NCBI GenBank assembly: GCA_016197225.1
Contig: JACPWC010000006.1
Coordinates: 1 to 64,000 of the forward strand
Length of the DNA: 64,000 nucleotides
Origin: Chloroflexota bacterium
GTDB lineage: Bacteria; Chloroflexota; Anaerolineae; Anaerolineales; VGOW01
Direction of reading: 5' to 3'
Shown here: positions 1 through 64,000 of the stretch, piece after piece
Layout of the letters: each line of letters opens with the position of its first letter
Numbering within the stretch: the stretch's first letter is position 1
Program-made: the position numbers and the translations under genes
The notes under the pieces: model-generated
Told to the model about the DNA's origin: nothing
Databases searched by the model: none
Seen by the model: the letters and a program-made list of their open reading frames with translations, nothing else

Positions 1-1
1 G

Positions 2-376
2 CTCGTCGCCAAGCCTGGCCTCGATGGCCACGACCGGGGCGCCAAGGTCATCGCCCGCGCCCTGCGCGACGCTGGGATGGAAGTGATTTACACCGGCCTG
101 CGCCAGACGCCGGAAATGATCGCCGAAGCCGCTTTGCAGGAAGATGTGAACGTGGTCGGCCTTTCCATTTTGTCGGGCGCGCACAATGCGCTCGTGCCGC
201 GAATCATGGAATTGCTCAAGGCCAAAGGCTTGAGCGATGTCAAAGTGTTTCTGGGCGGCATCATCCCTGACGAAGATATCCCCGCTCTCACCGCCCAGGG
301 TGTGACCGGGGTGTTTGGCCCTGGGGCCAACACCCACTCGATCATCAACGCCGTTAAAGAGGCCGTGAAGAAATAA
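2..376 (+). CDS. Methylmalonyl-CoA mutase, C-terminal cobalamin-binding domain (5' end outside window)
   Basis: This is the 3' end of a gene that starts before the window. The readable 124 residues form a B12-binding Rossmann-type domain. The DGHDRG signature near the start supplies the histidine that ligates cobalt in base-off/His-on mutases, and the GLSILSGAH and FLGGIIP segments line the nucleotide loop. The domain is followed 8 bp later by meaB, the dedicated G-protein chaperone, which supports methylmalonyl-CoA mutase (succinyl-CoA to methylmalonyl-CoA interconversion) rather than another B12 enzyme. It could be a separate small subunit, as in some archaea and Chloroflexota, or the tail of a large subunit; the start is not visible. 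Partial at the left edge. Confidence 0.9.
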
Positions 377-384
377 CGCCCCGC

Positions 385-1377
385 ATGACTCTGCCCGATT
401 CCATCCTCAACGGCGACCGCCGCGCGTTAGCCCGTCTCATCACCCAAATTGAAAACGAACGCCCCGAAGCGCGCGCCGCTCTCGCCGCCCTCCACGCGCA
501 CACCGGCCGGGCCTACCTCGTTGGCGTGACCGGGCCGCCCGGCAGCGGCAAGTCCACGCTGGTGACTGAGATGGCTAAAGCTTATCGCCGCCTCGGCCAA
601 ACCGTTGCCATCGTGGCCGTTGACCCTACCAGCCCGTTTACCGGCGGCGCGATCTTGGGCGACCGGATTCGGATGCGCGATCTTTCCGGCGACGAAGGCG
701 TCTTCATTCGAAGCATGGCCACCCGCGGCAGTCTGGGCGGGCTGGCCCGCGCCACCGCCGACGTGACCGATGCCCTCGACTCCGCCGGCTTCGATCTCAT
801 CCTCATCGAAACCGTCGGCGCCGGGCAATCGGAAGTGGACATTGCCGGGCTGGCTTACACCACGCTCGTCGTCGAAGCGCCCGGCCTGGGCGATGACGTG
901 CAAGCCATCAAGGCCGGCATTCTTGAGATTGCCGACGTGCTGGTGGTGAACAAAGCTGATCAGCCGGGGACGGAAGCGGCGGTGCGCGCCCTGCGCGGCA
1001 TGTTGACTCTGGCTCATCCCTCGCGGCGGGAATTTTTTCCTCACCACGGTTCTGAGGTGGAAGCCGCCGTCCACGCAGGTGACGGTGAAACCGGCCCCGC
1101 GTGGGCGACTCCTATTTGTGAAACTATCGCCCTCGAAGGCAAAGGGATCGAGTCGCTTCTGGAGTCGATCAACAATCACCGCGCCCATCTCAACGCCAGC
1201 GGCGAACTGGCTCAGCGAAGACGCGCCCGAATCCGCCGCCACCTGGAAATGTTGGTGCGCGAGCAGTTGTATGCCCGCTTTCTGGATGGCGCGCCCGACA
1301 AGCTTGAGGTTGCCATTGAAGCCGTCGTCAACCGGACGCGCGATCCTTATTCAATCGTCGAGGAGCTATTGAAATGA
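385..1377 (+). CDS. meaB: Methylmalonyl-CoA mutase-associated GTPase MeaB (ArgK family)
   Basis: A 330-residue P-loop GTPase that loads and protects the cobalamin of methylmalonyl-CoA mutase. Visible motifs are the Walker A GPPGSGKST near residue 52, the switch-like DPTSPFTGGAILGDR segment, ETVGAGQSE (the ArgK/MeaB hallmark around residue 140) and NKAD for guanine specificity. Length is normal for the family. It lies 8 bp after the mutase cobalamin domain, so the two are almost certainly cotranscribed. Its stop overlaps the next start by 4 bp (ATGA at 1374-1377), which suggests translational coupling to the acetyltransferase. No strong Shine-Dalgarno is visible before the ATG. Confidence 0.95.
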   Translation: MTLPDSILNGDRRALARLITQIENERPEARAALAALHAHTGRAYLVGVTGPPGSGKSTLVTEMAKAYRRLGQTVAIVAVDPTSPFTGGAILGDRIRMRDLSGDEGVFIRSMATRGSLGGLARATADVTDALDSAGFDLILIETVGAGQSEVDIAGLAYTTLVVEAPGLGDDVQAIKAGILEIADVLVVNKADQPGTEAAVRALRGMLTLAHPSRREFFPHHGSEVEAAVHAGDGETGPAWATPICETIALEGKGIESLLESINNHRAHLNASGELAQRRRARIRRHLEMLVREQLYARFLDGAPDKLEVAIEAVVNRTRDPYSIVEELLK

Positions 1378-1916
1378 TCATCGGTCAGAGAGTCCGTCTG
1401 CGGGCCATCGAGCGCGCCGACCTGCCGCGCTTTGTGGCCTGGTTCGCCGACCCGGAAGTGCGCGACGGGCTGGGCCTGCACCTGGGCATGAGCCTGGCCC
1501 AGGAAGAGCAATGGTTTGAAGAGACGTTGAAGCGCGACCGCAACGAGCAACCACTTTCCATTGAAGTCGAGTCATCTGAAGGTTGGGTTCACATCGGCTC
1601 AGCCGGCTTCCACGAGATTGACTGGCGCAACCGCCACGCCGAGCTTGGCATTGCCATTGGCGACAAACAATTCTGGAACAAGGGTTACGGCACGGACGCC
1701 ACGCGAACGCTGACCGGCTTTGGCTTCGACGAACTGAATCTGGAGCGCATCTTTCTGCGCGTGTTCGATACCAACCCGCGCGCGATCCGGTGCTACGAAA
1801 AAGTGGGTTTCAAGCACGAAGGCCGCCTGAGGCGAGAGCGATTTCACGACGGGCGTTATAATGACACTCTGATCATGGGGATTTTGCGGGACGAGTGGGA
1901 GGCGGGCAAGACATGA
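1374..1916 (+). CDS. GNAT-family N-acetyltransferase (RimJ/RimL-like)
   Basis: A 180-residue single-domain GNAT protein. It opens with RVRLRAIERADLPRF, typical of the RimJ/RimL branch. The acetyl-CoA pyrophosphate loop is recognisable around GDKQFWNKGYGTDATRTL, and NLERIFLRVFDTNPRAIRCYEKVGF is the family's C-terminal signature. Members transfer acetyl from acetyl-CoA to an N-terminal alpha-amine or a small-molecule amine; the substrate cannot be read here. It starts inside the meaB stop (ATGA), so it is the third gene of the operon. Cytoplasmic. Confidence 0.88.
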   Translation: MIIGQRVRLRAIERADLPRFVAWFADPEVRDGLGLHLGMSLAQEEQWFEETLKRDRNEQPLSIEVESSEGWVHIGSAGFHEIDWRNRHAELGIAIGDKQFWNKGYGTDATRTLTGFGFDELNLERIFLRVFDTNPRAIRCYEKVGFKHEGRLRRERFHDGRYNDTLIMGILRDEWEAGKT

Positions 1917-1945
1917 CGGGACGGCTTCACCGGGAAGTTGAATCA

Positions 1946-2896
1946 ATGTATGGCGGCATCCGGCTGATCGGCGGCACTTCGACGCCCGACCTGGCCCAGG
2001 AGATCAGCGACTATCTCTACACGCCGCTCGGCGGGCGCGACATCATCGAGTTCCCCAACGAGAATATTTTTGTGCGCCTGCACTCCAGCGCCCGCGGCCA
2101 GGACGTGTACGTGATCCAGACCACCAGCTCGCCGGTGAACTACAACCTGATGGAACTGCTCATCGTCCTGCAAACCCTGCGGCTGGACTCGGCGGCCCGC
2201 ATCACCGCCGTCGTTCCCTACCTGTGCTACTCGCGTTCGGACAAGAAGGATCAGCCGCGCGTGCCTATCACTGCCCGGCTGGTGGCCGACATGATCGAGG
2301 CCGCCGGGGCCGACCGTTACATGACGATTGACCTGCACGCCGGCCAGATTCAGGGCTTCTTCTCCATCCCCGGCGACGTGCTCACCGCCTTTCACATGTT
2401 GAGCGAATACTTTTTAGCCAAGCGTGAGCAAATGGCCGACCCGGTGATTGTGACCGCCGATCTGGGCTTTGCCAAGAAGGGCCGCAACTTCGCCGCCAAG
2501 CTTAACGCTTCGATGGCCTTTATTGAAAAGCGCCGCACCGGCAACGACGCCAACGCCGAAGCCATGACCGTCATCGGCGACGTGAACGGCAAGGACGTGA
2601 TCATCGTGGACGACGAAGTGGACACGGCCGGCTCGGTGGGCCAGGCGGTAAACATCGTGCGCGATCACGGCGCGCGCGACGTGTATTTGTCCTTTGTTCA
2701 CCCGGTGCTGTCCGGCCCGGCGGTGGAGCGCCTGCGGAAGCTGGAATTGAAGGAGATCGTCACCACCAACACCATTCCCGTGCCGCAACACAAGAAATTG
2801 CCCAACATGACCATTATCTCGGTAGCCAAACTGCTGGGCGAAGTGATCCGCCGCGCTCACGAGGGGAGGAGTGTGGGGGAGATGTTTAATGAATGA
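1946..2896 (+). CDS. prs: Ribose-phosphate pyrophosphokinase
   Basis: Makes PRPP from ribose 5-phosphate and ATP for nucleotide, His and Trp synthesis. The sequence matches the family end to end: the start MYGGIRLIGGTSTPDLAQ, the ATP-loop region YLCYSRSDKKDQPRVPITA, the catalytic/metal DLHAGQIQGFF motif, and the PRPP-binding VIIVDDEVDTAGS. About 316 residues from this start, the usual size. An in-frame ATG at 1913 overlaps the preceding stop (ATGA) and would add 11 residues; I chose 1946 because family alignments normally begin a few residues before the GG turn. The PRPP loop reads DDEVDTAGS where most family members have DDxxDTGGT, a mild variation. A strong hairpin terminator follows immediately. 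Confidence 0.93.
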   Translation: MYGGIRLIGGTSTPDLAQEISDYLYTPLGGRDIIEFPNENIFVRLHSSARGQDVYVIQTTSSPVNYNLMELLIVLQTLRLDSAARITAVVPYLCYSRSDKKDQPRVPITARLVADMIEAAGADRYMTIDLHAGQIQGFFSIPGDVLTAFHMLSEYFLAKREQMADPVIVTADLGFAKKGRNFAAKLNASMAFIEKRRTGNDANAEAMTVIGDVNGKDVIIVDDEVDTAGSVGQAVNIVRDHGARDVYLSFVHPVLSGPAVERLRKLELKEIVTTNTIPVPQHKKLPNMTIISVAKLLGEVIRRAHEGRSVGEMFNE

Positions 2897-2940
2897 AAAA
2901 AAGACTTCGGAAGTCTCCTCAGACTTCCGAAGTCTTTTTT
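2895..2940. terminator. Bidirectional Rho-independent terminator built from an AGACTTCGGAAGTCT repeat
   Basis: A perfect inverted repeat (A-run, AGACTTCGGAAGTCT, loop CCTC, AGACTTCCGAAGTCT, T-run) starts at the prs stop codon and serves both prs and the convergent gene at 2939-4900. Each arm is itself nearly palindromic. The same 15-mer pair recurs at 57590-57626. Confidence 0.92.
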
Positions 2941-4900
2941 AGTTATAGATGCCCTCGTATGGAATTGGGTCACCTGTGCCAATGTCCCAAAACGGATTAT
3001 AACTGCGTTCTGCAAAGATGTACCAAGCTGTTGCTCCAATATGTAAAGTATTAGGGGAGGTCCATCCATAGCCAGTCACCGCTCCCCCAAGGCAAGCAGA
3101 TACGATCCCCTTATTGTTATTGTTGGGCACAACAACTTGAACTTTACGCAGAACTTCCAAGAAGTCACTTGCTTTAGCAGTTTCATTTTTCATTTGGAAA
3201 GCTATAATCATGTGAGCCGTTCCCTCCCACCAACAACCCCTAGGTCTGTAATTAGGGTCCTTATATCTAGGATCGTCGCTACGCATGAAACTGAATAAGA
3301 ATCCTGTGCATGTTGGGCAACCAGGGCAGGAACTCACCTCCAAGTTGTTTTCGACCCAAGTGATTCCAGTGCCATATTTGCTTATCTCGCCCAAAGCCAT
3401 CAGACCCCAAGTCTGTGCGTCTTCGGGGATGGGGCTTCCATTCACAGATCCATTATTTAGTGTACCTGTCCAAAAATGGGCAAGTAATATTGTTGGATTC
3501 CACATACTTTGGACAAAGTTCTTGGCGTACATGGCACGTGTTCGCCAATCTGCATTACCCGTAGCTTCATATAACTTCATAAAGGCAACATAAACGTCGA
3601 TATTGTGTTCTGTGCCTTTCCACTCAAGCTTCTTGTAAGAATTTGTGCCTTCGTCAAAGAAATAGCCGCCAGTATAGCCGTCACATACTCCAGTGTTGCA
3701 AGTGTTGTCGTAGATCCACTCGCCCAAACTTTGGGCGGCAGTTAAATAAGTTGTTCCACCTTGAATCTCATAGTAGTCAAGCAGGGCTAACATAGCCCAT
3801 GCCATGTTTCCAGTGTTCGAGTCGAGGCTTGGTACGATGTAGGGAACAGGAATGCAAGCCTTTCCATCTGGATTCATTAGGTGTGATGCGCAATAGGCAT
3901 CGCGAAGGCGACCATCATTGAAAACGGGATCATTGTTTTGCGCTTCGATAAAGCTATCCGCTATGACTTTAGCTCTCTCCCAATCCTCAGATGTGCCTCG
4001 AGCCATAAAGGCTATCATTGCCAGAGCATTGTCGTATACCCACGCAGTATCGGCATCATTAGTCCCTCTATAACTCTCTAGGAGCCGATTCGTACTGCCA
4101 TTGCCATAAGCATCCATAACTTCATACAGATGATCATAGGCTAGACCCCCGCCTGGCATGATAAAGTTCCGAATTTCTGACTCGCTATATTGACCTGCTG
4201 TATTGTATGCCCTGACCCGCCAATAATAGATCGCTCCTCGAGTCAACGGGGTTTCTACAGTGTAGGTTGAAAAGGGCGTTCTGCCTCCTTGTCTCCGCCC
4301 CAAAACAGAACTAAATTGAGGGTTTGTGGAAATTGTGACTTCATAATAGGCAGGTGCAGAGTTGGAGTCGCTCCAATCTAATATTGGCATTGGACCTGTC
4401 AGCATTGGTGCACCATTAGTTGGCGAAGTTAACATCGGCACGCTCGGAGGGTTCGGGCTGTCGAAGTGTCCTACTCTTGACCAGGGGCTCGAGCCGCTAG
4501 AGTTATTAGCACGGACTCGCCAGAAGATCGTGGCATTGCGCGGCAAGTCGTTTGTTAAGGTGTGTGCTGATGATGCCATGTTCATACTCACTTCGCAAAA
4601 GGCAAAGCTCCGCGAAATTGAAACTTGAAGAGTGTAAGACAAAGCTCCAGACACGTTTCCCCAATCAAACAACGGACGTAGTATTGGCGGTGGATATAAC
4701 TGGTTGGGCGTGATGAGCTGTGGTGTAGAAAGTGCTGGATTTGGTTTATTGATTACAGCACAACTCACTGGCGAGTTTTGACTGTTGGCGAATCTTGAGA
4801 TTGTTTCTGAAGTGTCAGCTTGAACGGTTGATGGATCAAACCAACCGACACTAGCAATGAGCAAGCTCACGAGTGCAACTGAGCGAAGAAATTTGACCAT
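2939..4900 (-). CDS. Secreted protein: N-terminal fibronectin/Ig-like repeats plus six-hairpin (alpha/alpha toroid) domain
   Basis: 653 residues with a Sec signal peptide (positively charged start, hydrophobic stretch to about residue 28, then VQA). Residues about 55-245 hold two Ig/fibronectin-like repeats with LDWSDSNSAPAYYEV and YYWRVRAYN motifs and the signature LGRRQGGRT. The remaining 400 residues (YDHLYEVMDAYG onward) resemble six-hairpin glycosidase-like folds, with repeated helices such as NMAWAMLALLDYYE and TEHNIDVYVAFMKLYE. Catalytic residues cannot be assigned; a polysaccharide-active enzyme is possible. The start has a strong ribosome site (GAGGAGGAACAGC-ATG). DNA is clearly less GC-rich than its neighbours, suggesting separate ancestry. 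It shares its repeat type with the next three large genes upstream. Confidence 0.72.
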   Translation of the reverse strand: MVKFLRSVALVSLLIASVGWFDPSTVQADTSETISRFANSQNSPVSCAVINKPNPALSTPQLITPNQLYPPPILRPLFDWGNVSGALSYTLQVSISRSFAFCEVSMNMASSAHTLTNDLPRNATIFWRVRANNSSGSSPWSRVGHFDSPNPPSVPMLTSPTNGAPMLTGPMPILDWSDSNSAPAYYEVTISTNPQFSSVLGRRQGGRTPFSTYTVETPLTRGAIYYWRVRAYNTAGQYSESEIRNFIMPGGGLAYDHLYEVMDAYGNGSTNRLLESYRGTNDADTAWVYDNALAMIAFMARGTSEDWERAKVIADSFIEAQNNDPVFNDGRLRDAYCASHLMNPDGKACIPVPYIVPSLDSNTGNMAWAMLALLDYYEIQGGTTYLTAAQSLGEWIYDNTCNTGVCDGYTGGYFFDEGTNSYKKLEWKGTEHNIDVYVAFMKLYEATGNADWRTRAMYAKNFVQSMWNPTILLAHFWTGTLNNGSVNGSPIPEDAQTWGLMALGEISKYGTGITWVENNLEVSSCPGCPTCTGFLFSFMRSDDPRYKDPNYRPRGCWWEGTAHMIIAFQMKNETAKASDFLEVLRKVQVVVPNNNNKGIVSACLGGAVTGYGWTSPNTLHIGATAWYIFAERSYNPFWDIGTGDPIPYEGIYN

Positions 4901-4987
4901 GCTGTTCCTCCTCGGCTAGAATTGTTATCAGTTTAGCACGGTCATTGCCAGTTTGATCCTTTCAGTTTGACAGGTCTTCATTGGCCA

Positions 4988-5030
4988 CAAAAAAAGAACC
5001 GCCCTTCAGTGTTTCGTTGGAGGGCGGTTA
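4988..5030 (-). terminator. Rho-independent terminator of the beta-propeller gene
   Basis: On the minus strand AACCGCCCT and AGGGCGGTT form a stem followed by a run of seven T. It lies about 20 bp beyond the stop at 5049. Confidence 0.85.
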
Positions 5031-5048
5031 GACGCTTTCAGTTTAGCC

Positions 5049-8000
5049 TCAAGGTACTACAAACGCCCGTCTGGCCGACCACGGCCCAAACTGCAACAGG
5101 CCGTCAGCCGAATAGTTCACCGCTCGCACGCGCCAGTAGTAAGCGTTGGATGCAAGCGCCAACTCGACCGTGTACTGCGAAACTGCTGTTCGCCCACCTC
5201 GCCCGCGCCCAAGCCAGGTGGCAAAGTTGTCGGTTGAAATTTGCACTTCGTAGTAGGCCGGGGCGGGAGTCAGGTCGTTCCAGTCCAGAGTCGGCGACCC
5301 CGTGACGGCGGCGCCGGCGGCAGGCGCAACCATCAGCGGGGCGCTGGTCGGCGGCGTGGCGCTGTCGAAGTGCCGAGTCCGCGACCAGTTGCTGGCGCCG
5401 AGCGCCCCGTTGGCTTTCACTCGCCAGAAGATGAGGACGCCACGCGGCAGGTCAACCGTTGGCACGTAAGCCGAAGCGCTGACGTTGAGGTTGACGAGCA
5501 AGGTGGCAAAGGTCTGGCTGGTGGAGATTTGAATGGAATACGAGTCTGCGCCGCTGACGTTGTTCCAGTCGAAGACCGGGCGAGTGCTGTTGGCGGCCAG
5601 GTTGGCAGGAGCGGGCGACTGGACGATGGTTTTGAAGGTAAAGGTGCTCGACCAGCCGAATGATTGATTCAGGTTGTTGTAAGCGCGAACGCGCCAGTAG
5701 TAGGTGACATCGGCGTTGAGCGGTGCGCCGGGCGTGAAGTCGGACGTTGTCAGTGTGGAGTCGTCAATCGTCGGCGACGAGAAGTTGCTGTTGTCGTCCA
5801 CCTGAAGCTGATAGTGATCCAGGTTGCCGGTCGAGTCATTCCAGTCGAGTGTCGGCGTGTAGTCAGTGGTGGTGGAATTATGGGCCGGGGCAACCAGGGT
5901 CGGGATGCCCGGCGCGTTGAAGAGGACGTTGGCCGTGAACAGGCCGCGCCCGTGCGTGGCGGCCACCAGAGTGTCGTTATCCAGCCAGAACAATTCGTCC
6001 ACCGAAGTGTTGGTGGGGCCGTCGTGCGGCAAGCCCCAGGTCGCGCCGCCGTCTTCACTGGCGAAGATGCCGAGTTCGGTGCCCACGTACAACCAGTCGG
6101 GGCTAAACGGCTGAATGACCAGACTGCGCACGGGCAGATCGGGCAAACCGACCGGCGAGTTGCCGCCAGTGATGTCGTTCCAGGTTGAGCCGCCATCGGC
6201 GGTGCGCCAGACGTTATCATCACTGAAGCCGCTGAAGGTGACGTAGACTTTGTTGTGGTCGGTCGCGTCAATCGTGATTCGCATGGCAATGCGGTTGGGC
6301 AGGCCGGGCGAGTTGGTGTCCACCTGAGTCCAGGTGGGCGAGGCCGCCGTGCCGTTGGCCGTCTTGTAAACGTTGCCGTTGTTGTGGCCGACCCAGATGA
6401 TGTCTGAGTTGCCGGGAGCGACGGCAATGGCGCTGATGTAACTGCCGGTGGATGATTTGATGGCCGACCACGACGGGCCGACGGTGAATGTGTTGGCCGC
6501 CTTGGCGTTGTTCGTCCGCCACAGCGACAGCCCGCCGCCCAGCAGTCGGTTGGCGTTGTTGGGGTCAAGAATGAAAGGCGCGATGAAATTGGCGTCACTG
6601 TTGAATGCGTCTTCGATCCGGTAAGGCGGATTCTTCCAGGCCCAGTCAAAACCGTCCCAGTATTGGCCGCTGATGTAGTCCGCCGACGCGCCGCCGTCGC
6701 TGCTGCGGTGAATATTCAGATAAACATATTCACCATAAAAGTAGTTGGGATCAACCGGGTCAGCCGCCGACCAGCCGCCATCGCCGCCCTCGGTCGTCCC
6801 CCAACTTTGACTGCCCGAGTAGAACAGTGTGCCGTTGTCCTGCGTGCCGCCGATGATGTCACCCGTCGTCGGGTTGCCCGCCGCCCCGTAGAACTGGGTG
6901 ATGCCCAGGTTGTTGTTCAACTCTGTCCAGCCGGTGGTATCGTCTACGGTGTAAACATTGGCTGTTTTATAGATGCCGCCGTCATTGCCAAAGAACACCG
7001 TGGTGTTCGATGTGCCGTTGAAACTTGGGTGTTGGACAATAACGTGATGGTCGGCGTGGGCCGAATAAGGATTGCAGTAGGGCGGGGCGCAATACCAGAT
7101 GCTGATCTGGCTCAAGGTGGCGCCGCCGTTCGTGCTTCGCCACAGGTCAATGCCGCCGACGATCAGTATGTTGGCGTTCGTCGGATCCACCCACAGGGCA
7201 TTGTCGTACCAGCCCTGATTGCCAAGATAGCTGTAGCCACTGCTGACTCCGTTATATATTGCGCCGCCGTCAGTGCTCTTCCAGATTTCGCCGCCGTTGC
7301 GGTTGACGGAGGCGTATACAATGGAAGGGTTGCTCGGCGCATAAGCAATTTCAACGCGGCCAGGGAAGCCCGACATGCCGGAGAACGTGGCGGCTGACCA
7401 GGATGCGCCGCCGTCAATGGAATACCAGGCCTGGCCGCCCGAGCCGCCGGCGACGGCCTTGTTGCTGTTGGAAGGATCGAAGTTTATATCGAACGCCGTT
7501 GAAAAAGATGTCAGGCTCCAGTTTGCGCCGTCGTCGGCGCTTCGCCAAATGCCGCTGCCGGTGGCGGCCAGAATCGTGGCCCCGTTCGGCGAGATGGCGA
7601 GACGGTTGACGTAGTAGAAGTTGGCGTCGTTGGTATTTGCCAGTTGAGTCCACGTCCCGCCGCCATTGGTCGTTTTGAAGACGCCTGCGCCGCGTATGGC
7701 GTCGCCGTTGAAAAAGCCCTCGCCCGTTCCGGCGTAGAGCGTATTCGAGTCGGTCGGGTCAATGATCAGCGCCGAGACGGCCATGTTGGCCATGAAGTCA
7801 TCCTGAATACTCCACGACACGCCGCCGTCAGTCGTCTTCCAGATGCCGCCGCTCACACTGCCGATCCACATCGTGTTGGGCGTGGTGGGATGAATGACGA
7901 TGGCCCGGATGCGGCCACCGATGTTGCCCGGCCCGATCCACGTCCACGAGCCGGGCGCGATCCCGGCCTCGGCCGCGCCCACTTCCTGTTCGGCCCGCAT

Positions 8001-8384
8001 CGCGTCCATTTGCGCTTTGGCCGCCAGCAAACCGTCCGGCGGAATAAAACCGTTCTCGTCCTGCAATTGCATATTGCGAAACTCAACGGCCTCGCCCGGA
8101 TGATCGGGCTTGGGGGTGTTGGCCCGGAAGATGGCCCGGTTGAGCTTGTCTTGTGGCATGGCGCAAATGTTGTCCGGCGTGAGGCCGCGCGCCCGGTGCA
8201 GGAGATGCAGAGTCTCCAGCGAGATGCCGCGATAGGCGGCAATTTGGGCTTCGGTCATTGGCTGGCCGTTGCAGGAGAACGTCTCGCCTGCGCCGAATTG
8301 CGAGAGGCCAATCATCAAGGCCACCAGCGCCGAAATCAACAGGGCTTGTGGGCGGCTGATCAGTTCAAGGGACGGTTTCTTCAC
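5049..8384 (-). CDS. Secreted BNR/sortilin-type beta-propeller protein with C-terminal fibronectin-like repeats
   Basis: About 1111 residues. The chosen GTG start is 6 nt after AAAGGAG and gives a clean signal peptide (KK, then a hydrophobic stretch ending GLSQFGAGE); an upstream GTG at 8408 overlaps the preceding stop but lacks this spacing. The central ~700 residues contain many BNR/Asp-box repeats (GGIWKTTDGGVSW, GVFKTTNGGGTW, SADDGANW, ASEDGGATW), the hallmark of sortilin/xyloglucanase-like propellers. Three Ig/fibronectin-like repeats follow, with YYWRVRAYN and LGRGRGGRT motifs, ending in AFVVP. Likely cell-surface or extracellular. Cotranscribed with the lipoprotein gene upstream, and therefore under the c-di-GMP riboswitch. 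Enzymatic function is not evident; adhesion or polymer binding is an inference. Confidence 0.85.
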   Translation of the reverse strand: MKKPSLELISRPQALLISALVALMIGLSQFGAGETFSCNGQPMTEAQIAAYRGISLETLHLLHRARGLTPDNICAMPQDKLNRAIFRANTPKPDHPGEAVEFRNMQLQDENGFIPPDGLLAAKAQMDAMRAEQEVGAAEAGIAPGSWTWIGPGNIGGRIRAIVIHPTTPNTMWIGSVSGGIWKTTDGGVSWSIQDDFMANMAVSALIIDPTDSNTLYAGTGEGFFNGDAIRGAGVFKTTNGGGTWTQLANTNDANFYYVNRLAISPNGATILAATGSGIWRSADDGANWSLTSFSTAFDINFDPSNSNKAVAGGSGGQAWYSIDGGASWSAATFSGMSGFPGRVEIAYAPSNPSIVYASVNRNGGEIWKSTDGGAIYNGVSSGYSYLGNQGWYDNALWVDPTNANILIVGGIDLWRSTNGGATLSQISIWYCAPPYCNPYSAHADHHVIVQHPSFNGTSNTTVFFGNDGGIYKTANVYTVDDTTGWTELNNNLGITQFYGAAGNPTTGDIIGGTQDNGTLFYSGSQSWGTTEGGDGGWSAADPVDPNYFYGEYVYLNIHRSSDGGASADYISGQYWDGFDWAWKNPPYRIEDAFNSDANFIAPFILDPNNANRLLGGGLSLWRTNNAKAANTFTVGPSWSAIKSSTGSYISAIAVAPGNSDIIWVGHNNGNVYKTANGTAASPTWTQVDTNSPGLPNRIAMRITIDATDHNKVYVTFSGFSDDNVWRTADGGSTWNDITGGNSPVGLPDLPVRSLVIQPFSPDWLYVGTELGIFASEDGGATWGLPHDGPTNTSVDELFWLDNDTLVAATHGRGLFTANVLFNAPGIPTLVAPAHNSTTTDYTPTLDWNDSTGNLDHYQLQVDDNSNFSSPTIDDSTLTTSDFTPGAPLNADVTYYWRVRAYNNLNQSFGWSSTFTFKTIVQSPAPANLAANSTRPVFDWNNVSGADSYSIQISTSQTFATLLVNLNVSASAYVPTVDLPRGVLIFWRVKANGALGASNWSRTRHFDSATPPTSAPLMVAPAAGAAVTGSPTLDWNDLTPAPAYYEVQISTDNFATWLGRGRGGRTAVSQYTVELALASNAYYWRVRAVNYSADGLLQFGPWSARRAFVVP

Positions 8385-8404
8385 AGGCAACTCCTTTGGC
8401 TGGG

Positions 8405-8839
8405 TCACTTCACTTCAACGGTTAGTTCCAGGCGCTGAGGCATGAGCGGGCAGGGCTGAGGCTGGTTGCAGGTCACAACACTCGTCAGCACGATCAACCC
8501 CTGACCGGCGGCAACGGCTTTGAAGCGCCAGCCGGCCTCGGTTGGCGTTGGCGATTCAAACAGGTCGGGGTCAAACTCCACTTGCCATTCAGAAGACGGA
8601 TCGGGTGACGAGATGACGAAACTCTGGCCCAGTCGAATCGTGATCGGTTGATTGAATTGATCCGGCCTGACGATGACATCCGGCGACGGGGTAGCGGCCA
8701 CTGAAGTGGGGGGCGGGGGAGGCGGCGTCACCGTTGGCAAAGGGGCGGGCGTGGAGGCCGCCGGTTGGCAGGCGGCGGCCAGCCATCCACTCAAAACGGC
8801 GATTAGCAGAGAAAAGTGACGTGGCCGATTCAACTGCAT
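8405..8839 (-). CDS. Small predicted lipoprotein with chagasin-like (I42) Ig-fold features
   Basis: 144 residues. A short charged start and hydrophobic segment end in LAAAC, a lipobox, so the cysteine at about 24 would be lipidated. A Pro/Thr-rich linker follows, then a ~95-residue beta-rich domain (TIRLGQSFVISSPDPSSEW and WRFKAVAAGQGLIVLTS) whose pattern recalls chagasin-type protease inhibitors or bacterial Ig folds; this is tentative. It is the first gene after the c-di-GMP riboswitch and terminator, and its stop lies inside the leader of the beta-propeller gene. An alternative TTG start at 8845 falls within the terminator T-run; neither start has a clear ribosome site. Confidence 0.7.
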   Translation of the reverse strand: MQLNRPRHFSLLIAVLSGWLAAACQPAASTPAPLPTVTPPPPPPTSVAATPSPDVIVRPDQFNQPITIRLGQSFVISSPDPSSEWQVEFDPDLFESPTPTEAGWRFKAVAAGQGLIVLTSVVTCNQPQPCPLMPQRLELTVEVK

Positions 8840-8843
8840 ATCC

Positions 8844-8880
8844 AAAAAAACGAAACGGGCTTGACATTGCCAGGCCCGTT
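8844..8880 (-). terminator. Intrinsic terminator acting as riboswitch expression platform
   Basis: Minus strand: AACGGGC, a 13-nt loop, GCCCGTT, then TCGTTTTTTT. It lies between the c-di-GMP aptamer and the lipoprotein start codon, the expected place for a ligand-controlled terminator. Confidence 0.8.
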
Positions 8881-8905
8881 GAAAACGTCAGATAAACAAG
8901 TTATC

Positions 8906-9008
8906 TGCGGCAACCTGGCGATCATAGCTGTGTAGCCGCCTTCGGTTCGGCCACAACTTTAGACCCATAGTTTTGCGCCCCCGGCTTTTGCCGGGTTTGC
9001 CTTTCACA
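8906..9008 (-). promoter_or_regulatory. Cyclic di-GMP-I (GEMM) riboswitch aptamer
   Basis: Read on the minus strand, the leader carries the conserved blocks in order: GGCAAACC, a GCAAAAG-capped hairpin (CCCGGC/GCCGGG), GGGCGCAAAAC, GGGTCTAAAGT, a second hairpin ending AGCTATGA, and GCCAGGTTGCCG. These match the c-di-GMP-I consensus, including the GCAAA and CTAA segments and the receptor-like GCCAGGTT. It is preceded by a good promoter and followed by a terminator, and precedes a lipoprotein and a secreted propeller protein, typical GEMM targets. Confidence 0.9.
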
Positions 9009-9033
9009 TTCAATTGGTAAACAAACTGCCCAG

Positions 9034-9063
9034 ACTTTACTGCAAAATTGCGGGCGCTGTCAA
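9034..9063 (-). promoter_or_regulatory. Sigma70-type promoter for the riboswitch transcript
   Basis: Minus strand TTGACA (9063-9058), 18-nt spacer, TAAAGT (9039-9034). Predicted start near 9027, about 20 nt before the aptamer. Confidence 0.65.
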
Positions 9064-9104
9064 TCGCCGTTTCGTCTGGGGTGCCGAGACGCGCCCGGCA
9101 AAAA

Positions 9105-11321
9105 CTACGGCACGCGGAAGCTCCGACTGCTCGACCAGTTGCTCAAGTGGCCTTCGGCGTTGACGGCGCGGACGCGCCAGTAGTAAGTGCCGGTGGTGAG
9201 CGCCGCCTCGACTGTGTACTGCGAAACCGCCGTTCGCCCGCCTCGCCCACGACCGAGCGTGGTGGTGAAGTACGGGTCGGTGGAGAGTTGCACTTCGTAG
9301 TGATCCACGTTGGGCGCGGAGTCGCTCCAGTCCAAAGTCGGCTGGCCGCTTGCCACCATCACGTTGTGGGCCGGTGTGAGCAGGGTTGGCACGCCCGGCG
9401 GGTTGGGGGTGTCGAAGTGGCGCACGCGTGACCAGGCGCTTGGCCCGTTTGCGCCAAGCGTCCTCACCCGCCAGAACAATAGCGTTCCCTTTGGCAAATC
9501 AGCCGTTGGCACGTAAGCCGAAGACGAGACGTTCATGTTCAGCACCAGCGCGGCAAAGTTCTGGTTGACGGCAACTTGCAGGTTGTACGAGGATGCGCCG
9601 CTGACATTACCCCAATCGAAGAGCGGGCGCAGGCTGATGGCCTGTTGAACGTTGCCGGGAGACGACAATAGCGGCGGCGCAAGCGCCGTGCGAAAGGCGC
9701 GGGCCGCCGACCAGGCGCTGGACTGCCCTGAGTTGCCGAAGACTCGGACGCGCCAGTAATAGCGCGTATTTGGATTCAAGGGCGCCGCAGGAATGAAGTG
9801 AGAAGAGGCAATGGTTTGATTCGCTGCCGGACTAACAAAGGCGTTGTCAACGGCGATCTGTATTTGATAGCGATCCGGAGCCGGGACCGAGTCGCTCCAA
9901 TCGAAGGTGGGCGTGTACTGAGTCAACAAAGCGCCCTCTGCCGGGGAAATAAGGGATGGGACGGGGAGGGGGTCGTTGTCTAAAATAGTGATTGTGGCCG
10001 GGTTGAGCGATCCCAGCGAGGCATTGGCCGGCGCGCTGAGCGTGACGATGAACGTTTCGTTGCCCTCGTAAACCGAGTCATCTTTAATTGGCACTGTGAA
10101 GCTCTGGCGGGTCTCGTTGGGAAGAAAGGTGAGCGTGCCTTTGGTTGGCAGGTAATCCGCCCCAATTTTTGCCGTGCCGTTGCTGGCGTCGTAGTTCACG
10201 CGGATGGTTTGGCCGGGGGCCTCGGACAAAACGGCGGTGACAGTGAGATCGCCCGCGCCTTCGTCAACGCTGTAAGCTGGACTGTCAAATTGCGCGTTGA
10301 CGCCGATCAAGAACTCATTGTTGGCCGCGTTCCAATGAGTGGCCAGGTAACTGTTCGCCGGCGGATTGGTGTTGAAGTAGTCATCGTGGTTGCAGTCGGC
10401 GATCCGGTCGTGGCTCGAATTTTGGCAGATGATTTGCATGGATGGAAAAAAAGGCTCGTCCGAATAACACATCAGGTCGTACTCATCCACACAGTGGCCG
10501 CCGCCGCTGGTGTGGGGGGCCGAAAGTTGCACCCCACCCAGGTTGTGCATCAACTCGTGGGCCGCTATTCCGCCTCCCCAGCATCCAACGTAAGTGGCCG
10601 CATAATCGGGGCCATTGTTGTTCAGGTTGGCGGCGCCGGGTTGCTCGTCCAGGTCCATAGTGGCCCAGCCGCAAAGGATATTCGAGTCGACGAAAATCAT
10701 ATACTTCCGATCAGCTCTGTTGTAGCCTAGAGCTTGAAGCTCGTTGACAGTGTTGGCAAAGGTGTCATCGCCTGCCGGGGAAAGTTGAACGTTTGGAATG
10801 ATCAGGTTGCAGTTCGCATCGTGAACAAACCGGATGCGCCTGACGCCGCCCGTCTCTGCCGCGCTGTTCTGATAGATAGCGTCTGCTTCTGCCGCCCACT
10901 GATGGAAAGAAGAGAGATAGGTGTTGTAACGGTCGGGGCGATCCGAAGCGCGAACGTACATCACCTGGGTGCGTTTGCCGCTGACGCCCTCGCCTTCACA
11001 CTGAATGCTCGCCGCGCTGACAAGATCGGCGATGGGCGACATGCTGACCGCAATGTCCACGCCGGGCGGGGCCGGATCAGGTCCATGCGTGCAATAATTT
11101 GTCCCTGCGATTTGGAAGGCTCCGGCGCAAGGCCCGTCGGTGGCCCATTCCAGACCGTCATGGATGACGTTGTGTTGTGGCTGGTTGGTGGGAAGGGGCG
11201 TTGCGCTTTGCGCTTGGGCCACAACCGTCTGGCGTCCGCCTAAATTTGAGAGAAGCAAATATAGCGTTATGGCCGCAACCAGAAACCTGGCGGGTTGTTG
11301 ATAATGATGCGAGTTGTGCAT
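9105..11321 (-). CDS. Secreted metzincin-like metalloprotease with Calx-beta and fibronectin-like repeats
   Basis: About 738 residues from the ATG at 11321. An in-frame TTG at 11369 would add 16 residues before the signal peptide. Residues 1-40 are a signal peptide ending near VVAQAQS. The catalytic region contains AAHELMHNLGG, an HExxHxxG zinc site, followed by HCVDEYDLMCY, where the Met could be the metzincin Met-turn. A Calx-beta domain follows (VDEGAGDLTV ... YEGNETFIVTL ... ITILDND). The C-terminal third is three Ig/fibronectin-like repeats with YYWRVRVFG and LGRGRGGRT, ending SFRVP. Expected to act outside the cell; the substrate is unknown. The third metal ligand of classic metzincins (His or Asp after HNLGG) is not obvious, so activity is an inference. 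Confidence 0.8.
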   Translation of the reverse strand: MHNSHHYQQPARFLVAAITLYLLLSNLGGRQTVVAQAQSATPLPTNQPQHNVIHDGLEWATDGPCAGAFQIAGTNYCTHGPDPAPPGVDIAVSMSPIADLVSAASIQCEGEGVSGKRTQVMYVRASDRPDRYNTYLSSFHQWAAEADAIYQNSAAETGGVRRIRFVHDANCNLIIPNVQLSPAGDDTFANTVNELQALGYNRADRKYMIFVDSNILCGWATMDLDEQPGAANLNNNGPDYAATYVGCWGGGIAAHELMHNLGGVQLSAPHTSGGGHCVDEYDLMCYSDEPFFPSMQIICQNSSHDRIADCNHDDYFNTNPPANSYLATHWNAANNEFLIGVNAQFDSPAYSVDEGAGDLTVTAVLSEAPGQTIRVNYDASNGTAKIGADYLPTKGTLTFLPNETRQSFTVPIKDDSVYEGNETFIVTLSAPANASLGSLNPATITILDNDPLPVPSLISPAEGALLTQYTPTFDWSDSVPAPDRYQIQIAVDNAFVSPAANQTIASSHFIPAAPLNPNTRYYWRVRVFGNSGQSSAWSAARAFRTALAPPLLSSPGNVQQAISLRPLFDWGNVSGASSYNLQVAVNQNFAALVLNMNVSSSAYVPTADLPKGTLLFWRVRTLGANGPSAWSRVRHFDTPNPPGVPTLLTPAHNVMVASGQPTLDWSDSAPNVDHYEVQLSTDPYFTTTLGRGRGGRTAVSQYTVEAALTTGTYYWRVRAVNAEGHLSNWSSSRSFRVP

Positions 11322-11339
11322 GGTTTTACTGCTTCGGAT

Positions 11340-11353
11340 TTTATACTCCTTTT
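11340..11353 (-). promoter_or_regulatory. Shared AAAAGGAGTATAAA motif upstream of the metalloprotease gene
   Basis: The identical 14-mer occurs at 16201-16214 upstream of the other large secreted gene. It could be a promoter element with TATAAA as -10, or a ribosome site for an alternative start. Confidence 0.35.
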
Positions 11354-11360
11354 GAGCAGT

Positions 11361-11401
11361 TGAAAACAAAACCGCCCTCCTGCGAAATATAAGAGGGCGG
11401 T
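11361..11401 (-). terminator. Rho-independent terminator after the VWA/lipase gene
   Basis: ACCGCCCTC and GAGGGCGGT form a 9-bp stem on the minus strand, followed by TTTGTTTTC. It separates the 1569-aa gene from the metalloprotease gene. Confidence 0.85.
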
Positions 11402-11426
11402 GCTGGTGTTGGCTCAGGCCGCAAAC

Positions 11427-14400
11427 TTATGGCACCCGGAAGCTCCGACTGCTCGACCAGTTGCTGAACTGCCCCTGGGCGTTGACGGCTCGCACGCGCC
11501 AGTGGTAAGTGCCGGATGGCAAGGCCACTTCGGGCGTGTACATCGAAGCAGAAGTTCTGCCGCCTCGCCCACGACCGAGCACGGTGGCGAATGTCTCGCT
11601 CGTGGAGAGTTGTACTTCGTAGTGATCCGCGCCGGGCGACGAGTCGCTCCAGTCCAGAGTCGGCTGTGTTGACGTGGCGGCATTGTTGGCGGGTGAGAGC
11701 AGGGTGGGCACGCCTGGCGGGCTGGGGGTGTCGAAGTGGCGAACGCGGGACCAGGCGCTCGGCCCGTTCGGGCCGTTGGCTCGGACGCGCCAGAAGAGAG
11801 TTGCGCCTTTCGGTAAGTCGCTAGCTGGCACATGAGCCGACGGTGTAACGTTGAGGTTTAGCGCCAACGTATTGAAATTCTGATCTGTAGAGACTTGAAT
11901 ACTGTATGACGTAGTGCCAGTTGTGGGTGTCCAGTCAAAGACGGGCCGCAGAAGTGGTGTAGTACCGAAATTGCTTGTGGGGAATGACTCTGGCGGTAGC
12001 ATTGCAGCGTGGAACAATCGAGCAGGTGACCATGCCCCAAACTGACCAACACTGTTGACGGACCGAGCACGCCAGTAATAGGCGGTGTCGGGATTAATAG
12101 GATCGTTCAGTGTATAACTTGAATCAGCAACCGTTTCGTCTCGTACCATTGAAAGGAAAGCACTGTCTGTGGCAATTTGTATCTGGTAATGATCAGGTGG
12201 CGGAGTCACATCATTCCAATCAAGAGTGGGCGTGTAGATTGTGACAACGCCATTATGAGCAGGCAAAGCAAGGCTTGGAACCTTGAGAGGAATGCTGAAG
12301 TCTACAACCGCAATTGATTCATCGTGGATTGTTATTCTAGCTGGATTGGGCGAACCAGATGCGTCGCCATTCCAGCCTGCAAACGCGTAGCCTGTGTCTG
12401 CGGCGGCAGTCAGAGCAACGGTAGTGCCTGCGGCATACTGTGAGCCACTATTGCAATTCGGGGGCGGGTTAGCTGTAATCGTGCCGCCGATCGGCGGGTT
12501 TGCGGCCAGAGCTAGCGTGTAACAATGAGCGGCAAAGTTTTGGAAGTTGTAAGCCGCCGTCGTCCACAGATTCTGGGCTTGCCAGATGGTAGGAACACCT
12601 GCATTTTGTTGATCGGCAATGGTTAAATTGGTCAACTTGTAAGGGCCATTCTTGCCGCTTTGTCCGATTTCGTCGCCGCTAAAAGGTAGAGTTATAAAGC
12701 TGTTCCCAAGGGGCAAAGTAGTAGAGGTAACGCTGTGCGCTACCACAGTTGTGCCAGAGACCAGATCCGCCGACAGCAAATAACTACCTGCTTGAAGCGC
12801 ATTAAGGCCAACGCCTACATCCAGCCTTTCATATTTATCGTTGCCATCAGCATTAACAGGGCTGTCCGAATACGAGCCGACCAATTGCACAGTTTGCGGC
12901 GCAACGGCGATCAGGCTATCCACTTGCCGGGCATAAGCAGTGCCGGCATCACTCCCTTCAGCGATAACGCTGAGGCCAAGATAGCCAGGAATATTGGGGA
13001 TGGTATATGCGCCCTTATAAACGCCATTGCCCTGGCCACTTAAGGTGATTGTGTCGGCGAAGACACCCGGACGGAAAATTTTGGCGGTTGCGGTAGCGCC
13101 GTTGAGGCCTAAATTACCGTTTTTTAAAGTAGCTGTGATGGTGGCGGTTTCTCCAACTGAGTACACTAGCTTGTCTACGGTTACATCTAAGACACGAGGT
13201 GATACTACTAAGGAACTAATAGCATAATCTGTTCCGCTTGTTCCAACATCTCCGCTGGCAATCTTTAGAATATAAATGCCAGGACTGCTTGCGTTGATAT
13301 TATATGTAGCAAATAGTTGCGAAGGGCCAATAGTGTTTTCCATATACTGAACTTCGTTTGGATGAGCGGCGACGTAAACCGGATCAATAATTGTGCCTGA
13401 GGGGCTTTCCAGGGTGAAATTGATATTACCGGCGTCCCAAACTAGAGTGAATTCGCTATGCTCATTACTGTCAACGGGTGCAAGGCGAGTTACTAATTGC
13501 CCACTTGATATATGACCTGAGATGACAGGAATCTGAGATTTGGGATTAGACGTAGCTTGGGCCTCTGCTAATCCTGAGGTAACTACTGGGCAATTCCCAT
13601 TTTTCTTTCCTAATATTTGCTGTATGCATTTGTAGGTGTCTGTTAATGTGGAATTGTCCCGTAAAGACTGATTGAAATAGCTTGGGAACCAGTCGCGAAG
13701 TCCAACAACTACTGTGTAACATTTATCAGTAAGTGGAATGCAAATATTCTTTTCGCCTACTTCTGCACTTGAATGACTCGCTCTTATTTTGTGCGTCATT
13801 ACATTTGATCCCTTCTGTATAGCAGGGATTGGCGGTAGAATGCCCATATAGAGGTTGCCTATGGCGCTTTGGGCACCAACTGCGCCATCATGAGGTCCTT
13901 CTGTCAGGTAAAGGCCAATAGTTTCTATCGGGTTAGAATTCCCAGCGATGAAATTGTATTGAACGAAAAGATCGCGAAATTTGTAAGTGTCATTAAATTC
14001 AAAAATTGAAAAAATCCCGAATTCACAGGCTGCATCCTGCTTGGTTCCTGCGGTACAGTAAAACTCCCCAAATGGAGTTCCAGCATGCGGTGCACCTAGA
14101 GTGATCAATCGAGAAACGACGAAAGGATCTCTTGGGTAAAGTTCAAAGCTTTCAATGTAAGCTCGGCTTACCAGGCCCCCCATGCTGTGAGCAATCAAAG
14201 TAAACTCATCAACTCCAAAATTGTTGTGAATAAATGTTAGTTGGTTCTGTAAGCATACTGCGTTTATGCTAATAAAAGGTGTCCAGTTGTGTCCAGTTGA
14301 TACATGGGCAATCCAGACATCGTATCCATCTGCACGGAGAAAATCGGGAAATGCTCCAAAGTCGTTTCTGATAGTGCCGTACTGATTATCTGATGGCCAA

Positions 14401-16136
14401 TTTTGATCTCCTAGGTTGTTGTCCGTAACTCTGTATGGTTCGTAGTAAGTGCCGTCACCTCGTAGACAGCGATCATAATTGTCGGGGCTTATCTTTAAGT
14501 GACCATGCCACCCATGCACTAACACTACAACGGGTCTAAGCACAGTAAAGTTCTGCTCTCCTTGATCTGGCGGTACGTTAATCGTAAGCGACGGGTCCGA
14601 AAAGGAAAGACCTTCCTTATTCGGCGTAATTGTGTACGTGCCTGCCGGCAGACCCTTGAAAGCATAGTAACCGTTACTATCTGTAATGGCAGTATGCCTA
14701 TGACCGTCTGTGAGGATGACTCCAGAAAGGTGAGGGTTATTAGGATCCGTTACACGACCAGAGATAGAATAGGTTTCGATTGATCCCAGCGCATTAATAA
14801 TCGCCTCTGCAACATCATCGCCTGTGCTACCAGTATTCTGCGTGCTGCCTCCAGTGATAGATGCTAAATAATCAACTTCCGGGATCACGCCTGCGCCACC
14901 GGGCACTAGCCCAATAACGATTGCCTGATTTTCCAAGAGGTCGTTAACTACTGTATTGACATTAGGTCCCGGATAGCCGAACGTGTCTATAGGGTCATGG
15001 AATGGAGCATCTGTAGCTAACAAGATGATGCGTAGGACTCCTGCTCTGAAACTAAGTTGTTGACCAATTGGGGTGTCACCAGAGTCCAGGCAATCTCCAT
15101 CGCCATTGCTATCGATGCAAGGATGGGATGGCGTCATAAGGTAATGCAAAGCCGCGTACTGGCTTTCTGGCCAATCTGAGCCGCCACCAGCAGTAAGAGC
15201 ATTTACTCCTGAAACAAATGCAGTTCGAGAATTGGTTAAGTTGGCTCGTCGTCGGTACACCCAGTCATCAGGCCCTCCCCAAAAATAAGGGTAATATCCG
15301 TAGTCTCGAAAGCCAGCTACTCCCATTCTGAACCCGGCAATACCAATGTCAACAACACTGTCCCATATTTGAGGAGCGAGCCTCTTAAGGGTATCAACAT
15401 CATCCCACATACTACCGGTTTCGTCTTGCAATAGAGCAATCTCAAGAGGGACTGTAAGGGCGACGGGAGCAAACTCAGTCGTGACTTGCAGTAAGCCCCC
15501 ACCCGGAGTACCAAAATCAGCTATTTCAATGTAATAGCTTTTGTTGGCCAGCACAGCGAATTCAATTTGAGACTGGAGTGTTCCGGAAAAGTCATCATTG
15601 CATGCTTTGCTCTTGAGAGCGCCACGTATGCCGCTGAAGGCAGCCGCGACTGTGTCATAGTTGCTTCCAAAGGTGTTGACGCGAATATGGCCTGGAACGG
15701 GAGCCAAAATCCGATACCAAACTGTATTAGAGTTTTTTCCATAACCGCAACCCATAATTGGGTCATCAGAGGCAACTGTTGCACCTGTGGTGTCGAGTAG
15801 AAATGCAGATGGAAAATCTGAGATAACAATGGCCGAGTTGAAGTTGTCGTTTGGTGGAATAGCCAATGCGCCAACTTCTGGTGTAGGCCGATTCTCAAGT
15901 TCGGCTTTGTCGGGGGCCAGGGTTGGGGTAGCCGTAGGCTCAGATGGGGTGGGTGTCGCTTGAGGGTCGTCCGTTGGCTGGATATCTATTGGATTGGTTG
16001 CAATATCAGTGCTAGTAGCCTGATCTTCGGCCTGAGCCGCTGGCGCATTGTTAAGCCCAAAACTGGATAACATAAGGCTAAATAACACAATCAGCGAAAA
16101 TACTTTGCCAAATTGTTGATAGTATGAGCGATTCAT
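11427..16136 (-). CDS. Secreted multidomain protein: PPC-like, VWA, CarboxypepD_reg-like, alpha/beta-hydrolase lipase, fibronectin-like repeats
   Basis: 1569 residues, with ribosome site GGAGG 6 nt before the ATG. Domains in order: signal peptide (to about 37, ending AAQAE); Pro/Thr-rich linker; PPC-like beta domain (NDNFNSAIVISDF ... NTVWYRI, 95-220); von Willebrand A domain with MIDAS-like DETGSM (230-450); carboxypeptidase-regulatory-like domain (SISGRVTDPNNPHLSG, 455-530); alpha/beta hydrolase with VLVHGWHGH oxyanion region and AHSMGG nucleophile elbow (535-850); beta-sandwich domains including a divergent VYSVGETATITATL region; a NPPIGGTITANPPPNC bacterial repeat; and C-terminal fibronectin-like repeats with LGRGRGGRT ending SFRVP. 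Probably an exported, surface-associated lipase/esterase. The middle is AT-richer than flanking genes, consistent with mosaic origin. Confidence 0.82.
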   Translation of the reverse strand: MNRSYYQQFGKVFSLIVLFSLMLSSFGLNNAPAAQAEDQATSTDIATNPIDIQPTDDPQATPTPSEPTATPTLAPDKAELENRPTPEVGALAIPPNDNFNSAIVISDFPSAFLLDTTGATVASDDPIMGCGYGKNSNTVWYRILAPVPGHIRVNTFGSNYDTVAAAFSGIRGALKSKACNDDFSGTLQSQIEFAVLANKSYYIEIADFGTPGGGLLQVTTEFAPVALTVPLEIALLQDETGSMWDDVDTLKRLAPQIWDSVVDIGIAGFRMGVAGFRDYGYYPYFWGGPDDWVYRRRANLTNSRTAFVSGVNALTAGGGSDWPESQYAALHYLMTPSHPCIDSNGDGDCLDSGDTPIGQQLSFRAGVLRIILLATDAPFHDPIDTFGYPGPNVNTVVNDLLENQAIVIGLVPGGAGVIPEVDYLASITGGSTQNTGSTGDDVAEAIINALGSIETYSISGRVTDPNNPHLSGVILTDGHRHTAITDSNGYYAFKGLPAGTYTITPNKEGLSFSDPSLTINVPPDQGEQNFTVLRPVVVLVHGWHGHLKISPDNYDRCLRGDGTYYEPYRVTDNNLGDQNWPSDNQYGTIRNDFGAFPDFLRADGYDVWIAHVSTGHNWTPFISINAVCLQNQLTFIHNNFGVDEFTLIAHSMGGLVSRAYIESFELYPRDPFVVSRLITLGAPHAGTPFGEFYCTAGTKQDAACEFGIFSIFEFNDTYKFRDLFVQYNFIAGNSNPIETIGLYLTEGPHDGAVGAQSAIGNLYMGILPPIPAIQKGSNVMTHKIRASHSSAEVGEKNICIPLTDKCYTVVVGLRDWFPSYFNQSLRDNSTLTDTYKCIQQILGKKNGNCPVVTSGLAEAQATSNPKSQIPVISGHISSGQLVTRLAPVDSNEHSEFTLVWDAGNINFTLESPSGTIIDPVYVAAHPNEVQYMENTIGPSQLFATYNINASSPGIYILKIASGDVGTSGTDYAISSLVVSPRVLDVTVDKLVYSVGETATITATLKNGNLGLNGATATAKIFRPGVFADTITLSGQGNGVYKGAYTIPNIPGYLGLSVIAEGSDAGTAYARQVDSLIAVAPQTVQLVGSYSDSPVNADGNDKYERLDVGVGLNALQAGSYLLSADLVSGTTVVAHSVTSTTLPLGNSFITLPFSGDEIGQSGKNGPYKLTNLTIADQQNAGVPTIWQAQNLWTTAAYNFQNFAAHCYTLALAANPPIGGTITANPPPNCNSGSQYAAGTTVALTAAADTGYAFAGWNGDASGSPNPARITIHDESIAVVDFSIPLKVPSLALPAHNGVVTIYTPTLDWNDVTPPPDHYQIQIATDSAFLSMVRDETVADSSYTLNDPINPDTAYYWRARSVNSVGQFGAWSPARLFHAAMLPPESFPTSNFGTTPLLRPVFDWTPTTGTTSYSIQVSTDQNFNTLALNLNVTPSAHVPASDLPKGATLFWRVRANGPNGPSAWSRVRHFDTPSPPGVPTLLSPANNAATSTQPTLDWSDSSPGADHYEVQLSTSETFATVLGRGRGGRTSASMYTPEVALPSGTYHWRVRAVNAQGQFSNWSSSRSFRVP

Positions 16137-16200
16137 GTGCGTCCCTCCGACGATGGGCTGCTAGTTTTCGGTTACGGAAGAAAGGAAATTCCCCGAATAC

Positions 16201-16214
16201 TTTATACTCCTTTT
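16201..16214 (-). promoter_or_regulatory. Second copy of the AAAAGGAGTATAAA motif
   Basis: Lies 65-78 nt before the start of the VWA/lipase gene; identical to 11340-11353. Confidence 0.35.
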
Positions 16215-16291
16215 TGCCAGCCCGTGTAAATAGACGAATGCCTGACTTTCATAGGCAAATGTACTGAATTGTCACGAGACAAGTGTTCATT

Positions 16292-16349
16292 ACAACGGAT
16301 TCGTGGAATTGAACGGACCCGATCCGTTAAATTCGCCGCATCCGTTGTT
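16292..16349. repeat. ACAACGGAT-family palindromic repeat, full copy
   Basis: Begins ACAACGGATTCG and ends ATCCGTTGT, with inner arms GAATTGAACGGA and ATCCGTTAAATTC. The reverse complement of 47489-47550 aligns over its whole length. It lies between divergent genes, and its right end overlaps the secA -35. Confidence 0.8.
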
Positions 16350-16372
16350 CTCCCTCCTCCTCATGCTATAAT
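16345..16372 (+). promoter_or_regulatory. Extended -10 promoter of secA, apparently leaderless
   Basis: TTGTTC (16345-16350), 16-nt spacer, TGC-TATAAT (TATAAT 16367-16372). The ATG is only 8 nt past the -10, so the transcript would start at or next to the start codon; no ribosome site fits. Confidence 0.7.
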
Positions 16373-16380
16373 CCTCCGCG

Positions 16381-19300
16381 ATGTTCAAAAATATCATCAA
16401 AGCCATCGGCGGCGACCCCAACAAGCGGGATGTCCGCAAATACACCGAAGTTGTAGATCAGATCAACGACATGTCCCGGCAGTTTGAGGACATGAGCGAC
16501 GACGCCCTGCGTGCCAAGTCGGATGAACTGCGGGGGAAAGTTCAGGCGGAACTGGGCGAGATTCCCGACGACGCCAGGCTCGAAGAGCGCAAGAAAGCGA
16601 CCCAGGCAACCCTCGACTCGGTTCTGCCCGAAGCCTTTGCCCTGGTGCGCGAGACCTCGGCCCGCACCATCGGCCTGCGGCACTACGACGTGCAACTCAT
16701 CGGCGGCATGGTGCTCCACGCCGGCCGCATCGCCGAGATGCAAACCGGCGAAGGCAAGACGCTCGTCGCCACCTTGCCGCTCTACCTCAACGCCCTCACC
16801 GGGCGCGGCGTTCACCTCGTCACCGTCAACGACTATTTGGCAAGGCGCGACGCCAAGTGGATGGGGCCGCTCTACCACGCCCTCGGCCTCAGCGTCGGCA
16901 TCTTGCAGGACGCCTCGCGCACCGAGAACGCCCGCAAAGCTTTCGTCTTCGACCCGGCTCGCGACAGTTCGCAGGAAGACTCGCGCTTCATGCGCATCGT
17001 CGAACGCGGCGAGTCTTACGCTTGCGATATCGTCTACGGCACCAACAACGAATTCGGCTTCGACTACCTGCGCGACAACATGGCCACTTCGCTGGCCGAG
17101 CGCCGCCAACGCCAGCGCTATTTTGCCATCGTGGACGAAGTGGACAACATCCTGATTGACGAAGCCCGCACCCCGCTCATCATCTCCGGCCCGTCGGGCG
17201 AGAGCGCGGCCCTGTATCAAGAGTTGGCTCGCGCCGTGAAAGTCCTCAAGCCCGAACACTACGAAATTGACGAGCGCGGGCGAAGCCTTGCCCTCAACGA
17301 CGAAGGCTACCAAAAAATAGAAGAGGCGCTGGGCCGCCCCCTGCGTGACCCCGACCGCCCCGAAGACCTGACGCCGGAGCAGGCGACGACCCAGGCGCAT
17401 CTCGAACAGGCCATGCGCGCCGAGTTCATCTTCAAGAAGAACAAGGATTATCTGGTGCAGGGCGGCCACGTGGTGATCGTGGACGAACACACCGGGCGGG
17501 TGATGCCGGGCCGCCGCTGGAGCGACGGCCTCCACCAGGCCGTGGAGGCCAAAGAAGGCGTGCCGGTTCAACCGGAGAACGTCACCTACGCCACCATCAC
17601 CCTGCAAAACTTCTTCCGCCTCTACGACAAGCTGGCCGGCATGTCCGGCACGGCCCTGACCGAGGCCGAAGAGTTCGACAAAATTTACAAGCTCGACGTG
17701 GTGCCTATTCCCAAGAATGTCGAGTACCGGGTGCAACGCGATCCGAATCTCATCGAGCGCGAGATCAGAGAGAACGGCTACAAGTTCTCCTACCTGGCCC
17801 GCAAGTCCGACCCCGACAAGCCGGTCTGGTATCGCCGCAAGGATTACCCCGACTCGGTCTTTCGCACCGAAGAGTCCAAACTGCGGGCCATCATGTGGGA
17901 CGCGCTCTGGCGGCACGTGCCCGGCCAGCCCTTGCTCATCGGCACCACCTCGGTTGAGTCCTCGGAGCAGCTCTCGAAACGATTCAGCGCCGAGCCGCTC
18001 CGCCGCCTGGCCCTGGTGAATTTGCTCCGCGACCGCTGGTTCAAAGCCAACAACGCCGAAGAGGACGGTCGGGCCGTCCCTGCTTTACAACCGTTCAACA
18101 AGCCCCTGGACTCGCTCAACCCGTCCGACATGCGCCCGCTGGCGAAAGAGTTGAACATGACTCTCAACCCAATCGCCGACGAAAACCTGACCCGTCTCTG
18201 TGAACTGCTCTTCCTGGACTCGGGGCACAAGGATCGACTCCGGGCGGTGCTGGAGAGCGGCATCAAGCACCGCGTCCTCAACGCCAAGAAGCACGACGAA
18301 GAGTCGCAGATCATCCTCGGCGCGGGCAAGCTGGGCGCGGTGACCATTGCTACCAACATGGCCGGGCGCGGCGTGGACATCAAACTCGGCGGCGACTTTG
18401 ACGAGACGATGCTGATCGGAGTCAACCGGGTGCTGGAACGAGCGGGCCATGCCAACGCCTTTGAAATGCGCCACGACGATCGTCTGGCCGCCCTCGACAA
18501 GATCAGCCCTGATGATTACAGCATCTACGCCGAGCAAGTGGTCGCCTTCCGCCAGCACATGGCCGACGAGCAAACCGTGCGCGCCATCGGCGGCCTGCAC
18601 GTCGTCGGCTCCGAGCGGCACGACGCTCGCCGCATTGACAACCAGCTTCGGGGCCGCGCCGCCCGTCAGGGCGACCCCGGCTCCAGCCGCTTCTACCTCT
18701 CGCTCGAAGATGATCTCATGCGCCGCTTCGGCGGGGCCAACGTTTCCGGTTTGATGGAACGCCTCACTTCCGTGCTCAAGGTAGACGACGCGCTCCCCAT
18801 CGAACACGGCATTGTGGATAAAACCGTCGAAGGCTCACAACAACGAGTCGAGGGCTACAACTTCGACATCCGCAAGCACCTGCTGGAGTACGACGACGTG
18901 CTCAACCAGCAACGCACCAAGATTTACGAACAGCGCGACCGCATCTTCACCAAAGAAGATTTGACCGACGACATTGACGAGATGCTGGTGGCCGAAGTGG
19001 CTCGCCGGGTGGACATGAACAGCGCCGACGAAGACCGCTGGAAACTGCTGGCCTGGCTGGACGAAGTTCAGCCGGTCATCCAGCGCGCCGACGGCTCGCT
19101 CTACTTCCCGTTCAGCATCGAATTGATCCTCAGCCGGTTCGACGGTCTGGCCGGCCCAGCTCAAGTGAAAGATGAACTGCTGACCGTCGCCAAAGGCGCA
19201 TCCGACTCGGCCCGCGATCAACTGGTGACGATTGTTGAGACTCAACTGGAGACGTATCCGGCGCGAGTGAAAGAGCGCGTGGATGCCAAACGTGAAGCCG

Positions 19301-20472
19301 CCGACAACGCCTTCGATAACGCCCGCGACCTGGCCCGCGATCAGGGCCAGCCGCTGGAACTTCGTAATGTGACTCGCGAAATGCTCGAAGCCGCCGAGAT
19401 TTCCAATTTGCCTCTGCGCAAAGAATTTTTCGACGGCCAGACTGATCGCACGCTCAAGAAAGCTGTAGGCGACGCCATCGAAGCCGCCATCGGCCAGGAC
19501 GCCGCCATCCGCTTTTTGAAATGGGCGGCGGCGCGAATCGGCCTTGATCTAAAAGTGACGCTTCCCGCGTGGTCGGAATTTGATTGGGATGGCTTCGGCG
19601 ATCTGATTCGCGAAGCCGTCATCGCCGCTTACGATGCCCGCACCGAACGCCACCTGTCCGAAATCTCAACCTTGCTCGACGAACGTCTGCGAAGCGCCGC
19701 TGACGTCGCCCACGACGCGCTGGGCCGCTTATTGCTCGATATGGCCGTCGGCCAGTCGGTGACGTTTAATAAGAAGACGCACCGCCGGGAGACGCGACTC
19801 AACCAGCGCTTTCCATACGTGTATTACGCCGCCGGGCGCCTCGAAGATCGCAAACGCGACGATTTGCTGAAAGACATTCTGGCTCATTTGCGAACGGCGC
19901 AGGAGGAACAGCAACTGTTCTGGGGCGAGAGCGAGTTGACCCGCCTTAGCCCGGCCCGCCCTGCCGAGCTTGACGCCGACACCCAGGTTGGCCTGCGGCG
20001 GGCGCTGGGCGAGGCCGACTTTGAAGCCATCGCTTCACAAAATTTGGGAAGCCTCAACGGCACGAGCGATCTGCGCGACCGCATCCGCAGTGAACTGGGC
20101 CGCCAACTGGCGCACGGCCTGCACCGCCAACTCATGCTCGGCGTGAGCGGCCAACTGTGGGTGGACTACTTGACGACGATTGAGGGGCTGAGGACTTCGA
20201 TCTCGCTCGAAGCCTACGCCCAGCGCGACCCGCTCATTGCCTACAAGAGCAAGGCCTTCGACCTCTTCCAGCAACTGCTGGTAGATATGCGGGCCGGGGT
20301 GGTGGGCCGCCTCTTCACTTATCGCCCGCGCAAGCTCACCGAAGTTCGGGCCGAGGTGGAGCGCCAGGCAAGCGAAAGCCCCAAGCGGGCGTTGGGCCGC
20401 AACGACCCGTGCTGGTGCGGGAGCGGCAAGAAGTATAAGAATTGCCACATGGCGGCGGACGGGAAGAAATAG
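16381..20472 (+). CDS. secA: Protein translocase ATPase SecA (long form)
   Basis: 1363 residues, much longer than the ~850-950 typical of SecA. It drives preproteins through SecYEG. Conserved features: [19 protein letters not shown] start; Q-motif and Walker A [10 protein letters not shown] near residue 120; [36 protein letters not shown] (DEAD-type motif II with the preprotein cross-linking domain following); [45 protein letters not shown] motif VI region; and a C-terminal SEC-C zinc motif [16 protein letters not shown]. Extra length lies partly in NBD2 (around 540-610) and mainly in the helical scaffold/wing half (about 830-1250). The gene's neighbours include many exported proteins. Strong terminator downstream. 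Confidence 0.96.
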   Translation: [1363 protein letters not shown]

Positions 20473-20496
20473 CCTGCTCAAAGCCAGACAGGAGAA

Positions 20497-20531
20497 TCAA
20501 AACCGGCCTGCATCGTGCAGGCCGGTTTTGA
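20497..20531. terminator. Bidirectional terminator between secA and the convergent heme-c gene
   Basis: TCAAAACCGGCCTGCA, TCG loop, TGCAGGCCGGTTTTGA: a 16-bp perfect stem with A/T flanks usable on both strands. Confidence 0.92.
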
Positions 20532-20555
20532 TTTGATCAGTAGTTGCCTTCGGGG

Positions 20556-21689
20556 TTACTTTTCGGGCGCGCCCGCTTGAATCCACGCTATCACCTTTGT
20601 CAATTCGTCCGCGTTCAATTGCCCAAAGTGGCCGCCTTTCTGTTGCAGTTGAACCAGCTTGCTTCCGGACGGGTTGCCGGGGATGATAGAACCTGTTGAC
20701 AACGCACTTTGATAAGAAGACAAAGTAACGCCGGCTGACGTCCCGTGGCACATGGTACATTTGGCCGCAAACAACGGGCCGACAAATCCATTCCAGGTGA
20801 TGGGGATCGCGGTCGCCGTGGGCGGCACTGAGGTCGCAGTGGCGGTCTCGGTGGGCGGCACAGATGTCGCCGTAGCCGTCGCCGTGGGCGGCACAGATGT
20901 CGCGCTAGCGGTCGCTGTAGGCAACATCGCTGTGCTCGTCATCGTCGGTGGAAGCGGCGTGTTGGTTGCGGTAGATGGCGCCGCCGTGTTCGTCATCGTA
21001 GGCGGAAGCGACGTGCTGGTGGCGGTCGCCGTGAGTGGCACAGGGGTCTTTGTCCCTGTAGAAGGCGGGTTCGAGTGGATCTCGACGCTTCGCACCGTCC
21101 AGTCAACGCTGGCCGTCTCGCGCGAGGCGTTGATCGTCACCCGCGCACCCACGCCCAGTTGATTGGCTCGACGTGAGGTGATAATTTTCGTGTTGGGGGT
21201 GATGGCAAAAGTATAGGCCTTGCCGTCTTTAGCCAAAATGGATATTCTCACACCCGCCACATATTCTGTGACCATTCCAGTGCGGTGCATCTTCTCCGGC
21301 TTGCCGGGGACGACATGGATGGACAAGGCCAGCCACGCGCCATCCTTCTCTTCTCCCTCCTCTTCCCCCTCTTTCTCTTCTTTCCCCGTTTGAACGGCCT
21401 GCACCTTCACTTGCGCCCCGATCTTGACATCGGCCAGCGTCGCCTTAGAGTCGAGCGCAGGCACTTTGATTTTGGTGGCGCTGTTGACGATGAAGACGAT
21501 CGTCTCGCCATTCGCCAGAGAAAGGGTGAGGCTTTCGCTGCTGATGGCGGCCACCGTGCCCTTGAACGTGTTCCGGTCATCGCTCAGATTTACCGATGTG
21601 CCTGGTTGAGCGTCGGCGAAGACATTCGTTGTGGCGAATAACAAGCCGAACAGTAATCCTATGTGTAACATTACGTGTATCTTTTTCAT
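20556..21689 (-). CDS. Secreted c-type cytochrome protein with DUF5666-like domains and Thr/Pro-rich linker
   Basis: 377 residues. A signal peptide (to about residue 25, ending VFADA) is followed by two OB/beta-barrel-like segments of DUF5666 type (FKGTVAAISSESLTLSLANG and HRTGMVTEYVAGVRISILAK), separated by an acidic EEKEGEEEGEEKDG patch. A long Thr/Ser/Pro repeat linker (residues about 210-290) leads to a C-terminal ~80-residue domain with CTMCH, one heme-c attachment site, and AWIQAGAP, the pattern of planctomycete/cytochrome c-like domains. Methionine as sixth ligand is not obvious. Start preceded by AAGGAG. Likely a wall-spanning surface electron-transfer or sensing protein; this is inferred. 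Confidence 0.78.
   Translation of the reverse strand: MKKIHVMLHIGLLFGLLFATTNVFADAQPGTSVNLSDDRNTFKGTVAAISSESLTLSLANGETIVFIVNSATKIKVPALDSKATLADVKIGAQVKVQAVQTGKEEKEGEEEGEEKDGAWLALSIHVVPGKPEKMHRTGMVTEYVAGVRISILAKDGKAYTFAITPNTKIITSRRANQLGVGARVTINASRETASVDWTVRSVEIHSNPPSTGTKTPVPLTATATSTSLPPTMTNTAAPSTATNTPLPPTMTSTAMLPTATASATSVPPTATATATSVPPTETATATSVPPTATAIPITWNGFVGPLFAAKCTMCHGTSAGVTLSSYQSALSTGSIIPGNPSGSKLVQLQQKGGHFGQLNADELTKVIAWIQAGAPEK
20812..21062 (-). repeat. Degenerate in-gene tandem repeat encoding Thr/Ser/Pro-rich linker
   Basis: A unit of roughly 30-48 bp repeats five to seven times and encodes variants of TATATSVPPT. The best-conserved units are next to the cytochrome domain. Confidence 0.75.
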
Positions 21690-21784
21690 CGTTCATCTCC
21701 TTGTTGTAGTGCGGGCAAAATGCCCTCTTGTGTCCTGATCGCCGTCACCTCGGCGAGGCCTAATTCGATCCAGTTGATTTTCAC
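21686..21784 (-). CDS. Possible 32-aa leader ORF coupled to the heme-c gene
   Basis: A GTG-initiated frame (KINWIELGLAEV... ending QQGDER) stops with TGA overlapping the ATG of the next gene, a typical coupling arrangement. GGAGG immediately abuts the GTG, too close for good initiation; a TTG two codons earlier is an alternative. No family recognised. It may be fortuitous. Confidence 0.25.
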   Translation of the reverse strand: MKINWIELGLAEVTAIRTQEGILPALQQGDER

Positions 21785-22054
21785 CTCCAAATCCGCTTAG
21801 TTAAGTTTGTGGTAAGCACGGCGCCAGGCTCCGTCTACTCACGAACTATCCTAAAGCCAGCCGCATAATCAGTGAACATGCTTGAAGTACCTATCCGGGC
21901 CTTTTTTTCAATCATTGGACTGCGCTTTGACACACACAACATCCTCAAAAGACCTGATCTCAAACTGGTGAAAGGGATCAACTCAAAAGCGATACTCAGC
22001 TTTAACACAACGCGAACAAGAAAAGAACCTCGTTTCAACAAGGCCTTCACCGCG
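21785..22054. other. Intergenic stretch without convincing gene
   Basis: Short open frames exist on both strands here, but none has a ribosome site, recognisable domain or gene-like composition. The segment is AT-richer than average. The notable signal is the hairpin immediately to its right. Confidence 0.5.
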
Positions 22055-22094
22055 TTAAAACAAAAACACCTGCGATGACTTTTCATCGCAGGCG
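22055..22094 (-). terminator. Orphan minus-strand terminator
   Basis: GCCTGCGATGA, AAAG loop, TCATCGCAGG, then TGTTTTTGTTTT on the minus strand. The nearest minus-strand gene start is far downstream (21689), and no minus gene lies upstream before the divergent add gene. Confidence 0.65.
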
Positions 22095-22179
22095 CAAATA
22101 AAAAAGCAGCGCCGCAAAAATCACTTTTGACTTGACGAACGGGTTCTCGTTTTTTTACAGACGCTTGAACCCGTCATGC

Positions 22180-22185
22180 TATAAT
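22180..22185 (+). promoter_or_regulatory. Extended -10 (TGC-TATAAT) of the adenosine deaminase gene
   Basis: The block TCATGCTATAATCCT is identical to that in front of secA. The leader would be about 30 nt and has no obvious ribosome site. No good -35. Confidence 0.6.
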
Positions 22186-22221
22186 CCTTGCCCAAGACGA
22201 TCACGAACACTCTCAGCAGAC

Positions 22222-23253
22222 ATGATTAGCCACGCGACGCTTGCCGCTCTGCCCAAAGTCGAACTTCACCGCCACCTCGAGGGTTCCCTGCGCCTGACAA
22301 CCCTGCAAGAGGTGGCGCGCGAATTTAAGATTGACCTGCCGACCGACGACATTGACGCCCTCAGAGCCTACGTGCAAATCACCGACGAGGGCGGCGACTT
22401 TCGCACCTTCCTCTCCAAGTTCGGCTACCTGCGCAAGTTCTATCAATCGCCCGAAGTGATCAAGCGTTTCGCTTACGAAGCCGTGGCCGACGCCGCCGCC
22501 GACAACGTCCGCTACCTTGAACTGCGCTTCACGCCCATGGCCCTGGCCCGCATCCAGAACTACCCGCTCGAAGAAGTGACCGACTGGGTAATTGAAGCGG
22601 TCGAAGATGCCAAGCGCGACTTCCCCATCAAAGTAAAACTCATCGTCAGCATCAACCGCCACGAAGATGTGAGCATCGGCCAGCGGGCGACGCGGATTGC
22701 GATTGATAACATGAGTCGGGGCGTGGTGGGTTTGGATTTGGCGGGCGATGAGGCCAACTACCCCGCCGAACCGTTCAGCCGCCTCTTTATTCAGGCCCGT
22801 GAGGCCGGGCTGGGCGTCACTATTCACGCCGGCGAGTGGGCCGAGTGTGAAAACATCCGTTATGCCATTGAGAAGCTGGGCGCGAGCCGTATTGGCCACG
22901 GCGTGCGGGTGGTGGAAGACTCGAACATCCTGGCCCTGGCCCGCGACCGGCGGGCCATCTTTGAAGTGTGCGTCACCAGCAACGTGCAGTCAGGCGTGGT
23001 GCAACGCTTTGTCGATCATCCGGCCCGGACGATGTTTGAGATGGGCTTGCAGGTGACGCTGAACACGGACGACCCGTCGGTCTCGGATATTACGCTGACC
23101 GACGAGATCAACATTGTGGCCGCCAGCCTGGGGTTTGTGCTGGCTGATCTAAAGAAGATGACCCTGTGCGCCGCCGAGGCCGCCTTCCTGCCCGAAGACG
23201 AGAAGCGCGCCCTGGTGGAAGAATTCAAAGCCGAGTTGGCGAAAATTCAATGA
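22222..23253 (+). CDS. add: Adenosine deaminase family protein
   Basis: 343 residues from the ATG at 22222; a longer frame to 22132 would run through the promoter. Family landmarks: PKVELHRHLEGSL (HxH metal ligands), VIHAGE-like VTIHAGEWAECENIR (His ligand and catalytic Glu), ASRIGHGVRV, and NTDDPSVSD (catalytic Asp pair). Converts adenosine (or a related adenine compound) to the deaminated product with zinc, cytoplasmic. Some members of this family act on adenine or on modified nucleosides, so the exact substrate is less certain. A palindromic terminator follows the stop. Confidence 0.92.
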   Translation: MISHATLAALPKVELHRHLEGSLRLTTLQEVAREFKIDLPTDDIDALRAYVQITDEGGDFRTFLSKFGYLRKFYQSPEVIKRFAYEAVADAAADNVRYLELRFTPMALARIQNYPLEEVTDWVIEAVEDAKRDFPIKVKLIVSINRHEDVSIGQRATRIAIDNMSRGVVGLDLAGDEANYPAEPFSRLFIQAREAGLGVTIHAGEWAECENIRYAIEKLGASRIGHGVRVVEDSNILALARDRRAIFEVCVTSNVQSGVVQRFVDHPARTMFEMGLQVTLNTDDPSVSDITLTDEINIVAASLGFVLADLKKMTLCAAEAAFLPEDEKRALVEEFKAELAKIQ

Positions 23254-23259
23254 TGACTT

Positions 23260-23292
23260 GTAGGGGCGATTCATGAATCGCCCCTACTTTTT
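23260..23292. terminator. GTAGGGGCGATTCATG palindrome acting as terminator
   Basis: A 28-bp perfect palindrome (GTAGGGGCGATTCA/TGAATCGCCCCTAC) followed by TTTTT after the add stop. The stop codon of the convergent membrane-protein gene lies inside its right arm, so the element may be a mobile repeat that landed here. Confidence 0.8.
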
Positions 23293-24057
23293 CCTCTCCC
23301 ATTCCTGAATCGCCGCCTTCACCAGCGCCCGCGCCTCAGGGTCGGGCACTTCGTCAACTGCTGAATACGAACGGCCATCAATCCAGAACAACGCCGCCCC
23401 GGTCACGTCCGCCGCCACTTTCAACCCGCGCTGGGCCAGTGGCGTGTCGGCAATCTTCGCCTGCACCAGTTCGTCAATTTCCTCCAGCACCGTTTTGATT
23501 TTGATCTCCGGTTGCTTCTCGCGTTCGCGCAAGTAGCGGTATTGCTTCAGGATGTCCATGCTGGGCGCAGTGAGTGGAACCTGGGCCGCTTCACGGGCCG
23601 ACATGTAGACGACTGATTTGCCGTTCAGATCCTCGACAGGCTTGGACGGGGCGGGCGGCTCAGGTGAAGCCGTCACGGACGGGCGGGCGACTGGTGGCAA
23701 GGCCTCTTCCTTCTTCAAAAAGCGTTCAAGTTCATTTAGCGCCGCCATCAATTTGGGGTCGGCAATGTCTTCACGCCGCAGATAAAAATTGCCGTCCGCC
23801 TGAAGCGCCAGCAGGCCGTCGGGCGTGCGCACCAGTTTCGCCACTTCGGCGAAAGCTGGATTGGGTTCGGGCGCTGTACTGACGGGGGGCGCAGGAGGCG
23901 GCTCTGCTTCTGAGGCGACCGGAGTCTCGGAAGCGTTTGTCGTCGCTCCTTTAGCTTCCATTTCCTTGTCCATCCGCATCATTCGAAAAGCAAAAAACAA
24001 CACAGTCAGGCCGGCGATGAGGCCGAAGCACAATACGAAAATCGCAATTTCATTCAT
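23284..24057 (-). CDS. Hypothetical single-pass membrane protein
   Basis: 257 residues. One N-terminal membrane helix (residues about 4-24) is followed by a Pro/Ala-rich linker and a soluble region with charged helices (ILKQYRYLREREKQPEIKIKTVLEEIDELV). No family recognised. Its start overlaps the mutM stop by 4 bp, so it is translated from the mutM transcript. The C-terminal 60 residues (AQRGLKVAADVTGAALFWIDGRSY) look like a compact domain of unknown role. The stop codon is provided by a palindromic repeat, so the original C-terminus may have been changed. Confidence 0.75.
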   Translation of the reverse strand: MNEIAIFVLCFGLIAGLTVLFFAFRMMRMDKEMEAKGATTNASETPVASEAEPPPAPPVSTAPEPNPAFAEVAKLVRTPDGLLALQADGNFYLRREDIADPKLMAALNELERFLKKEEALPPVARPSVTASPEPPAPSKPVEDLNGKSVVYMSAREAAQVPLTAPSMDILKQYRYLREREKQPEIKIKTVLEEIDELVQAKIADTPLAQRGLKVAADVTGAALFWIDGRSYSAVDEVPDPEARALVKAAIQEWERKK

Positions 24058-24851
24058 AGGCGTTGACAGTCCGGGCAGAAGTGAGTGCTTCGTCCGCCAA
24101 GAACAATGTGCCGGATGGGAGTGCTGCAGGTGAGGCAGGGCGCTCCCGTCCGGCCATAAACACGTAAATGGTTTTGGTGCTCGCCGCCGCGATACATCCA
24201 GTCAATGCTGGAGCCGTTGTGGCGAATGGCAAGGTTGAGGGTGCGCCGCAGACTGCGCCATAGCGCCCGCGTTTCGGCAGGCGAGAGCGAGTCGCTCCGC
24301 CGCTGTGGATGGAGCCGGGCGCGATGCAGTGACTCGTCGGCGTAGATGTTGCCCACCCCGGCGATCACGGTCTGGTCGAGAAGCAGGGGCTTGAGCGGGC
24401 GGCGGCGGGCGGCGAGGAGGCTACCCAGCTTGCCGGCGGTGAAACTACGGGCCAGCGGTTCGGGGCCAAGATCGCCGGTCACGTCTTCAGGGTCGGCCAC
24501 CAGATAGACCCGGCCAAACTTGCGGGTGTCGTTAAAGCGCAATTCGGTTTTGTTGGCGAAGTGAAAGATAGTGTGGTCGTGCTTGCCGGGTTTGCCCTGC
24601 GCCACCACTTGCAGGTCGCCGCTCATTTTGAGGTGAATGAGCAGGAAGTCTTTCGTGAGGCTGAAGACGAGATACTTGCCGCGCCGGTCGAGGGCGGAGA
24701 TTTTCTGGCCGCGAATGCGCTGGCGAAATTGGCGAGGGTTGGAGGTGGCAATGTGGCCCGGCCAGCGAAGGGTGACGTTGGTGATGCGCTGGCCGAGGCA
24801 GGCCGGGCGGAGTTGGCGGACGAAGGTTTCGACCTCCGGCAGTTCGGGCAT
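24054..24851 (-). CDS. mutM: Formamidopyrimidine-DNA glycosylase (Fpg/MutM)
   Basis: 265 residues beginning MPELPEVETFVRQLRP; Pro2 is the catalytic nucleophile and Glu3 is present, which fixes the start at 24851. Excises 8-oxoguanine and formamidopyrimidines and cleaves the abasic strand. Other landmarks: KMSGDLQV loop, the helix-two-turn-helix VIAGVGNIYADESL, and a C-terminal zinc finger with CLTC and CPDC pairs. The last Gln-Arg (CQRL) fits Fpg rather than Nei. A TATAAT lies only 7 nt before the start, suggesting a leaderless mRNA. First gene of a two-gene operon. Confidence 0.95.
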   Translation of the reverse strand: MPELPEVETFVRQLRPACLGQRITNVTLRWPGHIATSNPRQFRQRIRGQKISALDRRGKYLVFSLTKDFLLIHLKMSGDLQVVAQGKPGKHDHTIFHFANKTELRFNDTRKFGRVYLVADPEDVTGDLGPEPLARSFTAGKLGSLLAARRRPLKPLLLDQTVIAGVGNIYADESLHRARLHPQRRSDSLSPAETRALWRSLRRTLNLAIRHNGSSIDWMYRGGEHQNHLRVYGRTGAPCLTCSTPIRHIVLGGRSTHFCPDCQRL

Positions 24852-24858
24852 GCGCCCA

Positions 24859-24888
24859 ATTATAGAACACAAAGGCGCGAAGGCACAA
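24859..24888 (-). promoter_or_regulatory. Promoter of mutM, apparently leaderless
   Basis: TATAAT (24864-24859) with a weak TTGTGC 18 nt upstream. The -35 lies within a fragment of the CACGAAGGCACGAAG-type repeat. Confidence 0.55.
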
Positions 24889-24899
24889 AGCCACGACGA

Positions 24900-27029
24900 T
24901 TATTTTGGCAACCAGAAGGAAAACTCACTGCCGCCGCCGGGAGCGTCTTTCACCAAAATTTGGCCGCCGTGACTCTCGACCACCAGCCGGCAGAAAGTCA
25001 GGCCCAGGCCGGTTCCTTTGCGCAGGCTGGCGCCGTTGTTGTTGGGGGCTTGCACGTATTTGTCGAAGATGCGGGGCTTGTATTCGTCGGGGATGCCTTC
25101 GCCGTCGTCGCGCACGCTGATGATGACCCGGCCATTATTGTTGTCGGCGGAAGCCAACACGTGAATCTTGCCGTTGCGGGTCGTATATTTGAAGGCATTG
25201 CCGAGCAAGTTGTCCAGCACGCGGCCAATGAGCGGCGCGTCAATGTTGCCGCTCAGGCCGGGCGAGCAGGTGAGGGTGAGAGTCTTCTCTTCGTGCGTCG
25301 CTTGAGCGCCGTAAGCTTCAAGCCTTTCTCTCAGCAAAGGCTGTAACAGCATGTTCTGCCGGTTGGGCTTCAGCTCGCCGACCTCAATTTTGCTCACGGC
25401 CAGCAGGTCGTCAATCAGGGTCGTCATGCGGCGGTTGGCGGCTTGGGCACTGCCGATCACGCGGCTGCGCGATTCGGTGTTGAGGAAGCGGGGCAACAGT
25501 TCGATGCTGGCGGCGATGGCGGTAAGCGGGCTTCGCAGATCGTGAACGATCATATCGGTCAGGTTGTCGCGCATGGCCTCGGCCCGGCGCAGGTTGGTGT
25601 AGGCCGTCGAGAGTTCTTCGGTGCGGGCGGTGATGATGCGGTCGGCGCGGCCCACGACGGAAAGCAGGGCGGCGAAGAGCAAGCTCATGGTGATGGCGGC
25701 AGTGACGAGGCCGGTGAAGCGGGCGTTGAGGATGGCTCTGCCTAATTCGGGCGCTTCCTGAACAATGATCACAACGCCAATGGGTTGGCCGTCGGGCGCG
25801 GCCCCCGGGCGGACTGGCGCGTACGCCTCGAGGACGTAGACGGCGGTTGAGGGGTGGTAGGTGGCGGGCGGGTCATCGGGAGGACGGATTCGAGAGACGG
25901 TTTCCCCGGCCAGAGCTTGGGAGAAGGCGGCCCGGTCTTCCACGTTCACGCCGAGCCATTCGGCTTCGCTGGCGTACGAGGCAACGCCGTCAACATCGTA
26001 AACGAGAATACTTTTGATGGGCAAGCCGGCGGCGCGACTCTCGAAGAGGGCGCGGACGCCGGAACGGTCGGAGAGGGCGCGAAGATCGGCGGCGGTGAGA
26101 ATGTCGGGCAGTTCTTCGGCAACCTCACTCGACAGGTTGGCGGCTGAATTGCGGGCCGAGTTTTCAATTTCGCCGACGAGGGTGTTGTACGAAAACTGGG
26201 TGAAGAGGGCCGAGGCGATGAGGGCCAGCAGGGCAGTGAGAATGAGCGAGGCGGCCAGGTAGTAGCGCACGAGCCGAAACTGGCGGGCTTGCTCGTATTC
26301 AATCGCCAGCACGATGACCGTCAACAAAAAGCCGGCGAGCAGGATGATGTGATAAGCCCACCAACCGAGCCGCCAGGCCTCGAAACGGTGCATGCTGACG
26401 GTGGCCGTCGCCAGCCAGAAGGCGACGAACGCCAGCACCCCATCCACCCGGTTGCGGCTGGCCCGCGAAAGTCGCCACAGGTGAAAAGCGGCTAAGAGCC
26501 ACAGGCCGAGCGAAACGGCAAAGATGCTGTTGCGATGCCAGGGTTCCACTTGAGCCGTAATTTGCTCAAGCCATTGCGGGGCGAAGGCGGCGACGGCGAG
26601 ATAGGCCAGAACGCCGGCCACGGTGAAGTAGACAACGAGCCGGATCGGCAATTTTGACGGGCCGGTCGGCGCGTCCAGCGCGGCGATTGCGAATAGAGCG
26701 CCGCCAACAAACAACGTCAGCCACGCCGACCAGTCTACCGCCGGGTGAAAGTGATCAATGAGGGCGTTGGGCGTGGCGAGGCCGTGCGTGAAAAAAATGC
26801 TCCCCATGGCCGCGAACGCTGCCGAGGCCAGCACATGCCGAGGCCTGGCCTCATCGCCCAGCGCCAGGCCGAGCATAAGGGCCACCACCGCCGCCGAAAA
26901 TGTGGTGAAGGTGACGATGTAAAAATGAAATAGGGGCACGCTGACGAAAGTGTCGGCTTTGGGTTGCAGAGTGAAATAAGCCAGCACAAGGGCAGGCGCG
27001 AGGAGGCCGAGGACGATCAAAATGCGTTT
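24900..27029 (-). CDS. Membrane-bound sensor histidine kinase
   Basis: About 709 residues from the internal ATG at 27029 (a GTG at 27062 is also possible). The N-terminal 250 residues carry about seven or eight membrane helices. A further helix pair (about 265-290 and 445-470) brackets an extracytoplasmic sensor domain of dCache/sCache type, with LPIKSILVYDVDGVASYASEAEW. The cytoplasmic part has HisKA with H-box VHDLRSPLTAIAAS and HATPase_c with NLLGNAFKYT, DDGEGIP and GTGLGL. Autophosphorylates on the H-box histidine; no response regulator is adjacent, so it is an orphan kinase. Ligand unknown. Confidence 0.9.
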   Translation of the reverse strand, partial: KRILIVLGLLAPALVLAYFTLQPKADTFVSVPLFHFYIVTFTTFSAAVVALMLGLALGDEARPRHVLASAAFAAMGSIFFTHGLATPNALIDHFHPAVDWSAWLTLFVGGALFAIAALDAPTGPSKLPIRLVVYFTVAGVLAYLAVAAFAPQWLEQITAQVEPWHRNSIFAVSLGLWLLAAFHLWRLSRASRNRVDGVLAFVAFWLATATVSMHRFEAWRLGWWAYHIILLAGFLLTVIVLAIEYEQARQFRLVRYYLAASLILTALLALIASALFTQFSYNTLVGEIENSARNSAANLSSEVAEELPDILTAADLRALSDRSGVRALFESRAAGLPIKSILVYDVDGVASYASEAEWLGVNVEDRAAFSQALAGETVSRIRPPDDPPATYHPSTAVYVLEAYAPVRPGAAPDGQPIGVVIIVQEAPELGRAILNARFTGLVTAAITMSLLFAALLSVVGRADRIITARTEELSTAYTNLRRAEAMRDNLTDMIVHDLRSPLTAIAASIELLPRFLNTESRSRVIGSAQAANRRMTTLIDDLLAVSKIEVGELKPNRQNMLLQPLLRERLEAYGAQATHEEKTLTLTCSPGLSGNIDAPLIGRVLDNLLGNAFKYTTRNGKIHVLASADNNNGRVIISVRDDGEGIPDEYKPRIFDKYVQAPNNNGASLRKGTGLGLTFCRLVVESHGGQILVKDAPGGGSEFSFWLPK

Positions 27030-27118
27030 CATTAGGAAAATCCGATAATCAGGAACAGCCACTATTCTATAAGCGGGGAACAGCCGGGATACGTAAGAGA
27101 ATGTGGCAATTTAAGCGC

Positions 27119-27155
27119 AAAAAGAGAGCAGTTTGCAAGGCAAGCCGCTCTCTTT
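27119..27155 (-). terminator. Terminator downstream of tRNA-Asn
   Basis: AAAGAGAGC ... GCTCTCTTTTT on the minus strand, a few bases after the tRNA 3' end. Confidence 0.85.
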
Positions 27156-27160
27156 CCAGT

Positions 27161-27236
<76 letters not shown>

Positions 27237-27298
27237 AGGTGACGCGGATTATAAAAGGCGGGGGAGATAGTGTCAAGGTAAGGATAAATTAATTCGTG

Positions 27299-27327
27299 TT
27301 GTATTCGCCCTCAACCTCCCCTATAAT
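27299..27327 (+). promoter_or_regulatory. Promoter of the DUF2085-DUF4013 genes
   Basis: TTGTAT, 17-nt spacer, TATAAT (27322-27327); start about 27334, then AAGGAAG before the ATG. Confidence 0.7.
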
Positions 27328-27350
27328 CGTCGGCATACAAAGGAAGCGTT

Positions 27351-28187
27351 ATGGCCGCCATCAAACCCACCACCTCCTACCCAACTTCCAGCACGCGCCC
27401 GGCCTTCTGGCTGGTGCTCCTGGCGCTCGTCATCATCGTCGTCTCGTGGCTCCTCAACTCGCCCGAAGGCCTGCTGGGCAAGGCCGACGCGGTGGGCTAC
27501 GCCATTTGTCACCGCATTGATGGCCGGTCGTTCCACATTGGCAACATTCAAATGCCCCTCTGCGCACGTTGCACCGGCATCTATCTGGGCGTGGTGCTGG
27601 GCGTAGTGACCATGGCGGCGGCCGGGCGAGGTCGGGCCGGGGGCATGCCGCCTCTGCGCGTCATTGCCGTGCTGGTGGCCTTCATTGTCATCATGGGCAT
27701 TGACGGCGTCAACTCTTATCTGACTCTGCTACCCTTCCTGCCCCACGTTTACGAACCGCAGAACTGGCTCAGGTTGACCACCGGCATGTTCAACGGGGTG
27801 GCCGTCAGTGGCCTGGTGTTCCCGGTTTTTAATCAGACCCTCTGGCGAAACTGGGAAGATCGCCCGGCCATCGCCAGCCTGCGCGAACTGGGCGGCCTCG
27901 TCTTGCTGGCCGCCATCCTCATCGGCCTCGTTCTCACCGAGAACCCGATCATTCTCTATCCGTTGGCGCTGATCAGTTCGGCGGGCGTCGTCATGTTGCT
28001 CACCATCACCTGCGGCATGATCTTCATGATTTCCACTCGCAGTGACAACCAGGCGCGGAACTGGCGCGGCGCGTTTGTGCCCCTCTCTGCCGGGCTGACC
28101 CTGTCCTTCGCCGTCATTCTGCTCATTGACGTTTTGCGCTACACTCTCACCGGAACCTGGGGCGGTTTTCTCATTCCTGGCGCATAA
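27351..28187 (+). CDS. DUF2085 integral membrane protein
   Basis: 278 residues with about seven membrane helices. The DUF2085 signature is clear: AICHRIDGRSFHIGNIQMPLCARCTGIYLG, with conserved CH(R) and CARCxGxY elements that look like a metal- or redox-binding pair of cysteines. Function of the family is unknown. First gene of a run of small membrane-protein genes read in the same direction; preceded by a good promoter and ribosome site. Confidence 0.9.
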   Translation: MAAIKPTTSYPTSSTRPAFWLVLLALVIIVVSWLLNSPEGLLGKADAVGYAICHRIDGRSFHIGNIQMPLCARCTGIYLGVVLGVVTMAAAGRGRAGGMPPLRVIAVLVAFIVIMGIDGVNSYLTLLPFLPHVYEPQNWLRLTTGMFNGVAVSGLVFPVFNQTLWRNWEDRPAIASLRELGGLVLLAAILIGLVLTENPIILYPLALISSAGVVMLLTITCGMIFMISTRSDNQARNWRGAFVPLSAGLTLSFAVILLIDVLRYTLTGTWGGFLIPGA

Positions 28188-28197
28188 GGAAAAACCT

Positions 28198-28965
28198 GTG
28201 ACTGACTCAATAGATATTGGCAAAGCTCTCACCCACTTGTTTGAGGACAAGGACTGGATCAGCAAGACCATCATCGGCGGCGTGCTGGCTCTGATCCCCG
28301 TTTTGAATTTTGTGCTGGTTGGTTACGAAGTTCGGGTAGCCCGAAACGTGAGCAAGCGCGAAGCTACGCCCATGCCGGCCTGGGACGACTTCGGCCAGAT
28401 GTTCATGGACGGCCTGTGGCTTGGCCTGGCGCGGATCATCTACGGCTTGCCGGCGTTGGTCTTGATCGTCGGCCCGATTCTCCTCTTCTACTTTTCGATC
28501 TTATTTGCCGCCATCCTTAGCGAAGGCCCCGGCTCCAGAGAAGTTGATCCGTTGTTTTCGACTCTCGTTCCGATAAGTTTGCTCCTGTCCACCCTGTGTT
28601 GTGGCGTCGGCCTCTTGTACGCCTTTGCTCTGGGGGCCGTCTACCCGGCCATTGCCGCCAACTACGCCCGGCGCGGCACATTCGCCTCGTGCTTCAACTT
28701 TGGCGAAGTCTTTGGCCTCATCCGCCGCAACCCCAGCAACTACCTGCTGGTTTGGGCCACCGGCCTGCTGATTGGCGTGGTCACCAGCGCCGTCATCTCA
28801 TTTGTCAACTTCATCCCCTGCCTCAATCTTCTCCTCATCTGGCCCGCTATCATGCTGGCCGCGTTTTGGAGTTTGATGGGGGTTGGCCATGCCGTTGGTC
28901 AACTGCTGGCGATTGATGGAGAACGCCCGGAGGCGGGCGGCTTGCAGTTGAACCCGGCCAGTTAA
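28198..28965 (+). CDS. DUF4013 membrane protein
   Basis: 255 residues from a GTG start 7-8 nt after AAGGA; a longer frame from 28126 would overlap the previous gene. The N-terminus (FEDKDWISKTIIGGVLALIPVLNFVLVGY) is the DUF4013 signature, with several membrane helices after it and FIPCLNLLLIWPAIMLA near the end. DUF4013 proteins have no defined role. Likely cotranscribed with the DUF2085 gene 10 bp upstream and the DUF4126 gene 16 bp downstream. Confidence 0.88.
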   Translation: MTDSIDIGKALTHLFEDKDWISKTIIGGVLALIPVLNFVLVGYEVRVARNVSKREATPMPAWDDFGQMFMDGLWLGLARIIYGLPALVLIVGPILLFYFSILFAAILSEGPGSREVDPLFSTLVPISLLLSTLCCGVGLLYAFALGAVYPAIAANYARRGTFASCFNFGEVFGLIRRNPSNYLLVWATGLLIGVVTSAVISFVNFIPCLNLLLIWPAIMLAAFWSLMGVGHAVGQLLAIDGERPEAGGLQLNPAS

Positions 28966-28981
28966 CTTTCAGGAGGTCATC

Positions 28982-29557
28982 ATGATCGAAGCCGTCACTT
29001 CTCTCTTTTCAGCCTTCGGCCTCTCGGCCAGCGCCGGCCTCAATGCCTACCTGCCGCTGTTGATTGTGGCTCTGGCCGCCCGCTTCACCGACTGGTTCAA
29101 GCTCGCCCCGCCGTTCGACGCCCTCACCTCACCCTGGGCAATTGGCGTGCTGGTCGTTCTGCTGTTGATTGAATTCTTCGCCGACAAGGCCCCGGCGGTC
29201 AACCACCTCAACGATGCCATTCAAACCTTCGTCCGCCCGACGGCGGGCGCGATCCTCTTCGCCGCCAGCACCCAAACGGCCATACACGTGCATCCGGTGT
29301 TTATGATCATCCTGGGTCTGCTGGTGGCGGGCACAGTGCACACGGCCAAGTCGGCCATTGTTCGCCCGGCAGTGACGGCCACCACTGCCGGCATCGGTAA
29401 TACGCCGGTCAGCATTCTCGAAGACATCGTGGCCGCCGTCATTTCGATTCTCGCCATCGTCCTGCCGGTGCTCATCAGCCTATTGATGATTTTGCTGACG
29501 GCCTTCATCATCTGGTGGCTGTGGCGGCGCAGGGCGGCCCGCCCGGCGCGAGCGTAG
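28982..29557 (+). CDS. DUF4126 membrane protein
   Basis: 191 residues with a strong ribosome site (AGGAGG). The start FSAFGLSASAGLNAYLPLLIVALAARF and the FFADKAPAVNHLNDAIQTFVRP block are the DUF4126 family marks. About five hydrophobic segments, ending in WWLWRRRAARPARA, a positively charged cytoplasmic tail. Function unknown; third gene of the membrane-protein operon. Confidence 0.88.
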   Translation: MIEAVTSLFSAFGLSASAGLNAYLPLLIVALAARFTDWFKLAPPFDALTSPWAIGVLVVLLLIEFFADKAPAVNHLNDAIQTFVRPTAGAILFAASTQTAIHVHPVFMIILGLLVAGTVHTAKSAIVRPAVTATTAGIGNTPVSILEDIVAAVISILAIVLPVLISLLMILLTAFIIWWLWRRRAARPARA

Positions 29558-29628
29558 TTTTAATACGCGCCAGTTTATTCTGAGGTACACTTAGCGCCAC
29601 ACTCAAACTTTTTCAAGGAGACTTCTCA

Positions 29629-29811
29629 ATGGACTCAGGAACCCCTTCACCCGCCCCGGCTAACAATCAACGCAATATCATTATTGGTGTCGTCGTAGCA
29701 GTTGTGTTGCTTTGCTGTTGTTGCTTGACTGCCATTGCCGCCTACTGGCTCTACCAAAACGGCGACGCGCTGTTGGGAACCACCAGCGGACTGGCCCGCC
29801 TGCTGAGCTAA
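29629..29811 (+). CDS. Small single-pass membrane protein, 60 aa
   Basis: A short protein with a Pro/Ser N-terminus, a single hydrophobic helix containing a CCCC cluster (about residues 21-45) and a short polar tail. AAGGAGA precedes the ATG by 8 nt, and a terminator follows, so it is a convincing gene. No family recognised. The four adjacent cysteines inside the membrane segment could be acylated or bind metal; this is speculation. Confidence 0.75.
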   Translation: MDSGTPSPAPANNQRNIIIGVVVAVVLLCCCCLTAIAAYWLYQNGDALLGTTSGLARLLS

Positions 29812-29828
29812 CCCGGCCTGCACTTCTT

Positions 29829-29871
29829 CAACACACAACCCTCTCCACGCCGAAGAGGGTTGTTGTGTTTA
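29829..29871. terminator. Bidirectional terminator
   Basis: AACACACAACCCTCT ... AAGAGGGTTGTTGTGTTT hairpin between the convergent 60-aa gene and the DUF402 gene. Confidence 0.85.
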
Positions 29872-30330
29872 AAGGCGGGCAAACGGCCCTTCGCGCTTTG
29901 CCGCCAGCGCCCGCAATTCATTCAGGGCGGCGCGCGCGGCGGCAATTTCTTCGGCGGCGAGCGGCAACTCGGCAAACTCATCCTCGTCCAACACAAACTC
30001 TTTGCCCGACGGCTGAACGAAATAATCGAGCGCCAGGTCTTCGGCGTAAATGTGCGCGCCGTCAATGCTGGCCGGACGGGTGACGTTGCAATACCAGCCT
30101 TTGAATGAATCGTCTTGGGCGTCGTAAATGGCAAACACGTTGTACCAGTGGTCGGAATAAAAATATTCCACGAAGCGGTCGCCCGTCGTCAGCGTCACGT
30201 AGCCAAGCTCCATGCGCTCGCGCTCGAACCGCGCCTCCAACACCATCATATTCTGTGTGCGTTGCAGGACTTCGCCGGTGTAGGCAATCTTTTCTTTGCC
30301 AGTATGATCCAACTTGTGAACAGTGATCAC
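29869..30330 (-). CDS. DUF402 family protein (FomD-like barrel)
   Basis: 153 residues. The WYNVFAIYDAQDDSFKGWYCNVTRPASID block, with KGWYCN and the Asp-rich VLDEDEF downstream, is characteristic of DUF402 (FomD-type, nucleoside-diphosphate phosphatase-like barrels). The Asp/Glu residues would hold metal ions. It overlaps the 3' end of the thiQ-like gene by 4 bp and is thus the last gene of the TPP-riboswitch operon. That location suggests a phosphohydrolase linked to thiamine phosphates, an inference from position only. Confidence 0.85.
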   Translation of the reverse strand: MITVHKLDHTGKEKIAYTGEVLQRTQNMMVLEARFERERMELGYVTLTTGDRFVEYFYSDHWYNVFAIYDAQDDSFKGWYCNVTRPASIDGAHIYAEDLALDYFVQPSGKEFVLDEDEFAELPLAAEEIAAARAALNELRALAAKREGPFARL

Positions 30331-31157
30331 CGTTTTCGGACTCCCTCGGCCCTGAGCAACATCACCACCTCATCTCCCGGTTGAGCCGCCAGCCCATTTT
30401 CAACCATCGGCCACTCCCCAACCTCTGTCTTAATTGTAGCCGCCTCTGTCACCCGGCCCTCGATCAACTTCCCCGGTCCCAAAAACTTCCGCACGAAGTC
30501 GTTTGCTGGCTGGCGATACACTTCAACGGTCGGCCCAATCTGCGCCACGTTGCCTGCTTGCAGAATCAGCGCCTGGTCGGCAATGCCGAAGGCTTCCTGC
30601 TGATCGTGAGTCACGTAAATCGCCGTCTGCCCGAAAGCGCGTAGCAGGCTTCGCAATTCGCCTGTCAACTGCTCCCTCAGCGCCCGGTCGAGCGCGCCCA
30701 GCGGCTCGTCGAGCATTAACAGGCGTGGCCGGGGCGCGAGGGCGCGGGCCAGCGCCACCCTCTGCGCCTCGCCGCCTGACAGGGTTTGTACGTCGCGCCG
30801 CTCGAAGCCTTTCAGCCCAACACGCTCCAACAGTTCGCTCACTCGCGCTTTGTCGTTCCCCTTCAGCCCAAAGCCCACGTTGTCGCCGACTGAGAGGTGG
30901 GGAAACAAAGCGTAATCCTGAAACATAAGACCAAAGTTGCGCTGGTGAGTCGGTTGCCCCTGAATCGACTCGCCGTCCCACAGCACGTCGCCGGAGTTAG
31001 AAGGAGTCAGCCCGGCGATAATTGACAGCAGAGTTGATTTGCCACAGCCCGACGGCCCCAGCACCGCCAGCACGTCGCCGGCCTTCACCGTGAACGAGAC
31101 ATTGTGGAGCGCCTGCACGGTGCCAAATGATTTCGAGAGGTTGCGAACTTCCAACAT
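30327..31157 (-). CDS. thiQ: Thiamine ABC transporter, ATP-binding protein (ThiQ-like)
   Basis: About 276 residues from the ATG giving MLEVRNLSKSF. Walker A GPSGCGKST, Q-loop LMFQDYALFPHLSV, signature [15 protein letters not shown], Walker B LLMLDEP and H-loop YVTHDQQEA are all intact. A C-terminal ~70-residue extension resembles a TOBE-like regulatory domain. Motifs alone would fit iron, sulfate or thiamine importers. The thiamine assignment comes from the TPP riboswitch, thiN and binding protein in the same operon. Confidence 0.85.
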   Translation of the reverse strand: MLEVRNLSKSFGTVQALHNVSFTVKAGDVLAVLGPSGCGKSTLLSIIAGLTPSNSGDVLWDGESIQGQPTHQRNFGLMFQDYALFPHLSVGDNVGFGLKGNDKARVSELLERVGLKGFERRDVQTLSGGEAQRVALARALAPRPRLLMLDEPLGALDRALREQLTGELRSLLRAFGQTAIYVTHDQQEAFGIADQALILQAGNVAQIGPTVEVYRQPANDFVRKFLGPGKLIEGRVTEAATIKTEVGEWPMVENGLAAQPGDEVVMLLRAEGVRKR

Positions 31158-31164
31158 AAAATCT

Positions 31165-31238
31165 ACCACGAAGGCACGAAGACACGAAGTGTCACAAAGA
31201 AAACTTGGTGATACTTTGTGCCTTTGAGTCTTTGTGGT
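31165..31238. repeat. CCACGAAGGCACGAAG-type imperfect inverted repeat
   Basis: CCACGAAGGCACGAAGACAC at the left and its imperfect complement ending CTTTGTGG at the right fill the gap between the permease and ATPase genes. A fragment recurs at 24865-24895. Confidence 0.65.
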
Positions 31239-31244
31239 GAAAAT

Positions 31245-32954
31245 TCAAAACTCGGCCACACCCTTGAGCCGCGCGCGCTCGATGAGCAGGATGCTGGCCC
31301 CGCTGGTGAGCATGAGGATGACGCTCAGGGCGAGGGCGCGGCCAAAGTTGAGCGCGCCTGGTTTGCCGATGAACGAGTAGATAGCGAGCGGCACGGTTGG
31401 AAATTCGGGGCGGGTGAGGAGGGCGGTTGCGCCGAACTCGCCGAGCGAGATGGCGAAGGCAAAGGCCGCCGCCACCAGCGCCGCCCGTCCGATTAATGGC
31501 AAATCAATCCGCCGCCACACTTCGGCCTGGCTCGCGCCGAGCGTGGCCGCCGCCCCTCGCCACTGCGGGCGAATGCTCTGCCACGTGGGCAGGAGCGTGC
31601 GAACTACAAATGGAAATGCAATGAGCGTGTGCGCCAGCGGAATAAGAATTGGCGAGGCGCGCAGGTTGAACGGCGGCCGGCTGAAGGCAATGAGAAAGCC
31701 CAGGCCGAGGGTAACGGCTGAAGTGCCGAGAGGGAGCATGAGGAAGGGCTCGATCAGTTGGCTCCACCCCCCAACCGCTGTCGCGCCCCCTGACGGAACA
31801 GCACCGTCAGGAGAGGGGGAGTCGTTCGGGCGAGGGTTCGCTAACATCCACGCCGTCGGAAGACCCAACATCAACGAGAGCGCAACGGTGACAACGGCAT
31901 ATCGAGCCGAGTTTCCTACGGCGCTGATGGGCGTGTAAAAAAAGGCGGCTCCCCGTTCGTTTTCAAACAAGGCGTGGTAGTAGTCTAAGGTCAACCCGGT
32001 TTGAAACGCCCCGCGTTCCCCCTGATCAGCTTCCAGCTTTATGATGGAGCGGACGGTAAGCGCCGTGAGCGGCGAGAGTAGTAACACAAACAAGCCGGCG
32101 ATGACGATGGCGGCCAATGTCTTTTGCTTGAGCGAGGTGAGTGGACGCTGGGTGAACTCAGTGGAACGCAAAGTAGCGGCGCGCGTGACACTGGCCGAGA
32201 AGCGGGTGTAGAGAATCGTCAGGGCGAGCGTGCAAGCCAGTTGCAGGAGCGAGAGCGCCGCCGCCGCCGGCAGGTTGAAGAAGGCGAAGGTCTGGCGATA
32301 AATCTCAACTTCGAGCGTGGCAAACCTGGGGCCGCCGAGGACAAGCACTACGCCGAAAGAAGTGAAGTCGAAGATGAAGACGAGCAGGGCGGCGGCGAAC
32401 AAAGCGGGCGCCAGCAGAGGCAGGGTGACGGTGGCAAATGCGCGGAGAGGACTCACGCCCAGAGTCCGGGCGGCTTGAGAGAGGCGCGGGTCGAGGTGGC
32501 TCCAGTAGTCGCCGACCAGGCGGATGACGATGGTGGTGTTGTAGAAAACGTGGGCCAGGACGATGGCGGCCAAACCGGAGAGAGTCAATGCCGGCAAGTT
32601 GAGCACGGCCAGTCCCAAATTGATCCAGCCGCGCTCGCCAATCAGGGCATTGAATCCGGCGGCGACGACGAGCGTGGGCATGACGAAAGGCACGGCGGTG
32701 AGGGCGCGCAGAAGACTCTTGCCGCGAAAGCGATGGCGGCCTACCAGGTACGCGCCCGGCAGGCCGACGAGGAGCGTGGCAATAGTAGACAGCGTTGCTT
32801 GCCAAAATGTGAAGCCGACGACGCGCCAGGTGTTCGAGTCGGCGAGCGTTGCCAACATGCCGTCGCCGCCGCTCAGGCCGATGATGGTTGCCATCGGGTA
32901 AACGTAGAACAGGGCGAAGAAGGCGAGCGGCAGGAGCCAGAGATAGCGAAACAT
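31245..32954 (-). CDS. thiP: Thiamine ABC transporter, fused permease (ThiP-like)
   Basis: 569 residues with about twelve membrane helices and two binding-protein-dependent permease modules, each with an EAA-type loop (AARTLGVSPLRAFATVTLPLL near 160-180, and AATLGASQAEVWRRIDLPLI near 475). The duplicated arrangement matches ThiP and related Fbp permeases. It lies between the binding protein and ATPase genes on the same strand. ATG at 32954; the purine/pyrimidine hairpin immediately before it leaves no obvious ribosome site. Confidence 0.87.
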   Translation of the reverse strand: MFRYLWLLPLAFFALFYVYPMATIIGLSGGDGMLATLADSNTWRVVGFTFWQATLSTIATLLVGLPGAYLVGRHRFRGKSLLRALTAVPFVMPTLVVAAGFNALIGERGWINLGLAVLNLPALTLSGLAAIVLAHVFYNTTIVIRLVGDYWSHLDPRLSQAARTLGVSPLRAFATVTLPLLAPALFAAALLVFIFDFTSFGVVLVLGGPRFATLEVEIYRQTFAFFNLPAAAALSLLQLACTLALTILYTRFSASVTRAATLRSTEFTQRPLTSLKQKTLAAIVIAGLFVLLLSPLTALTVRSIIKLEADQGERGAFQTGLTLDYYHALFENERGAAFFYTPISAVGNSARYAVVTVALSLMLGLPTAWMLANPRPNDSPSPDGAVPSGGATAVGGWSQLIEPFLMLPLGTSAVTLGLGFLIAFSRPPFNLRASPILIPLAHTLIAFPFVVRTLLPTWQSIRPQWRGAAATLGASQAEVWRRIDLPLIGRAALVAAAFAFAISLGEFGATALLTRPEFPTVPLAIYSFIGKPGALNFGRALALSVILMLTSGASILLIERARLKGVAEF

Positions 32955-33002
32955 GAGAAGAGAGAAGAGAGAAGAGAGACGCTTCTCTCTTCTCTCCTCT
33001 TT
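32955..33002. repeat. GAGAAGAGA purine/pyrimidine mirror hairpin
   Basis: GAGAAGAGAGAAGAGAG and its complement face each other around ACGC between the thiB- and thiP-like genes. It could modulate expression of the downstream part of the operon. Confidence 0.6.
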
Positions 33003-34046
33003 TTACTTTACGACGATCTCCGTCCACTCCCTGATCAGCGCCTCGCGTTTGTCGGCGATGATCTGCGGGCTGAGGCTGACGGGCGACTCGACGGTGGGCG
33101 TGTACTTCACGAACACGTCGGGCAGTGTTGCCGACGGCAGGGCCGGGTAGACGAACATGTTGAGCGGCATGTCTTCCTGAAACGTCTTGCTCAACATGAA
33201 GTCAATCCACTTCTCGGCCAGGCCACGGTTCTTCGTGTCTTTGAGAATGCCCACGAACTCAATTTGCCGGAAGCACGACCCGGCGCTGGCGACGCTGGCC
33301 GTCGGCGAGTCACTCAACGGCTGGCTGGCGAAGAAAACTTCGGCGGGCGGGCTGGAGGCATACGAGACGACGATGGGGCGCGGCCCTTTGCCGCTCGACC
33401 CACTGAAGTCGGTGTAGTAAGCCGTCTCCCAGTCGGCGGCAACTTTGACATCGTTCTCGCGCATGGCCGCCCAATAATCGCCGAAGCCTTCGTCGCCGAA
33501 GGCAGACCAGGCGGCAAGGACGAAAGCCAGACCGGGGGAGGACGTGGCCGGGTCTTCGACGACGGTCAGACCTTTGTACTCCGGCCGGGTGAGGTCGGTG
33601 AGGCCGCCGGGTGGCGGGAGACCTTTTTCTGCAAAGTAGGCTTTGTCGTAGTTCAGGCACACGTCACCGTAATCCACCGGCAGAGCGCGATTCTCGTCGT
33701 CCAGTTTGAGAGCGGCGGGAATCTCAGCCAGGGCCGGAGCGTCGTAAGCTTCAAACAGTTCTTCGTCGAGGGCGCGAGAGAGCAAGGTATTGTCCACTCC
33801 GTAAAGCACGTCGGCCAGCGGCGCGCTCTTGTTGAGGATAGCTATATTCAGCATCATGCCTGCGTCGCCCGACTTGAGCACCGTCACCGTGACGTTGTTG
33901 GCCGACTCGAATTCTTTCAGCACCGAGTCGGTGACGGTGAACGAGTTGTGCGTCATCACCGTGAGCGAGCGCGGCCCGGCAGGCGCGACGCAGGCGGCGA
34001 GGAGCAAAGTTAGAGTTAGAGTGAGGAGTGAGAGTTTTTTGGACAT
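33003..34046 (-). CDS. thiB: Thiamine-binding lipoprotein (ThiB/TbpA-like)
   Basis: About 347 residues from the ATG at 34046, which has CAGGAGACTCC directly upstream; longer frames run into the thiN gene. A lipobox LLLAAC places the cysteine near residue 18. Type-2 periplasmic-binding fold; segments SLTVMTHNSFTVTDSVLKEFE, KSAPLADVLYGVDNTLLSRAL, PVDYGDVCLNYDKAYF and RPIVVSYASSPPAEVFF match thiamine-binding TbpA/ThiB proteins. Captures thiamine (or phosphates) outside the membrane for the adjacent permease. Confidence 0.9.
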   Translation of the reverse strand: MSKKLSLLTLTLTLLLAACVAPAGPRSLTVMTHNSFTVTDSVLKEFESANNVTVTVLKSGDAGMMLNIAILNKSAPLADVLYGVDNTLLSRALDEELFEAYDAPALAEIPAALKLDDENRALPVDYGDVCLNYDKAYFAEKGLPPPGGLTDLTRPEYKGLTVVEDPATSSPGLAFVLAAWSAFGDEGFGDYWAAMRENDVKVAADWETAYYTDFSGSSGKGPRPIVVSYASSPPAEVFFASQPLSDSPTASVASAGSCFRQIEFVGILKDTKNRGLAEKWIDFMLSKTFQEDMPLNMFVYPALPSATLPDVFVKYTPTVESPVSLSPQIIADKREALIREWTEIVVK

Positions 34047-34112
34047 GGAGTCTCCTGAAATGAACAACCCGCAGGGGGCTGTGCCTGAGACAATGAACAA
34101 TGAGCAATGAAG

Positions 34113-34142
34113 AAATCCGTTCAATCAGGTAAATCCGTTGAC
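34113..34142. repeat. GACAACGGAT-family half copy overlapping the end of thiN
   Basis: ATCCGTTCAATCAGGTAAATCCGTTGA corresponds to half of the palindrome at 47489-47550. It encodes the last few residues of thiN (RVNGFT) and its stop region. Confidence 0.6.
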
Positions 34143-34790
34143 CCTGATTGTCACACAAATCAAAAGCCCTTTGGTCAAAGCAACAGTGACCTGCGGCTCA
34201 ATCATCACGTTGCTAATGCCGCGCGTGGAGCCGAAGTTCAACGTTTCGCCGCTCAGCGGATATTCGAGACCGGAGGTGGTGATGCCGCTGGCGTCGCCGC
34301 CGACGGGGATCAGAGAGATGGTATCCCCGGCAGTGCCGGCGAAGGTCAGTTCGCCCGGCCCGCGCAGCAAGCTGATCTCTTGAGTTCCATCAAGCAGGCG
34401 AATGCGAGTTGAGGACAGTGCGGGCCAGGCGAGCAGGAGCAAATTAGCAAGCGTCTGATCCCAGCGCCCGCCCAGCGCGCCGAGAACGATAATGTCGTCT
34501 GCGCCTCCGGTCAGCGCAAAGTCGAGCGCGAGTTCCAGGTCGGTTTGGTCTTTGCGGGCCGGGTGGCGGATGATGCGCGTCCCGGCGGCTTCGAGCGCGG
34601 TCAGATCAGTGGGCGCGAGTGAGTCGAAGTCGCCGATGAGGATGTGAGGGAGAACACCAAGAGCGAGACAGTGTTTGGCCCCGCCGTCGGCGGCGATGAT
34701 GGTGTCGGTCGGTTGGACGACGGCGCGGGCGGCGTCTAAATCTTGGAGTTCGCCGTTGGCAAAAATGACAGTGCGTATGCTTCGCAACAA
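34125..34790 (-). CDS. thiN: Thiamine pyrophosphokinase
   Basis: 221 residues. Converts thiamine and ATP to thiamine diphosphate. Landmarks: IIAADGGAKHCLALGVLPHILIGDFDS (catalytic Asp cluster), KDQTDLE, LGALGGRWDQTLANLLLL, and the C-terminal SLIPVGG ... TSGLEYPLSGETLNFGSTRGISN. The start is a TTG at 34790, 5 nt beyond GGAGGGTG, which itself forms one arm of the riboswitch hairpin. Placing it first under a TPP riboswitch with a thiamine importer makes salvage the main route. The extreme C-terminus is supplied by a dispersed repeat. Confidence 0.92.
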   Translation of the reverse strand: MLRSIRTVIFANGELQDLDAARAVVQPTDTIIAADGGAKHCLALGVLPHILIGDFDSLAPTDLTALEAAGTRIIRHPARKDQTDLELALDFALTGGADDIIVLGALGGRWDQTLANLLLLAWPALSSTRIRLLDGTQEISLLRGPGELTFAGTAGDTISLIPVGGDASGITTSGLEYPLSGETLNFGSTRGISNVMIEPQVTVALTKGLLICVTIRVNGFT

Positions 34791-34815
34791 AACACCCTCC
34801 GCCGGGGAGGGTGTG
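34788..34815 (-). terminator. TPP-riboswitch expression platform: terminator and ribosome-site sequestor
   Basis: ACACCCTCC, CCGGC loop, GGAGGGTGT, then TTTTG. The right arm contains the GGAGG that would serve the TTG start of thiN, so formation of the hairpin could block both elongation and initiation. Confidence 0.8.
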
Positions 34816-34828
34816 AATGCAAAAGGCT

Positions 34829-34922
34829 ATCAGCTTCCCTCCGCCGGCATTATCCGGATCAGGTTCGCGGGTCGCAGAGTGGGTCTCTGCCTCTCAGCCT
34901 GGACGTTACCAAGCTCCCCGTG
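34829..34922 (-). promoter_or_regulatory. TPP (THI-box) riboswitch aptamer
   Basis: Minus strand shows GGGGAGC, GGCTGAGAGGC, GAGACCC, CGAACCTGATCCGGATAATGCCGGCG and GAGGGAAGC in order, the canonical thiamine-pyrophosphate aptamer. It precedes thiN and the thiamine importer. Confidence 0.97.
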
Positions 34923-34941
34923 GTTGGTTTGTTATGCCTGC

Positions 34942-34970
34942 ATGATAGCAAGCGCGGACATGAGTGTCAA
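34942..34970 (-). promoter_or_regulatory. Promoter of the thiamine operon
   Basis: TTGACA (34970-34965), 17-nt spacer, TATCAT (34947-34942). Start predicted near 34935, about 13 nt before the aptamer. Confidence 0.8.
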
Positions 34971-34985
34971 GAAGATATTTTAGCC

Positions 34986-35333
34986 TCAGCCCGGCTCAGC
35001 CATTCGTTGACTTTGGCGTTCACAGAGGACTTTGCCCGTCTTCAAAATGTGGTTGAGAAAAGAATGGCGGTCTTTGACACAGGCTTGCACTTCAGCCGGA
35101 GTATAGGCCAGAATGTCAACCGGAAAGGTGCGCGGACGCAGAGCGCGGCTGATCAGTTCCTGGCGCTTGTCGCGGCGCAAGTCTGATTCGAGGATCACCA
35201 GTAAATCAAAGTCGCTCTGTTCGGTGGCCTTGCCAGCCGCCTGCGAGCCAAACAGCACGATTTTCTCAGGCCGGATGCGCTCGACCAGAGTTTGGGTGAT
35301 TTGATGTAGGTGTTGTTCCTGTTTGGCAGTCAT
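34986..35333 (-). CDS. MNT-type nucleotidyltransferase domain protein
   Basis: 115 residues. IVLFGSQAAGKATEQSDFDLLVI is the GSxxxGxxxxxSDxD nucleotidyltransferase core, with a further acidic PVDILAY strand carrying the third Asp. Such minimal nucleotidyltransferases usually act as antitoxins beside a HEPN partner, AMPylating it. No HEPN gene is visible on either side, so this one is solitary or the partner has been lost. No strong promoter is evident. Confidence 0.85.
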   Translation of the reverse strand: MTAKQEQHLHQITQTLVERIRPEKIVLFGSQAAGKATEQSDFDLLVILESDLRRDKRQELISRALRPRTFPVDILAYTPAEVQACVKDRHSFLNHILKTGKVLCERQSQRMAEPG

Positions 35334-35430
35334 TAGAGGAAGGTTGCTCTGCTCAAATCATACCACCGAATGAAATTGAAAGGCGACAGCCGCCGAAGAA
35401 TGACCGGCGGTTGAAGTGACGATAAATAGG

Positions 35431-35470
35431 AACATCCCGAAGGCGCAAAGCAAACCTTCGGGATGTTTCA
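35431..35470 (-). terminator. Hairpin terminator after the BamE-like gene
   Basis: AACATCCCGAAGG and CCTTCGGGATGTT pair around an 11-nt loop; followed by CCTATTTAT on the minus strand. Confidence 0.7.
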
Positions 35471-35509
35471 TAAATAATGGAGCGTCAAGAGAAAATCCAC
35501 CTCTTTGCA

Positions 35510-35866
35510 TTATGTTTTTATCCGTGTCACCTTGTCACTCGTAAACCACACATATCTCTGGTTGCCACGTTGAGCACCATACACCCACCGTTCTTTTATA
35601 TTCTCTGCTGTAACTTCTTTATCATCCACTACTGTTGGGTTTCCCCAAGACAATGCTACCATCTCTTTTGTCATTCCCACAGCTATCTGCTTTTTCCGTA
35701 TAAGAGCCGCAAATTCAGTTCCGAATTTTGACTCTATATCTTTGATACGAGTAGCCCGCTGTCGAGATCTTATGATCCTCATAGCGAGAAAAACGACTAC
35801 TAACAGCGGAATGCCAAAAAAACACAAGCCGGCGATACATAGAGTTGCCATATCCTGACTGTTCAT
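35510..35866 (-). CDS. Small membrane-anchored protein with BamE/SmpA-like domain
   Basis: 118 residues from the ATG at 35866, which follows GGAGGGAAAGC; the frame could extend to 35944 but without a ribosome site. One membrane helix (about 8-30) is followed by a basic stretch. The C-terminal domain VGMTKEMVALSWGNPTVVDD ... WVYGAQRGNQRYVWFTSDKVTRI follows the pattern of SmpA/OmlA/BamE-like domains. The gene is notably AT-rich compared with neighbours, suggesting acquisition. Role unknown. Confidence 0.7.
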   Translation of the reverse strand: MNSQDMATLCIAGLCFFGIPLLVVVFLAMRIIRSRQRATRIKDIESKFGTEFAALIRKKQIAVGMTKEMVALSWGNPTVVDDKEVTAENIKERWVYGAQRGNQRYVWFTSDKVTRIKT

Positions 35867-35962
35867 AATGCTTTCCCTCCAGTATTTGCTTTTGATACAA
35901 AAGAAACGGTTACTAACCCACGATCCACTCGGCTTGACGAGCATATCTCAGTTTGCGGTCAT

Positions 35963-36742
35963 TTACCTCATCCTCCGCTTCCACTCATCCTTCAACTCCA
36001 AACTCGTCAAATCTTTGGCTTCGAGGAAGTCGGCCACCAGGCGGCTGAACTTGGGCGGGTCGTCGAGCATGGGGAAGTGCTTGCCGTCTTCAAACGAGAT
36101 GTGGTGCAGGTTGGGCTTGCCGCCGTTGAACCACTCCTCGAGCGGCGGGGTGATGGCGGCGTCTTTGTCGCCGTTCACCAGCAAAGTAGGAGCATTCGTC
36201 CCGTTGAGTTCGGCCATCAGGTCGGTCGCGCCGATGTATTCCATTGATTTTTGAATCACCGCCGGGTCGAGCTTGTTGGTTTCGGTAATGACTTCGGCAG
36301 AGCCGGGGCCTTTGCCCACCAGCCAGTCGAGCAGAGACGGCACGTCCGACGACGTAAAGCGAGGATTGATGGATGTCTTGTTGAACGGCGTGCCAATCGT
36401 CATCAGCTTCACCACCCACTCCGGGTGCTGGGTGGCAAAGCGCAGGGCCACCACGCCGCCCAGCCCGTGGCCGACGAGGGCCAGCTTGGCCACGCCGAGG
36501 GTATCCATGAATTTGGTGATCAGTTCAGCCTGAGTGTCGAGGTTGTAATACATCGGCTTCTTGCCGGAGTCGCCGAAGCCCCACAAATCTATAGCGTAGG
36601 TGCGGTAGCGGGCCGAGACGGCCTGCATCGTCGGAATCCAGTAGCGCCACGAGCCGAGCCAGCCGTGGATGAACAAGACGCCGGGGCCGCGCCCCAGCAC
36701 CTCGTAATGGACTACATCGTCGTTGACGACAATGGCGCTCAT
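35963..36742 (-). CDS. Alpha/beta hydrolase-fold protein lacking the nucleophile serine
   Basis: 259 residues. The fold is plain: FIHGWLGSWRYW oxyanion region, YAIDLWGFGDSGKK, and the nucleophile elbow LVGHGLGGVVAL. Hydrolases have GxSxG at that elbow; here the central residue is glycine (codon GGG), so the usual serine nucleophile is absent. The acid and base are retained in pattern (NGDKDAAI, DGKHFP). Close paralogue of the protein at 48210-49004, which keeps GHSMGG. It lies at the 3' end of the signalling cluster. Either a non-catalytic binding protein or an enzyme with another chemistry. Confidence 0.85.
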   Translation of the reverse strand: MSAIVVNDDVVHYEVLGRGPGVLFIHGWLGSWRYWIPTMQAVSARYRTYAIDLWGFGDSGKKPMYYNLDTQAELITKFMDTLGVAKLALVGHGLGGVVALRFATQHPEWVVKLMTIGTPFNKTSINPRFTSSDVPSLLDWLVGKGPGSAEVITETNKLDPAVIQKSMEYIGATDLMAELNGTNAPTLLVNGDKDAAITPPLEEWFNGGKPNLHHISFEDGKHFPMLDDPPKFSRLVADFLEAKDLTSLELKDEWKRRMR

Positions 36743-36771
36743 CGTATCCTAAGAACCATATAACCCATGCA

Positions 36772-36879
36772 CTCTAATCCGCCCCTATCTTTGGTTCCAG
36801 GTTGCCCCTGGTTCTGCTGGGGCGCTTCCCCTGAAGAATCAAAGGTAAACAAAGAACAAAGGGACTTAGCGGATTAGAG
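36772..36879. repeat. 108-bp MITE-like element, copy 1
   Basis: Terminal inverted repeats CTCTAATCCGC and GCGGATTAGAG bound an internal sequence with CTTTGTTCTTTG and GGAACCAAAG blocks. The reverse complement aligns with 57456-57564. No coding capacity. It sits between the hydrolase and response-regulator genes. Confidence 0.85.
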
Positions 36880-36890
36880 CGTTCCACTTC

Positions 36891-37265
36891 TCACTCCGTC
36901 TTCTGCCCCAGAATTTCAGCCACGCGCTTGATCAATTGATCGGGCGCGAAAGGTTTGAGAATGTAATCGGCTGCGCCGACCTCGAGGCCGGTTTGAATCT
37001 CGCTTTCCTGGCCCTTGGCCGAAAGGAATACGACCGGGACGTCTTTGAGCTTGTCGTCGGCCTTCATGTGGCGGCAGGCCTCGTAGCCCGTCATCTTGGG
37101 CATGCGCACGTCCATCAAGATCAGCTCCGGGATGGACTCGCGCGCCGCCGCCAGCGCCTCTTCGCCGTTGGCGGCAGACAGCACCTCGTGCCCGGCGTAG
37201 CGCAGGGTAAAGGTAATCAGCTCCCGGATGTCGCGTTCGTCTTCAGCAATCAGTATTTTCGCCAT
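36891..37265 (-). CDS. CheY-like response regulator (single receiver domain)
   Basis: 124 residues. Acidic pocket AEDERD near residue 8, phospho-acceptor Asp in LILMDVRMPKMTGY, Thr/Ser in VVFLSAKG and the conserved Lys in ILKPF. No output domain, so it must act by protein contact. It follows the giant kinase gene by 15 bp on the same strand and is probably its partner or one of them. Confidence 0.93.
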   Translation of the reverse strand: MAKILIAEDERDIRELITFTLRYAGHEVLSAANGEEALAAARESIPELILMDVRMPKMTGYEACRHMKADDKLKDVPVVFLSAKGQESEIQTGLEVGAADYILKPFAPDQLIKRVAEILGQKTE

Positions 37266-37280
37266 AGCAATTCCCCGTTC

Positions 37281-40200
37281 TCAACTGGCAATTTCTAATT
37301 TCTCCGGCGCAAGTTTCAGGCGCAAATGGAACGTGCTGCCTTTCCCCGGCCCCTCGCTCTCGGCCCAGATGTGGCCGCCGTGCATTTCCACCAGGCGTTG
37401 AACAATGTTCAACCCCAGCCCGGTTCCGGCAGAAGCCAGCACCAGCGGGTCTTCGCCCCGGTAGAACCGTTCAAAAATGCGGCCCAACTCCTCCTCGGTC
37501 ATCCCGATGCCGTTGTCTTTAACGCTAACTTGAACGGAGTTGGCGTCGCAATGGGCCGACATGACGAGGGTGCCGCCGGGGTTGGTGTAGGTGAAAGCGT
37601 TGTCGGCCAGGTTGGTGACAATTTGCGCCAGGCGCTCGCGGTCGGCCAACACCGGCGGCAGGTCGGGTGGGATGTTAGTGATCACCGTCATGGGCCGGTT
37701 CTGGGCGGTGATGCGGCCCTGCACGTGGTTGGCCGCGTCCCGGATCACGTCGGCGATGGACACCGGAGTCAGCTTGAACTCTACCTTGCCCGACTCGATC
37801 TTGGACACGTCAAGCAGATCGTCCACCAGAATTCGCAGACGGTCGGCGTTGGATTTGATCACTTCGAGGGCGCGGCCCTGATCTTTGTTGACAGGCCCGA
37901 CCGCGCCCATGAGCAACAAGTCGGCGTAGCCTTTGATGGCCGTCATCGGCGTTCGTAGTTCGTGGCTCACCGTCGTCACAAATTCCGTCTTGAGCCTGTC
38001 CACTTCCACTTCGCGGGTGATGTCACGGAAGATGGACACCGAGCCGAGATATTCGTCGGTGGAGGTGACCGGCGAAAGCAGAATGGCGACGATGCGTTTG
38101 TCGTCGAGTTCGATGCGCTCGGCGATGGCGTCGCCCGGCTGATAGCTGGATGGATCGTTGCTCCAATGATTGATGGCCTCGGCCAGCTTGCGCGCCCCGG
38201 AGCCGTAGAGTCCCATGAAGTCGCCCACCACCCGCGAGAGAACGTCTTCGCGGGTGAGTTTGAGGATGCGCTCGGCGGTGGCGTTGAAGAGGATGATCCG
38301 CCCGTCGGGGTCGGTCACCATCACGCCATCACCCACCGACTCAAGGATGGCCCGGCTCTTGGAGGCTTCCACCTGATTGGCGCGCAACATGCCGCCCAGC
38401 CGTTCAGCCTGATCGCGAATGAGGCGATAGAGTTCGGCGTTGTTGATAGCCGAGGTGACCTGGTTGGCGGCGGCGGCCACCAGCCGCAGTTGGTCATCGC
38501 TGAAGGCGTTCCTCTCGTTGCTGTAGAAGATCATCGCGCCCAGCGCGTCTTCGCTGGAGATGAGGGGCACGCAGATGGCCGAACGGTGGTCAGGCGTTTG
38601 AGGCCGTTTGATCCAGCGCTCGTCTTCGTCCAGGTCGGGAACGATGATGGCTTGCCGGTTCTTAATCACCCAGCCGGCCAGGCCCTCGCCGCGCCGGAAG
38701 GGAGCCACCTGCCCGCCGGGCGGGAGCTGGAAGTTGACGCCCAGGGCGGCGCGATAAACAAGCTGGTCGGATTGCGGGTCGAGCAGGAAGAGGCCGCCCT
38801 GAGTGCCGCCGATCACTTCGTTCACCAGGCTGAGGGCGCGGGTGAGCACGCGGTCGAGATCAAGGTTGGCCGAGAGTTCGTTGGTGATGCGCAGAAGCGT
38901 TTCCACCCGGTCACGCTCTTTCTCCAGGTCGGTGGTGCGCTCGGCCACGCGCCGTTCCAGGTCGAGGGCATAGGTTTGGACGGTGGAGAACAGGCGGGCG
39001 TTGTCGAGGGCGATGGCCATCTGGTTGCCCACCTGCGAGAGCAGGCGCAGTTGCGATTCGGTGAAGTAGTAGGGTTGCTCGCTCTGCACCGAGAGCACGC
39101 CGGTGGCCGCGCCGCGCACGATGAGGGGCACACCCAGCCAGGCGCGATACTTAGCCTCGGTGGAGTAGCCAATGGCCACAGCAGTGCTGTCGCGCTCCAG
39201 ATCGCCGATCATCAACGGCTGTTGGGTGTTAAGCACGTACTCGCTGAAGGTGTTGCCAGTCCGGGCCAGCAGGCTCGGCCCGCGCCGCTCTCCACGCTCT
39301 ACCATTTCCACCGTCATCTCGTCGCTGTCGGTCAGCATGGTCAGCGACACCGAGTCCACCTGCAAGAGTCGCTGGACGTTGTCGAAGAGGTAATTCGTCA
39401 AACGGTGCAGGTCGAGTTCCTGCAGGGCGGTCACGCCCAGATCGTAAAGGGCCGAAAGCTCGGCGCTGCGCTGGCGGGTCTCAGACAACAGCCTGATCTT
39501 TTCGATGGCAACGGCCAACTGGCTGGCGATGGTGGACAAGATGCGCTCGTGCCCGGCGTTGAAGGCGTTTTCGTATTTGAGGTCTTGCACGGCCAGGACG
39601 CCGATCACGCGGTCCCCGGCCAGCATGGGCACGCCGAGGTAAGACCGGGCGCGGCTGTCGCCGGTGTGGATAGCGCCAAGTTCTTCCAACTTGACGCCAA
39701 TGTCTCCGGTGAGCAATAGCGATTGCCGCGTTTGAATAATGTAGTTGGAGACGCCAACCGGTTCGTGGGGCGTCACTTCGGCCAGCTTGCCGTCATCGTA
39801 AAACATCGGGAAGGTGAGCAGGTTGCGAGTCGGATCGTAGAGCGCCAGATACAAATTCTGGGTGTTGAGCATTGCCCCAAGTTGCTCCGGCAGAGAGGCG
39901 AACAACTCGTTGAGGTCGGTGGCGGCGGTGATCACCCGCGAGACCTGGTTGATGGCGCTCAGTTCCGACAGGCGCAGTTGGGTCTCGTCGTAGAGCCGGG
40001 CATTTTGAATGGCAACGGCAGTCTGGTTGGCAATGGTCTGGGCCAGTTCGATCTCGCCCGGCTGGAAGCGGCCACGCTCGCCTTGATCGACGGTGAGACT
40101 GCCGAGCAATTGGCCGCCGGCGATGAGGGGAACGATGAGGGCCGATTTGACCCGCCTCTGCAGGAGCATCTGGCGGGCCTGTTCGGCCAGCAGTTCGGTG

Positions 40201-43200
40201 TGGAGAACGTCGTCAATCATCACCGGGGCCAGCGTTTCGCGCAGGCGATCCACCAGCGGGTTGTTGGCGAGCGGAATGGTGACGATGGCGGTTTGAGCCG
40301 AGCGGTTGACGGGGAACTCGGCCAGCACGTTGCCAACGCCGGCCCCTTCGTCGTAGATGATGGCCCCGACTCGCGAAATCTCCAGGGCCTTGCTCATCTC
40401 GCGAACGGCGATCTCAAGGATGCGGTCGAAGTCGAGGGTGGTGTTGAGCGAGGTGGAGATGCGGTTGAGCAGGGCCAGCCGTTGCGAGCGGTCGTTGAGT
40501 TCAAGGGCGCGCTTGACGCTTTCTTCAAAGAGGCGGGCGTTGTCGAGGGCGACGGCGGCCTGGTTGGCAAAGGCCATGGAGAGCACGGCGTGGTTGGCCG
40601 AGTAGAAGCCCACTTCCACTTTATCGAGGGCCAGCAGGCCGAGCACCTGGCCTTTGCTGATGAGGGGCGTGCCCAACCAGGAGCGGGTGCGGCTGATGAT
40701 GCCGGCCGGGAACCGGTCGTCGCGCCGCACGTCGGGCACGATGATGGTTTGTTGAGCCTCCGACAGGTCTTTGAAGAGGCGGCTGTCTTCCACTTGCACC
40801 ATCAGGCCGATCTGCTCGGTGTTGTTCTCAAAGCCGCGCGCTCCGGCCACGATCAGGAAGTCCTCTTCGTGAATCCAGAGGGTGGCGCTGTCGTAAGGGA
40901 TGACGCGGCCCACCTGTTCGAGCACCAGGGTGATCACGTCTTCCTGGCGCAAGGTGGACGAGATGACGCGCGAGACTTCGGTGAGGGCTTGCAGTTGAGT
41001 GGCGCGTTCGCGCACGTCGGCTTCGAGGCGGGCCTGGGCGGTCACGTCTTCCACCAACAGCACCACGCCCGTCACTTGTCCCTCGCGCCGCAGTGGGTAG
41101 CCGTAGAAGTTGCTGACGATGGAAGAGCCGTCGGAAGCCGCGTCGCGGATGACGATGCGGTCAATCGGCTGGCCGGCGGTGACGGCCCGTTGAACCGCGT
41201 CGGCCAGACCGAGGTCACGGTAGATCGAGCGGAAGTCGAAGAGGTTCTGGCCGATCAGTCCGTCCGTCCAACCGAACGTCTGCCGCATCCAGCCGTTGAG
41301 GCTGAGCACCTTGCCCTGAGTGTTGAGGACGACCAGGCCCTGTTGCAGGGACTCAAACACGGAGGCGCTGAAGGCTTGCAGTTCCTGGGTTTCGGCCACG
41401 AGCCGGGTGTTCTTGGCGAGTTGCTCATTGGTTTCCGCGTCGAGGCGGATGTTTTCGACGCCGACGCCGATCTGGTTGGCCAGGATGGTGAACAGGTCAA
41501 TGTCTTCGTTGGTGAACGGGCTTTGGGTTGATTGACTGCCCACCAGGCCAACGCCGATCAGGCGGCCACTGATAAAGATGGGCAGGGCAATGAAGGAGCG
41601 CAGTTCGAGCGCCTGAATGAATTTAGACTCGCCCCAGCCGCGCTGGCCGAGGTCGCGGGCCAGGAGAGGCGTGTTCAGTTCGACGATCTGCGAGAGCGGG
41701 TTGAGCCAGCCGAGCAAGGCGTTGAGATCGTTTTGCGGATGGATGTTCCCGGCCTGGGTTACCACTTGCAGGCCGTTGCCGTTGCGCAGGAGAGCGATGA
41801 GGCACACGTCGAGGGCCATCTCGCGGACGGTGGCTTCGGTGACTCGTTGCAGGAAGGCGATTTCGGTCTTGGCCTCGGCGGCCTCGCTGGCGATGCGGTG
41901 CAGGGCCAACAGGCGCTTGGCGCGCTGTTCGGTCTGCTCGATGAGGTTGCTGAGTTCGATCTCTTTGCGGGTGAGGGCGCGCGAGACGGCGTCGAGGTCG
42001 CGATACGACTTTTGCAGCTCGGCCAGGCCGTTGCTCAGTTCGGCGGCGCGGTGCTCGGCCTCGTCGTAGAGACGCGCGTTTTCGATAGCCAGCGCCGCCT
42101 GGTTGGCAAAGATTTCAACCGTTTCAATCGTGAGTCGATCCGGGGCGCGGCCATTGCGCGGATCGTCGAGGCTCATGATGCCCAACGATTGACCGCCAGA
42201 GCCGATGAGGGGCACAAACAAGAAATCGTCCTGGTGCCACTCGCCGGGTTTAGTGGCAGGCACGTTGCGAGGCACCAGACCGGATTCGACATTTTGCAGT
42301 TCGGGCGGCGTGCGGTCGTGCGGAATGTAGTACGACTGGCTGACGCGGAACTCCGTCTGGAAAGCGACTTCGTAGATCGGCCAGGGCGCGGGGTTGTTCT
42401 TGAGGCGCTCAAAAGTGGCGATGGGCACGCCGGCGGCGGCGATGCGTTGGGCCAGGTTGGTGTCCGGGTCGAGGACACTGATCAGCACCACGTTATAGCC
42501 CACCGCTTCCTGCAAACCAAAGGCAATAGATTCCAGATTCTCGGCCAGCGGTTTGTCGGAGCGCACCGTGCGCGAGATTTGCAGGAGTTGCGAAAGCTGG
42601 TCGGCCCGCAGGCGCAGAAGCTCGCCGCGTTGAAGCTGTTCCTGGTAACGCTGGGCGTTGCCCACCGCAATGGCGGCCTGGGCGGCCAGGGCCTGCGAAA
42701 AGTCGAGCATGGCCTGATCGAAGCCGTTGACCTTTCGGCTATGCAACTCGATGACGCCCACCGTGTAGCCCTGATAGATGACGGGCATGATGAGGATCGA
42801 GCGGACTCCCTCGTGAGCCACCGGGGCGGCGGCCACTGCCGGGTCGGCGTGGACGTTTCCCAGGGCGTCCGGGGCCAACAGGTCGGGCACGATCCGGCTG
42901 GCCCCGCTGGAGGCGGCTTCCACTTCCAGCAGGTTGAGGCCTGTGGTTTCGGTATGCTGGCCGAGCCGCATCCGCGCTTTGAGCGGCGCGGCTTCAATAT
43001 CGAGCAGGACGATACTGCCACAATCGGCGCTGGTGGCGCGGATGGCTTCGTTGTAAACGCTTTGCAGAATGCGCTCCAGTTCGAGCGTTTGATTCAACTC
43101 GCGGCCCACGCGGGTGAGGGAGGTGAGTTGATCGATCCGGCGGCGGAGGGTGTCGTCGGTGGCCGAGGCCAGCCGCTCGCGCTCGATGGCCGAGGCCAGT

Positions 43201-44783
43201 TGGGCGGCGATGGTGGCGGCCAGATCGAGATCGGCGCGGGTGAATTGGTATTCGCGGCGCGCGCCGAGCAACACTTCGCCAATGCTGTGATCCTGCACGG
43301 TGAGCGGCACGGCGATCACACTTTCCACGCCAAAGTGCCGCAGAGTGCGCTGGTAGATGTCGGGGATGCGGCGGTCGTGGCTGGCTCGCCGCGAGTAGAA
43401 CGGGCGGCGGGTGACGGCGACGCTGAACCGGAAGGAAGGGTCGTCCACCTTCAGGCGGGCAAACTCGGCCTCAGCCACGTCGCCGCCGAATTGCGACCCG
43501 GGCTGAGGCAGGAACTCGCCTTTGGCTTCGTCGAGCAGAAGGACAATGCCCATGTCGGCCCGGAGCAGTTGAGCGGTGCGGGCCATCACCTCGCGATAAA
43601 TTTCTTCGAGGCTTCGGGCCGAGCCGGCGATCTCGGAAATGTTGCGCAGGACTTCGGCGCGCTTGAGGCGCTCTTCGGCTTCGCGCACCAGGCGGGCGTT
43701 GTCAATGAGGACGGCGGCTTGCCCGGCGAAGATGCGCAGGAGGCGGGCGTCGTCTTCGGTGAAGGGCGTGTTGCTGAGTTTGTTGGAGACCTGCACGATG
43801 CCCAGCCGATTGCCGCCGACGATCAACGGAACCAGCAGGGTGGCGCGCACGCCCACGCTCTCGGCGATTTCCTTCAGCCCGATCTCGGCCACCATCGGGT
43901 CGTCGAAGACGTTGTTGGAATACCAGTGATCTTCGTCGCGCCAGAGCCGGGCCGCGTGGCTGTCGGGCGTGAGCGGGATGCGATACAGTTCGAGGAAGGC
44001 TTCGGGCACACTGCCATGAAATGGCGGCTGGCTTACCAGCGCCTGTTGGCTTTCGTCGTAGAGCAGGAAGCCGCACAGTTGAACATTCATCAACTTGGCA
44101 ATGCGGGCGGTGAGAGTGGCGAACAATTCGCGTGGGTCGCCCAGGGCCAGGCCGGTTTGGGCCACCTGGGCTAGGCCGGAGAGTTCGGCCACGCGCGTTT
44201 CCTGCTGGGTGTAACGTTGCGCGTTGCGAATGGCAATGGCGGCCGGCCCGGCCAACAACTCCAGCAGTGAAATGTCCTGCTCGGTGTAAGTGTTGACATC
44301 GTAAGAGGCCAGTTCCAGCGTGCCCACCAGTTCCTGGTCGAGGCCGTACAACAGCGGCGCGCCGATGATAGACTGGAAGGGAAAGTCTTCCGTGCCCGGT
44401 TCGGGGAGCAGTTCCGGCGATTGTTCGACATCGCTGATGAGGAGTGGTTTTTTGTTGCGGGCGATCCAGCCGGAGTAGCCCTGATCGATCCGGTGCGACG
44501 GCGTGTCGCGATCAATGCTGATCGTGTAACTGCGGTCACCGGCGCGGGCGCGCGGGCGGAGCACTCCGGCCTCGGCGTCCCACAAATTCACCTCACCCAG
44601 GTGGTAGTCCATGATCCGCGAGACGGTTTGCAGGATGTTGTTGACGGTGACTTCCAGATCGAGGCTGGCCGAGATGGTCTTGCTGATCTCGTTCAGCGCC
44701 GCCAGCGAACGACCGGAGCGTTCGTCGGTGCGCAGAAGGTTGAGTTGGGCCGTCTCGCGCATCATTACCACAAACTGGGCCAC
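37281..44783 (-). CDS. Giant multi-GAF/PAS sensor histidine kinase (2500 aa)
   Basis: Approximate domain order: GAF1 25-170, GAF2 185-370, GAF3 375-535, GAF4 555-710, GAF5 730-905, coiled coil, GAF6 960-1130, PAS1 1140-1255, GAF7 1260-1430, GAF8 1440-1605, GAF9 1615-1780, GAF10 1785-1945, coiled coil, GAF11 1970-2125, PAS2 2145-2255, HisKA 2265-2330 (H-box TVSHELRTPMTA), HATPase 2380-2490 (NLADNAFTYT, DNGIGM, GTGLGL). Recurring ends such as NQAAVALDNARLF and linker YDEAEHR-like helices show internal duplication. GAF ligands cannot be told. The annotated start is a GTG without ribosome site; conserved-looking sequence continues upstream in frame, see the segment at 44784-44968. Flanked by two response-regulator genes. 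Confidence 0.93.
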   Translation of the reverse strand: MAQFVVMMRETAQLNLLRTDERSGRSLAALNEISKTISASLDLEVTVNNILQTVSRIMDYHLGEVNLWDAEAGVLRPRARAGDRSYTISIDRDTPSHRIDQGYSGWIARNKKPLLISDVEQSPELLPEPGTEDFPFQSIIGAPLLYGLDQELVGTLELASYDVNTYTEQDISLLELLAGPAAIAIRNAQRYTQQETRVAELSGLAQVAQTGLALGDPRELFATLTARIAKLMNVQLCGFLLYDESQQALVSQPPFHGSVPEAFLELYRIPLTPDSHAARLWRDEDHWYSNNVFDDPMVAEIGLKEIAESVGVRATLLVPLIVGGNRLGIVQVSNKLSNTPFTEDDARLLRIFAGQAAVLIDNARLVREAEERLKRAEVLRNISEIAGSARSLEEIYREVMARTAQLLRADMGIVLLLDEAKGEFLPQPGSQFGGDVAEAEFARLKVDDPSFRFSVAVTRRPFYSRRASHDRRIPDIYQRTLRHFGVESVIAVPLTVQDHSIGEVLLGARREYQFTRADLDLAATIAAQLASAIERERLASATDDTLRRRIDQLTSLTRVGRELNQTLELERILQSVYNEAIRATSADCGSIVLLDIEAAPLKARMRLGQHTETTGLNLLEVEAASSGASRIVPDLLAPDALGNVHADPAVAAAPVAHEGVRSILIMPVIYQGYTVGVIELHSRKVNGFDQAMLDFSQALAAQAAIAVGNAQRYQEQLQRGELLRLRADQLSQLLQISRTVRSDKPLAENLESIAFGLQEAVGYNVVLISVLDPDTNLAQRIAAAGVPIATFERLKNNPAPWPIYEVAFQTEFRVSQSYYIPHDRTPPELQNVESGLVPRNVPATKPGEWHQDDFLFVPLIGSGGQSLGIMSLDDPRNGRAPDRLTIETVEIFANQAALAIENARLYDEAEHRAAELSNGLAELQKSYRDLDAVSRALTRKEIELSNLIEQTEQRAKRLLALHRIASEAAEAKTEIAFLQRVTEATVREMALDVCLIALLRNGNGLQVVTQAGNIHPQNDLNALLGWLNPLSQIVELNTPLLARDLGQRGWGESKFIQALELRSFIALPIFISGRLIGVGLVGSQSTQSPFTNEDIDLFTILANQIGVGVENIRLDAETNEQLAKNTRLVAETQELQAFSASVFESLQQGLVVLNTQGKVLSLNGWMRQTFGWTDGLIGQNLFDFRSIYRDLGLADAVQRAVTAGQPIDRIVIRDAASDGSSIVSNFYGYPLRREGQVTGVVLLVEDVTAQARLEADVRERATQLQALTEVSRVISSTLRQEDVITLVLEQVGRVIPYDSATLWIHEEDFLIVAGARGFENNTEQIGLMVQVEDSRLFKDLSEAQQTIIVPDVRRDDRFPAGIISRTRSWLGTPLISKGQVLGLLALDKVEVGFYSANHAVLSMAFANQAAVALDNARLFEESVKRALELNDRSQRLALLNRISTSLNTTLDFDRILEIAVREMSKALEISRVGAIIYDEGAGVGNVLAEFPVNRSAQTAIVTIPLANNPLVDRLRETLAPVMIDDVLHTELLAEQARQMLLQRRVKSALIVPLIAGGQLLGSLTVDQGERGRFQPGEIELAQTIANQTAVAIQNARLYDETQLRLSELSAINQVSRVITAATDLNELFASLPEQLGAMLNTQNLYLALYDPTRNLLTFPMFYDDGKLAEVTPHEPVGVSNYIIQTRQSLLLTGDIGVKLEELGAIHTGDSRARSYLGVPMLAGDRVIGVLAVQDLKYENAFNAGHERILSTIASQLAVAIEKIRLLSETRQRSAELSALYDLGVTALQELDLHRLTNYLFDNVQRLLQVDSVSLTMLTDSDEMTVEMVERGERRGPSLLARTGNTFSEYVLNTQQPLMIGDLERDSTAVAIGYSTEAKYRAWLGVPLIVRGAATGVLSVQSEQPYYFTESQLRLLSQVGNQMAIALDNARLFSTVQTYALDLERRVAERTTDLEKERDRVETLLRITNELSANLDLDRVLTRALSLVNEVIGGTQGGLFLLDPQSDQLVYRAALGVNFQLPPGGQVAPFRRGEGLAGWVIKNRQAIIVPDLDEDERWIKRPQTPDHRSAICVPLISSEDALGAMIFYSNERNAFSDDQLRLVAAAANQVTSAINNAELYRLIRDQAERLGGMLRANQVEASKSRAILESVGDGVMVTDPDGRIILFNATAERILKLTREDVLSRVVGDFMGLYGSGARKLAEAINHWSNDPSSYQPGDAIAERIELDDKRIVAILLSPVTSTDEYLGSVSIFRDITREVEVDRLKTEFVTTVSHELRTPMTAIKGYADLLLMGAVGPVNKDQGRALEVIKSNADRLRILVDDLLDVSKIESGKVEFKLTPVSIADVIRDAANHVQGRITAQNRPMTVITNIPPDLPPVLADRERLAQIVTNLADNAFTYTNPGGTLVMSAHCDANSVQVSVKDNGIGMTEEELGRIFERFYRGEDPLVLASAGTGLGLNIVQRLVEMHGGHIWAESEGPGKGSTFHLRLKLAPEKLEIAS

Positions 44784-44968
44784 CGCGCCGGGGATGCGGA
44801 CGGAGGTGGCCTCGAGCGGGCGGTTGGAGACGGTGATGTTGCCAGAGATGAGCGTTGGCGGGAGAAGAGGCGCGGGCCAAAATAGACCAGGATCACCACC
44901 CCTCCCAACAGGGCGGCGCCCAGGATAATAGCCGTAATGGCAATGCCGGTGAAAGTCGTCAGTTCCAT
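44784..44968 (-). other. Candidate frameshifted N-terminal membrane anchor of the giant kinase
   Basis: An ATG at 44968, 34 bp after the upstream response regulator, opens a frame with a single strong membrane helix (GIAITAIILGAALLGGVVILVYFGPRL) that runs off into low-quality sequence and stops near 44765. In the kinase frame, the codons before the GTG read SGNITVSNRPLEATSVRIPGA, which is protein-like but has no ATG. One frameshift near 44840-44870 would join them into a membrane-anchored kinase. Real mutation or sequencing error cannot be told apart here. Confidence 0.5.
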
Positions 44969-45001
44969 TGCGCTCTGCGCCAGATAAACGGGCCGCGATG
45001 T

Positions 45002-45889
45002 TTACTCGGCGTCGCTCCGCCGGGCCTCGGCGGCTTGCTCGGTGATCTCGCGAATGTCGGAGAAATCGTTGGCCGAGGTGACAATGCCAACCTTCAGAAG
45101 CATGAGCGGCATTTGCTGGTCGGCGTTGTTGTCGCCTTTGGTGATGATAAAACCGCGCTCGCGATCAATAAAGGAATAGTGGGTCTTGATCTCTTCGGCG
45201 AAGCGGGCCTTGAGCCGGGCGCGGATGGCGGCGGCATTGGACTCGCCGGCGATGACGATGAAGTTGTCGCCGCCGGGGTGGCCGATAAAGTCGTTGGGCG
45301 TGCCGTGTTGATCCACCACTTCGCGAATGAGCAGGGCCGTAAACCGCAAGACCTCGTCGCCGGCCACAAAGCCGTACACTTCCTTGAACGGATCGTAGGT
45401 CTCGATTTTGCAATCCATGTAAGCCCAGTCGGCGGCGCGCATAATCTTGCGCAGTTCATCCTCGATCAGCCGGCCCGAGGGCAGGCCGGAGCGCGGGTCG
45501 GAGAGGTTTTGCAGTTGCGAACGGGTGATGGCGTTTTGCACGCGGAGCTTAAGCTCTTCGATGTCGAACGGTTTGGTGATGTAATCGTCCGCGCCCAACT
45601 CCAGCCCGGCAATGCGGTCGGAGCGCTCGTCCTTTTGCGTCAGAAAAATGATGGGGATGTGACTGGTGCGGGTGGTCTGCCGCAGTTGGCGGCAGACGGC
45701 GTAGCCGTCCATGTCGGGCAACATGATGTCGAGCACGATCAAATGAGGCAATTGCTGGCGGGCAAGCGTCATGGCCTCGCCTCCGCGCGGAGCTATATTC
45801 ACGTCGTACCCCTGGCCGCTGAAATAAATCCTCAGCATGTTCGAAATGTCGAAGTCGTCTTCTACGATCAGGATTCTGCCTTTAGCCAT
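45002..45889 (-). CDS. Response regulator with degenerate GGDEF domain
   Basis: 295 residues from the ATG at 45889, placed 7 nt after GGAGG. The N-terminal receiver has EDD, LDIMLPDMDGY with the phosphoacceptor Asp, and TKPFD. The second domain begins DPRSGLPSGRLIEDEL (like D-LTGLPNR) and carries HPGGDNFIVIAG where an active diguanylate cyclase has GG(D/E)EF. The Glu-to-Asn change predicts loss of cyclase activity; it may bind GTP or c-di-GMP or serve as a scaffold. First gene of the kinase transcription unit. Confidence 0.88.
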   Translation of the reverse strand: MAKGRILIVEDDFDISNMLRIYFSGQGYDVNIAPRGGEAMTLARQQLPHLIVLDIMLPDMDGYAVCRQLRQTTRTSHIPIIFLTQKDERSDRIAGLELGADDYITKPFDIEELKLRVQNAITRSQLQNLSDPRSGLPSGRLIEDELRKIMRAADWAYMDCKIETYDPFKEVYGFVAGDEVLRFTALLIREVVDQHGTPNDFIGHPGGDNFIVIAGESNAAAIRARLKARFAEEIKTHYSFIDRERGFIITKGDNNADQQMPLMLLKVGIVTSANDFSDIREITEQAAEARRSDAE

Positions 45890-46032
45890 TGCATTACCTC
45901 CCAAATAAGGAAACCCGGAGCGGGCGAGGATGGATAGCTTAATCTTACTTTAGACCGAGATCGGCGGCAACTTGAGAGCGGCGCGAACATCCGGCCCCGG
46001 GCCGCCTGTTCATGGTCTGGCGTTCATGGGGG

Positions 46033-47316
46033 TCACCACGACTCCCGGACTTCCTCCCCCAACCGGGGATAGAGCCGGGGGTGCTTGCTCGCATCTTTGA
46101 GTTTGTGATGGTCGCTCTCTTCATATATTACATTCTTGCTGATCACTCGCCGCTCGGGTGAGGCGAATAAGACAACATCAGACTCGATAGTACGGGCCGG
46201 ATAAATGATCAGGCCACTGCCTATCCGGCAGTTGTGGCCGACACTGCCACCCAGCACCGGGCGGCCCGCCTCGGCCAGCGAGCCATCTCCGGCCAGCGCC
46301 CGGAGCGGGGCCGGGATGAGATTGTAATCGGTGAAGGTGTTGCCGGCGCCGATGAAGGTGTTGCGGCCCACCACGCACATTTGCAGGCAGGTGTTCTGGG
46401 CCACCATGGTGTGATCCATGAGCGTCGTCAGATAGAGCGCGGCCCGGAAGGGCAGGAAGCACCCGTCGCCCACCACGCTGAGCATGAGTTGGCAACCCTG
46501 AGAGATGGTGGTGTTATTGCCGATGATGCAGTTGTCAATGACGACCCCGGCTTCAATGTTGACGTTATCGCCGATGCTGGTGGGGCCGAGGATGACGGCG
46601 CTGGGGTTGATGCTGCAATTACGGCCAACGGTGACGAGCCTGGAGGAGGAAAGCACTTGCCGTTGTTCCAGCAAAGCCTGCCAGAGCACTTGCAGTTTGA
46701 ACATCAGGTCATTCTCGATGCGGGCTTCGACGCGCGCCCCGCGCGAGAATAAGCCAAAGATGGCGTCGGCGATGAAAATGTGGACCCAGCTTTCGATAGA
46801 AAGGCAACTGCGTAACGGAACCTGAAAGGTAAGCTGGCCTTTCTCGGTCGCCATATAAGTCGGGATTCGATAGTAGCCGATCTCACGCTCCTGGAAGTCA
46901 ATCACCAGCGGCTCGGTGTGGTTCACCGGCCCGTTGGGGAAATACCAGAGGTCGGCCAGGTAGAGGTCGTCGTACTGAGTGTAGCCTTGAGCGAGGGGCA
47001 GGGCGTGTTGGGTGAAGGCTTTGTTGGTCTTGGCGAAGGCGGCCCGGCGAGGGCGGCCCGACTTGATGGCTTCGGTGAGAAACGCGGTGAGGTAGCCTTC
47101 GTCGAAAAACAAGTTGTCGCGATAAACGACCTGCTCAACCGGGTCGGAGGGAACGTCGGTGAACTGGCCGGACGGGACTTCACGCTCTTCGGTGGCATAG
47201 GGCGCCAGCAAGTCGCGCTGGTGGAGCCAGAGCGGCTTGTTGTGCACGCGCAAGTCGCGGGCGGGTTCGTTGAAGGGCGAGAGATAACAGTTGTGCCGCA
47301 GGATGACTTTTCGCAT
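46033..47316 (-). CDS. Left-handed beta-helix (hexapeptide repeat) protein, GlmU-like
   Basis: 427 residues. An N-terminal ~190-residue region of unknown type (RKVILRHNCYLSPFNEPARDLR ... FNEP) is followed by hexapeptide repeats: VTVGRNCSINPSAVILGPTSIGDNVNIEAGVVIDNCIIGNNTTISQG and a second block around CVVGRNTFIGAGNTFTDYN and SVGHNCRIGSGLIIYPARTI. This is the fold of sugar-nucleotide acyltransferases and pyrophosphorylases. No nucleotidyltransferase signature is visible in the first half, so it is probably an acyltransferase-like or structural protein. Predicted cytoplasmic. Gene lies between the kinase and V4R units. Confidence 0.78.
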   Translation of the reverse strand: MRKVILRHNCYLSPFNEPARDLRVHNKPLWLHQRDLLAPYATEEREVPSGQFTDVPSDPVEQVVYRDNLFFDEGYLTAFLTEAIKSGRPRRAAFAKTNKAFTQHALPLAQGYTQYDDLYLADLWYFPNGPVNHTEPLVIDFQEREIGYYRIPTYMATEKGQLTFQVPLRSCLSIESWVHIFIADAIFGLFSRGARVEARIENDLMFKLQVLWQALLEQRQVLSSSRLVTVGRNCSINPSAVILGPTSIGDNVNIEAGVVIDNCIIGNNTTISQGCQLMLSVVGDGCFLPFRAALYLTTLMDHTMVAQNTCLQMCVVGRNTFIGAGNTFTDYNLIPAPLRALAGDGSLAEAGRPVLGGSVGHNCRIGSGLIIYPARTIESDVVLFASPERRVISKNVIYEESDHHKLKDASKHPRLYPRLGEEVRESW

Positions 47317-47488
47317 AAAGGCGCGTTCTCAGGCAGGCTGATCGTAACGCAAATAAAGCATCCGCGCCATGCGCTGGCAGGGCGGGAGGCCGGAAAGTAT
47401 GGGCCGTTCTCAAGGAAATACTAGCCGATTGGCCGTGACAAGTAAAGCCTGACCCCGGTTGCGGATGCGTTTCAGTTTGGGGGTAAAA

Positions 47489-47550
47489 GACAACGGATCC
47501 GGCGAATTTCACGGATTGAGACATCCGTTCAATTCGTTGAATCCGTTGTC
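47489..47550. repeat. GACAACGGAT-family palindromic repeat, full copy
   Basis: Perfect ends GACAACGGAT and ATCCGTTGTC, with inner imperfect arms. Homologous to 16292-16349 in reverse complement. Located in the 255-bp gap after the V4R gene; no gene in the rest of that gap. Confidence 0.85.
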
Positions 47551-47571
47551 TCTAAAAAAGGCGGCTAAACC

Positions 47572-48213
47572 TTAGTCCAGAGGTTTTTTATCTATGACGA
47601 TGGTGCAGGTTTCGTCGCCGCGAGCGATGCAGGCGATCTCCTGCACCGAGAAGTTTTTGCCGCCGCTCACCCAGTAGAGCGACTCTTGCAAAATGCCGAC
47701 GGCCAGGTGACAGCACGGCGAGTCGGATTTGCGGTTCCAGCAAATGGGGCATCGTTCGATGTGCCAGAGCAGGCGGTCTTCTTCTTCGCCCAGCCGGACG
47801 CGCTGGTCGGTGTATTTGTTGAAGGTGTCGGCGAAGACTTCAGCGCCCACTTTGAGCTTCATATTTAAGGGCAGGAGGCGGAAGGCCAGGTCGGCGATGC
47901 CGAGCACCGGGCCGAACTCTTTGAGGCCGTATTTGAAGCAGGCTCGCCCGGCGCGCAGGGCCAGGCCGCGCCCGCCGCGTGGGCCGTACATGTCGTCGAG
48001 GGCTTGTTGGATGGCGCCCACGTCGTCGAAGCTGAACTGGCGGTCGAAGTTGTTGGGCGGGTAGTTGTTGATGAGGTGCCGCAGTTTGGCTAAGTTGAGG
48101 ATGGCGTTCACGCCGTTGCGGCCCATGATTTCTTCCATGGCCAGCAGAACGATGCGGCCAATTTTGTTGGGGTAGTAATACCTCGGCGCAACCGCCGTTT
48201 GCTCCGTCGTCAT
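47572..48213 (-). CDS. V4R (4-vinyl reductase-like) domain protein
   Basis: 213 residues. The C-terminal 80 residues match V4R: CPICWNRKSDSPCCHLAVGILQESLYWVSGGKNFSVQEIACIARGDETCTIVI. V4R domains bind small hydrophobic ligands and often contain Cys-ligated metal; here C-x2-C, CC and a later Cys are available. The N-terminus contains helical PNKIGRIVLLAMEEIMGRNGVNAILNLAKL. It overlaps the alpha/beta hydrolase gene by 4 bp (ATGA). Probably a ligand-sensing partner of the operon; the ligand is unknown. Confidence 0.85.
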   Translation of the reverse strand: MTTEQTAVAPRYYYPNKIGRIVLLAMEEIMGRNGVNAILNLAKLRHLINNYPPNNFDRQFSFDDVGAIQQALDDMYGPRGGRGLALRAGRACFKYGLKEFGPVLGIADLAFRLLPLNMKLKVGAEVFADTFNKYTDQRVRLGEEEDRLLWHIERCPICWNRKSDSPCCHLAVGILQESLYWVSGGKNFSVQEIACIARGDETCTIVIDKKPLD

Positions 48214-49004
48214 TCTTTACCGTCCAGAAAATCTTTGAGGGTGCCGATGAATTTTTCCGGCTCGTCAATCATCGGGAAGTGCCGCGAGCCGCGCATGACT
48301 TCGATGCGGGCGTGCGGCACGCCGGCTCGGAGCGGCTCGTATTGCCGGGGGTGGACGATGGTGTCGCCCACGCCATAGATGCCCAAAGTCGGCACGCGCA
48401 CCTCGCCCAGCTGCGGGCGCAGGTCGGTGCGGCGCAAACTGCCAATGGAGGCAAAGAATGATTCCAGCGTCGTTTTCGACAAATCGCGCTCTTGCATCCG
48501 ATACCAGCCCAGCGGGTCTTTGTTGACGATGAGGGGCGAGAAGGCGCGCACGCCAAGCCGCAATAACGTCGGCATGTTGTAAACCGGAATGGCAACGGGC
48601 CGATACCCGGCCAGCCGCAGAAACAAATTGAGCGAGTTGCCCACGATGGGCGACCCGACGACGACGACCTTTTGCACCCGCTTCGGGTAACGGACGGCGA
48701 CGCTCAAGCTGACCGTGCCACCCATGCTGTGGCCCACCAGCGGCGCCGACTCGATGCCAAGCTGTTGCATGAACTGCTCGACCAGCGAGACAAAATCGGC
48801 GACGGCGTAGGTTTCGCGCTTCTTACCCGAATCGCCGAAGCCCCAGAAGTCCAGGGCGTAGGTGCGGTAGCCCTTGCCCAGCACTTCCATCGTCCTCTGC
48901 CACAGGCCCCACGAGCCGAGCCAGCCATGAAGCAGAACGACCGGCTTGCCCTGGCCGTAGGTTTCGTAGTGGACGATGCCTTGATCGGTGACGATTGAAC
49001 TCAC
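48210..49004 (-). CDS. Alpha/beta hydrolase, catalytically intact paralogue
   Basis: 264 residues. LLHGWLGSWGLWQ oxyanion loop, LDFWGFGDSGKK, nucleophile elbow LVGHSMGGTVSL (Ser present), acid in GVGDTIVHP and His in GSRHFPMID. Substrate not predictable; esterase, lipase or similar. Shares the HGWLGSW and GFGDSGKK blocks with the 35963-36742 protein, showing duplication within the cluster. Followed by the V4R gene with a 4-bp overlap and preceded by the GTPase gene. Confidence 0.9.
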   Translation of the reverse strand: MSSIVTDQGIVHYETYGQGKPVVLLHGWLGSWGLWQRTMEVLGKGYRTYALDFWGFGDSGKKRETYAVADFVSLVEQFMQQLGIESAPLVGHSMGGTVSLSVAVRYPKRVQKVVVVGSPIVGNSLNLFLRLAGYRPVAIPVYNMPTLLRLGVRAFSPLIVNKDPLGWYRMQERDLSKTTLESFFASIGSLRRTDLRPQLGEVRVPTLGIYGVGDTIVHPRQYEPLRAGVPHARIEVMRGSRHFPMIDEPEKFIGTLKDFLDGKE

Positions 49005-49025
49005 AGCCGGAAGGCCCCGCCGGGC

Positions 49026-49556
49026 CTAGGCCTCCATCTCAGCCAGGATGCTGTAGAGCAATTCCAGCAGAACCGATTTCACGCTTTCGCGGTCGGTGGC
49101 GACGCAGGGCAACAGTTTGACGTTAGGATCGAGACGGAGGGCGATTCGCAAATCTTCGGGCGCCCAGGCTTCGGGGTGATCTTGTTTGTTGGCCGCCACC
49201 ACGTAGGGAGTGGGGGCGTAGGCCCGGAACGTTTCCAGGATGCTCTTGGCCTCGCGAAAAGTTTCGGGCCGCGAACTGTCCACCATCACCACAAAGCCCA
49301 ACATGCCTTCCGACAAAATTTCCCACATGAAGTCGAACCGGCGCTGGCCGGGCGTGCCAAACAAGTACAGCACCAGTTCGGCGTCCACCGTAATGCGGCC
49401 AAAGTCCATGGCCACGGTGGTGCTTTCTTTGATCTTCTCGGCTTCCGACGAAATTTTGCGCTCAGTCCGGACGACATCAATTTCGCTGATGGTGCTGATG
49501 AATTGTGTTTTGCCCGAACTGAACGGGCCGGTGACGACCATTTTGACGGTTTGCAT
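49026..49556 (-). CDS. Ras/MglA-like small GTPase (COG2229 type)
   Basis: 176 residues. G1 TGPFSSGKTQF, switch with TTVAMDFGRI, G3-like YLFGTPGQRRFDFMW (the classical DxxG Asp is replaced, as is usual in this subgroup), G4 NKQDHPEA, and a G5-like CVAT. Related to bacterial MglA/CvnD GTPases, which act with roadblock or DUF742/DUF4388-type partners in polarity or multi-component kinase complexes. The DUF4388 gene is immediately upstream (18 bp), so the pair is likely functional together. Confidence 0.88.
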   Translation of the reverse strand: MQTVKMVVTGPFSSGKTQFISTISEIDVVRTERKISSEAEKIKESTTVAMDFGRITVDAELVLYLFGTPGQRRFDFMWEILSEGMLGFVVMVDSSRPETFREAKSILETFRAYAPTPYVVAANKQDHPEAWAPEDLRIALRLDPNVKLLPCVATDRESVKSVLLELLYSILAEMEA

Positions 49557-49574
49557 GCGTTTCTACTCCCACCC

Positions 49575-50399
49575 TTACAATGAGCGGATTCTCGAAATGA
49601 GTTTGTTGACCAGCGACTTCTCCTGCTCTTTGGCCGCCTCTGTCAGGGGCTTGCGTTGCGGGGCGTTGGTCAGGGGCCGGGTTCCGGCGGGCCGCACCAG
49701 CTCCACCAGCCCGGCCTGCAGAAGGCCGTAGACGATGCGGCGCAGGTCGAGATCGCTCATGTTGTTGGCTTTGGCAATTTGCCGCATGGTATTCTTGGGG
49801 TTGATGTACGACACCACCTTCCACTCTTCCACGTTGAGGTTGACGTTCTTCAGGCGGGCGTCGGGCTTGTCGGTGAACTTGAGAGCCAGGTCGAGGTTGG
49901 GCAGTTCTTCCTGCAACTGCTCCCACTCGCGCATGCGCCGCGAGCCTTCGATGATGACGTTGTCGAGGTCAATCGGCACGGTGATGCGCTCGACCGGCGG
50001 CGAGGCGTTGGCTTCAAAGTTGAAGATGCCTTCGACCCAGGTGAAGAGGCGGTAGGCCACGTCCAGAATATGTTGTTTGATGCTTTGCAGGATTTCGGTC
50101 TGGGTGACGTAGCCGGAGTTGATTAATAGAAGGCCGAGGGCTTTGTCGTTGGCGGCCTCGCTTCGCTGGCGCAGCGCCCTGGCCTGCTCGTCGGTAAGCT
50201 TGCCCACCTTGCGCAAAACGTAGGTGAGGTTGGGGTCTTCGTTTCCCACCTGGGCAAAAATTAACTTGCCTTCGCGGAAGGCCATGCGCGCCGCTTCGGT
50301 GGGGCCTTCGATGGTCAGAGTGCCGGTCTTGCGGGCCAGGCTGATGAGGTTGAGTAATTTATCGGTGCTAAAGTCGCGCAGGTTGCCGCGGAGTGGCAT
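49575..50399 (-). CDS. DUF4388 (PATAN-like) protein
   Basis: 274 residues. The N-terminal LRGNLRDFSTDKLLNLISLARKTGTLTIEG and FREGKLIFAQVGN block is DUF4388, found with response regulators and GTPases. A C-terminal part contains a winged-helix-like stretch (TMRQIAKANNMSDLDLRRIVYGLLQAGLVEL). First gene of an operon with GTPase, hydrolase and V4R genes; it has a good promoter. Predicted scaffold or effector binding protein. Confidence 0.88.
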   Translation of the reverse strand: MPLRGNLRDFSTDKLLNLISLARKTGTLTIEGPTEAARMAFREGKLIFAQVGNEDPNLTYVLRKVGKLTDEQARALRQRSEAANDKALGLLLINSGYVTQTEILQSIKQHILDVAYRLFTWVEGIFNFEANASPPVERITVPIDLDNVIIEGSRRMREWEQLQEELPNLDLALKFTDKPDARLKNVNLNVEEWKVVSYINPKNTMRQIAKANNMSDLDLRRIVYGLLQAGLVELVRPAGTRPLTNAPQRKPLTEAAKEQEKSLVNKLISRIRSL

Positions 50400-50438
50400 T
50401 GTTCCCTCTTACTGCTTGCCCAATAGGAATTTGGTCGG

Positions 50439-50466
50439 ATTATACCTGTAAGCGAGATAAAGTCAA
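50439..50466 (-). promoter_or_regulatory. Promoter of the DUF4388-GTPase-hydrolase-V4R operon
   Basis: TTGACT (50466-50461), 16-nt spacer, TATAAT (50444-50439). Start about 50432, leader about 33 nt. Confidence 0.75.
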
Positions 50467-50602
50467 AGAAAGGTTGATGCGTATCGAAATTTGCAGAACA
50501 ATCTTGACCAGGAATTGACGTTTCTGCCTGTTTAGACTGGACAACAAGATGCTGAACACGAGTCGTGCAGTTGTGACCAACGGCCAACAGCGGTATGTTT
50601 GC

Positions 50603-50765
50603 GCCCCGTAGCAAGGCGGAGTGGGCTATCCCTTTGGCGAGAGTCGCATCAGGCTGATTCTGCCAATCCGCACTCTTTATGCGGTGCTTCTCGGCAGTCG
50701 CGAAGCGGGGCGGCTTTGAGGGCAAGCGGCTGGCGGGTTAAGCTTCAAGAAGCCTTGCCGCACAA
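50603..50765 (+). ncRNA. Candidate structured RNA in the 425-bp intergenic region
   Basis: No convincing protein gene lies in 50400-50824. The segment has nested pairing: GCCCCG (50603) with CGGGGC (50706), CTGCC (50660) with GGCAG (50693), CCGCA (50668) with TGCGG (50680), and GCAAGGC (50611) with GCCTTGC (50752), plus small local hairpins. A terminator usable on the plus strand follows at 50766-50800. No known family was recognised, and no clear promoter was found. Strand is a guess from the terminator. Confidence 0.35.
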
Positions 50766-50800
50766 AACAAAACACGAAGCATCTTTGCTTCGTGTTTTTG
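50766..50800. terminator. Terminator of miaB, usable on both strands
   Basis: AACACGAAGCA ... TGCTTCGTGTT stem with TTTTTG on plus and TTTTGTTTTG on minus. Confidence 0.85.
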
Positions 50801-50824
50801 ATCTCCCAACCATCCAACCCCCGA

Positions 50825-52177
50825 CTACCCGACTACAGCCCCTTGCATGCTCCACGGCCCAGTCTTCGTAATCTTAATCTCCGCCAGCCGCCCTTTCCAA
50901 TCCAGATCGCCATCTTCAAAGAAGACGATCTTGTTATTGCGCGTCCGGCCCTTCCACTTGCCTTTGTGGTTCTCTTCCACCAAAATTTCAACCGTCCCGC
51001 CGAGAAGTCTGGCGTTGATGTCGCCGACAATTTGAGCCTGCATGTCGTCCAGCGCCTTGAGCCGCCGCATCTTTTCTTCTTCGGGCACGTCGTCGGCCAT
51101 TCGGCGCTCGGCCACCGTGCCGGGGCGGGGCGAGTAGCGGGCCAGGTGGGCCACGTCCAGCTTGAGTTCGGCCAGCAGGTCGTAGGTGCGCTGAAACTCG
51201 TCGGCGGTCTCGCCGGGGAAGCCGACGATGATGTCGGTGGCGATGGACGCGCCGGGGAGGCGGGCGCGGATGCGCTCGATCAGCCGCCGGTAATCGTCGG
51301 CGGTGTAGCCGCGCTTCATGTCGGCCAGCACTTTGTCGTCGCCGGCCTGCACCGGCGCTTCGATGTGCTCACACACTTTAGGCAGTTCGGCCACGGCGTC
51401 GAGCAAGTCGTCGGTCATGTAACCAGGATGTGAGGTGAGGAAGCGGATGCGCTCCAGCCCGTCAATGTCGTTGATGACGCGAAGCAGTTGGGCCAGGTTC
51501 GGGCCGTCGCTGATGTCTTTGCCGTAGCGATCCACAATCTGGCCGAGCAGAGTCACTTCCTTCACGCCCTGAGCCACCAGGCCTCTTACCTCAGCCGCGA
51601 TCTCGCCCACCGGCCGCGAGCGTTCGACGCCGCGCCGGAAAGGAATGATGCAGAAGGTACAGGCGTGCGAACAGCCGAAGACCACCGGCACGTGCGCCGA
51701 CACGGCCTGCCCGCGTTCGGCCACCGGCAAGGTGAAGCCGCCGGTTTGCGGGTTGAGCACGGTGGTCAATTCGTCTTGCAAAGCAAAGCGGCGGGCGGTC
51801 TCAACTTCGGCGGGCGAGAGGCCGTTGCGCTCGGCCAGGAACTGCACCAGCGGCCCCGGCTCGGACGGCGGCGAGAACACGTCCACCAGCGGGAAGGCTT
51901 GCTTGAGGCGGTCGCCGCCTTTGACGCCGACCATGCACCCCATCAAGTTGACGACGACACCCGGATTCTTTTTCTTCAGCGGGGCCAGCATCGTCAGGCG
52001 GCCTACCGCCGCATCCTCAGCCTGCTGGCGAACCACGCAGGTGTTGAGGACGATCACATCGGCGGCCTCAACGCTCTCGGCGGGCGCGTAGCCGATCCCC
52101 TCCAGCGCGCTCGACACACGCTGAGAGTCGGCGGTGTTCATCTGGCAACCCCAGGTTTGGATGAAATACGATTTCAT
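50825..52177 (-). CDS. miaB: tRNA-2-methylthio-N6-dimethylallyladenosine synthase
   Basis: 450 residues. Radical SAM methylthiotransferase acting on A37 of tRNAs. N-terminal UPF0004 domain with TWGCQMNTADSQ, NTCVVRQQAEDA and the third cluster Cys (LMGCMV); the radical-SAM core has GCSHACTFCIIPF (CxxxCxxC); and a TRAM domain at the C-terminus (VGDINARLLGGTVEILVEE, TRNNKIVFFEDGDL). Full length. ATG at 52177, with no strong ribosome site. Confidence 0.95.
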   Translation of the reverse strand: MKSYFIQTWGCQMNTADSQRVSSALEGIGYAPAESVEAADVIVLNTCVVRQQAEDAAVGRLTMLAPLKKKNPGVVVNLMGCMVGVKGGDRLKQAFPLVDVFSPPSEPGPLVQFLAERNGLSPAEVETARRFALQDELTTVLNPQTGGFTLPVAERGQAVSAHVPVVFGCSHACTFCIIPFRRGVERSRPVGEIAAEVRGLVAQGVKEVTLLGQIVDRYGKDISDGPNLAQLLRVINDIDGLERIRFLTSHPGYMTDDLLDAVAELPKVCEHIEAPVQAGDDKVLADMKRGYTADDYRRLIERIRARLPGASIATDIIVGFPGETADEFQRTYDLLAELKLDVAHLARYSPRPGTVAERRMADDVPEEEKMRRLKALDDMQAQIVGDINARLLGGTVEILVEENHKGKWKGRTRNNKIVFFEDGDLDWKGRLAEIKITKTGPWSMQGAVVG

Positions 52178-52194
52178 GGTCTTCTGATTGTACC

Positions 52195-52226
52195 ATTTTG
52201 GATTTTAGATTGGGGATTTTGGATTG
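52195..52226. repeat. AT-rich GGATTTTGGATT repeat, left flank of the IVP gene
   Basis: ATTTTGGATTTTAGATTGGGGATTTTGGATTG. The right flank at 52654-52683 is an inverted relative, and a third copy is at 55600-55632. Confidence 0.6.
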
Positions 52227-52231
52227 TTCTG

Positions 52232-52594
52232 TCAGCGAGGCTTTCCTTTGTAACGCAAGGTCTTGATAGAAGCGACAGTCATGGCCAGGATTTCGCCGGC
52301 TTCTTTAGTCAGAGGAGAAGCCCGCTCGATTGCAATGATGCCGGATTCGACGAGCAACTCAAGCCAGTAAATTGTTTCGTCACTCTCTTCTTCAACGATG
52401 CCGAGTTTGGCTATCATGTCGGCAGGCGACCTGGCCCGGCACGCGGCCCGATAGTTGGCCCCGATTGAAGTGCCAGAGCGCAACAACTGCTTGCCGATCA
52501 TATCCGGCGTTCGCCCATGTGGCAAACCCTCTACCAGTTTGATCACTTCCAAAGCCAGCTTTTTCGTCCGTTGTTTGAAAATCTCCTCATTCAT
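52232..52594 (-). CDS. Four-helix bundle protein (23S rRNA intervening-sequence protein family)
   Basis: 120 residues. RTKKLALEVIKLVEGLP, GKQLLRSGTSIGANYRAACRARS and KLGIVEEESDETIYWLELLVESG are the family signature; four amphipathic helices. Encoded elsewhere inside 23S rRNA insertions, and as free genes in environmental bacteria. Function unknown. Flanked on both sides by inverted AT-rich repeats, which suggests a mobile cassette. Confidence 0.9.
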   Translation of the reverse strand: MNEEIFKQRTKKLALEVIKLVEGLPHGRTPDMIGKQLLRSGTSIGANYRAACRARSPADMIAKLGIVEEESDETIYWLELLVESGIIAIERASPLTKEAGEILAMTVASIKTLRYKGKPR

Positions 52595-52653
52595 GTTTGG
52601 TCTTCCTTTCTCCAGAAAAGTAATATATGACCCGCAAAGAACATGCAGGCTAT

Positions 52654-52683
52654 CAATTCAAAATCAAAAGTCCAAAATCCCCA
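52654..52683. repeat. AT-rich repeat, right flank of the IVP gene
   Basis: The reverse complement shares GGGGATTTTGGA with the left flank. It overlaps the last codons of the methyltransferase gene. Confidence 0.55.
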
Positions 52684-53434
52684 CTATCAGCGCCTCATGT
52701 AAATGAAACCACAACTGCCCGCCCTTTTCGAAAATGTCGTAGGCTTGCTTTGGGCCGCTGGGAGCCTGGGCGAGCATGGCCCGTAACCGCCAACGGTTGG
52801 CCGGTGAGACGTTGAGCCGGTGGCAGTAATCGCCGAACTCGTGCGCCTTGCGAAAAGTTTCGACGAGCGTCACCCGCAGACCGGCCTCTTTGAAGAAAGC
52901 CTCCCAGCGCCGGGCGGGGTACAGCCAATGATGGCTGGGGTCACGCAAATTTTCGTAGGCGTTGAGGTAGCGCGCCGTGAAGCCGTCGCCGACGGCAATG
53001 CCGTCAATGATCGCCACTGCGCCGCCCGGCTTGACGGCGCGGGCGCACTCGCGCACAAACCGGGCCACGTCTGGAAAATGGTGTGGAGCGATGCGGCAGG
53101 TCACGAGATCGAAGGCCGCAGTGGCAAACGGCAATTGCTGGGCGTCGGCCTCACAAAAAGAGACGGCTTCCACCTGGTGGCCGCCGATCATGTTCCGGGC
53201 GGCGATCAACATCTGGGGCGTAATGTCGGCGGCGACGACTCGATTCACATGCCCGGCCAGAGCCAGGGCGGTGTGGCCGCCGCCGGTGGCAATGTCGAGC
53301 GCGATCCAGTCCCGTTCCGGCTTCACGACTTCCAGCAGGCGGGTGAGGCTTTCGCTACTGGCAAAGGTTGGACTCTGGGCATACTTCTCGGCGTTGGGGC
53401 CGAAGGAGTGTTTGACTTGCGAGGCGTTGGTCAT
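52664..53434 (-). CDS. Class I SAM-dependent methyltransferase (UbiE/COQ5-like)
   Basis: 256 residues. Motif I ALDIATGGGHTALALAG, Asp in AADITPQML, motif II EADAQQLPF, and LVTCRIAPHHFPDVARFVRECARAVKPGG are the methyltransferase core. The C-terminal half is a ~100-residue helical extension. Similar to UbiE/MenG-like or aromatic O-methyltransferases; substrate unknown. The final residues (GILDF) and stop are contributed by the AT-rich repeat, so the original end may differ. Confidence 0.88.
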   Translation of the reverse strand: MTNASQVKHSFGPNAEKYAQSPTFASSESLTRLLEVVKPERDWIALDIATGGGHTALALAGHVNRVVAADITPQMLIAARNMIGGHQVEAVSFCEADAQQLPFATAAFDLVTCRIAPHHFPDVARFVRECARAVKPGGAVAIIDGIAVGDGFTARYLNAYENLRDPSHHWLYPARRWEAFFKEAGLRVTLVETFRKAHEFGDYCHRLNVSPANRWRLRAMLAQAPSGPKQAYDIFEKGGQLWFHLHEALIVGILDF

Positions 53435-53542
53435 GGCTGGTGTAGAATAAGAGAGCTGACGATGGACGATAGACGAAGGACGAAAGAAAGTCCAGGCGCA
53501 ATTTATAACTGTAGGCAGTATAGCAATTCTGGAGGTTGAAGA

Positions 53543-54193
53543 ATGGTTGAACGTAAGCGAGCCTTTTTCTTCTGGCGGATACTGATTGTAATCCTAATTT
53601 TGGCGGCAGTGGGCGGGATGTCATTTGTGCTGGTGCAGTTCTCCAGCGGCGCGTGGACTCTGTTTCCAACCCTCACCCCGACGGCCACCTTCACACCCAC
53701 GCCGGTGATTCCAACGGCCACTCTGTTTGTGCCCAGCGACACGCCCACCGTCACGCCCTCGCCCACGCGCTCCGGCCCCATCACTTACACCGTCGTCAGC
53801 GGCGACACCCTGTTTGGCATCGCCGACACTTATGAGGTGGACGTTCAAACCCTGATTGCTTACAACGGTTTGACTTCCCCCGATCTGTCGGTCGGCCAGC
53901 AACTCGTCATCCCGCCGCCCGGCTTTGTGTTTGAAATTCCAACCGCCACGCCCATCCCCACCGGCCTCCGGCCCGGAACCGTCATCACTTACACAATCCA
54001 GGTCGGCGATGTGTTAAGCCTTATTGCCGAACGATTCGGGGCGCGGCTGGATGACGTGATGATTGTCAACGGCATCACCGACCCGAACAACATTCAAGTC
54101 GGGGAGACCATCCGGATTCCTTACAACAGCCTGACCGGCACACCCATCACCCCCACGCGCACGCCCCGGCCCACCAACACCCGGCGGCCATAA
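53543..54193 (+). CDS. Membrane-anchored LysM protein with two LysM domains
   Basis: 216 residues. GGAGG precedes the ATG by 7 nt. An uncleaved-looking N-terminal membrane helix (12-33) is followed by a Thr/Pro linker and two LysM repeats (TYTVVSGDTLFGIADTYEVD ... QQLVIPP and TYTIQVGDVLSLIAERFGA ... ETIRIPYNS). Ends in a Thr/Pro/Arg tail. LysM binds peptidoglycan or chitin-type polymers, so this is a cell-wall protein. Stand-alone gene with its own terminator. Confidence 0.9.
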   Translation: MVERKRAFFFWRILIVILILAAVGGMSFVLVQFSSGAWTLFPTLTPTATFTPTPVIPTATLFVPSDTPTVTPSPTRSGPITYTVVSGDTLFGIADTYEVDVQTLIAYNGLTSPDLSVGQQLVIPPPGFVFEIPTATPIPTGLRPGTVITYTIQVGDVLSLIAERFGARLDDVMIVNGITDPNNIQVGETIRIPYNSLTGTPITPTRTPRPTNTRRP

Positions 54194-54215
54194 ACCGGCA
54201 ATCGCCGTTAGAGAC

Positions 54216-54254
54216 AAACAGAGTCTCATCATACGATGAGACTCTGTTGCTTTA
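54216..54254 (+). terminator. Terminator after the LysM gene
   Basis: AACAGAGTCTCATC, ATAC loop, GATGAGACTCTGTT, then GCTTT. Confidence 0.85.
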
Positions 54255-54276
54255 GAGCCTATCTCTAAACTTCGGA

Positions 54277-54309
54277 AAACCCTAAAGGTCTCAAAGACCT
54301 TTAGGGTTT
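54277..54309. repeat. CCTAAAGGTC palindrome, possible terminator of the Flp pilin gene
   Basis: AAACCCTAAAGGTC and GACCTTTAGGGTTT around a 5-nt loop; on the minus strand ends in TTTT. Confidence 0.7.
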
Positions 54310-54321
54310 AGAGGCAGGTTC

Positions 54322-54477
54322 TCAAAGTTTGGCAAACATGTTTGAGAAAAGATTGCCGATGGCCGGGCCAAGCAGTGACAGGATGATGAGAACGACTACG
54401 GCGACCAGAACCAGAATGAGCGCGTATTCCACCAGGCCCTGCCCGGTTTCGTTCGTTTTCTTCAGGCTAAACATCAT
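54322..54477 (-). CDS. Flp/Fap-type pilin, 51 aa
   Basis: A short gene with AAAGGGATGA upstream. Residues 12-20 read GQGLVEYAL, then a hydrophobic helix (ILVLVAVVVLIILSLLG) and a short tail (IGNLFSNMFAKL). This is the class IVb Flp pilin pattern: a glycine before the hydrophobic start and Glu5 equivalent in the GLVEYA block. Processed by a prepilin peptidase and assembled by a Tad system. No tad genes are in the window, so it is a solitary copy. Two ATGs in tandem at 54477 and 54474. Confidence 0.88.
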   Translation of the reverse strand: MMFSLKKTNETGQGLVEYALILVLVAVVVLIILSLLGPAIGNLFSNMFAKL

Positions 54478-54540
54478 GATCAGTTCATCCCTTTCGGCGT
54501 TGAGTTTGGCCCTTAATTTACAGGCGGCTCACTGCCTATT

Positions 54541-55569
54541 TTATTGCCTGATCGCGTAAAGTTTGCGTAAAGACCGTTCTACATGTTCGCGCACCAGCCG
54601 CTCGTCCGTTTCATCGCGGCATTTTTTCAGGGCCGAAACCGCCTTCTCATCCCCGCGGTTGCCCAGGGCCACGGCCACGTTTCGCAAATAGCCGCGCCGC
54701 TTCGTCCGTTTGATGGGACTGCCTTTGAACTTGGCGTTGAACTGCTCCGGGCTGAGTGAAAGTTCCTCGATGAGAGTCGGCGGCGGACGGCGGGGGGCAA
54801 GCGCCGGTTCGGGGGGAAGCGAGTCGGCAAAACGAACGTTCCACGGGCAAACCGCCTGGCAAATATCACAGCCGAAAATCCAGCCGCCCATTGCGTCGCC
54901 CAAGTCTTCCGGGATCGCGCCTTTGAGTTCGATAGTCAAATAGGAAATACAACGGCGCGCGTCAAGCGTCCGGTTGTTAAGAATCGCGTCGGTCGGGCAA
55001 GCCTCGATACAGCGCGTGCAGGTTCCGCAGTGATCAACAGTGAAGGGCGGGTCGGATGGAAGCTCAAGGTCAATCAACGCTTCGCCGAGGAGGAAGTACG
55101 ACCCGGCCTTTGGGTTGATGAGCATCGAGTTCTTGCCGATCCAGCCCAGCCCGGCGCGCTGGGCCAGTTCGCGCTCCAGGATCGGGCCGGTGTCGGTGTA
55201 GATTTTGTGAGCGATGGGGTGGCCGACTTCAGCCTCAAGCCAGTCAACGAGTTGGCTGAGGCGGGGCGGGATCACATCGTGGTAATCGTCGCCGAGGGCG
55301 TAAGCGGCGATTGGCCCAACTTCATTGCCCCGTTGATAGGGCAGGGCGACGACGACGATGCTTTTGCAAGTGGGCAGGATCAAGCGCGGGTCGGCGCGGC
55401 GCTGGCGGGCGCGCCCGGTTGCGAGATAAGCCATCTCGCCGTGCAAGCCGTCCGCAAGCCACTGTTCGTATTCGTCGAGGTGAGGCGGCGGGTCGGGCGA
55501 GGTAATGCCGCAAAAGGCAAAGCCCAGTTCGCGGGCGCGGGCTTTTAGACGGGCAGAGATGTTTGACAA
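54541..55569 (-). CDS. queG: Epoxyqueuosine reductase
   Basis: 342 residues. Reduces epoxyqueuosine to queuosine in tRNA, cobalamin-dependent with two 4Fe-4S clusters. Landmarks: FAFCGITSPDP, IVVVALPYQRG, AGLGWIGKNSMLINPKAGSYFLLGE, cluster ligands CGTCTRCIEACPT and FGCDICQAVCPWN, and a C-terminal HEAT-like region. The start codon is a TTG located within a GACAACGGAT-type repeat half copy; no ATG nearby in frame gives a better start, so the original initiation site may have been altered by the repeat. Confidence 0.93.
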   Translation of the reverse strand: MSNISARLKARARELGFAFCGITSPDPPPHLDEYEQWLADGLHGEMAYLATGRARQRRADPRLILPTCKSIVVVALPYQRGNEVGPIAAYALGDDYHDVIPPRLSQLVDWLEAEVGHPIAHKIYTDTGPILERELAQRAGLGWIGKNSMLINPKAGSYFLLGEALIDLELPSDPPFTVDHCGTCTRCIEACPTDAILNNRTLDARRCISYLTIELKGAIPEDLGDAMGGWIFGCDICQAVCPWNVRFADSLPPEPALAPRRPPPTLIEELSLSPEQFNAKFKGSPIKRTKRRGYLRNVAVALGNRGDEKAVSALKKCRDETDERLVREHVERSLRKLYAIRQ

Positions 55570-55594
55570 CGGATGTAACAGAATAAACGGATTT
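55565..55594. repeat. GACAACGGAT-family half copy at the start of queG
   Basis: GACAACGGATGTAACAGAATAAACGGATTT matches half the palindrome at 47489-47550 and includes the queG start codon on the minus strand. Confidence 0.6.
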
Positions 55595-55599
55595 GGAAG

Positions 55600-55632
55600 T
55601 TGGAGATTGGGATTTTGGATTTTGGGATTTGT
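55600..55632. repeat. Third copy of the GGATTTTGGATT repeat
   Basis: TTGGAGATTGGGATTTTGGATTTTGGGATTTG, related to the elements flanking the IVP gene. Confidence 0.55.
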
Positions 55633-55638
55633 TATTGA

Positions 55639-55887
55639 TTACTGCTTGTCCAGCCACTCGCTCAACTTGCCCAGCCCGGCCATGACCAGGGCTAGGACGC
55701 CCACCAGCCCCACTGCCGGAATCAGACAGGCCAGCGCGCCCAGGACGCCGCCGCCGCCGTAAAACAACCCGATGAGGCCCACCCCGGCCAGAAACAGAAT
55801 CACAAAGAAGCCGATGAGCAAATTGCGGTTCGTCGCGGCGCTCAGGGCGCGGTAGTTGGTGGGCGGCTTGGGCTTGTCGGGTTGCAT
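55639..55887 (-). CDS. Small membrane protein, 82 aa
   Basis: Short polar N-terminus, then two hydrophobic helices (about 25-45 and 48-72) rich in Gly, with a charged end (SEWLDKQ). No family recognised. ATG at 55887. Lies between queG and gdhA on the same strand; no strong ribosome site, but composition and length support a real gene. Confidence 0.6.
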   Translation of the reverse strand: MQPDKPKPPTNYRALSAATNRNLLIGFFVILFLAGVGLIGLFYGGGGVLGALACLIPAVGLVGVLALVMAGLGKLSEWLDKQ

Positions 55888-55893
55888 GGGGTT

Positions 55894-55953
55894 GGACGCA
55901 GATTCACGCAGATTTACGCAGATAAAGAAAAAAATCAGCGTTCATCCGCGTCC
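55894..55953. repeat. GGACGCAGATTCACGCAGAT inverted repeat
   Basis: Left arm of repeated CGCAGATT units and right arm ATCAGCGTTCATCCGCGTCC, imperfectly complementary, fill the space after gdhA. Confidence 0.7.
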
Positions 55954-55958
55954 CATTT

Positions 55959-57206
55959 TTATGGGTAGATGCCGCGAATCAGGGTGGCGTCGGCCACGCG
56001 CTTGATGGCCAGGGTTTGGGCGGCGGTACGATTGTCAATCTTGAGGCGCTGGGCAGTGGCCAGCACGTCCTTGAAGGCTTTGGTCACGTGCCGCTCCAAT
56101 TGCTTGTTGATCTCGACTTCTTCCCAGAAGAACGATTGCAAATCCTGCACCCACTCGAAGTAACTCACTACCACGCCGCCGCCGTTGCACAACACGTCGG
56201 GGATGATGAAGACGCCTTTGTCGTTGAGGATGTTGTCGGCTTCGGGGGTGGTGGGGCCGTTGGCGCCCTCGGCCAGCACTTTGCATTTCACATTGTTGGC
56301 GTTGGCGGAGGTGCTTTGATTCTCCAGCGCGGCGGGGATGAGCAGATCAACTTTGAGGGCCAGCAGTTCGTCGTTGGTGATCGTGTCTACGCCGGGGAAG
56401 CCGACGACGGAGCGAGTCTCGCCCAGGTAGCGGATCAGGGCCGGGATGTCGAGTCCGTTTTTGTTGTAGACGCCGCCGGTCACATCGGTGACGGCCACGA
56501 CCGTCATCCCCATTTCGTGGGCGGTGCGGGCCGCTATCGAGCCGACGTTGCCGAATCCCTGCACGGCGGTGGTCGTTCCTTCAATCGGCAGGTTCAAGTG
56601 TTTCATGGCTTCGCGGGCGGTCACCATCACTCCGCGCCCGGTAGCCTCGATGCGGCCTTGCGAGCCGCCGATTTCTATCGGCTTGCCGGTGACGACGGCG
56701 GGCATGGAGAAGCCGTGATGCATGGAGTAGGTGTCCATGATCCAGGCCATGATCTGGCCGTTGGTGCCCACGTCGGGGGCGGGCACGTCGCTTTGCGGGT
56801 TCATGAGGATGGAGATTTCAGTAGCGTAGCGGCGGGTGAGGGTTTCGATTTCCTGCGCCGAGAGAGTCTTGGGATCAACGATGACGCCGCCTTTCGCGCC
56901 GCCGTAGGGCAGGCCCATGAGCGAGCATTTCCACGTCATCCACATTGCCAGCGCCCGCATTTCGTCGAGGGTCACGTCCTGGTGGTAGCGGATGCCGCCT
57001 TTGGTGGGGCCAAGAGCGGTGTTGTGGTGGACGCGAAACCCGGTGAAGACTTTGACGTCACCACTGTCCATCTTCACCGGGAAGTTAACGGTCAGCTCTC
57101 GTTTGGGGTAGCGCAGGTGCTCGACGATGCCGCGCTTGAGGTTGAGGTGGGCGACGGCTTTGTCGTACTGCGCCAGCGCGTTTTGATACGGGTTGGTTTC
57201 GGCCAT
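55959..57206 (-). CDS. gdhA: Glu/Leu/Phe/Val dehydrogenase (glutamate dehydrogenase)
   Basis: 415 residues from the ATG at 57206, preceded by AGGAGA; the open frame extends 147 codons further but the extension is not protein-like. Interconverts glutamate and 2-oxoglutarate with ammonia. Landmarks: [51 protein letters not shown] with catalytic Lys, [31 protein letters not shown]-binding glycine motif, [13 protein letters not shown]. Leader contains two hairpins. Cofactor preference is unclear. Confidence 0.94.
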
Positions 57207-57211
57207 AAAGG

Positions 57212-57287
57212 TTGTCTCCTGAGACAAGACACCGAGTGTTCGCTTTGCGCAAACACTCGGTATTTGAAGTTTGTGGCGCGGATTGTA
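57212..57287 (-). promoter_or_regulatory. gdhA leader with two hairpins and promoter
   Basis: TACAAT at 57287-57282 is the likely -10. The ~70-nt leader contains ACCGAGTGTT/AACACTCGGT (57231-57261) and a palindrome TTGTCTC-AG-GAGACAA (57227-57212) that includes the ribosome site AGGAGA. The second could hide the site from ribosomes. Confidence 0.55.
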
Positions 57288-57455
57288 GCAAACTTTGGGG
57301 AAACGGGCGAGGTGATGGGCAGGTTGGCTGAAAGGTAAGCAGGTTTTTTGCCACGAATCGCTTCGCGCGAATTGCCGCGAATTTCGTAACGGCCCAGGAT
57401 ACGCCCGGCCACGCCGGACAGGTTTTTTGGAGAGTAAGGTGATGAGGATGAGCCG

Positions 57456-57564
57456 TTCTAATCCGCCAAGCACCTTTGTTCTTTCATTGCCTTTGGGTGT
57501 GCAGGGGAAGCTTCTCGGCAGAAGCAGGGATGACTTGGAACCAAAGGTAATAGGCGGATTAGAG
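57456..57564. repeat. MITE-like element, copy 2
   Basis: TTCTAATCCGCC ... GGCGGATTAGAG. Aligns with the reverse complement of 36772-36879 through ACCTTTGTTCTTT, CAGGGGAAGC and TTGGAACCAAAG. No coding capacity. Confidence 0.85.
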
Positions 57565-57589
57565 CAAATTCCGAGTTGATTTACGGGTT

Positions 57590-57626
57590 CCAGACTTCCG
57601 AAGTCTTCAAGACTTCGGAAGTCTGG
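57590..57626. repeat. AGACTTCCGAAGTCT palindrome, second copy
   Basis: CCAGACTTCCGAAGTCTT and AAGACTTCGGAAGTCTGG; the same arms as the prs terminator. The remaining bases of 57288-57668 outside this and the MITE hold no gene I could support. Confidence 0.8.
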
Positions 57627-57668
57627 ACGGACGATGCCGTAAACCAACCTGGAAACCGCTCTAGAAGC

Positions 57669-60620
57669 TCAGTCTCGCCTCTTCTTCTGCCTCTTCGGCT
57701 TCGCTTCGCCCTCGTCGCTCTCTTCATCCGCTACGTCCGCTTTCGATCCGCCGCCCACCGCCTCCCGCTTCAAGTTCTCCTCCAACAGCCGCGCCAGAAT
57801 CTCGTCGTCCGAAATGTCGTGCGGCCAGCTGTAGGCGTCGAGCACGGCGTGGTCGAGTCTCTCGTGGGCCAACTGGAGCCAGGTGGGGCGCTCGTTGTAG
57901 AGGTTGGTGAGAGTGCGCTTTTTGAGGTCTTCGCGGATGGCTGACGGCTGGTCTTTGTACGGGTTGAGCCAGTGCTCGCGTTTCTCGTTCAACTCGCGGG
58001 CGGCCTCGGCGATGGCTTCCTTTTGTTTTGGCGTGGGGCGGGGGAAGGGGAAGGTTTCGAAGGTGGTGGTGGGTGTGTAACGAGGACGGTCTTCGAGCGA
58101 TGTGCCGAGTCGCAAGGCCCAGAGTTCGTGAACTTTGGAGTGAAGGACGCCGAAGGTGTAATCGTCGTCGCGGGCGAAAACTACAACGGCATGATCGGCG
58201 AGAACATCGCTGTTGAGCCACACAAAGACTCTATACTTGGCATGGATGGGACTTGCAATGTATCGCTTCTGTTTCTTCAGAATTCCCCTGTATCTCGGAG
58301 AAGGCCTGGCATGTAGCCACCAATACTCGCGTTGAATTTTCTCGTTTCTATTCCTCCTTTCCGGGTAAACAACTTTCTTGACGTGTTCAAATGGCGCTTC
58401 GTATAAAGCCGCCTCTTCCATGGGCATATCAACCCCAAAATCAATCACCCAAGTTTCGTCTGTACGTCTCAATATTTGCATTGCGTTGATGGAACGCTTC
58501 ACAACATCTCGCGGATCGCGGCCAAAAGGATTCGGTTTGGACAAGAACTCCCTGGCTTTTGCAGGCGTGATTTCAAACGACCCTTTCTGTTGGGAGCCGT
58601 AAAAACAAATGCCAAGGTTCTCTTTCAGCCTTCGAGCTTGAGTCAGGTCAAAGGAAGCAGTCAAGTCAGAGTTGACGATGGAAACGGGCAGATCGTCGAG
58701 CACGCGTAGTTTCTCTGAGTTGTCATCGAATCCAATCATGGAAACGTTGACAGCCGCGCCGTCGAGAATCCAATCGCGGTCAGAAATAGCCCAGAAAATA
58801 TCACCGCTCTCTTTGATCCGTTTCAATGCTTCACGATTCACACCGCCACGAATCGAGTTTGTCGCCAGCAGTCCGGCGCGCTTGGCCTTAGCCTCGGCAA
58901 TCATCGCTCGCGCTTTCTCAAACCAGTAACAGCACAAGTCGCTGAAGGCTGGCACGCGGCCTTCATAAAGTTTGAAGAGAGCGTCTACGTATTCGTCGCT
59001 CAGCACGGCACGAATACGGTTGCCGCCCAGAAACGGCGGGTTGCCCACAATCACCTCGGCGGCGGGCCACTCAGGTTCTTTGGGCTTTTGGGGTTGGCGG
59101 GCTGTGCCTTGAAGTTGGGCTTTTGGAATTTCCAGAACGGCATCCATCTGCTTGATAGTGTCGAGCGGTTTCAAGATGGGTTGCTCGCCGGCGGGCGCGT
59201 AGCCGTTCTTCACTTTCCATTGTAGGTAGCCGATCCAGACGACGATGCTGGCCAGTTGAAAGGCAAAGTCGTCCTTTTCGAGGCCGCGCAGTTGAATCGG
59301 GGTGACTCGCGGCTCCAGGTCGGGGAGGCCAACGTCGAGGCCGAAGGTGATGACCTGCTTCTCCAAATCCTTGAGCATCGAGAGGCTGACGTACAAAAAA
59401 TTTCCCGAACCGCAAGCGGGATCCAGGACAGTCGTCGAGACCAGCTTTTCCTGAAACCCTTTCAGCAATCTCTCCAACTCGGCTTTCTGCTTACTGCTTT
59501 CTACTTCCTTCTTCTCAAACCGCCAGCCCAGGTAACCCGCCGCCGCGTCCTTCACTTCTTCCCACTCGCGCCTCAGCGGGGCCATAAGCACCGGCTCGAC
59601 CAGGGTTTCGATGTCGGCGCGGGAGGTGTAGTGCGCGCCCAACTGCGCCCGCTTGCCTTCCACGTCCAGGGCGCGCTCGAAGAGCGTGCCGAAGATGCTG
59701 GGGTCCACGTCGGCCCAATTAAGAGTGGCGGCTTCCACCAGGAGACGGGTGTCCGCCCCGTCGAAAGGAACCACGTCGGGGTCGCCGTCGGCGTCCGAAA
59801 AGAGACCGCCGTCGAAATGCAGAATCGGCTCGCCCCACACGATCCGGCCTCCGGTCGCCATGGCCCCAAACAAGTCGCGCACGTGGCGGGTGAATTCGCG
59901 CGGCGAATCCTGGGTGGCGGCGACGATGCGCGAGAAGATGCCAGCCGGCAGGAGGCCCACGTCTTCGCAGAACAGGCAGAAGACGAGTTTGACCAGGAAG
60001 CGGGCCGCTTGAGCGTAGGGGACGTTGTGCTTGTGGTGCATCGAGTCGGCCAGTTGGGCGAACTTGTCGGCGGCTTCGCGGGTGACGGCTTCAACCGTCT
60101 TCTCTGGGCGCAAGCCCTCCGGGTCGTGGAACAGTTTGTCGAGAATCTGAACGGCGGTGAAGCGCGAGCCGGGAACCGAGCGCGGGCTGGCAATGTCGGC
60201 GTTGGTGAATTTGTAGACCCGGGTTTCGGTGTTGGTAAAGTTGGTGTGGATCTCGAAATGCTCGATGTCGCAAACCACGAGCAGGGGCGGGTTCTCAAGC
60301 GCGTCTTTGTAGAAGAGGAGTTGGCGGTAAGCCGCCGTCAGGTCTTTGTGTTTGCCCGCCGTTTTGTATTCGACGGCGAAATGGCGGCGGAACCAAACAT
60401 CGGCGTACCCCCTCCCGCCTTCCGTCGCCTGATCATCGCTTTGCGATGGCGCGGGAGCGGGGGTGGGGGCCAAGAGCGGCAGTGTCTTCTCGTCGGCTTT
60501 GCTTTTGCGGGCGCGTTTGGGCGGCTTGAGAAACGGGGTAATGGATTTGGTGACGCCCTTTTGATAGGTGAAGGTCTCGCCGGTCTTATCCATGTGCGCC
60601 GGCTTGGGGTGGCCCAGCAA
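57669..60620 (-). pseudogene. MmeI-like type IIG restriction/methyltransferase, probably 5'-truncated
   Basis: 983 residues open from a TTG at 60620. Nuclease-like region (YADVWFRRHFAVEYKTAG, a PD-(D/E)xK pattern near 80-90), helical spacer, N6-adenine methyltransferase with DPACGSGNFLYV (SAM motif) and VIVGNPPFLGG (NPPF), then target-recognition region and C-terminal charged tail. Related to MmeI-family and DISARM-type methylases. Conserved-looking N-terminal sequence (ETASYVTHFDDLCDLLGHP) continues upstream without start codon to an in-frame TGA at about 60681, so the first 20 to 40 residues are missing. The break coincides with the start of the opposing module at 60664. If a TTG start works, the catalytic parts remain intact. 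Confidence 0.75.
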
Positions 60621-60663
60621 GTCGCACAGGTCGTCGAAGTGAGTGACGTAGGAGGCCGTCTCT

Positions 60664-60930
60664 TTGAGTTGGGTATTTTTTCAGGATTGCGTTTTCGAGA
60701 ACGTCAATCCGGAAGCCGACGCGTTCACGGTGATCGAACGCACGCTGTCGTGGGGAAACCGGCTCGAACTGCGGTGGCTGTTTCGCCGCTATCCGCGGGA
60801 ACAGTTGGCCGCCTTCGTGCGCGACTCCGGCTGGTGGCGAATACCCCCTCACCGCTTTCACTATTGGCTGAACATCTTCGAGATCGCCGACTACAAGAAA
60901 TCAGACTATCCACGATTATGGCCGCATTAG
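60664..60930 (+). CDS. DUF6922-like protein, AbiEii-associated antitoxin candidate
   Basis: 88 residues from a TTG. The sequence FENVNPEADAFTVIERTLSWGNRLELRWLFRRYPREQLAAFVRDS with a later HYWLNIFEI matches small proteins normally encoded before AbiEii-type nucleotidyltransferases. Typical members begin with a few more residues, so the N-terminus is probably shortened here by the breakpoint. Overlaps the toxin gene start by 13 bp. No ribosome site or promoter is visible upstream because the opposing methylase gene begins within a few bases. Confidence 0.7.
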   Translation: MSWVFFQDCVFENVNPEADAFTVIERTLSWGNRLELRWLFRRYPREQLAAFVRDSGWWRIPPHRFHYWLNIFEIADYKKSDYPRLWPH

Positions 60931-61589
60931 AGTCGCCGCACTGGGAAGCTGTGCCAACCGGCCTGCGTGAACTGCTGCCCATTATCGCCACGCTCCCCTT
61001 CTCCTCTGAATTCTACCTGGGCGGCGGCACGGCGCTTGCTTTGCGGCTGGGGCACCGCTTGTCGCACGATCTGGATTTGTTCTCGGAAACGGATCGGGTT
61101 GGCGACGCTACTCGCTCAGAGATCAGGGAGCATCTGCGCTCTTCGTTTTCGGAGATCGCAATTGTCACCGACACGCTGGGCGATCTCACGGTCACGATTG
61201 CCGATCGGCATGTTGGATTCTATTCGTATGGCTATCGAATGTTGGAGCCGGGCGGCGAACTGATGGGCATTCGAGTGGCCGGCCTGCTTGATATTGCGGC
61301 GATGAAGCTGGATGCGATTGCCGGGCGTGGGGCGCGCCGGGATTTTTACGACTTGTATACTTTGGCGCAGAGCACCCCGCTTGAAGAATTGTTCGAGCGC
61401 GCTCAGGAAAAATACCCGGACACACGCGACTTTGCCATGATTGTGATGCCCTATTTGAACGATTTCCGCAACGCCGACCGCGACGTGCCGGTGGACGCTC
61501 TGATCCCGGTGACGTGGGAGGAAGTCAAAAGTTTCTTTCTCTCTGAAGCGCGGCGCTTAGCAAAGTTATGGTTTATCTCTCCTGACTGA
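60918..61589 (+). CDS. AbiEii/COG2253-type nucleotidyltransferase (toxin candidate)
   Basis: 223 residues from the ATG at 60918. FYLGGGTALALRLGHRLSHDLDLFSE is the GG(G/S)TALAxxxGHRxSxDxDLF signature of AbiEii toxins; later IRVAGLLDIAAMKLDAIAGRGARRDFYDLYTL is the family C-terminal block. Transfers nucleotides to a target (tRNA in characterised members), abortive infection/TA role. It overlaps the upstream antitoxin-like gene, as usual. The reading frame also extends leftward through antisense of the methylase gene, which is not meaningful. Confidence 0.88.
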   Translation: MAALESPHWEAVPTGLRELLPIIATLPFSSEFYLGGGTALALRLGHRLSHDLDLFSETDRVGDATRSEIREHLRSSFSEIAIVTDTLGDLTVTIADRHVGFYSYGYRMLEPGGELMGIRVAGLLDIAAMKLDAIAGRGARRDFYDLYTLAQSTPLEELFERAQEKYPDTRDFAMIVMPYLNDFRNADRDVPVDALIPVTWEEVKSFFLSEARRLAKLWFISPD

Positions 61590-62130
61590 GTGAAGACGGA
61601 TATTTTGCCGCCAGCTTCAGGACGGTATTGAACCCCCGAAACGTCGTCTGAATTTTCAGCGTTCGCTCGAACAGCGCATTGGAAAAGGTCGACTCGCTTT
61701 GTTTCTTCCGGCACAGCCAGTACACTTCCCGGCCATGCGCGTGAAAATCGTCAATATCGGTCTTCAAGCGCATCAGGGTTTTTTGGGCCTCGCCCGGCAA
61801 TGGCTCGGCCAGGAAGGCCACGTTGAGCGCCCCGGCGGATTGCAACGCCGAGTCGGTGAAGGGTTTGTAATGGGCGATGGCCGCAACCTCGGCGTCGGTT
61901 CGGATAAACGTGGCAACTTCGTAACCGAGAGACTGGTGTAGAAGCTTTTCAATTCTTGTTTGCAGAGCTTGCGTCTTGCCGGACTTTGTTTCGAATATCA
62001 CGTTGCCGCTGGCGATGAACGTCTCGACCTTCGAGAACCCGAGCGACTCGAAGAGCGCCCGCAGTTCATCCATTTTGACGGTGTGGCCGCCGACATTAAT
62101 GGCTCGTAGAAAGGCAATATATCTGGGCAT
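61573..62130 (-). CDS. DUF1697 protein
   Basis: 185 residues, YIAFLRAINVGGHTVKMDELRALFESLGFSKVETFIASGNVIFE is the complete DUF1697 signature. Small alpha/beta protein of unknown function; a widespread accessory gene. ATG at 62130. It converges with the AbiEii gene and overlaps its last 17 bp. Confidence 0.9.
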   Translation of the reverse strand: MPRYIAFLRAINVGGHTVKMDELRALFESLGFSKVETFIASGNVIFETKSGKTQALQTRIEKLLHQSLGYEVATFIRTDAEVAAIAHYKPFTDSALQSAGALNVAFLAEPLPGEAQKTLMRLKTDIDDFHAHGREVYWLCRKKQSESTFSNALFERTLKIQTTFRGFNTVLKLAAKYPSSLSQER

Positions 62131-62134
62131 GAGG

Positions 62135-62176
62135 CCTCAACTGTCTCCCTGTCTCCTTGTTTCCTTGTTTCCTTGT

Positions 62177-62178
<2 letters not shown>
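62135..62178. repeat. CTTGTTTC short tandem repeat
   Basis: TCTCCCTGTCTCCTTGTTTC followed by two further CTTGTTTC/A units between the DUF1697 and uvrA genes; the uvrA stop lies at its right end. Confidence 0.6.

Positions 62179-64000
<1,822 letters not shown>

Follow-up and report, generated by a model that had tools for sequence, protein, structure and literature searches.

The ligand contacts of c-di-GMP-I riboswitches have been described in Vc2, where G20, A47 and C92 contact c-di-GMP; the 27-nt spacing between G20 and A47 is common to Vc2, Vc1 and Bc1 (PMC4744006, PMC11218506). Cd1 of the C. difficile flgB operon exerts OFF control via premature termination in response to c-di-GMP (PMC5386303). 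Bc2 of Bacillus thuringiensis is also a c-di-GMP-I riboswitch, but an ON switch, and its terminator lies beside the start codon of the cap gene, directly before a surface-protein coding region (PMC4933901). The locus analyzed here is part of a 64,000-nt stretch of DNA, referred to below as the window. It shares with Cd1 the aptamer class, the use of transcription termination and the predicted sign of control, but it comes from another lineage and precedes other target genes. Its terminator is placed as in Bc2, whereas its predicted sign is the opposite.

Leader Layout and Promoter

On the minus strand of the window, a -35 box, a -10 box, an aptamer, a small hairpin, a terminator, the ATG of a lipoprotein gene and the ORF of a propeller protein follow one another (Table 1). 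An earlier reading made from the letters alone (the sequence-only reading) had proposed a compact row of promoter, aptamer, terminator and lipoprotein gene with a T-run abutting the start codon. This arrangement is borne out, with the promoter at 9063-9034, the aptamer at 9010-8905, the terminator at 8880-8854, seven Ts at 8850-8844 and the ATG at 8839-8837. The promoter is sigma-70-like; its boxes are 18 nt apart and match the consensus at 10/12 positions, and one such promoter was seen where shuffles gave an expectation of 0.1. The leader lies in a gap of ~265 nt behind the upstream gene, whose end is at 9105, and thus has its own promoter. Transcription would start near 9027. In folds of transcript prefixes, the leader sequence GUUUGUUU (about 9026-9019) can pair with GGCAAAC (9001-8995), a conserved stretch of the aptamer; this pairing hinges on the true transcription start.

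Table 1. Features of the riboswitch leader and of the operon behind it.
Feature	Position	Strand	Basis or remark
-35 box TTGACA	9058..9063	-	Promoter scan
-10 box TAAAGT	9034..9039	-	Promoter scan
c-di-GMP-I (GGC subtype) riboswitch aptamer	8905..9010	-	Covariance models RF03167, RF01051
P3 3' strand GCCAGGUU, proposed antiterminator 5' strand	8912..8919	-	Folding and comparative
Small hairpin CAGAUAA/UUAUCUG	8889..8907	-	Prefix folding; inside the loop closed by the antiterminator
GGCCUGGC (within the terminator 5' arm and loop), proposed antiterminator 3' strand	8869..8876	-	Folding and comparative
Intrinsic terminator	8844..8880	-	Stem 8880-8874 / 8860-8854, T-run 8850-8844
Lipoprotein gene	8405..8839	-	144 codons (8839-8408) and stop to 8405; lipobox ..LAAAC; domain with predicted chagasin-like fold at residues 52-143
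Secreted BNR/Sortilin-Vps10 propeller with C-terminal Ig/fn3 repeats	5049..8384	-	ORF open from 8408
Intrinsic terminator closing the two-gene operon	4989..5029	-	Read from sequence: AACCGCCCT ... AGGGCGGTT, then T-run

Identity of the Aptamer

Judged by covariance models, the element is a c-di-GMP-I riboswitch aptamer. It scores 64.3 bits with RF03167 (c-di-GMP-I-GGC; gathering score 59, E 7e-13, at 9010-8905 on the minus strand), 72.4 bits with RF01051 (gathering score 35) and 83.1 bits with a model made from the order's own aptamers. The GEMM-type aptamer of the sequence-only reading, for which a covariance search had been suggested, is thereby confirmed. The equivalents of G20, A47 and C92 are a G at aptamer position 10, an A at 37 and CC at 101-102; they are strongly conserved over the order's aptamers, and the first two keep the 27-nt spacing of Vc2, Vc1 and Bc1. 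Helices P2 and P3 are both present and show compensatory changes among relatives. The mark of the cGAMP riboswitch (GEMM-I, G20A) is an A at position 20. The window has a G there, not an A, which speaks against an identity as a 3',3'-cGAMP riboswitch.

The element departs from the two models in its length (106 nt vs. 80 model positions), with a long P3 extension, and in its P2 loop, which is CAAAAG (tetraloop AAAA) in place of GNRA. At the same place, 167/192 aptamers of the order have GAAA and a few others lack a GNRA loop; given this departure, the affinity for c-di-GMP may be reduced. A GNRA tetraloop with its receptor distinguishes the type I sub-type of c-di-GMP-I (PMC11218506), and with its AAAA loop the window aptamer was not assigned to it.

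The genome encodes about 14 HD-GYP domains and several GGDEF domains, two of them with an apparently intact GGEEF; synthesis of c-di-GMP in the host is therefore very likely. A domain search of the genome found no EAL phosphodiesterases, and breakdown of c-di-GMP thus seems to rest on HD-GYP proteins. Within the window there is also a partial, weak GGDEF-like match (35 bits, 45200-45502, minus strand). Elsewhere in the window we noted a TPP riboswitch (RF00059, 61 bits, 34819-34930, minus strand) and a SecA of 1363 aa (16381-20472, plus strand), much above the usual length, with inserts within the DEAD-like and P-loop domain matches.

Terminator, Proposed Antiterminator and Predicted Sign of Control

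The terminator has a 7-bp stem (AACGGGC/GCCCGUU) and a 13-nt loop, followed by UCGUUUUUUU. A generic terminator scan misses the hairpin at 8880-8854 because it allowed loops only up to 8 nt. Eight pairs, two of them G-U, are possible between GCCAGGUU and GGCCUGGC, and in folding calculations this antiterminator clashes with all 7/7 P3 pairs tested. The question raised earlier, whether aptamer and terminator exclude each other, can thus be answered: the two are linked via the P3 3' strand. In prefix folding, which mimics transcription, the minimum-energy structure contains the antiterminator when the prefix ends at 8866, 8860 or 8855. Without ligand, antiterminator and terminator are at -62.0 and -63.9 kcal/mol for the prefix ending at 8852, and at -68.1 and -67.9 kcal/mol for that ending at 8841. 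The modeled energies suggest that, once the whole terminator has been made, no more than about 2 kcal/mol separates the two unliganded states, which are thus poised for the ligand to decide. The enforced aptamer fold lies ~11-16 kcal/mol above the unconstrained ensemble in nearest-neighbor energies, which count neither tertiary contacts nor ligand.

We consider it likely that the element is a c-di-GMP-I riboswitch acting as a transcriptional OFF switch. The sign can be predicted, since the antiterminator draws on a strand of P3 in the aptamer itself; that the ligand binds, in which direction it switches and that the cell benefits at all are what we infer. RNA polymerase would start near 9027 and make the aptamer. 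Without c-di-GMP, the P3 3' strand (8919-8912) would pair with the emerging terminator arm and loop (8876-8869), and this antiterminator would use up the terminator 5' arm and permit read-through to the lipoprotein and propeller genes. Once c-di-GMP is bound, the P3 strand would be held in the aptamer, the terminator hairpin would be favored and would form, and transcription would end in the T-run, shortly ahead of the ATG. The sequence-only reading had offered the hypothesis that c-di-GMP turns the surface pair on or off. A riboswitch with a termination platform does precede the operon, in a genome with cyclases and phosphodiesterases, and the sign can be narrowed to a predicted OFF.

Comparison Across the Order

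We found c-di-GMP-I aptamers in 156/301 sampled genomes of the order and in 58/298 sampled genomes of the class. The order's aptamers were located with a model built from 19 loci, and terminators were found behind 111/192 distinct aptamers. If the P3 3' strand is used in both aptamer and antiterminator, its sequence has to be complementary to two others, its partner in P3 and the arm of the terminator. Pairing of the P3 3' strand with the terminator 5' arm has an energy of -15.2 kcal/mol for a locus's own arm, -13.6 kcal/mol for swapped arms and -7.8 kcal/mol for shuffled arms (111 pairs). The difference between own and swapped arms corresponds to z -8.2, and to z -8.1 for the 98 pairs left after near-duplicate removal; this swap test treats loci as independent though they are related, so its p-values are too small, and we rely on direction and localization. 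The signal is also seen in single bases. GCCAG co-occurs with CCUGG, as does GCCAA with CUUGG (47/3/1/8, Fisher 6e-7), i.e., a G or A in the aptamer matches a C or U in the terminator, and the same aptamer base co-varies within P3 (C-G 135, U-A 37, U-G 36, mismatched 4). In a scan with a sliding 12-nt window, the signal falls on the 3' strand of P3 (z -6.4, -7.3), with no comparable window beyond the strand and its flank. A cruder measure, the longest run of pairs, gave no difference between own and swapped terminators in 34 loci (p 0.27).

The same P3-strand pairing was null in 41 terminators of other orders of the class (z -0.4), a result that serves as a methodological control and confines the claim to the one order. 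The loci of other orders (L235-L294) show a weak complementarity of the terminator to the aptamer 3' boundary (z -2.9), several with CUUCGG opposite CCGAAG, and these orders may use another platform. For the order studied here, the comparison leads us to favor, with some reserve, one standard c-di-GMP-I platform in which the P3 3' strand doubles as antiterminator. The module would be placed as an OFF switch before many unrelated secreted or surface genes and, in the window, before a lipoprotein-propeller operon whose counterparts in relatives have no such module. Our literature search found no paper joining c-di-GMP, riboswitch, antiterminator and Chloroflexi; most subscription papers were outside the search, and the platform may have been described before.

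Judged by sequence, the order's aptamers mostly precede genes for secreted proteins: a rough signal-peptide test, a heuristic with false positives, was positive for 125/144 distinct downstream genes vs. 16/58 background ORFs. A Pfam search of 94 downstream genes returned sortases (13), subtilases (10), response regulators and beta-helix proteins. The genome of the window has two further aptamers, one before a glycosyltransferase cluster (C57) and one before a subtilase-like gene (C56). Tandem c-di-GMP-I aptamers, the first with A and the second with G at position 20, occur at 13 loci (including L065, L066, L032, L088, L136, L122 and L120), many before sortase-like genes. The members of such pairs may prefer different cyclic dinucleotides.

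The Lipoprotein-Propeller Operon

Sequence searches matched the lipoprotein to nothing in Pfam or NCBIfam and to nothing significant in the PDB. Its structural model has a pLDDT >80 over most of residues 51-143, and the best structural match of residues 52-143 is EhICP2 (Z 11.2, rmsd 3.0 over 90 residues; Foldseek E about 2e-6), with chagasin (Z 9.1) and further Ig-like domains (Z about 9) next in line. The predicted fold thus resembles that of EhICP2 and chagasin, cysteine-protease inhibitors of family I42. The inhibitory loops of the chagasin family are NPTTGF-like and RPW-like. By sequence and alignment, both are absent from the window lipoprotein, which has DPSSEW at the NPTTGF site and a cysteine-containing loop for RPW; it further differs from chagasin in lacking a Pfam match and in being lipid-anchored. 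An orthologous lipoprotein (L043) has GFTW. The earlier label of chagasin-like is therefore right at the level of the predicted fold only, and any inhibition would be putative. The earlier suggestion that the lipoprotein inhibits or anchors the propeller or the neighboring metalloprotease is not supported so far, the inhibitor motifs being absent.

The second gene agrees with the ~1100-aa BNR propeller that had been read there: the ORF 5049-8408 encodes 1119 aa with Sortilin-Vps10/BNR repeats (Pfam, E 8e-21), and it probably starts at GTG 8384, behind AAAGGAG (8397-8391). The gene upstream of the leader (9105-11369, minus strand) encodes a zinc-metalloprotease-like motif (HELMHNLGG) together with Calx-beta and Ig repeats. 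This protein, the "neighboring metalloprotease" of the sequence-only reading, matches no Pfam peptidase family. Four adjacent genes for secreted proteins on the minus strand (2939-4900, 5049-8408, 9105-11369 and 11427-16136) have a common Ig/fn3 module, and the C-terminal part of the propeller is 54% identical to the part encoded at 9108-9995.

The lipoprotein-propeller pair recurs in two other genomes (G277 and G271), and a third (G213) has the propeller but not that lipoprotein immediately before it. We found no aptamer upstream of the orthologous pair or propeller in any of the three; a search of the loci L042, L043 and L210-L212 for aptamers upstream of orthologs of the pair gave none; among more distant propeller relatives, no aptamer lies near 9/13. 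Riboswitch control of this operon is thus not widely kept, and the riboswitch would have been either gained in the lineage of the window or lost in relatives.

Alternative Explanations

The OFF sign has to be weighed against an ON switch in which c-di-GMP promotes read-through and the terminator is the default, as in Bc2 (PMC4933901). The layout of that c-di-GMP-I element is similar, with its terminator beside the start codon, and terminator and antiterminator are close enough in energy in the longest prefixes to make the default uncertain. An ON switch is nevertheless unlikely: the bound aptamer would have to disfavor the terminator, but the strand that can disrupt the terminator here belongs to P3, which is used in the ligand-bound fold.

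The identity of the ligand could also be questioned, since 22/~210 matches in the order are G20A aptamers and the tetraloop of the window aptamer is AAAA, not GNRA. It is nonetheless quite improbable that the aptamer senses another cyclic dinucleotide (3',3'-cGAMP), or that its binding of c-di-GMP is too weak to have an effect, given the G at position 20, the intact A47 and C92 and the canonical GGEEF cyclases of the genome. We give very little credence to the view that aptamer and terminator are independent, whether as a fixed attenuator or as a decaying riboswitch before an operon that does not need one. The aptamer-less orthologous operons of G277 and G271 would fit this view, as would the fact that the window aptamer is the weakest of the genome's three by RF01051, but the antiterminator co-varies order-wide and is kept in the window, including its two G-U pairs, the promoter is intact, and no ligand-contact base has been lost.

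Implications

The window riboswitch would be another case of c-di-GMP-I, and the order-wide P3 antiterminator is the most informative part of the analysis. The analysis gives a sign and a base-level mechanism, both testable, for control of a surface operon by c-di-GMP. This order is rich in riboswitches, and such wiring is seen again all across it, mostly before secreted proteins, including sortases and subtilases. If the predicted OFF sign is true, high c-di-GMP would remove these surface proteins, opposite to the usual expectation for the biofilm matrix.
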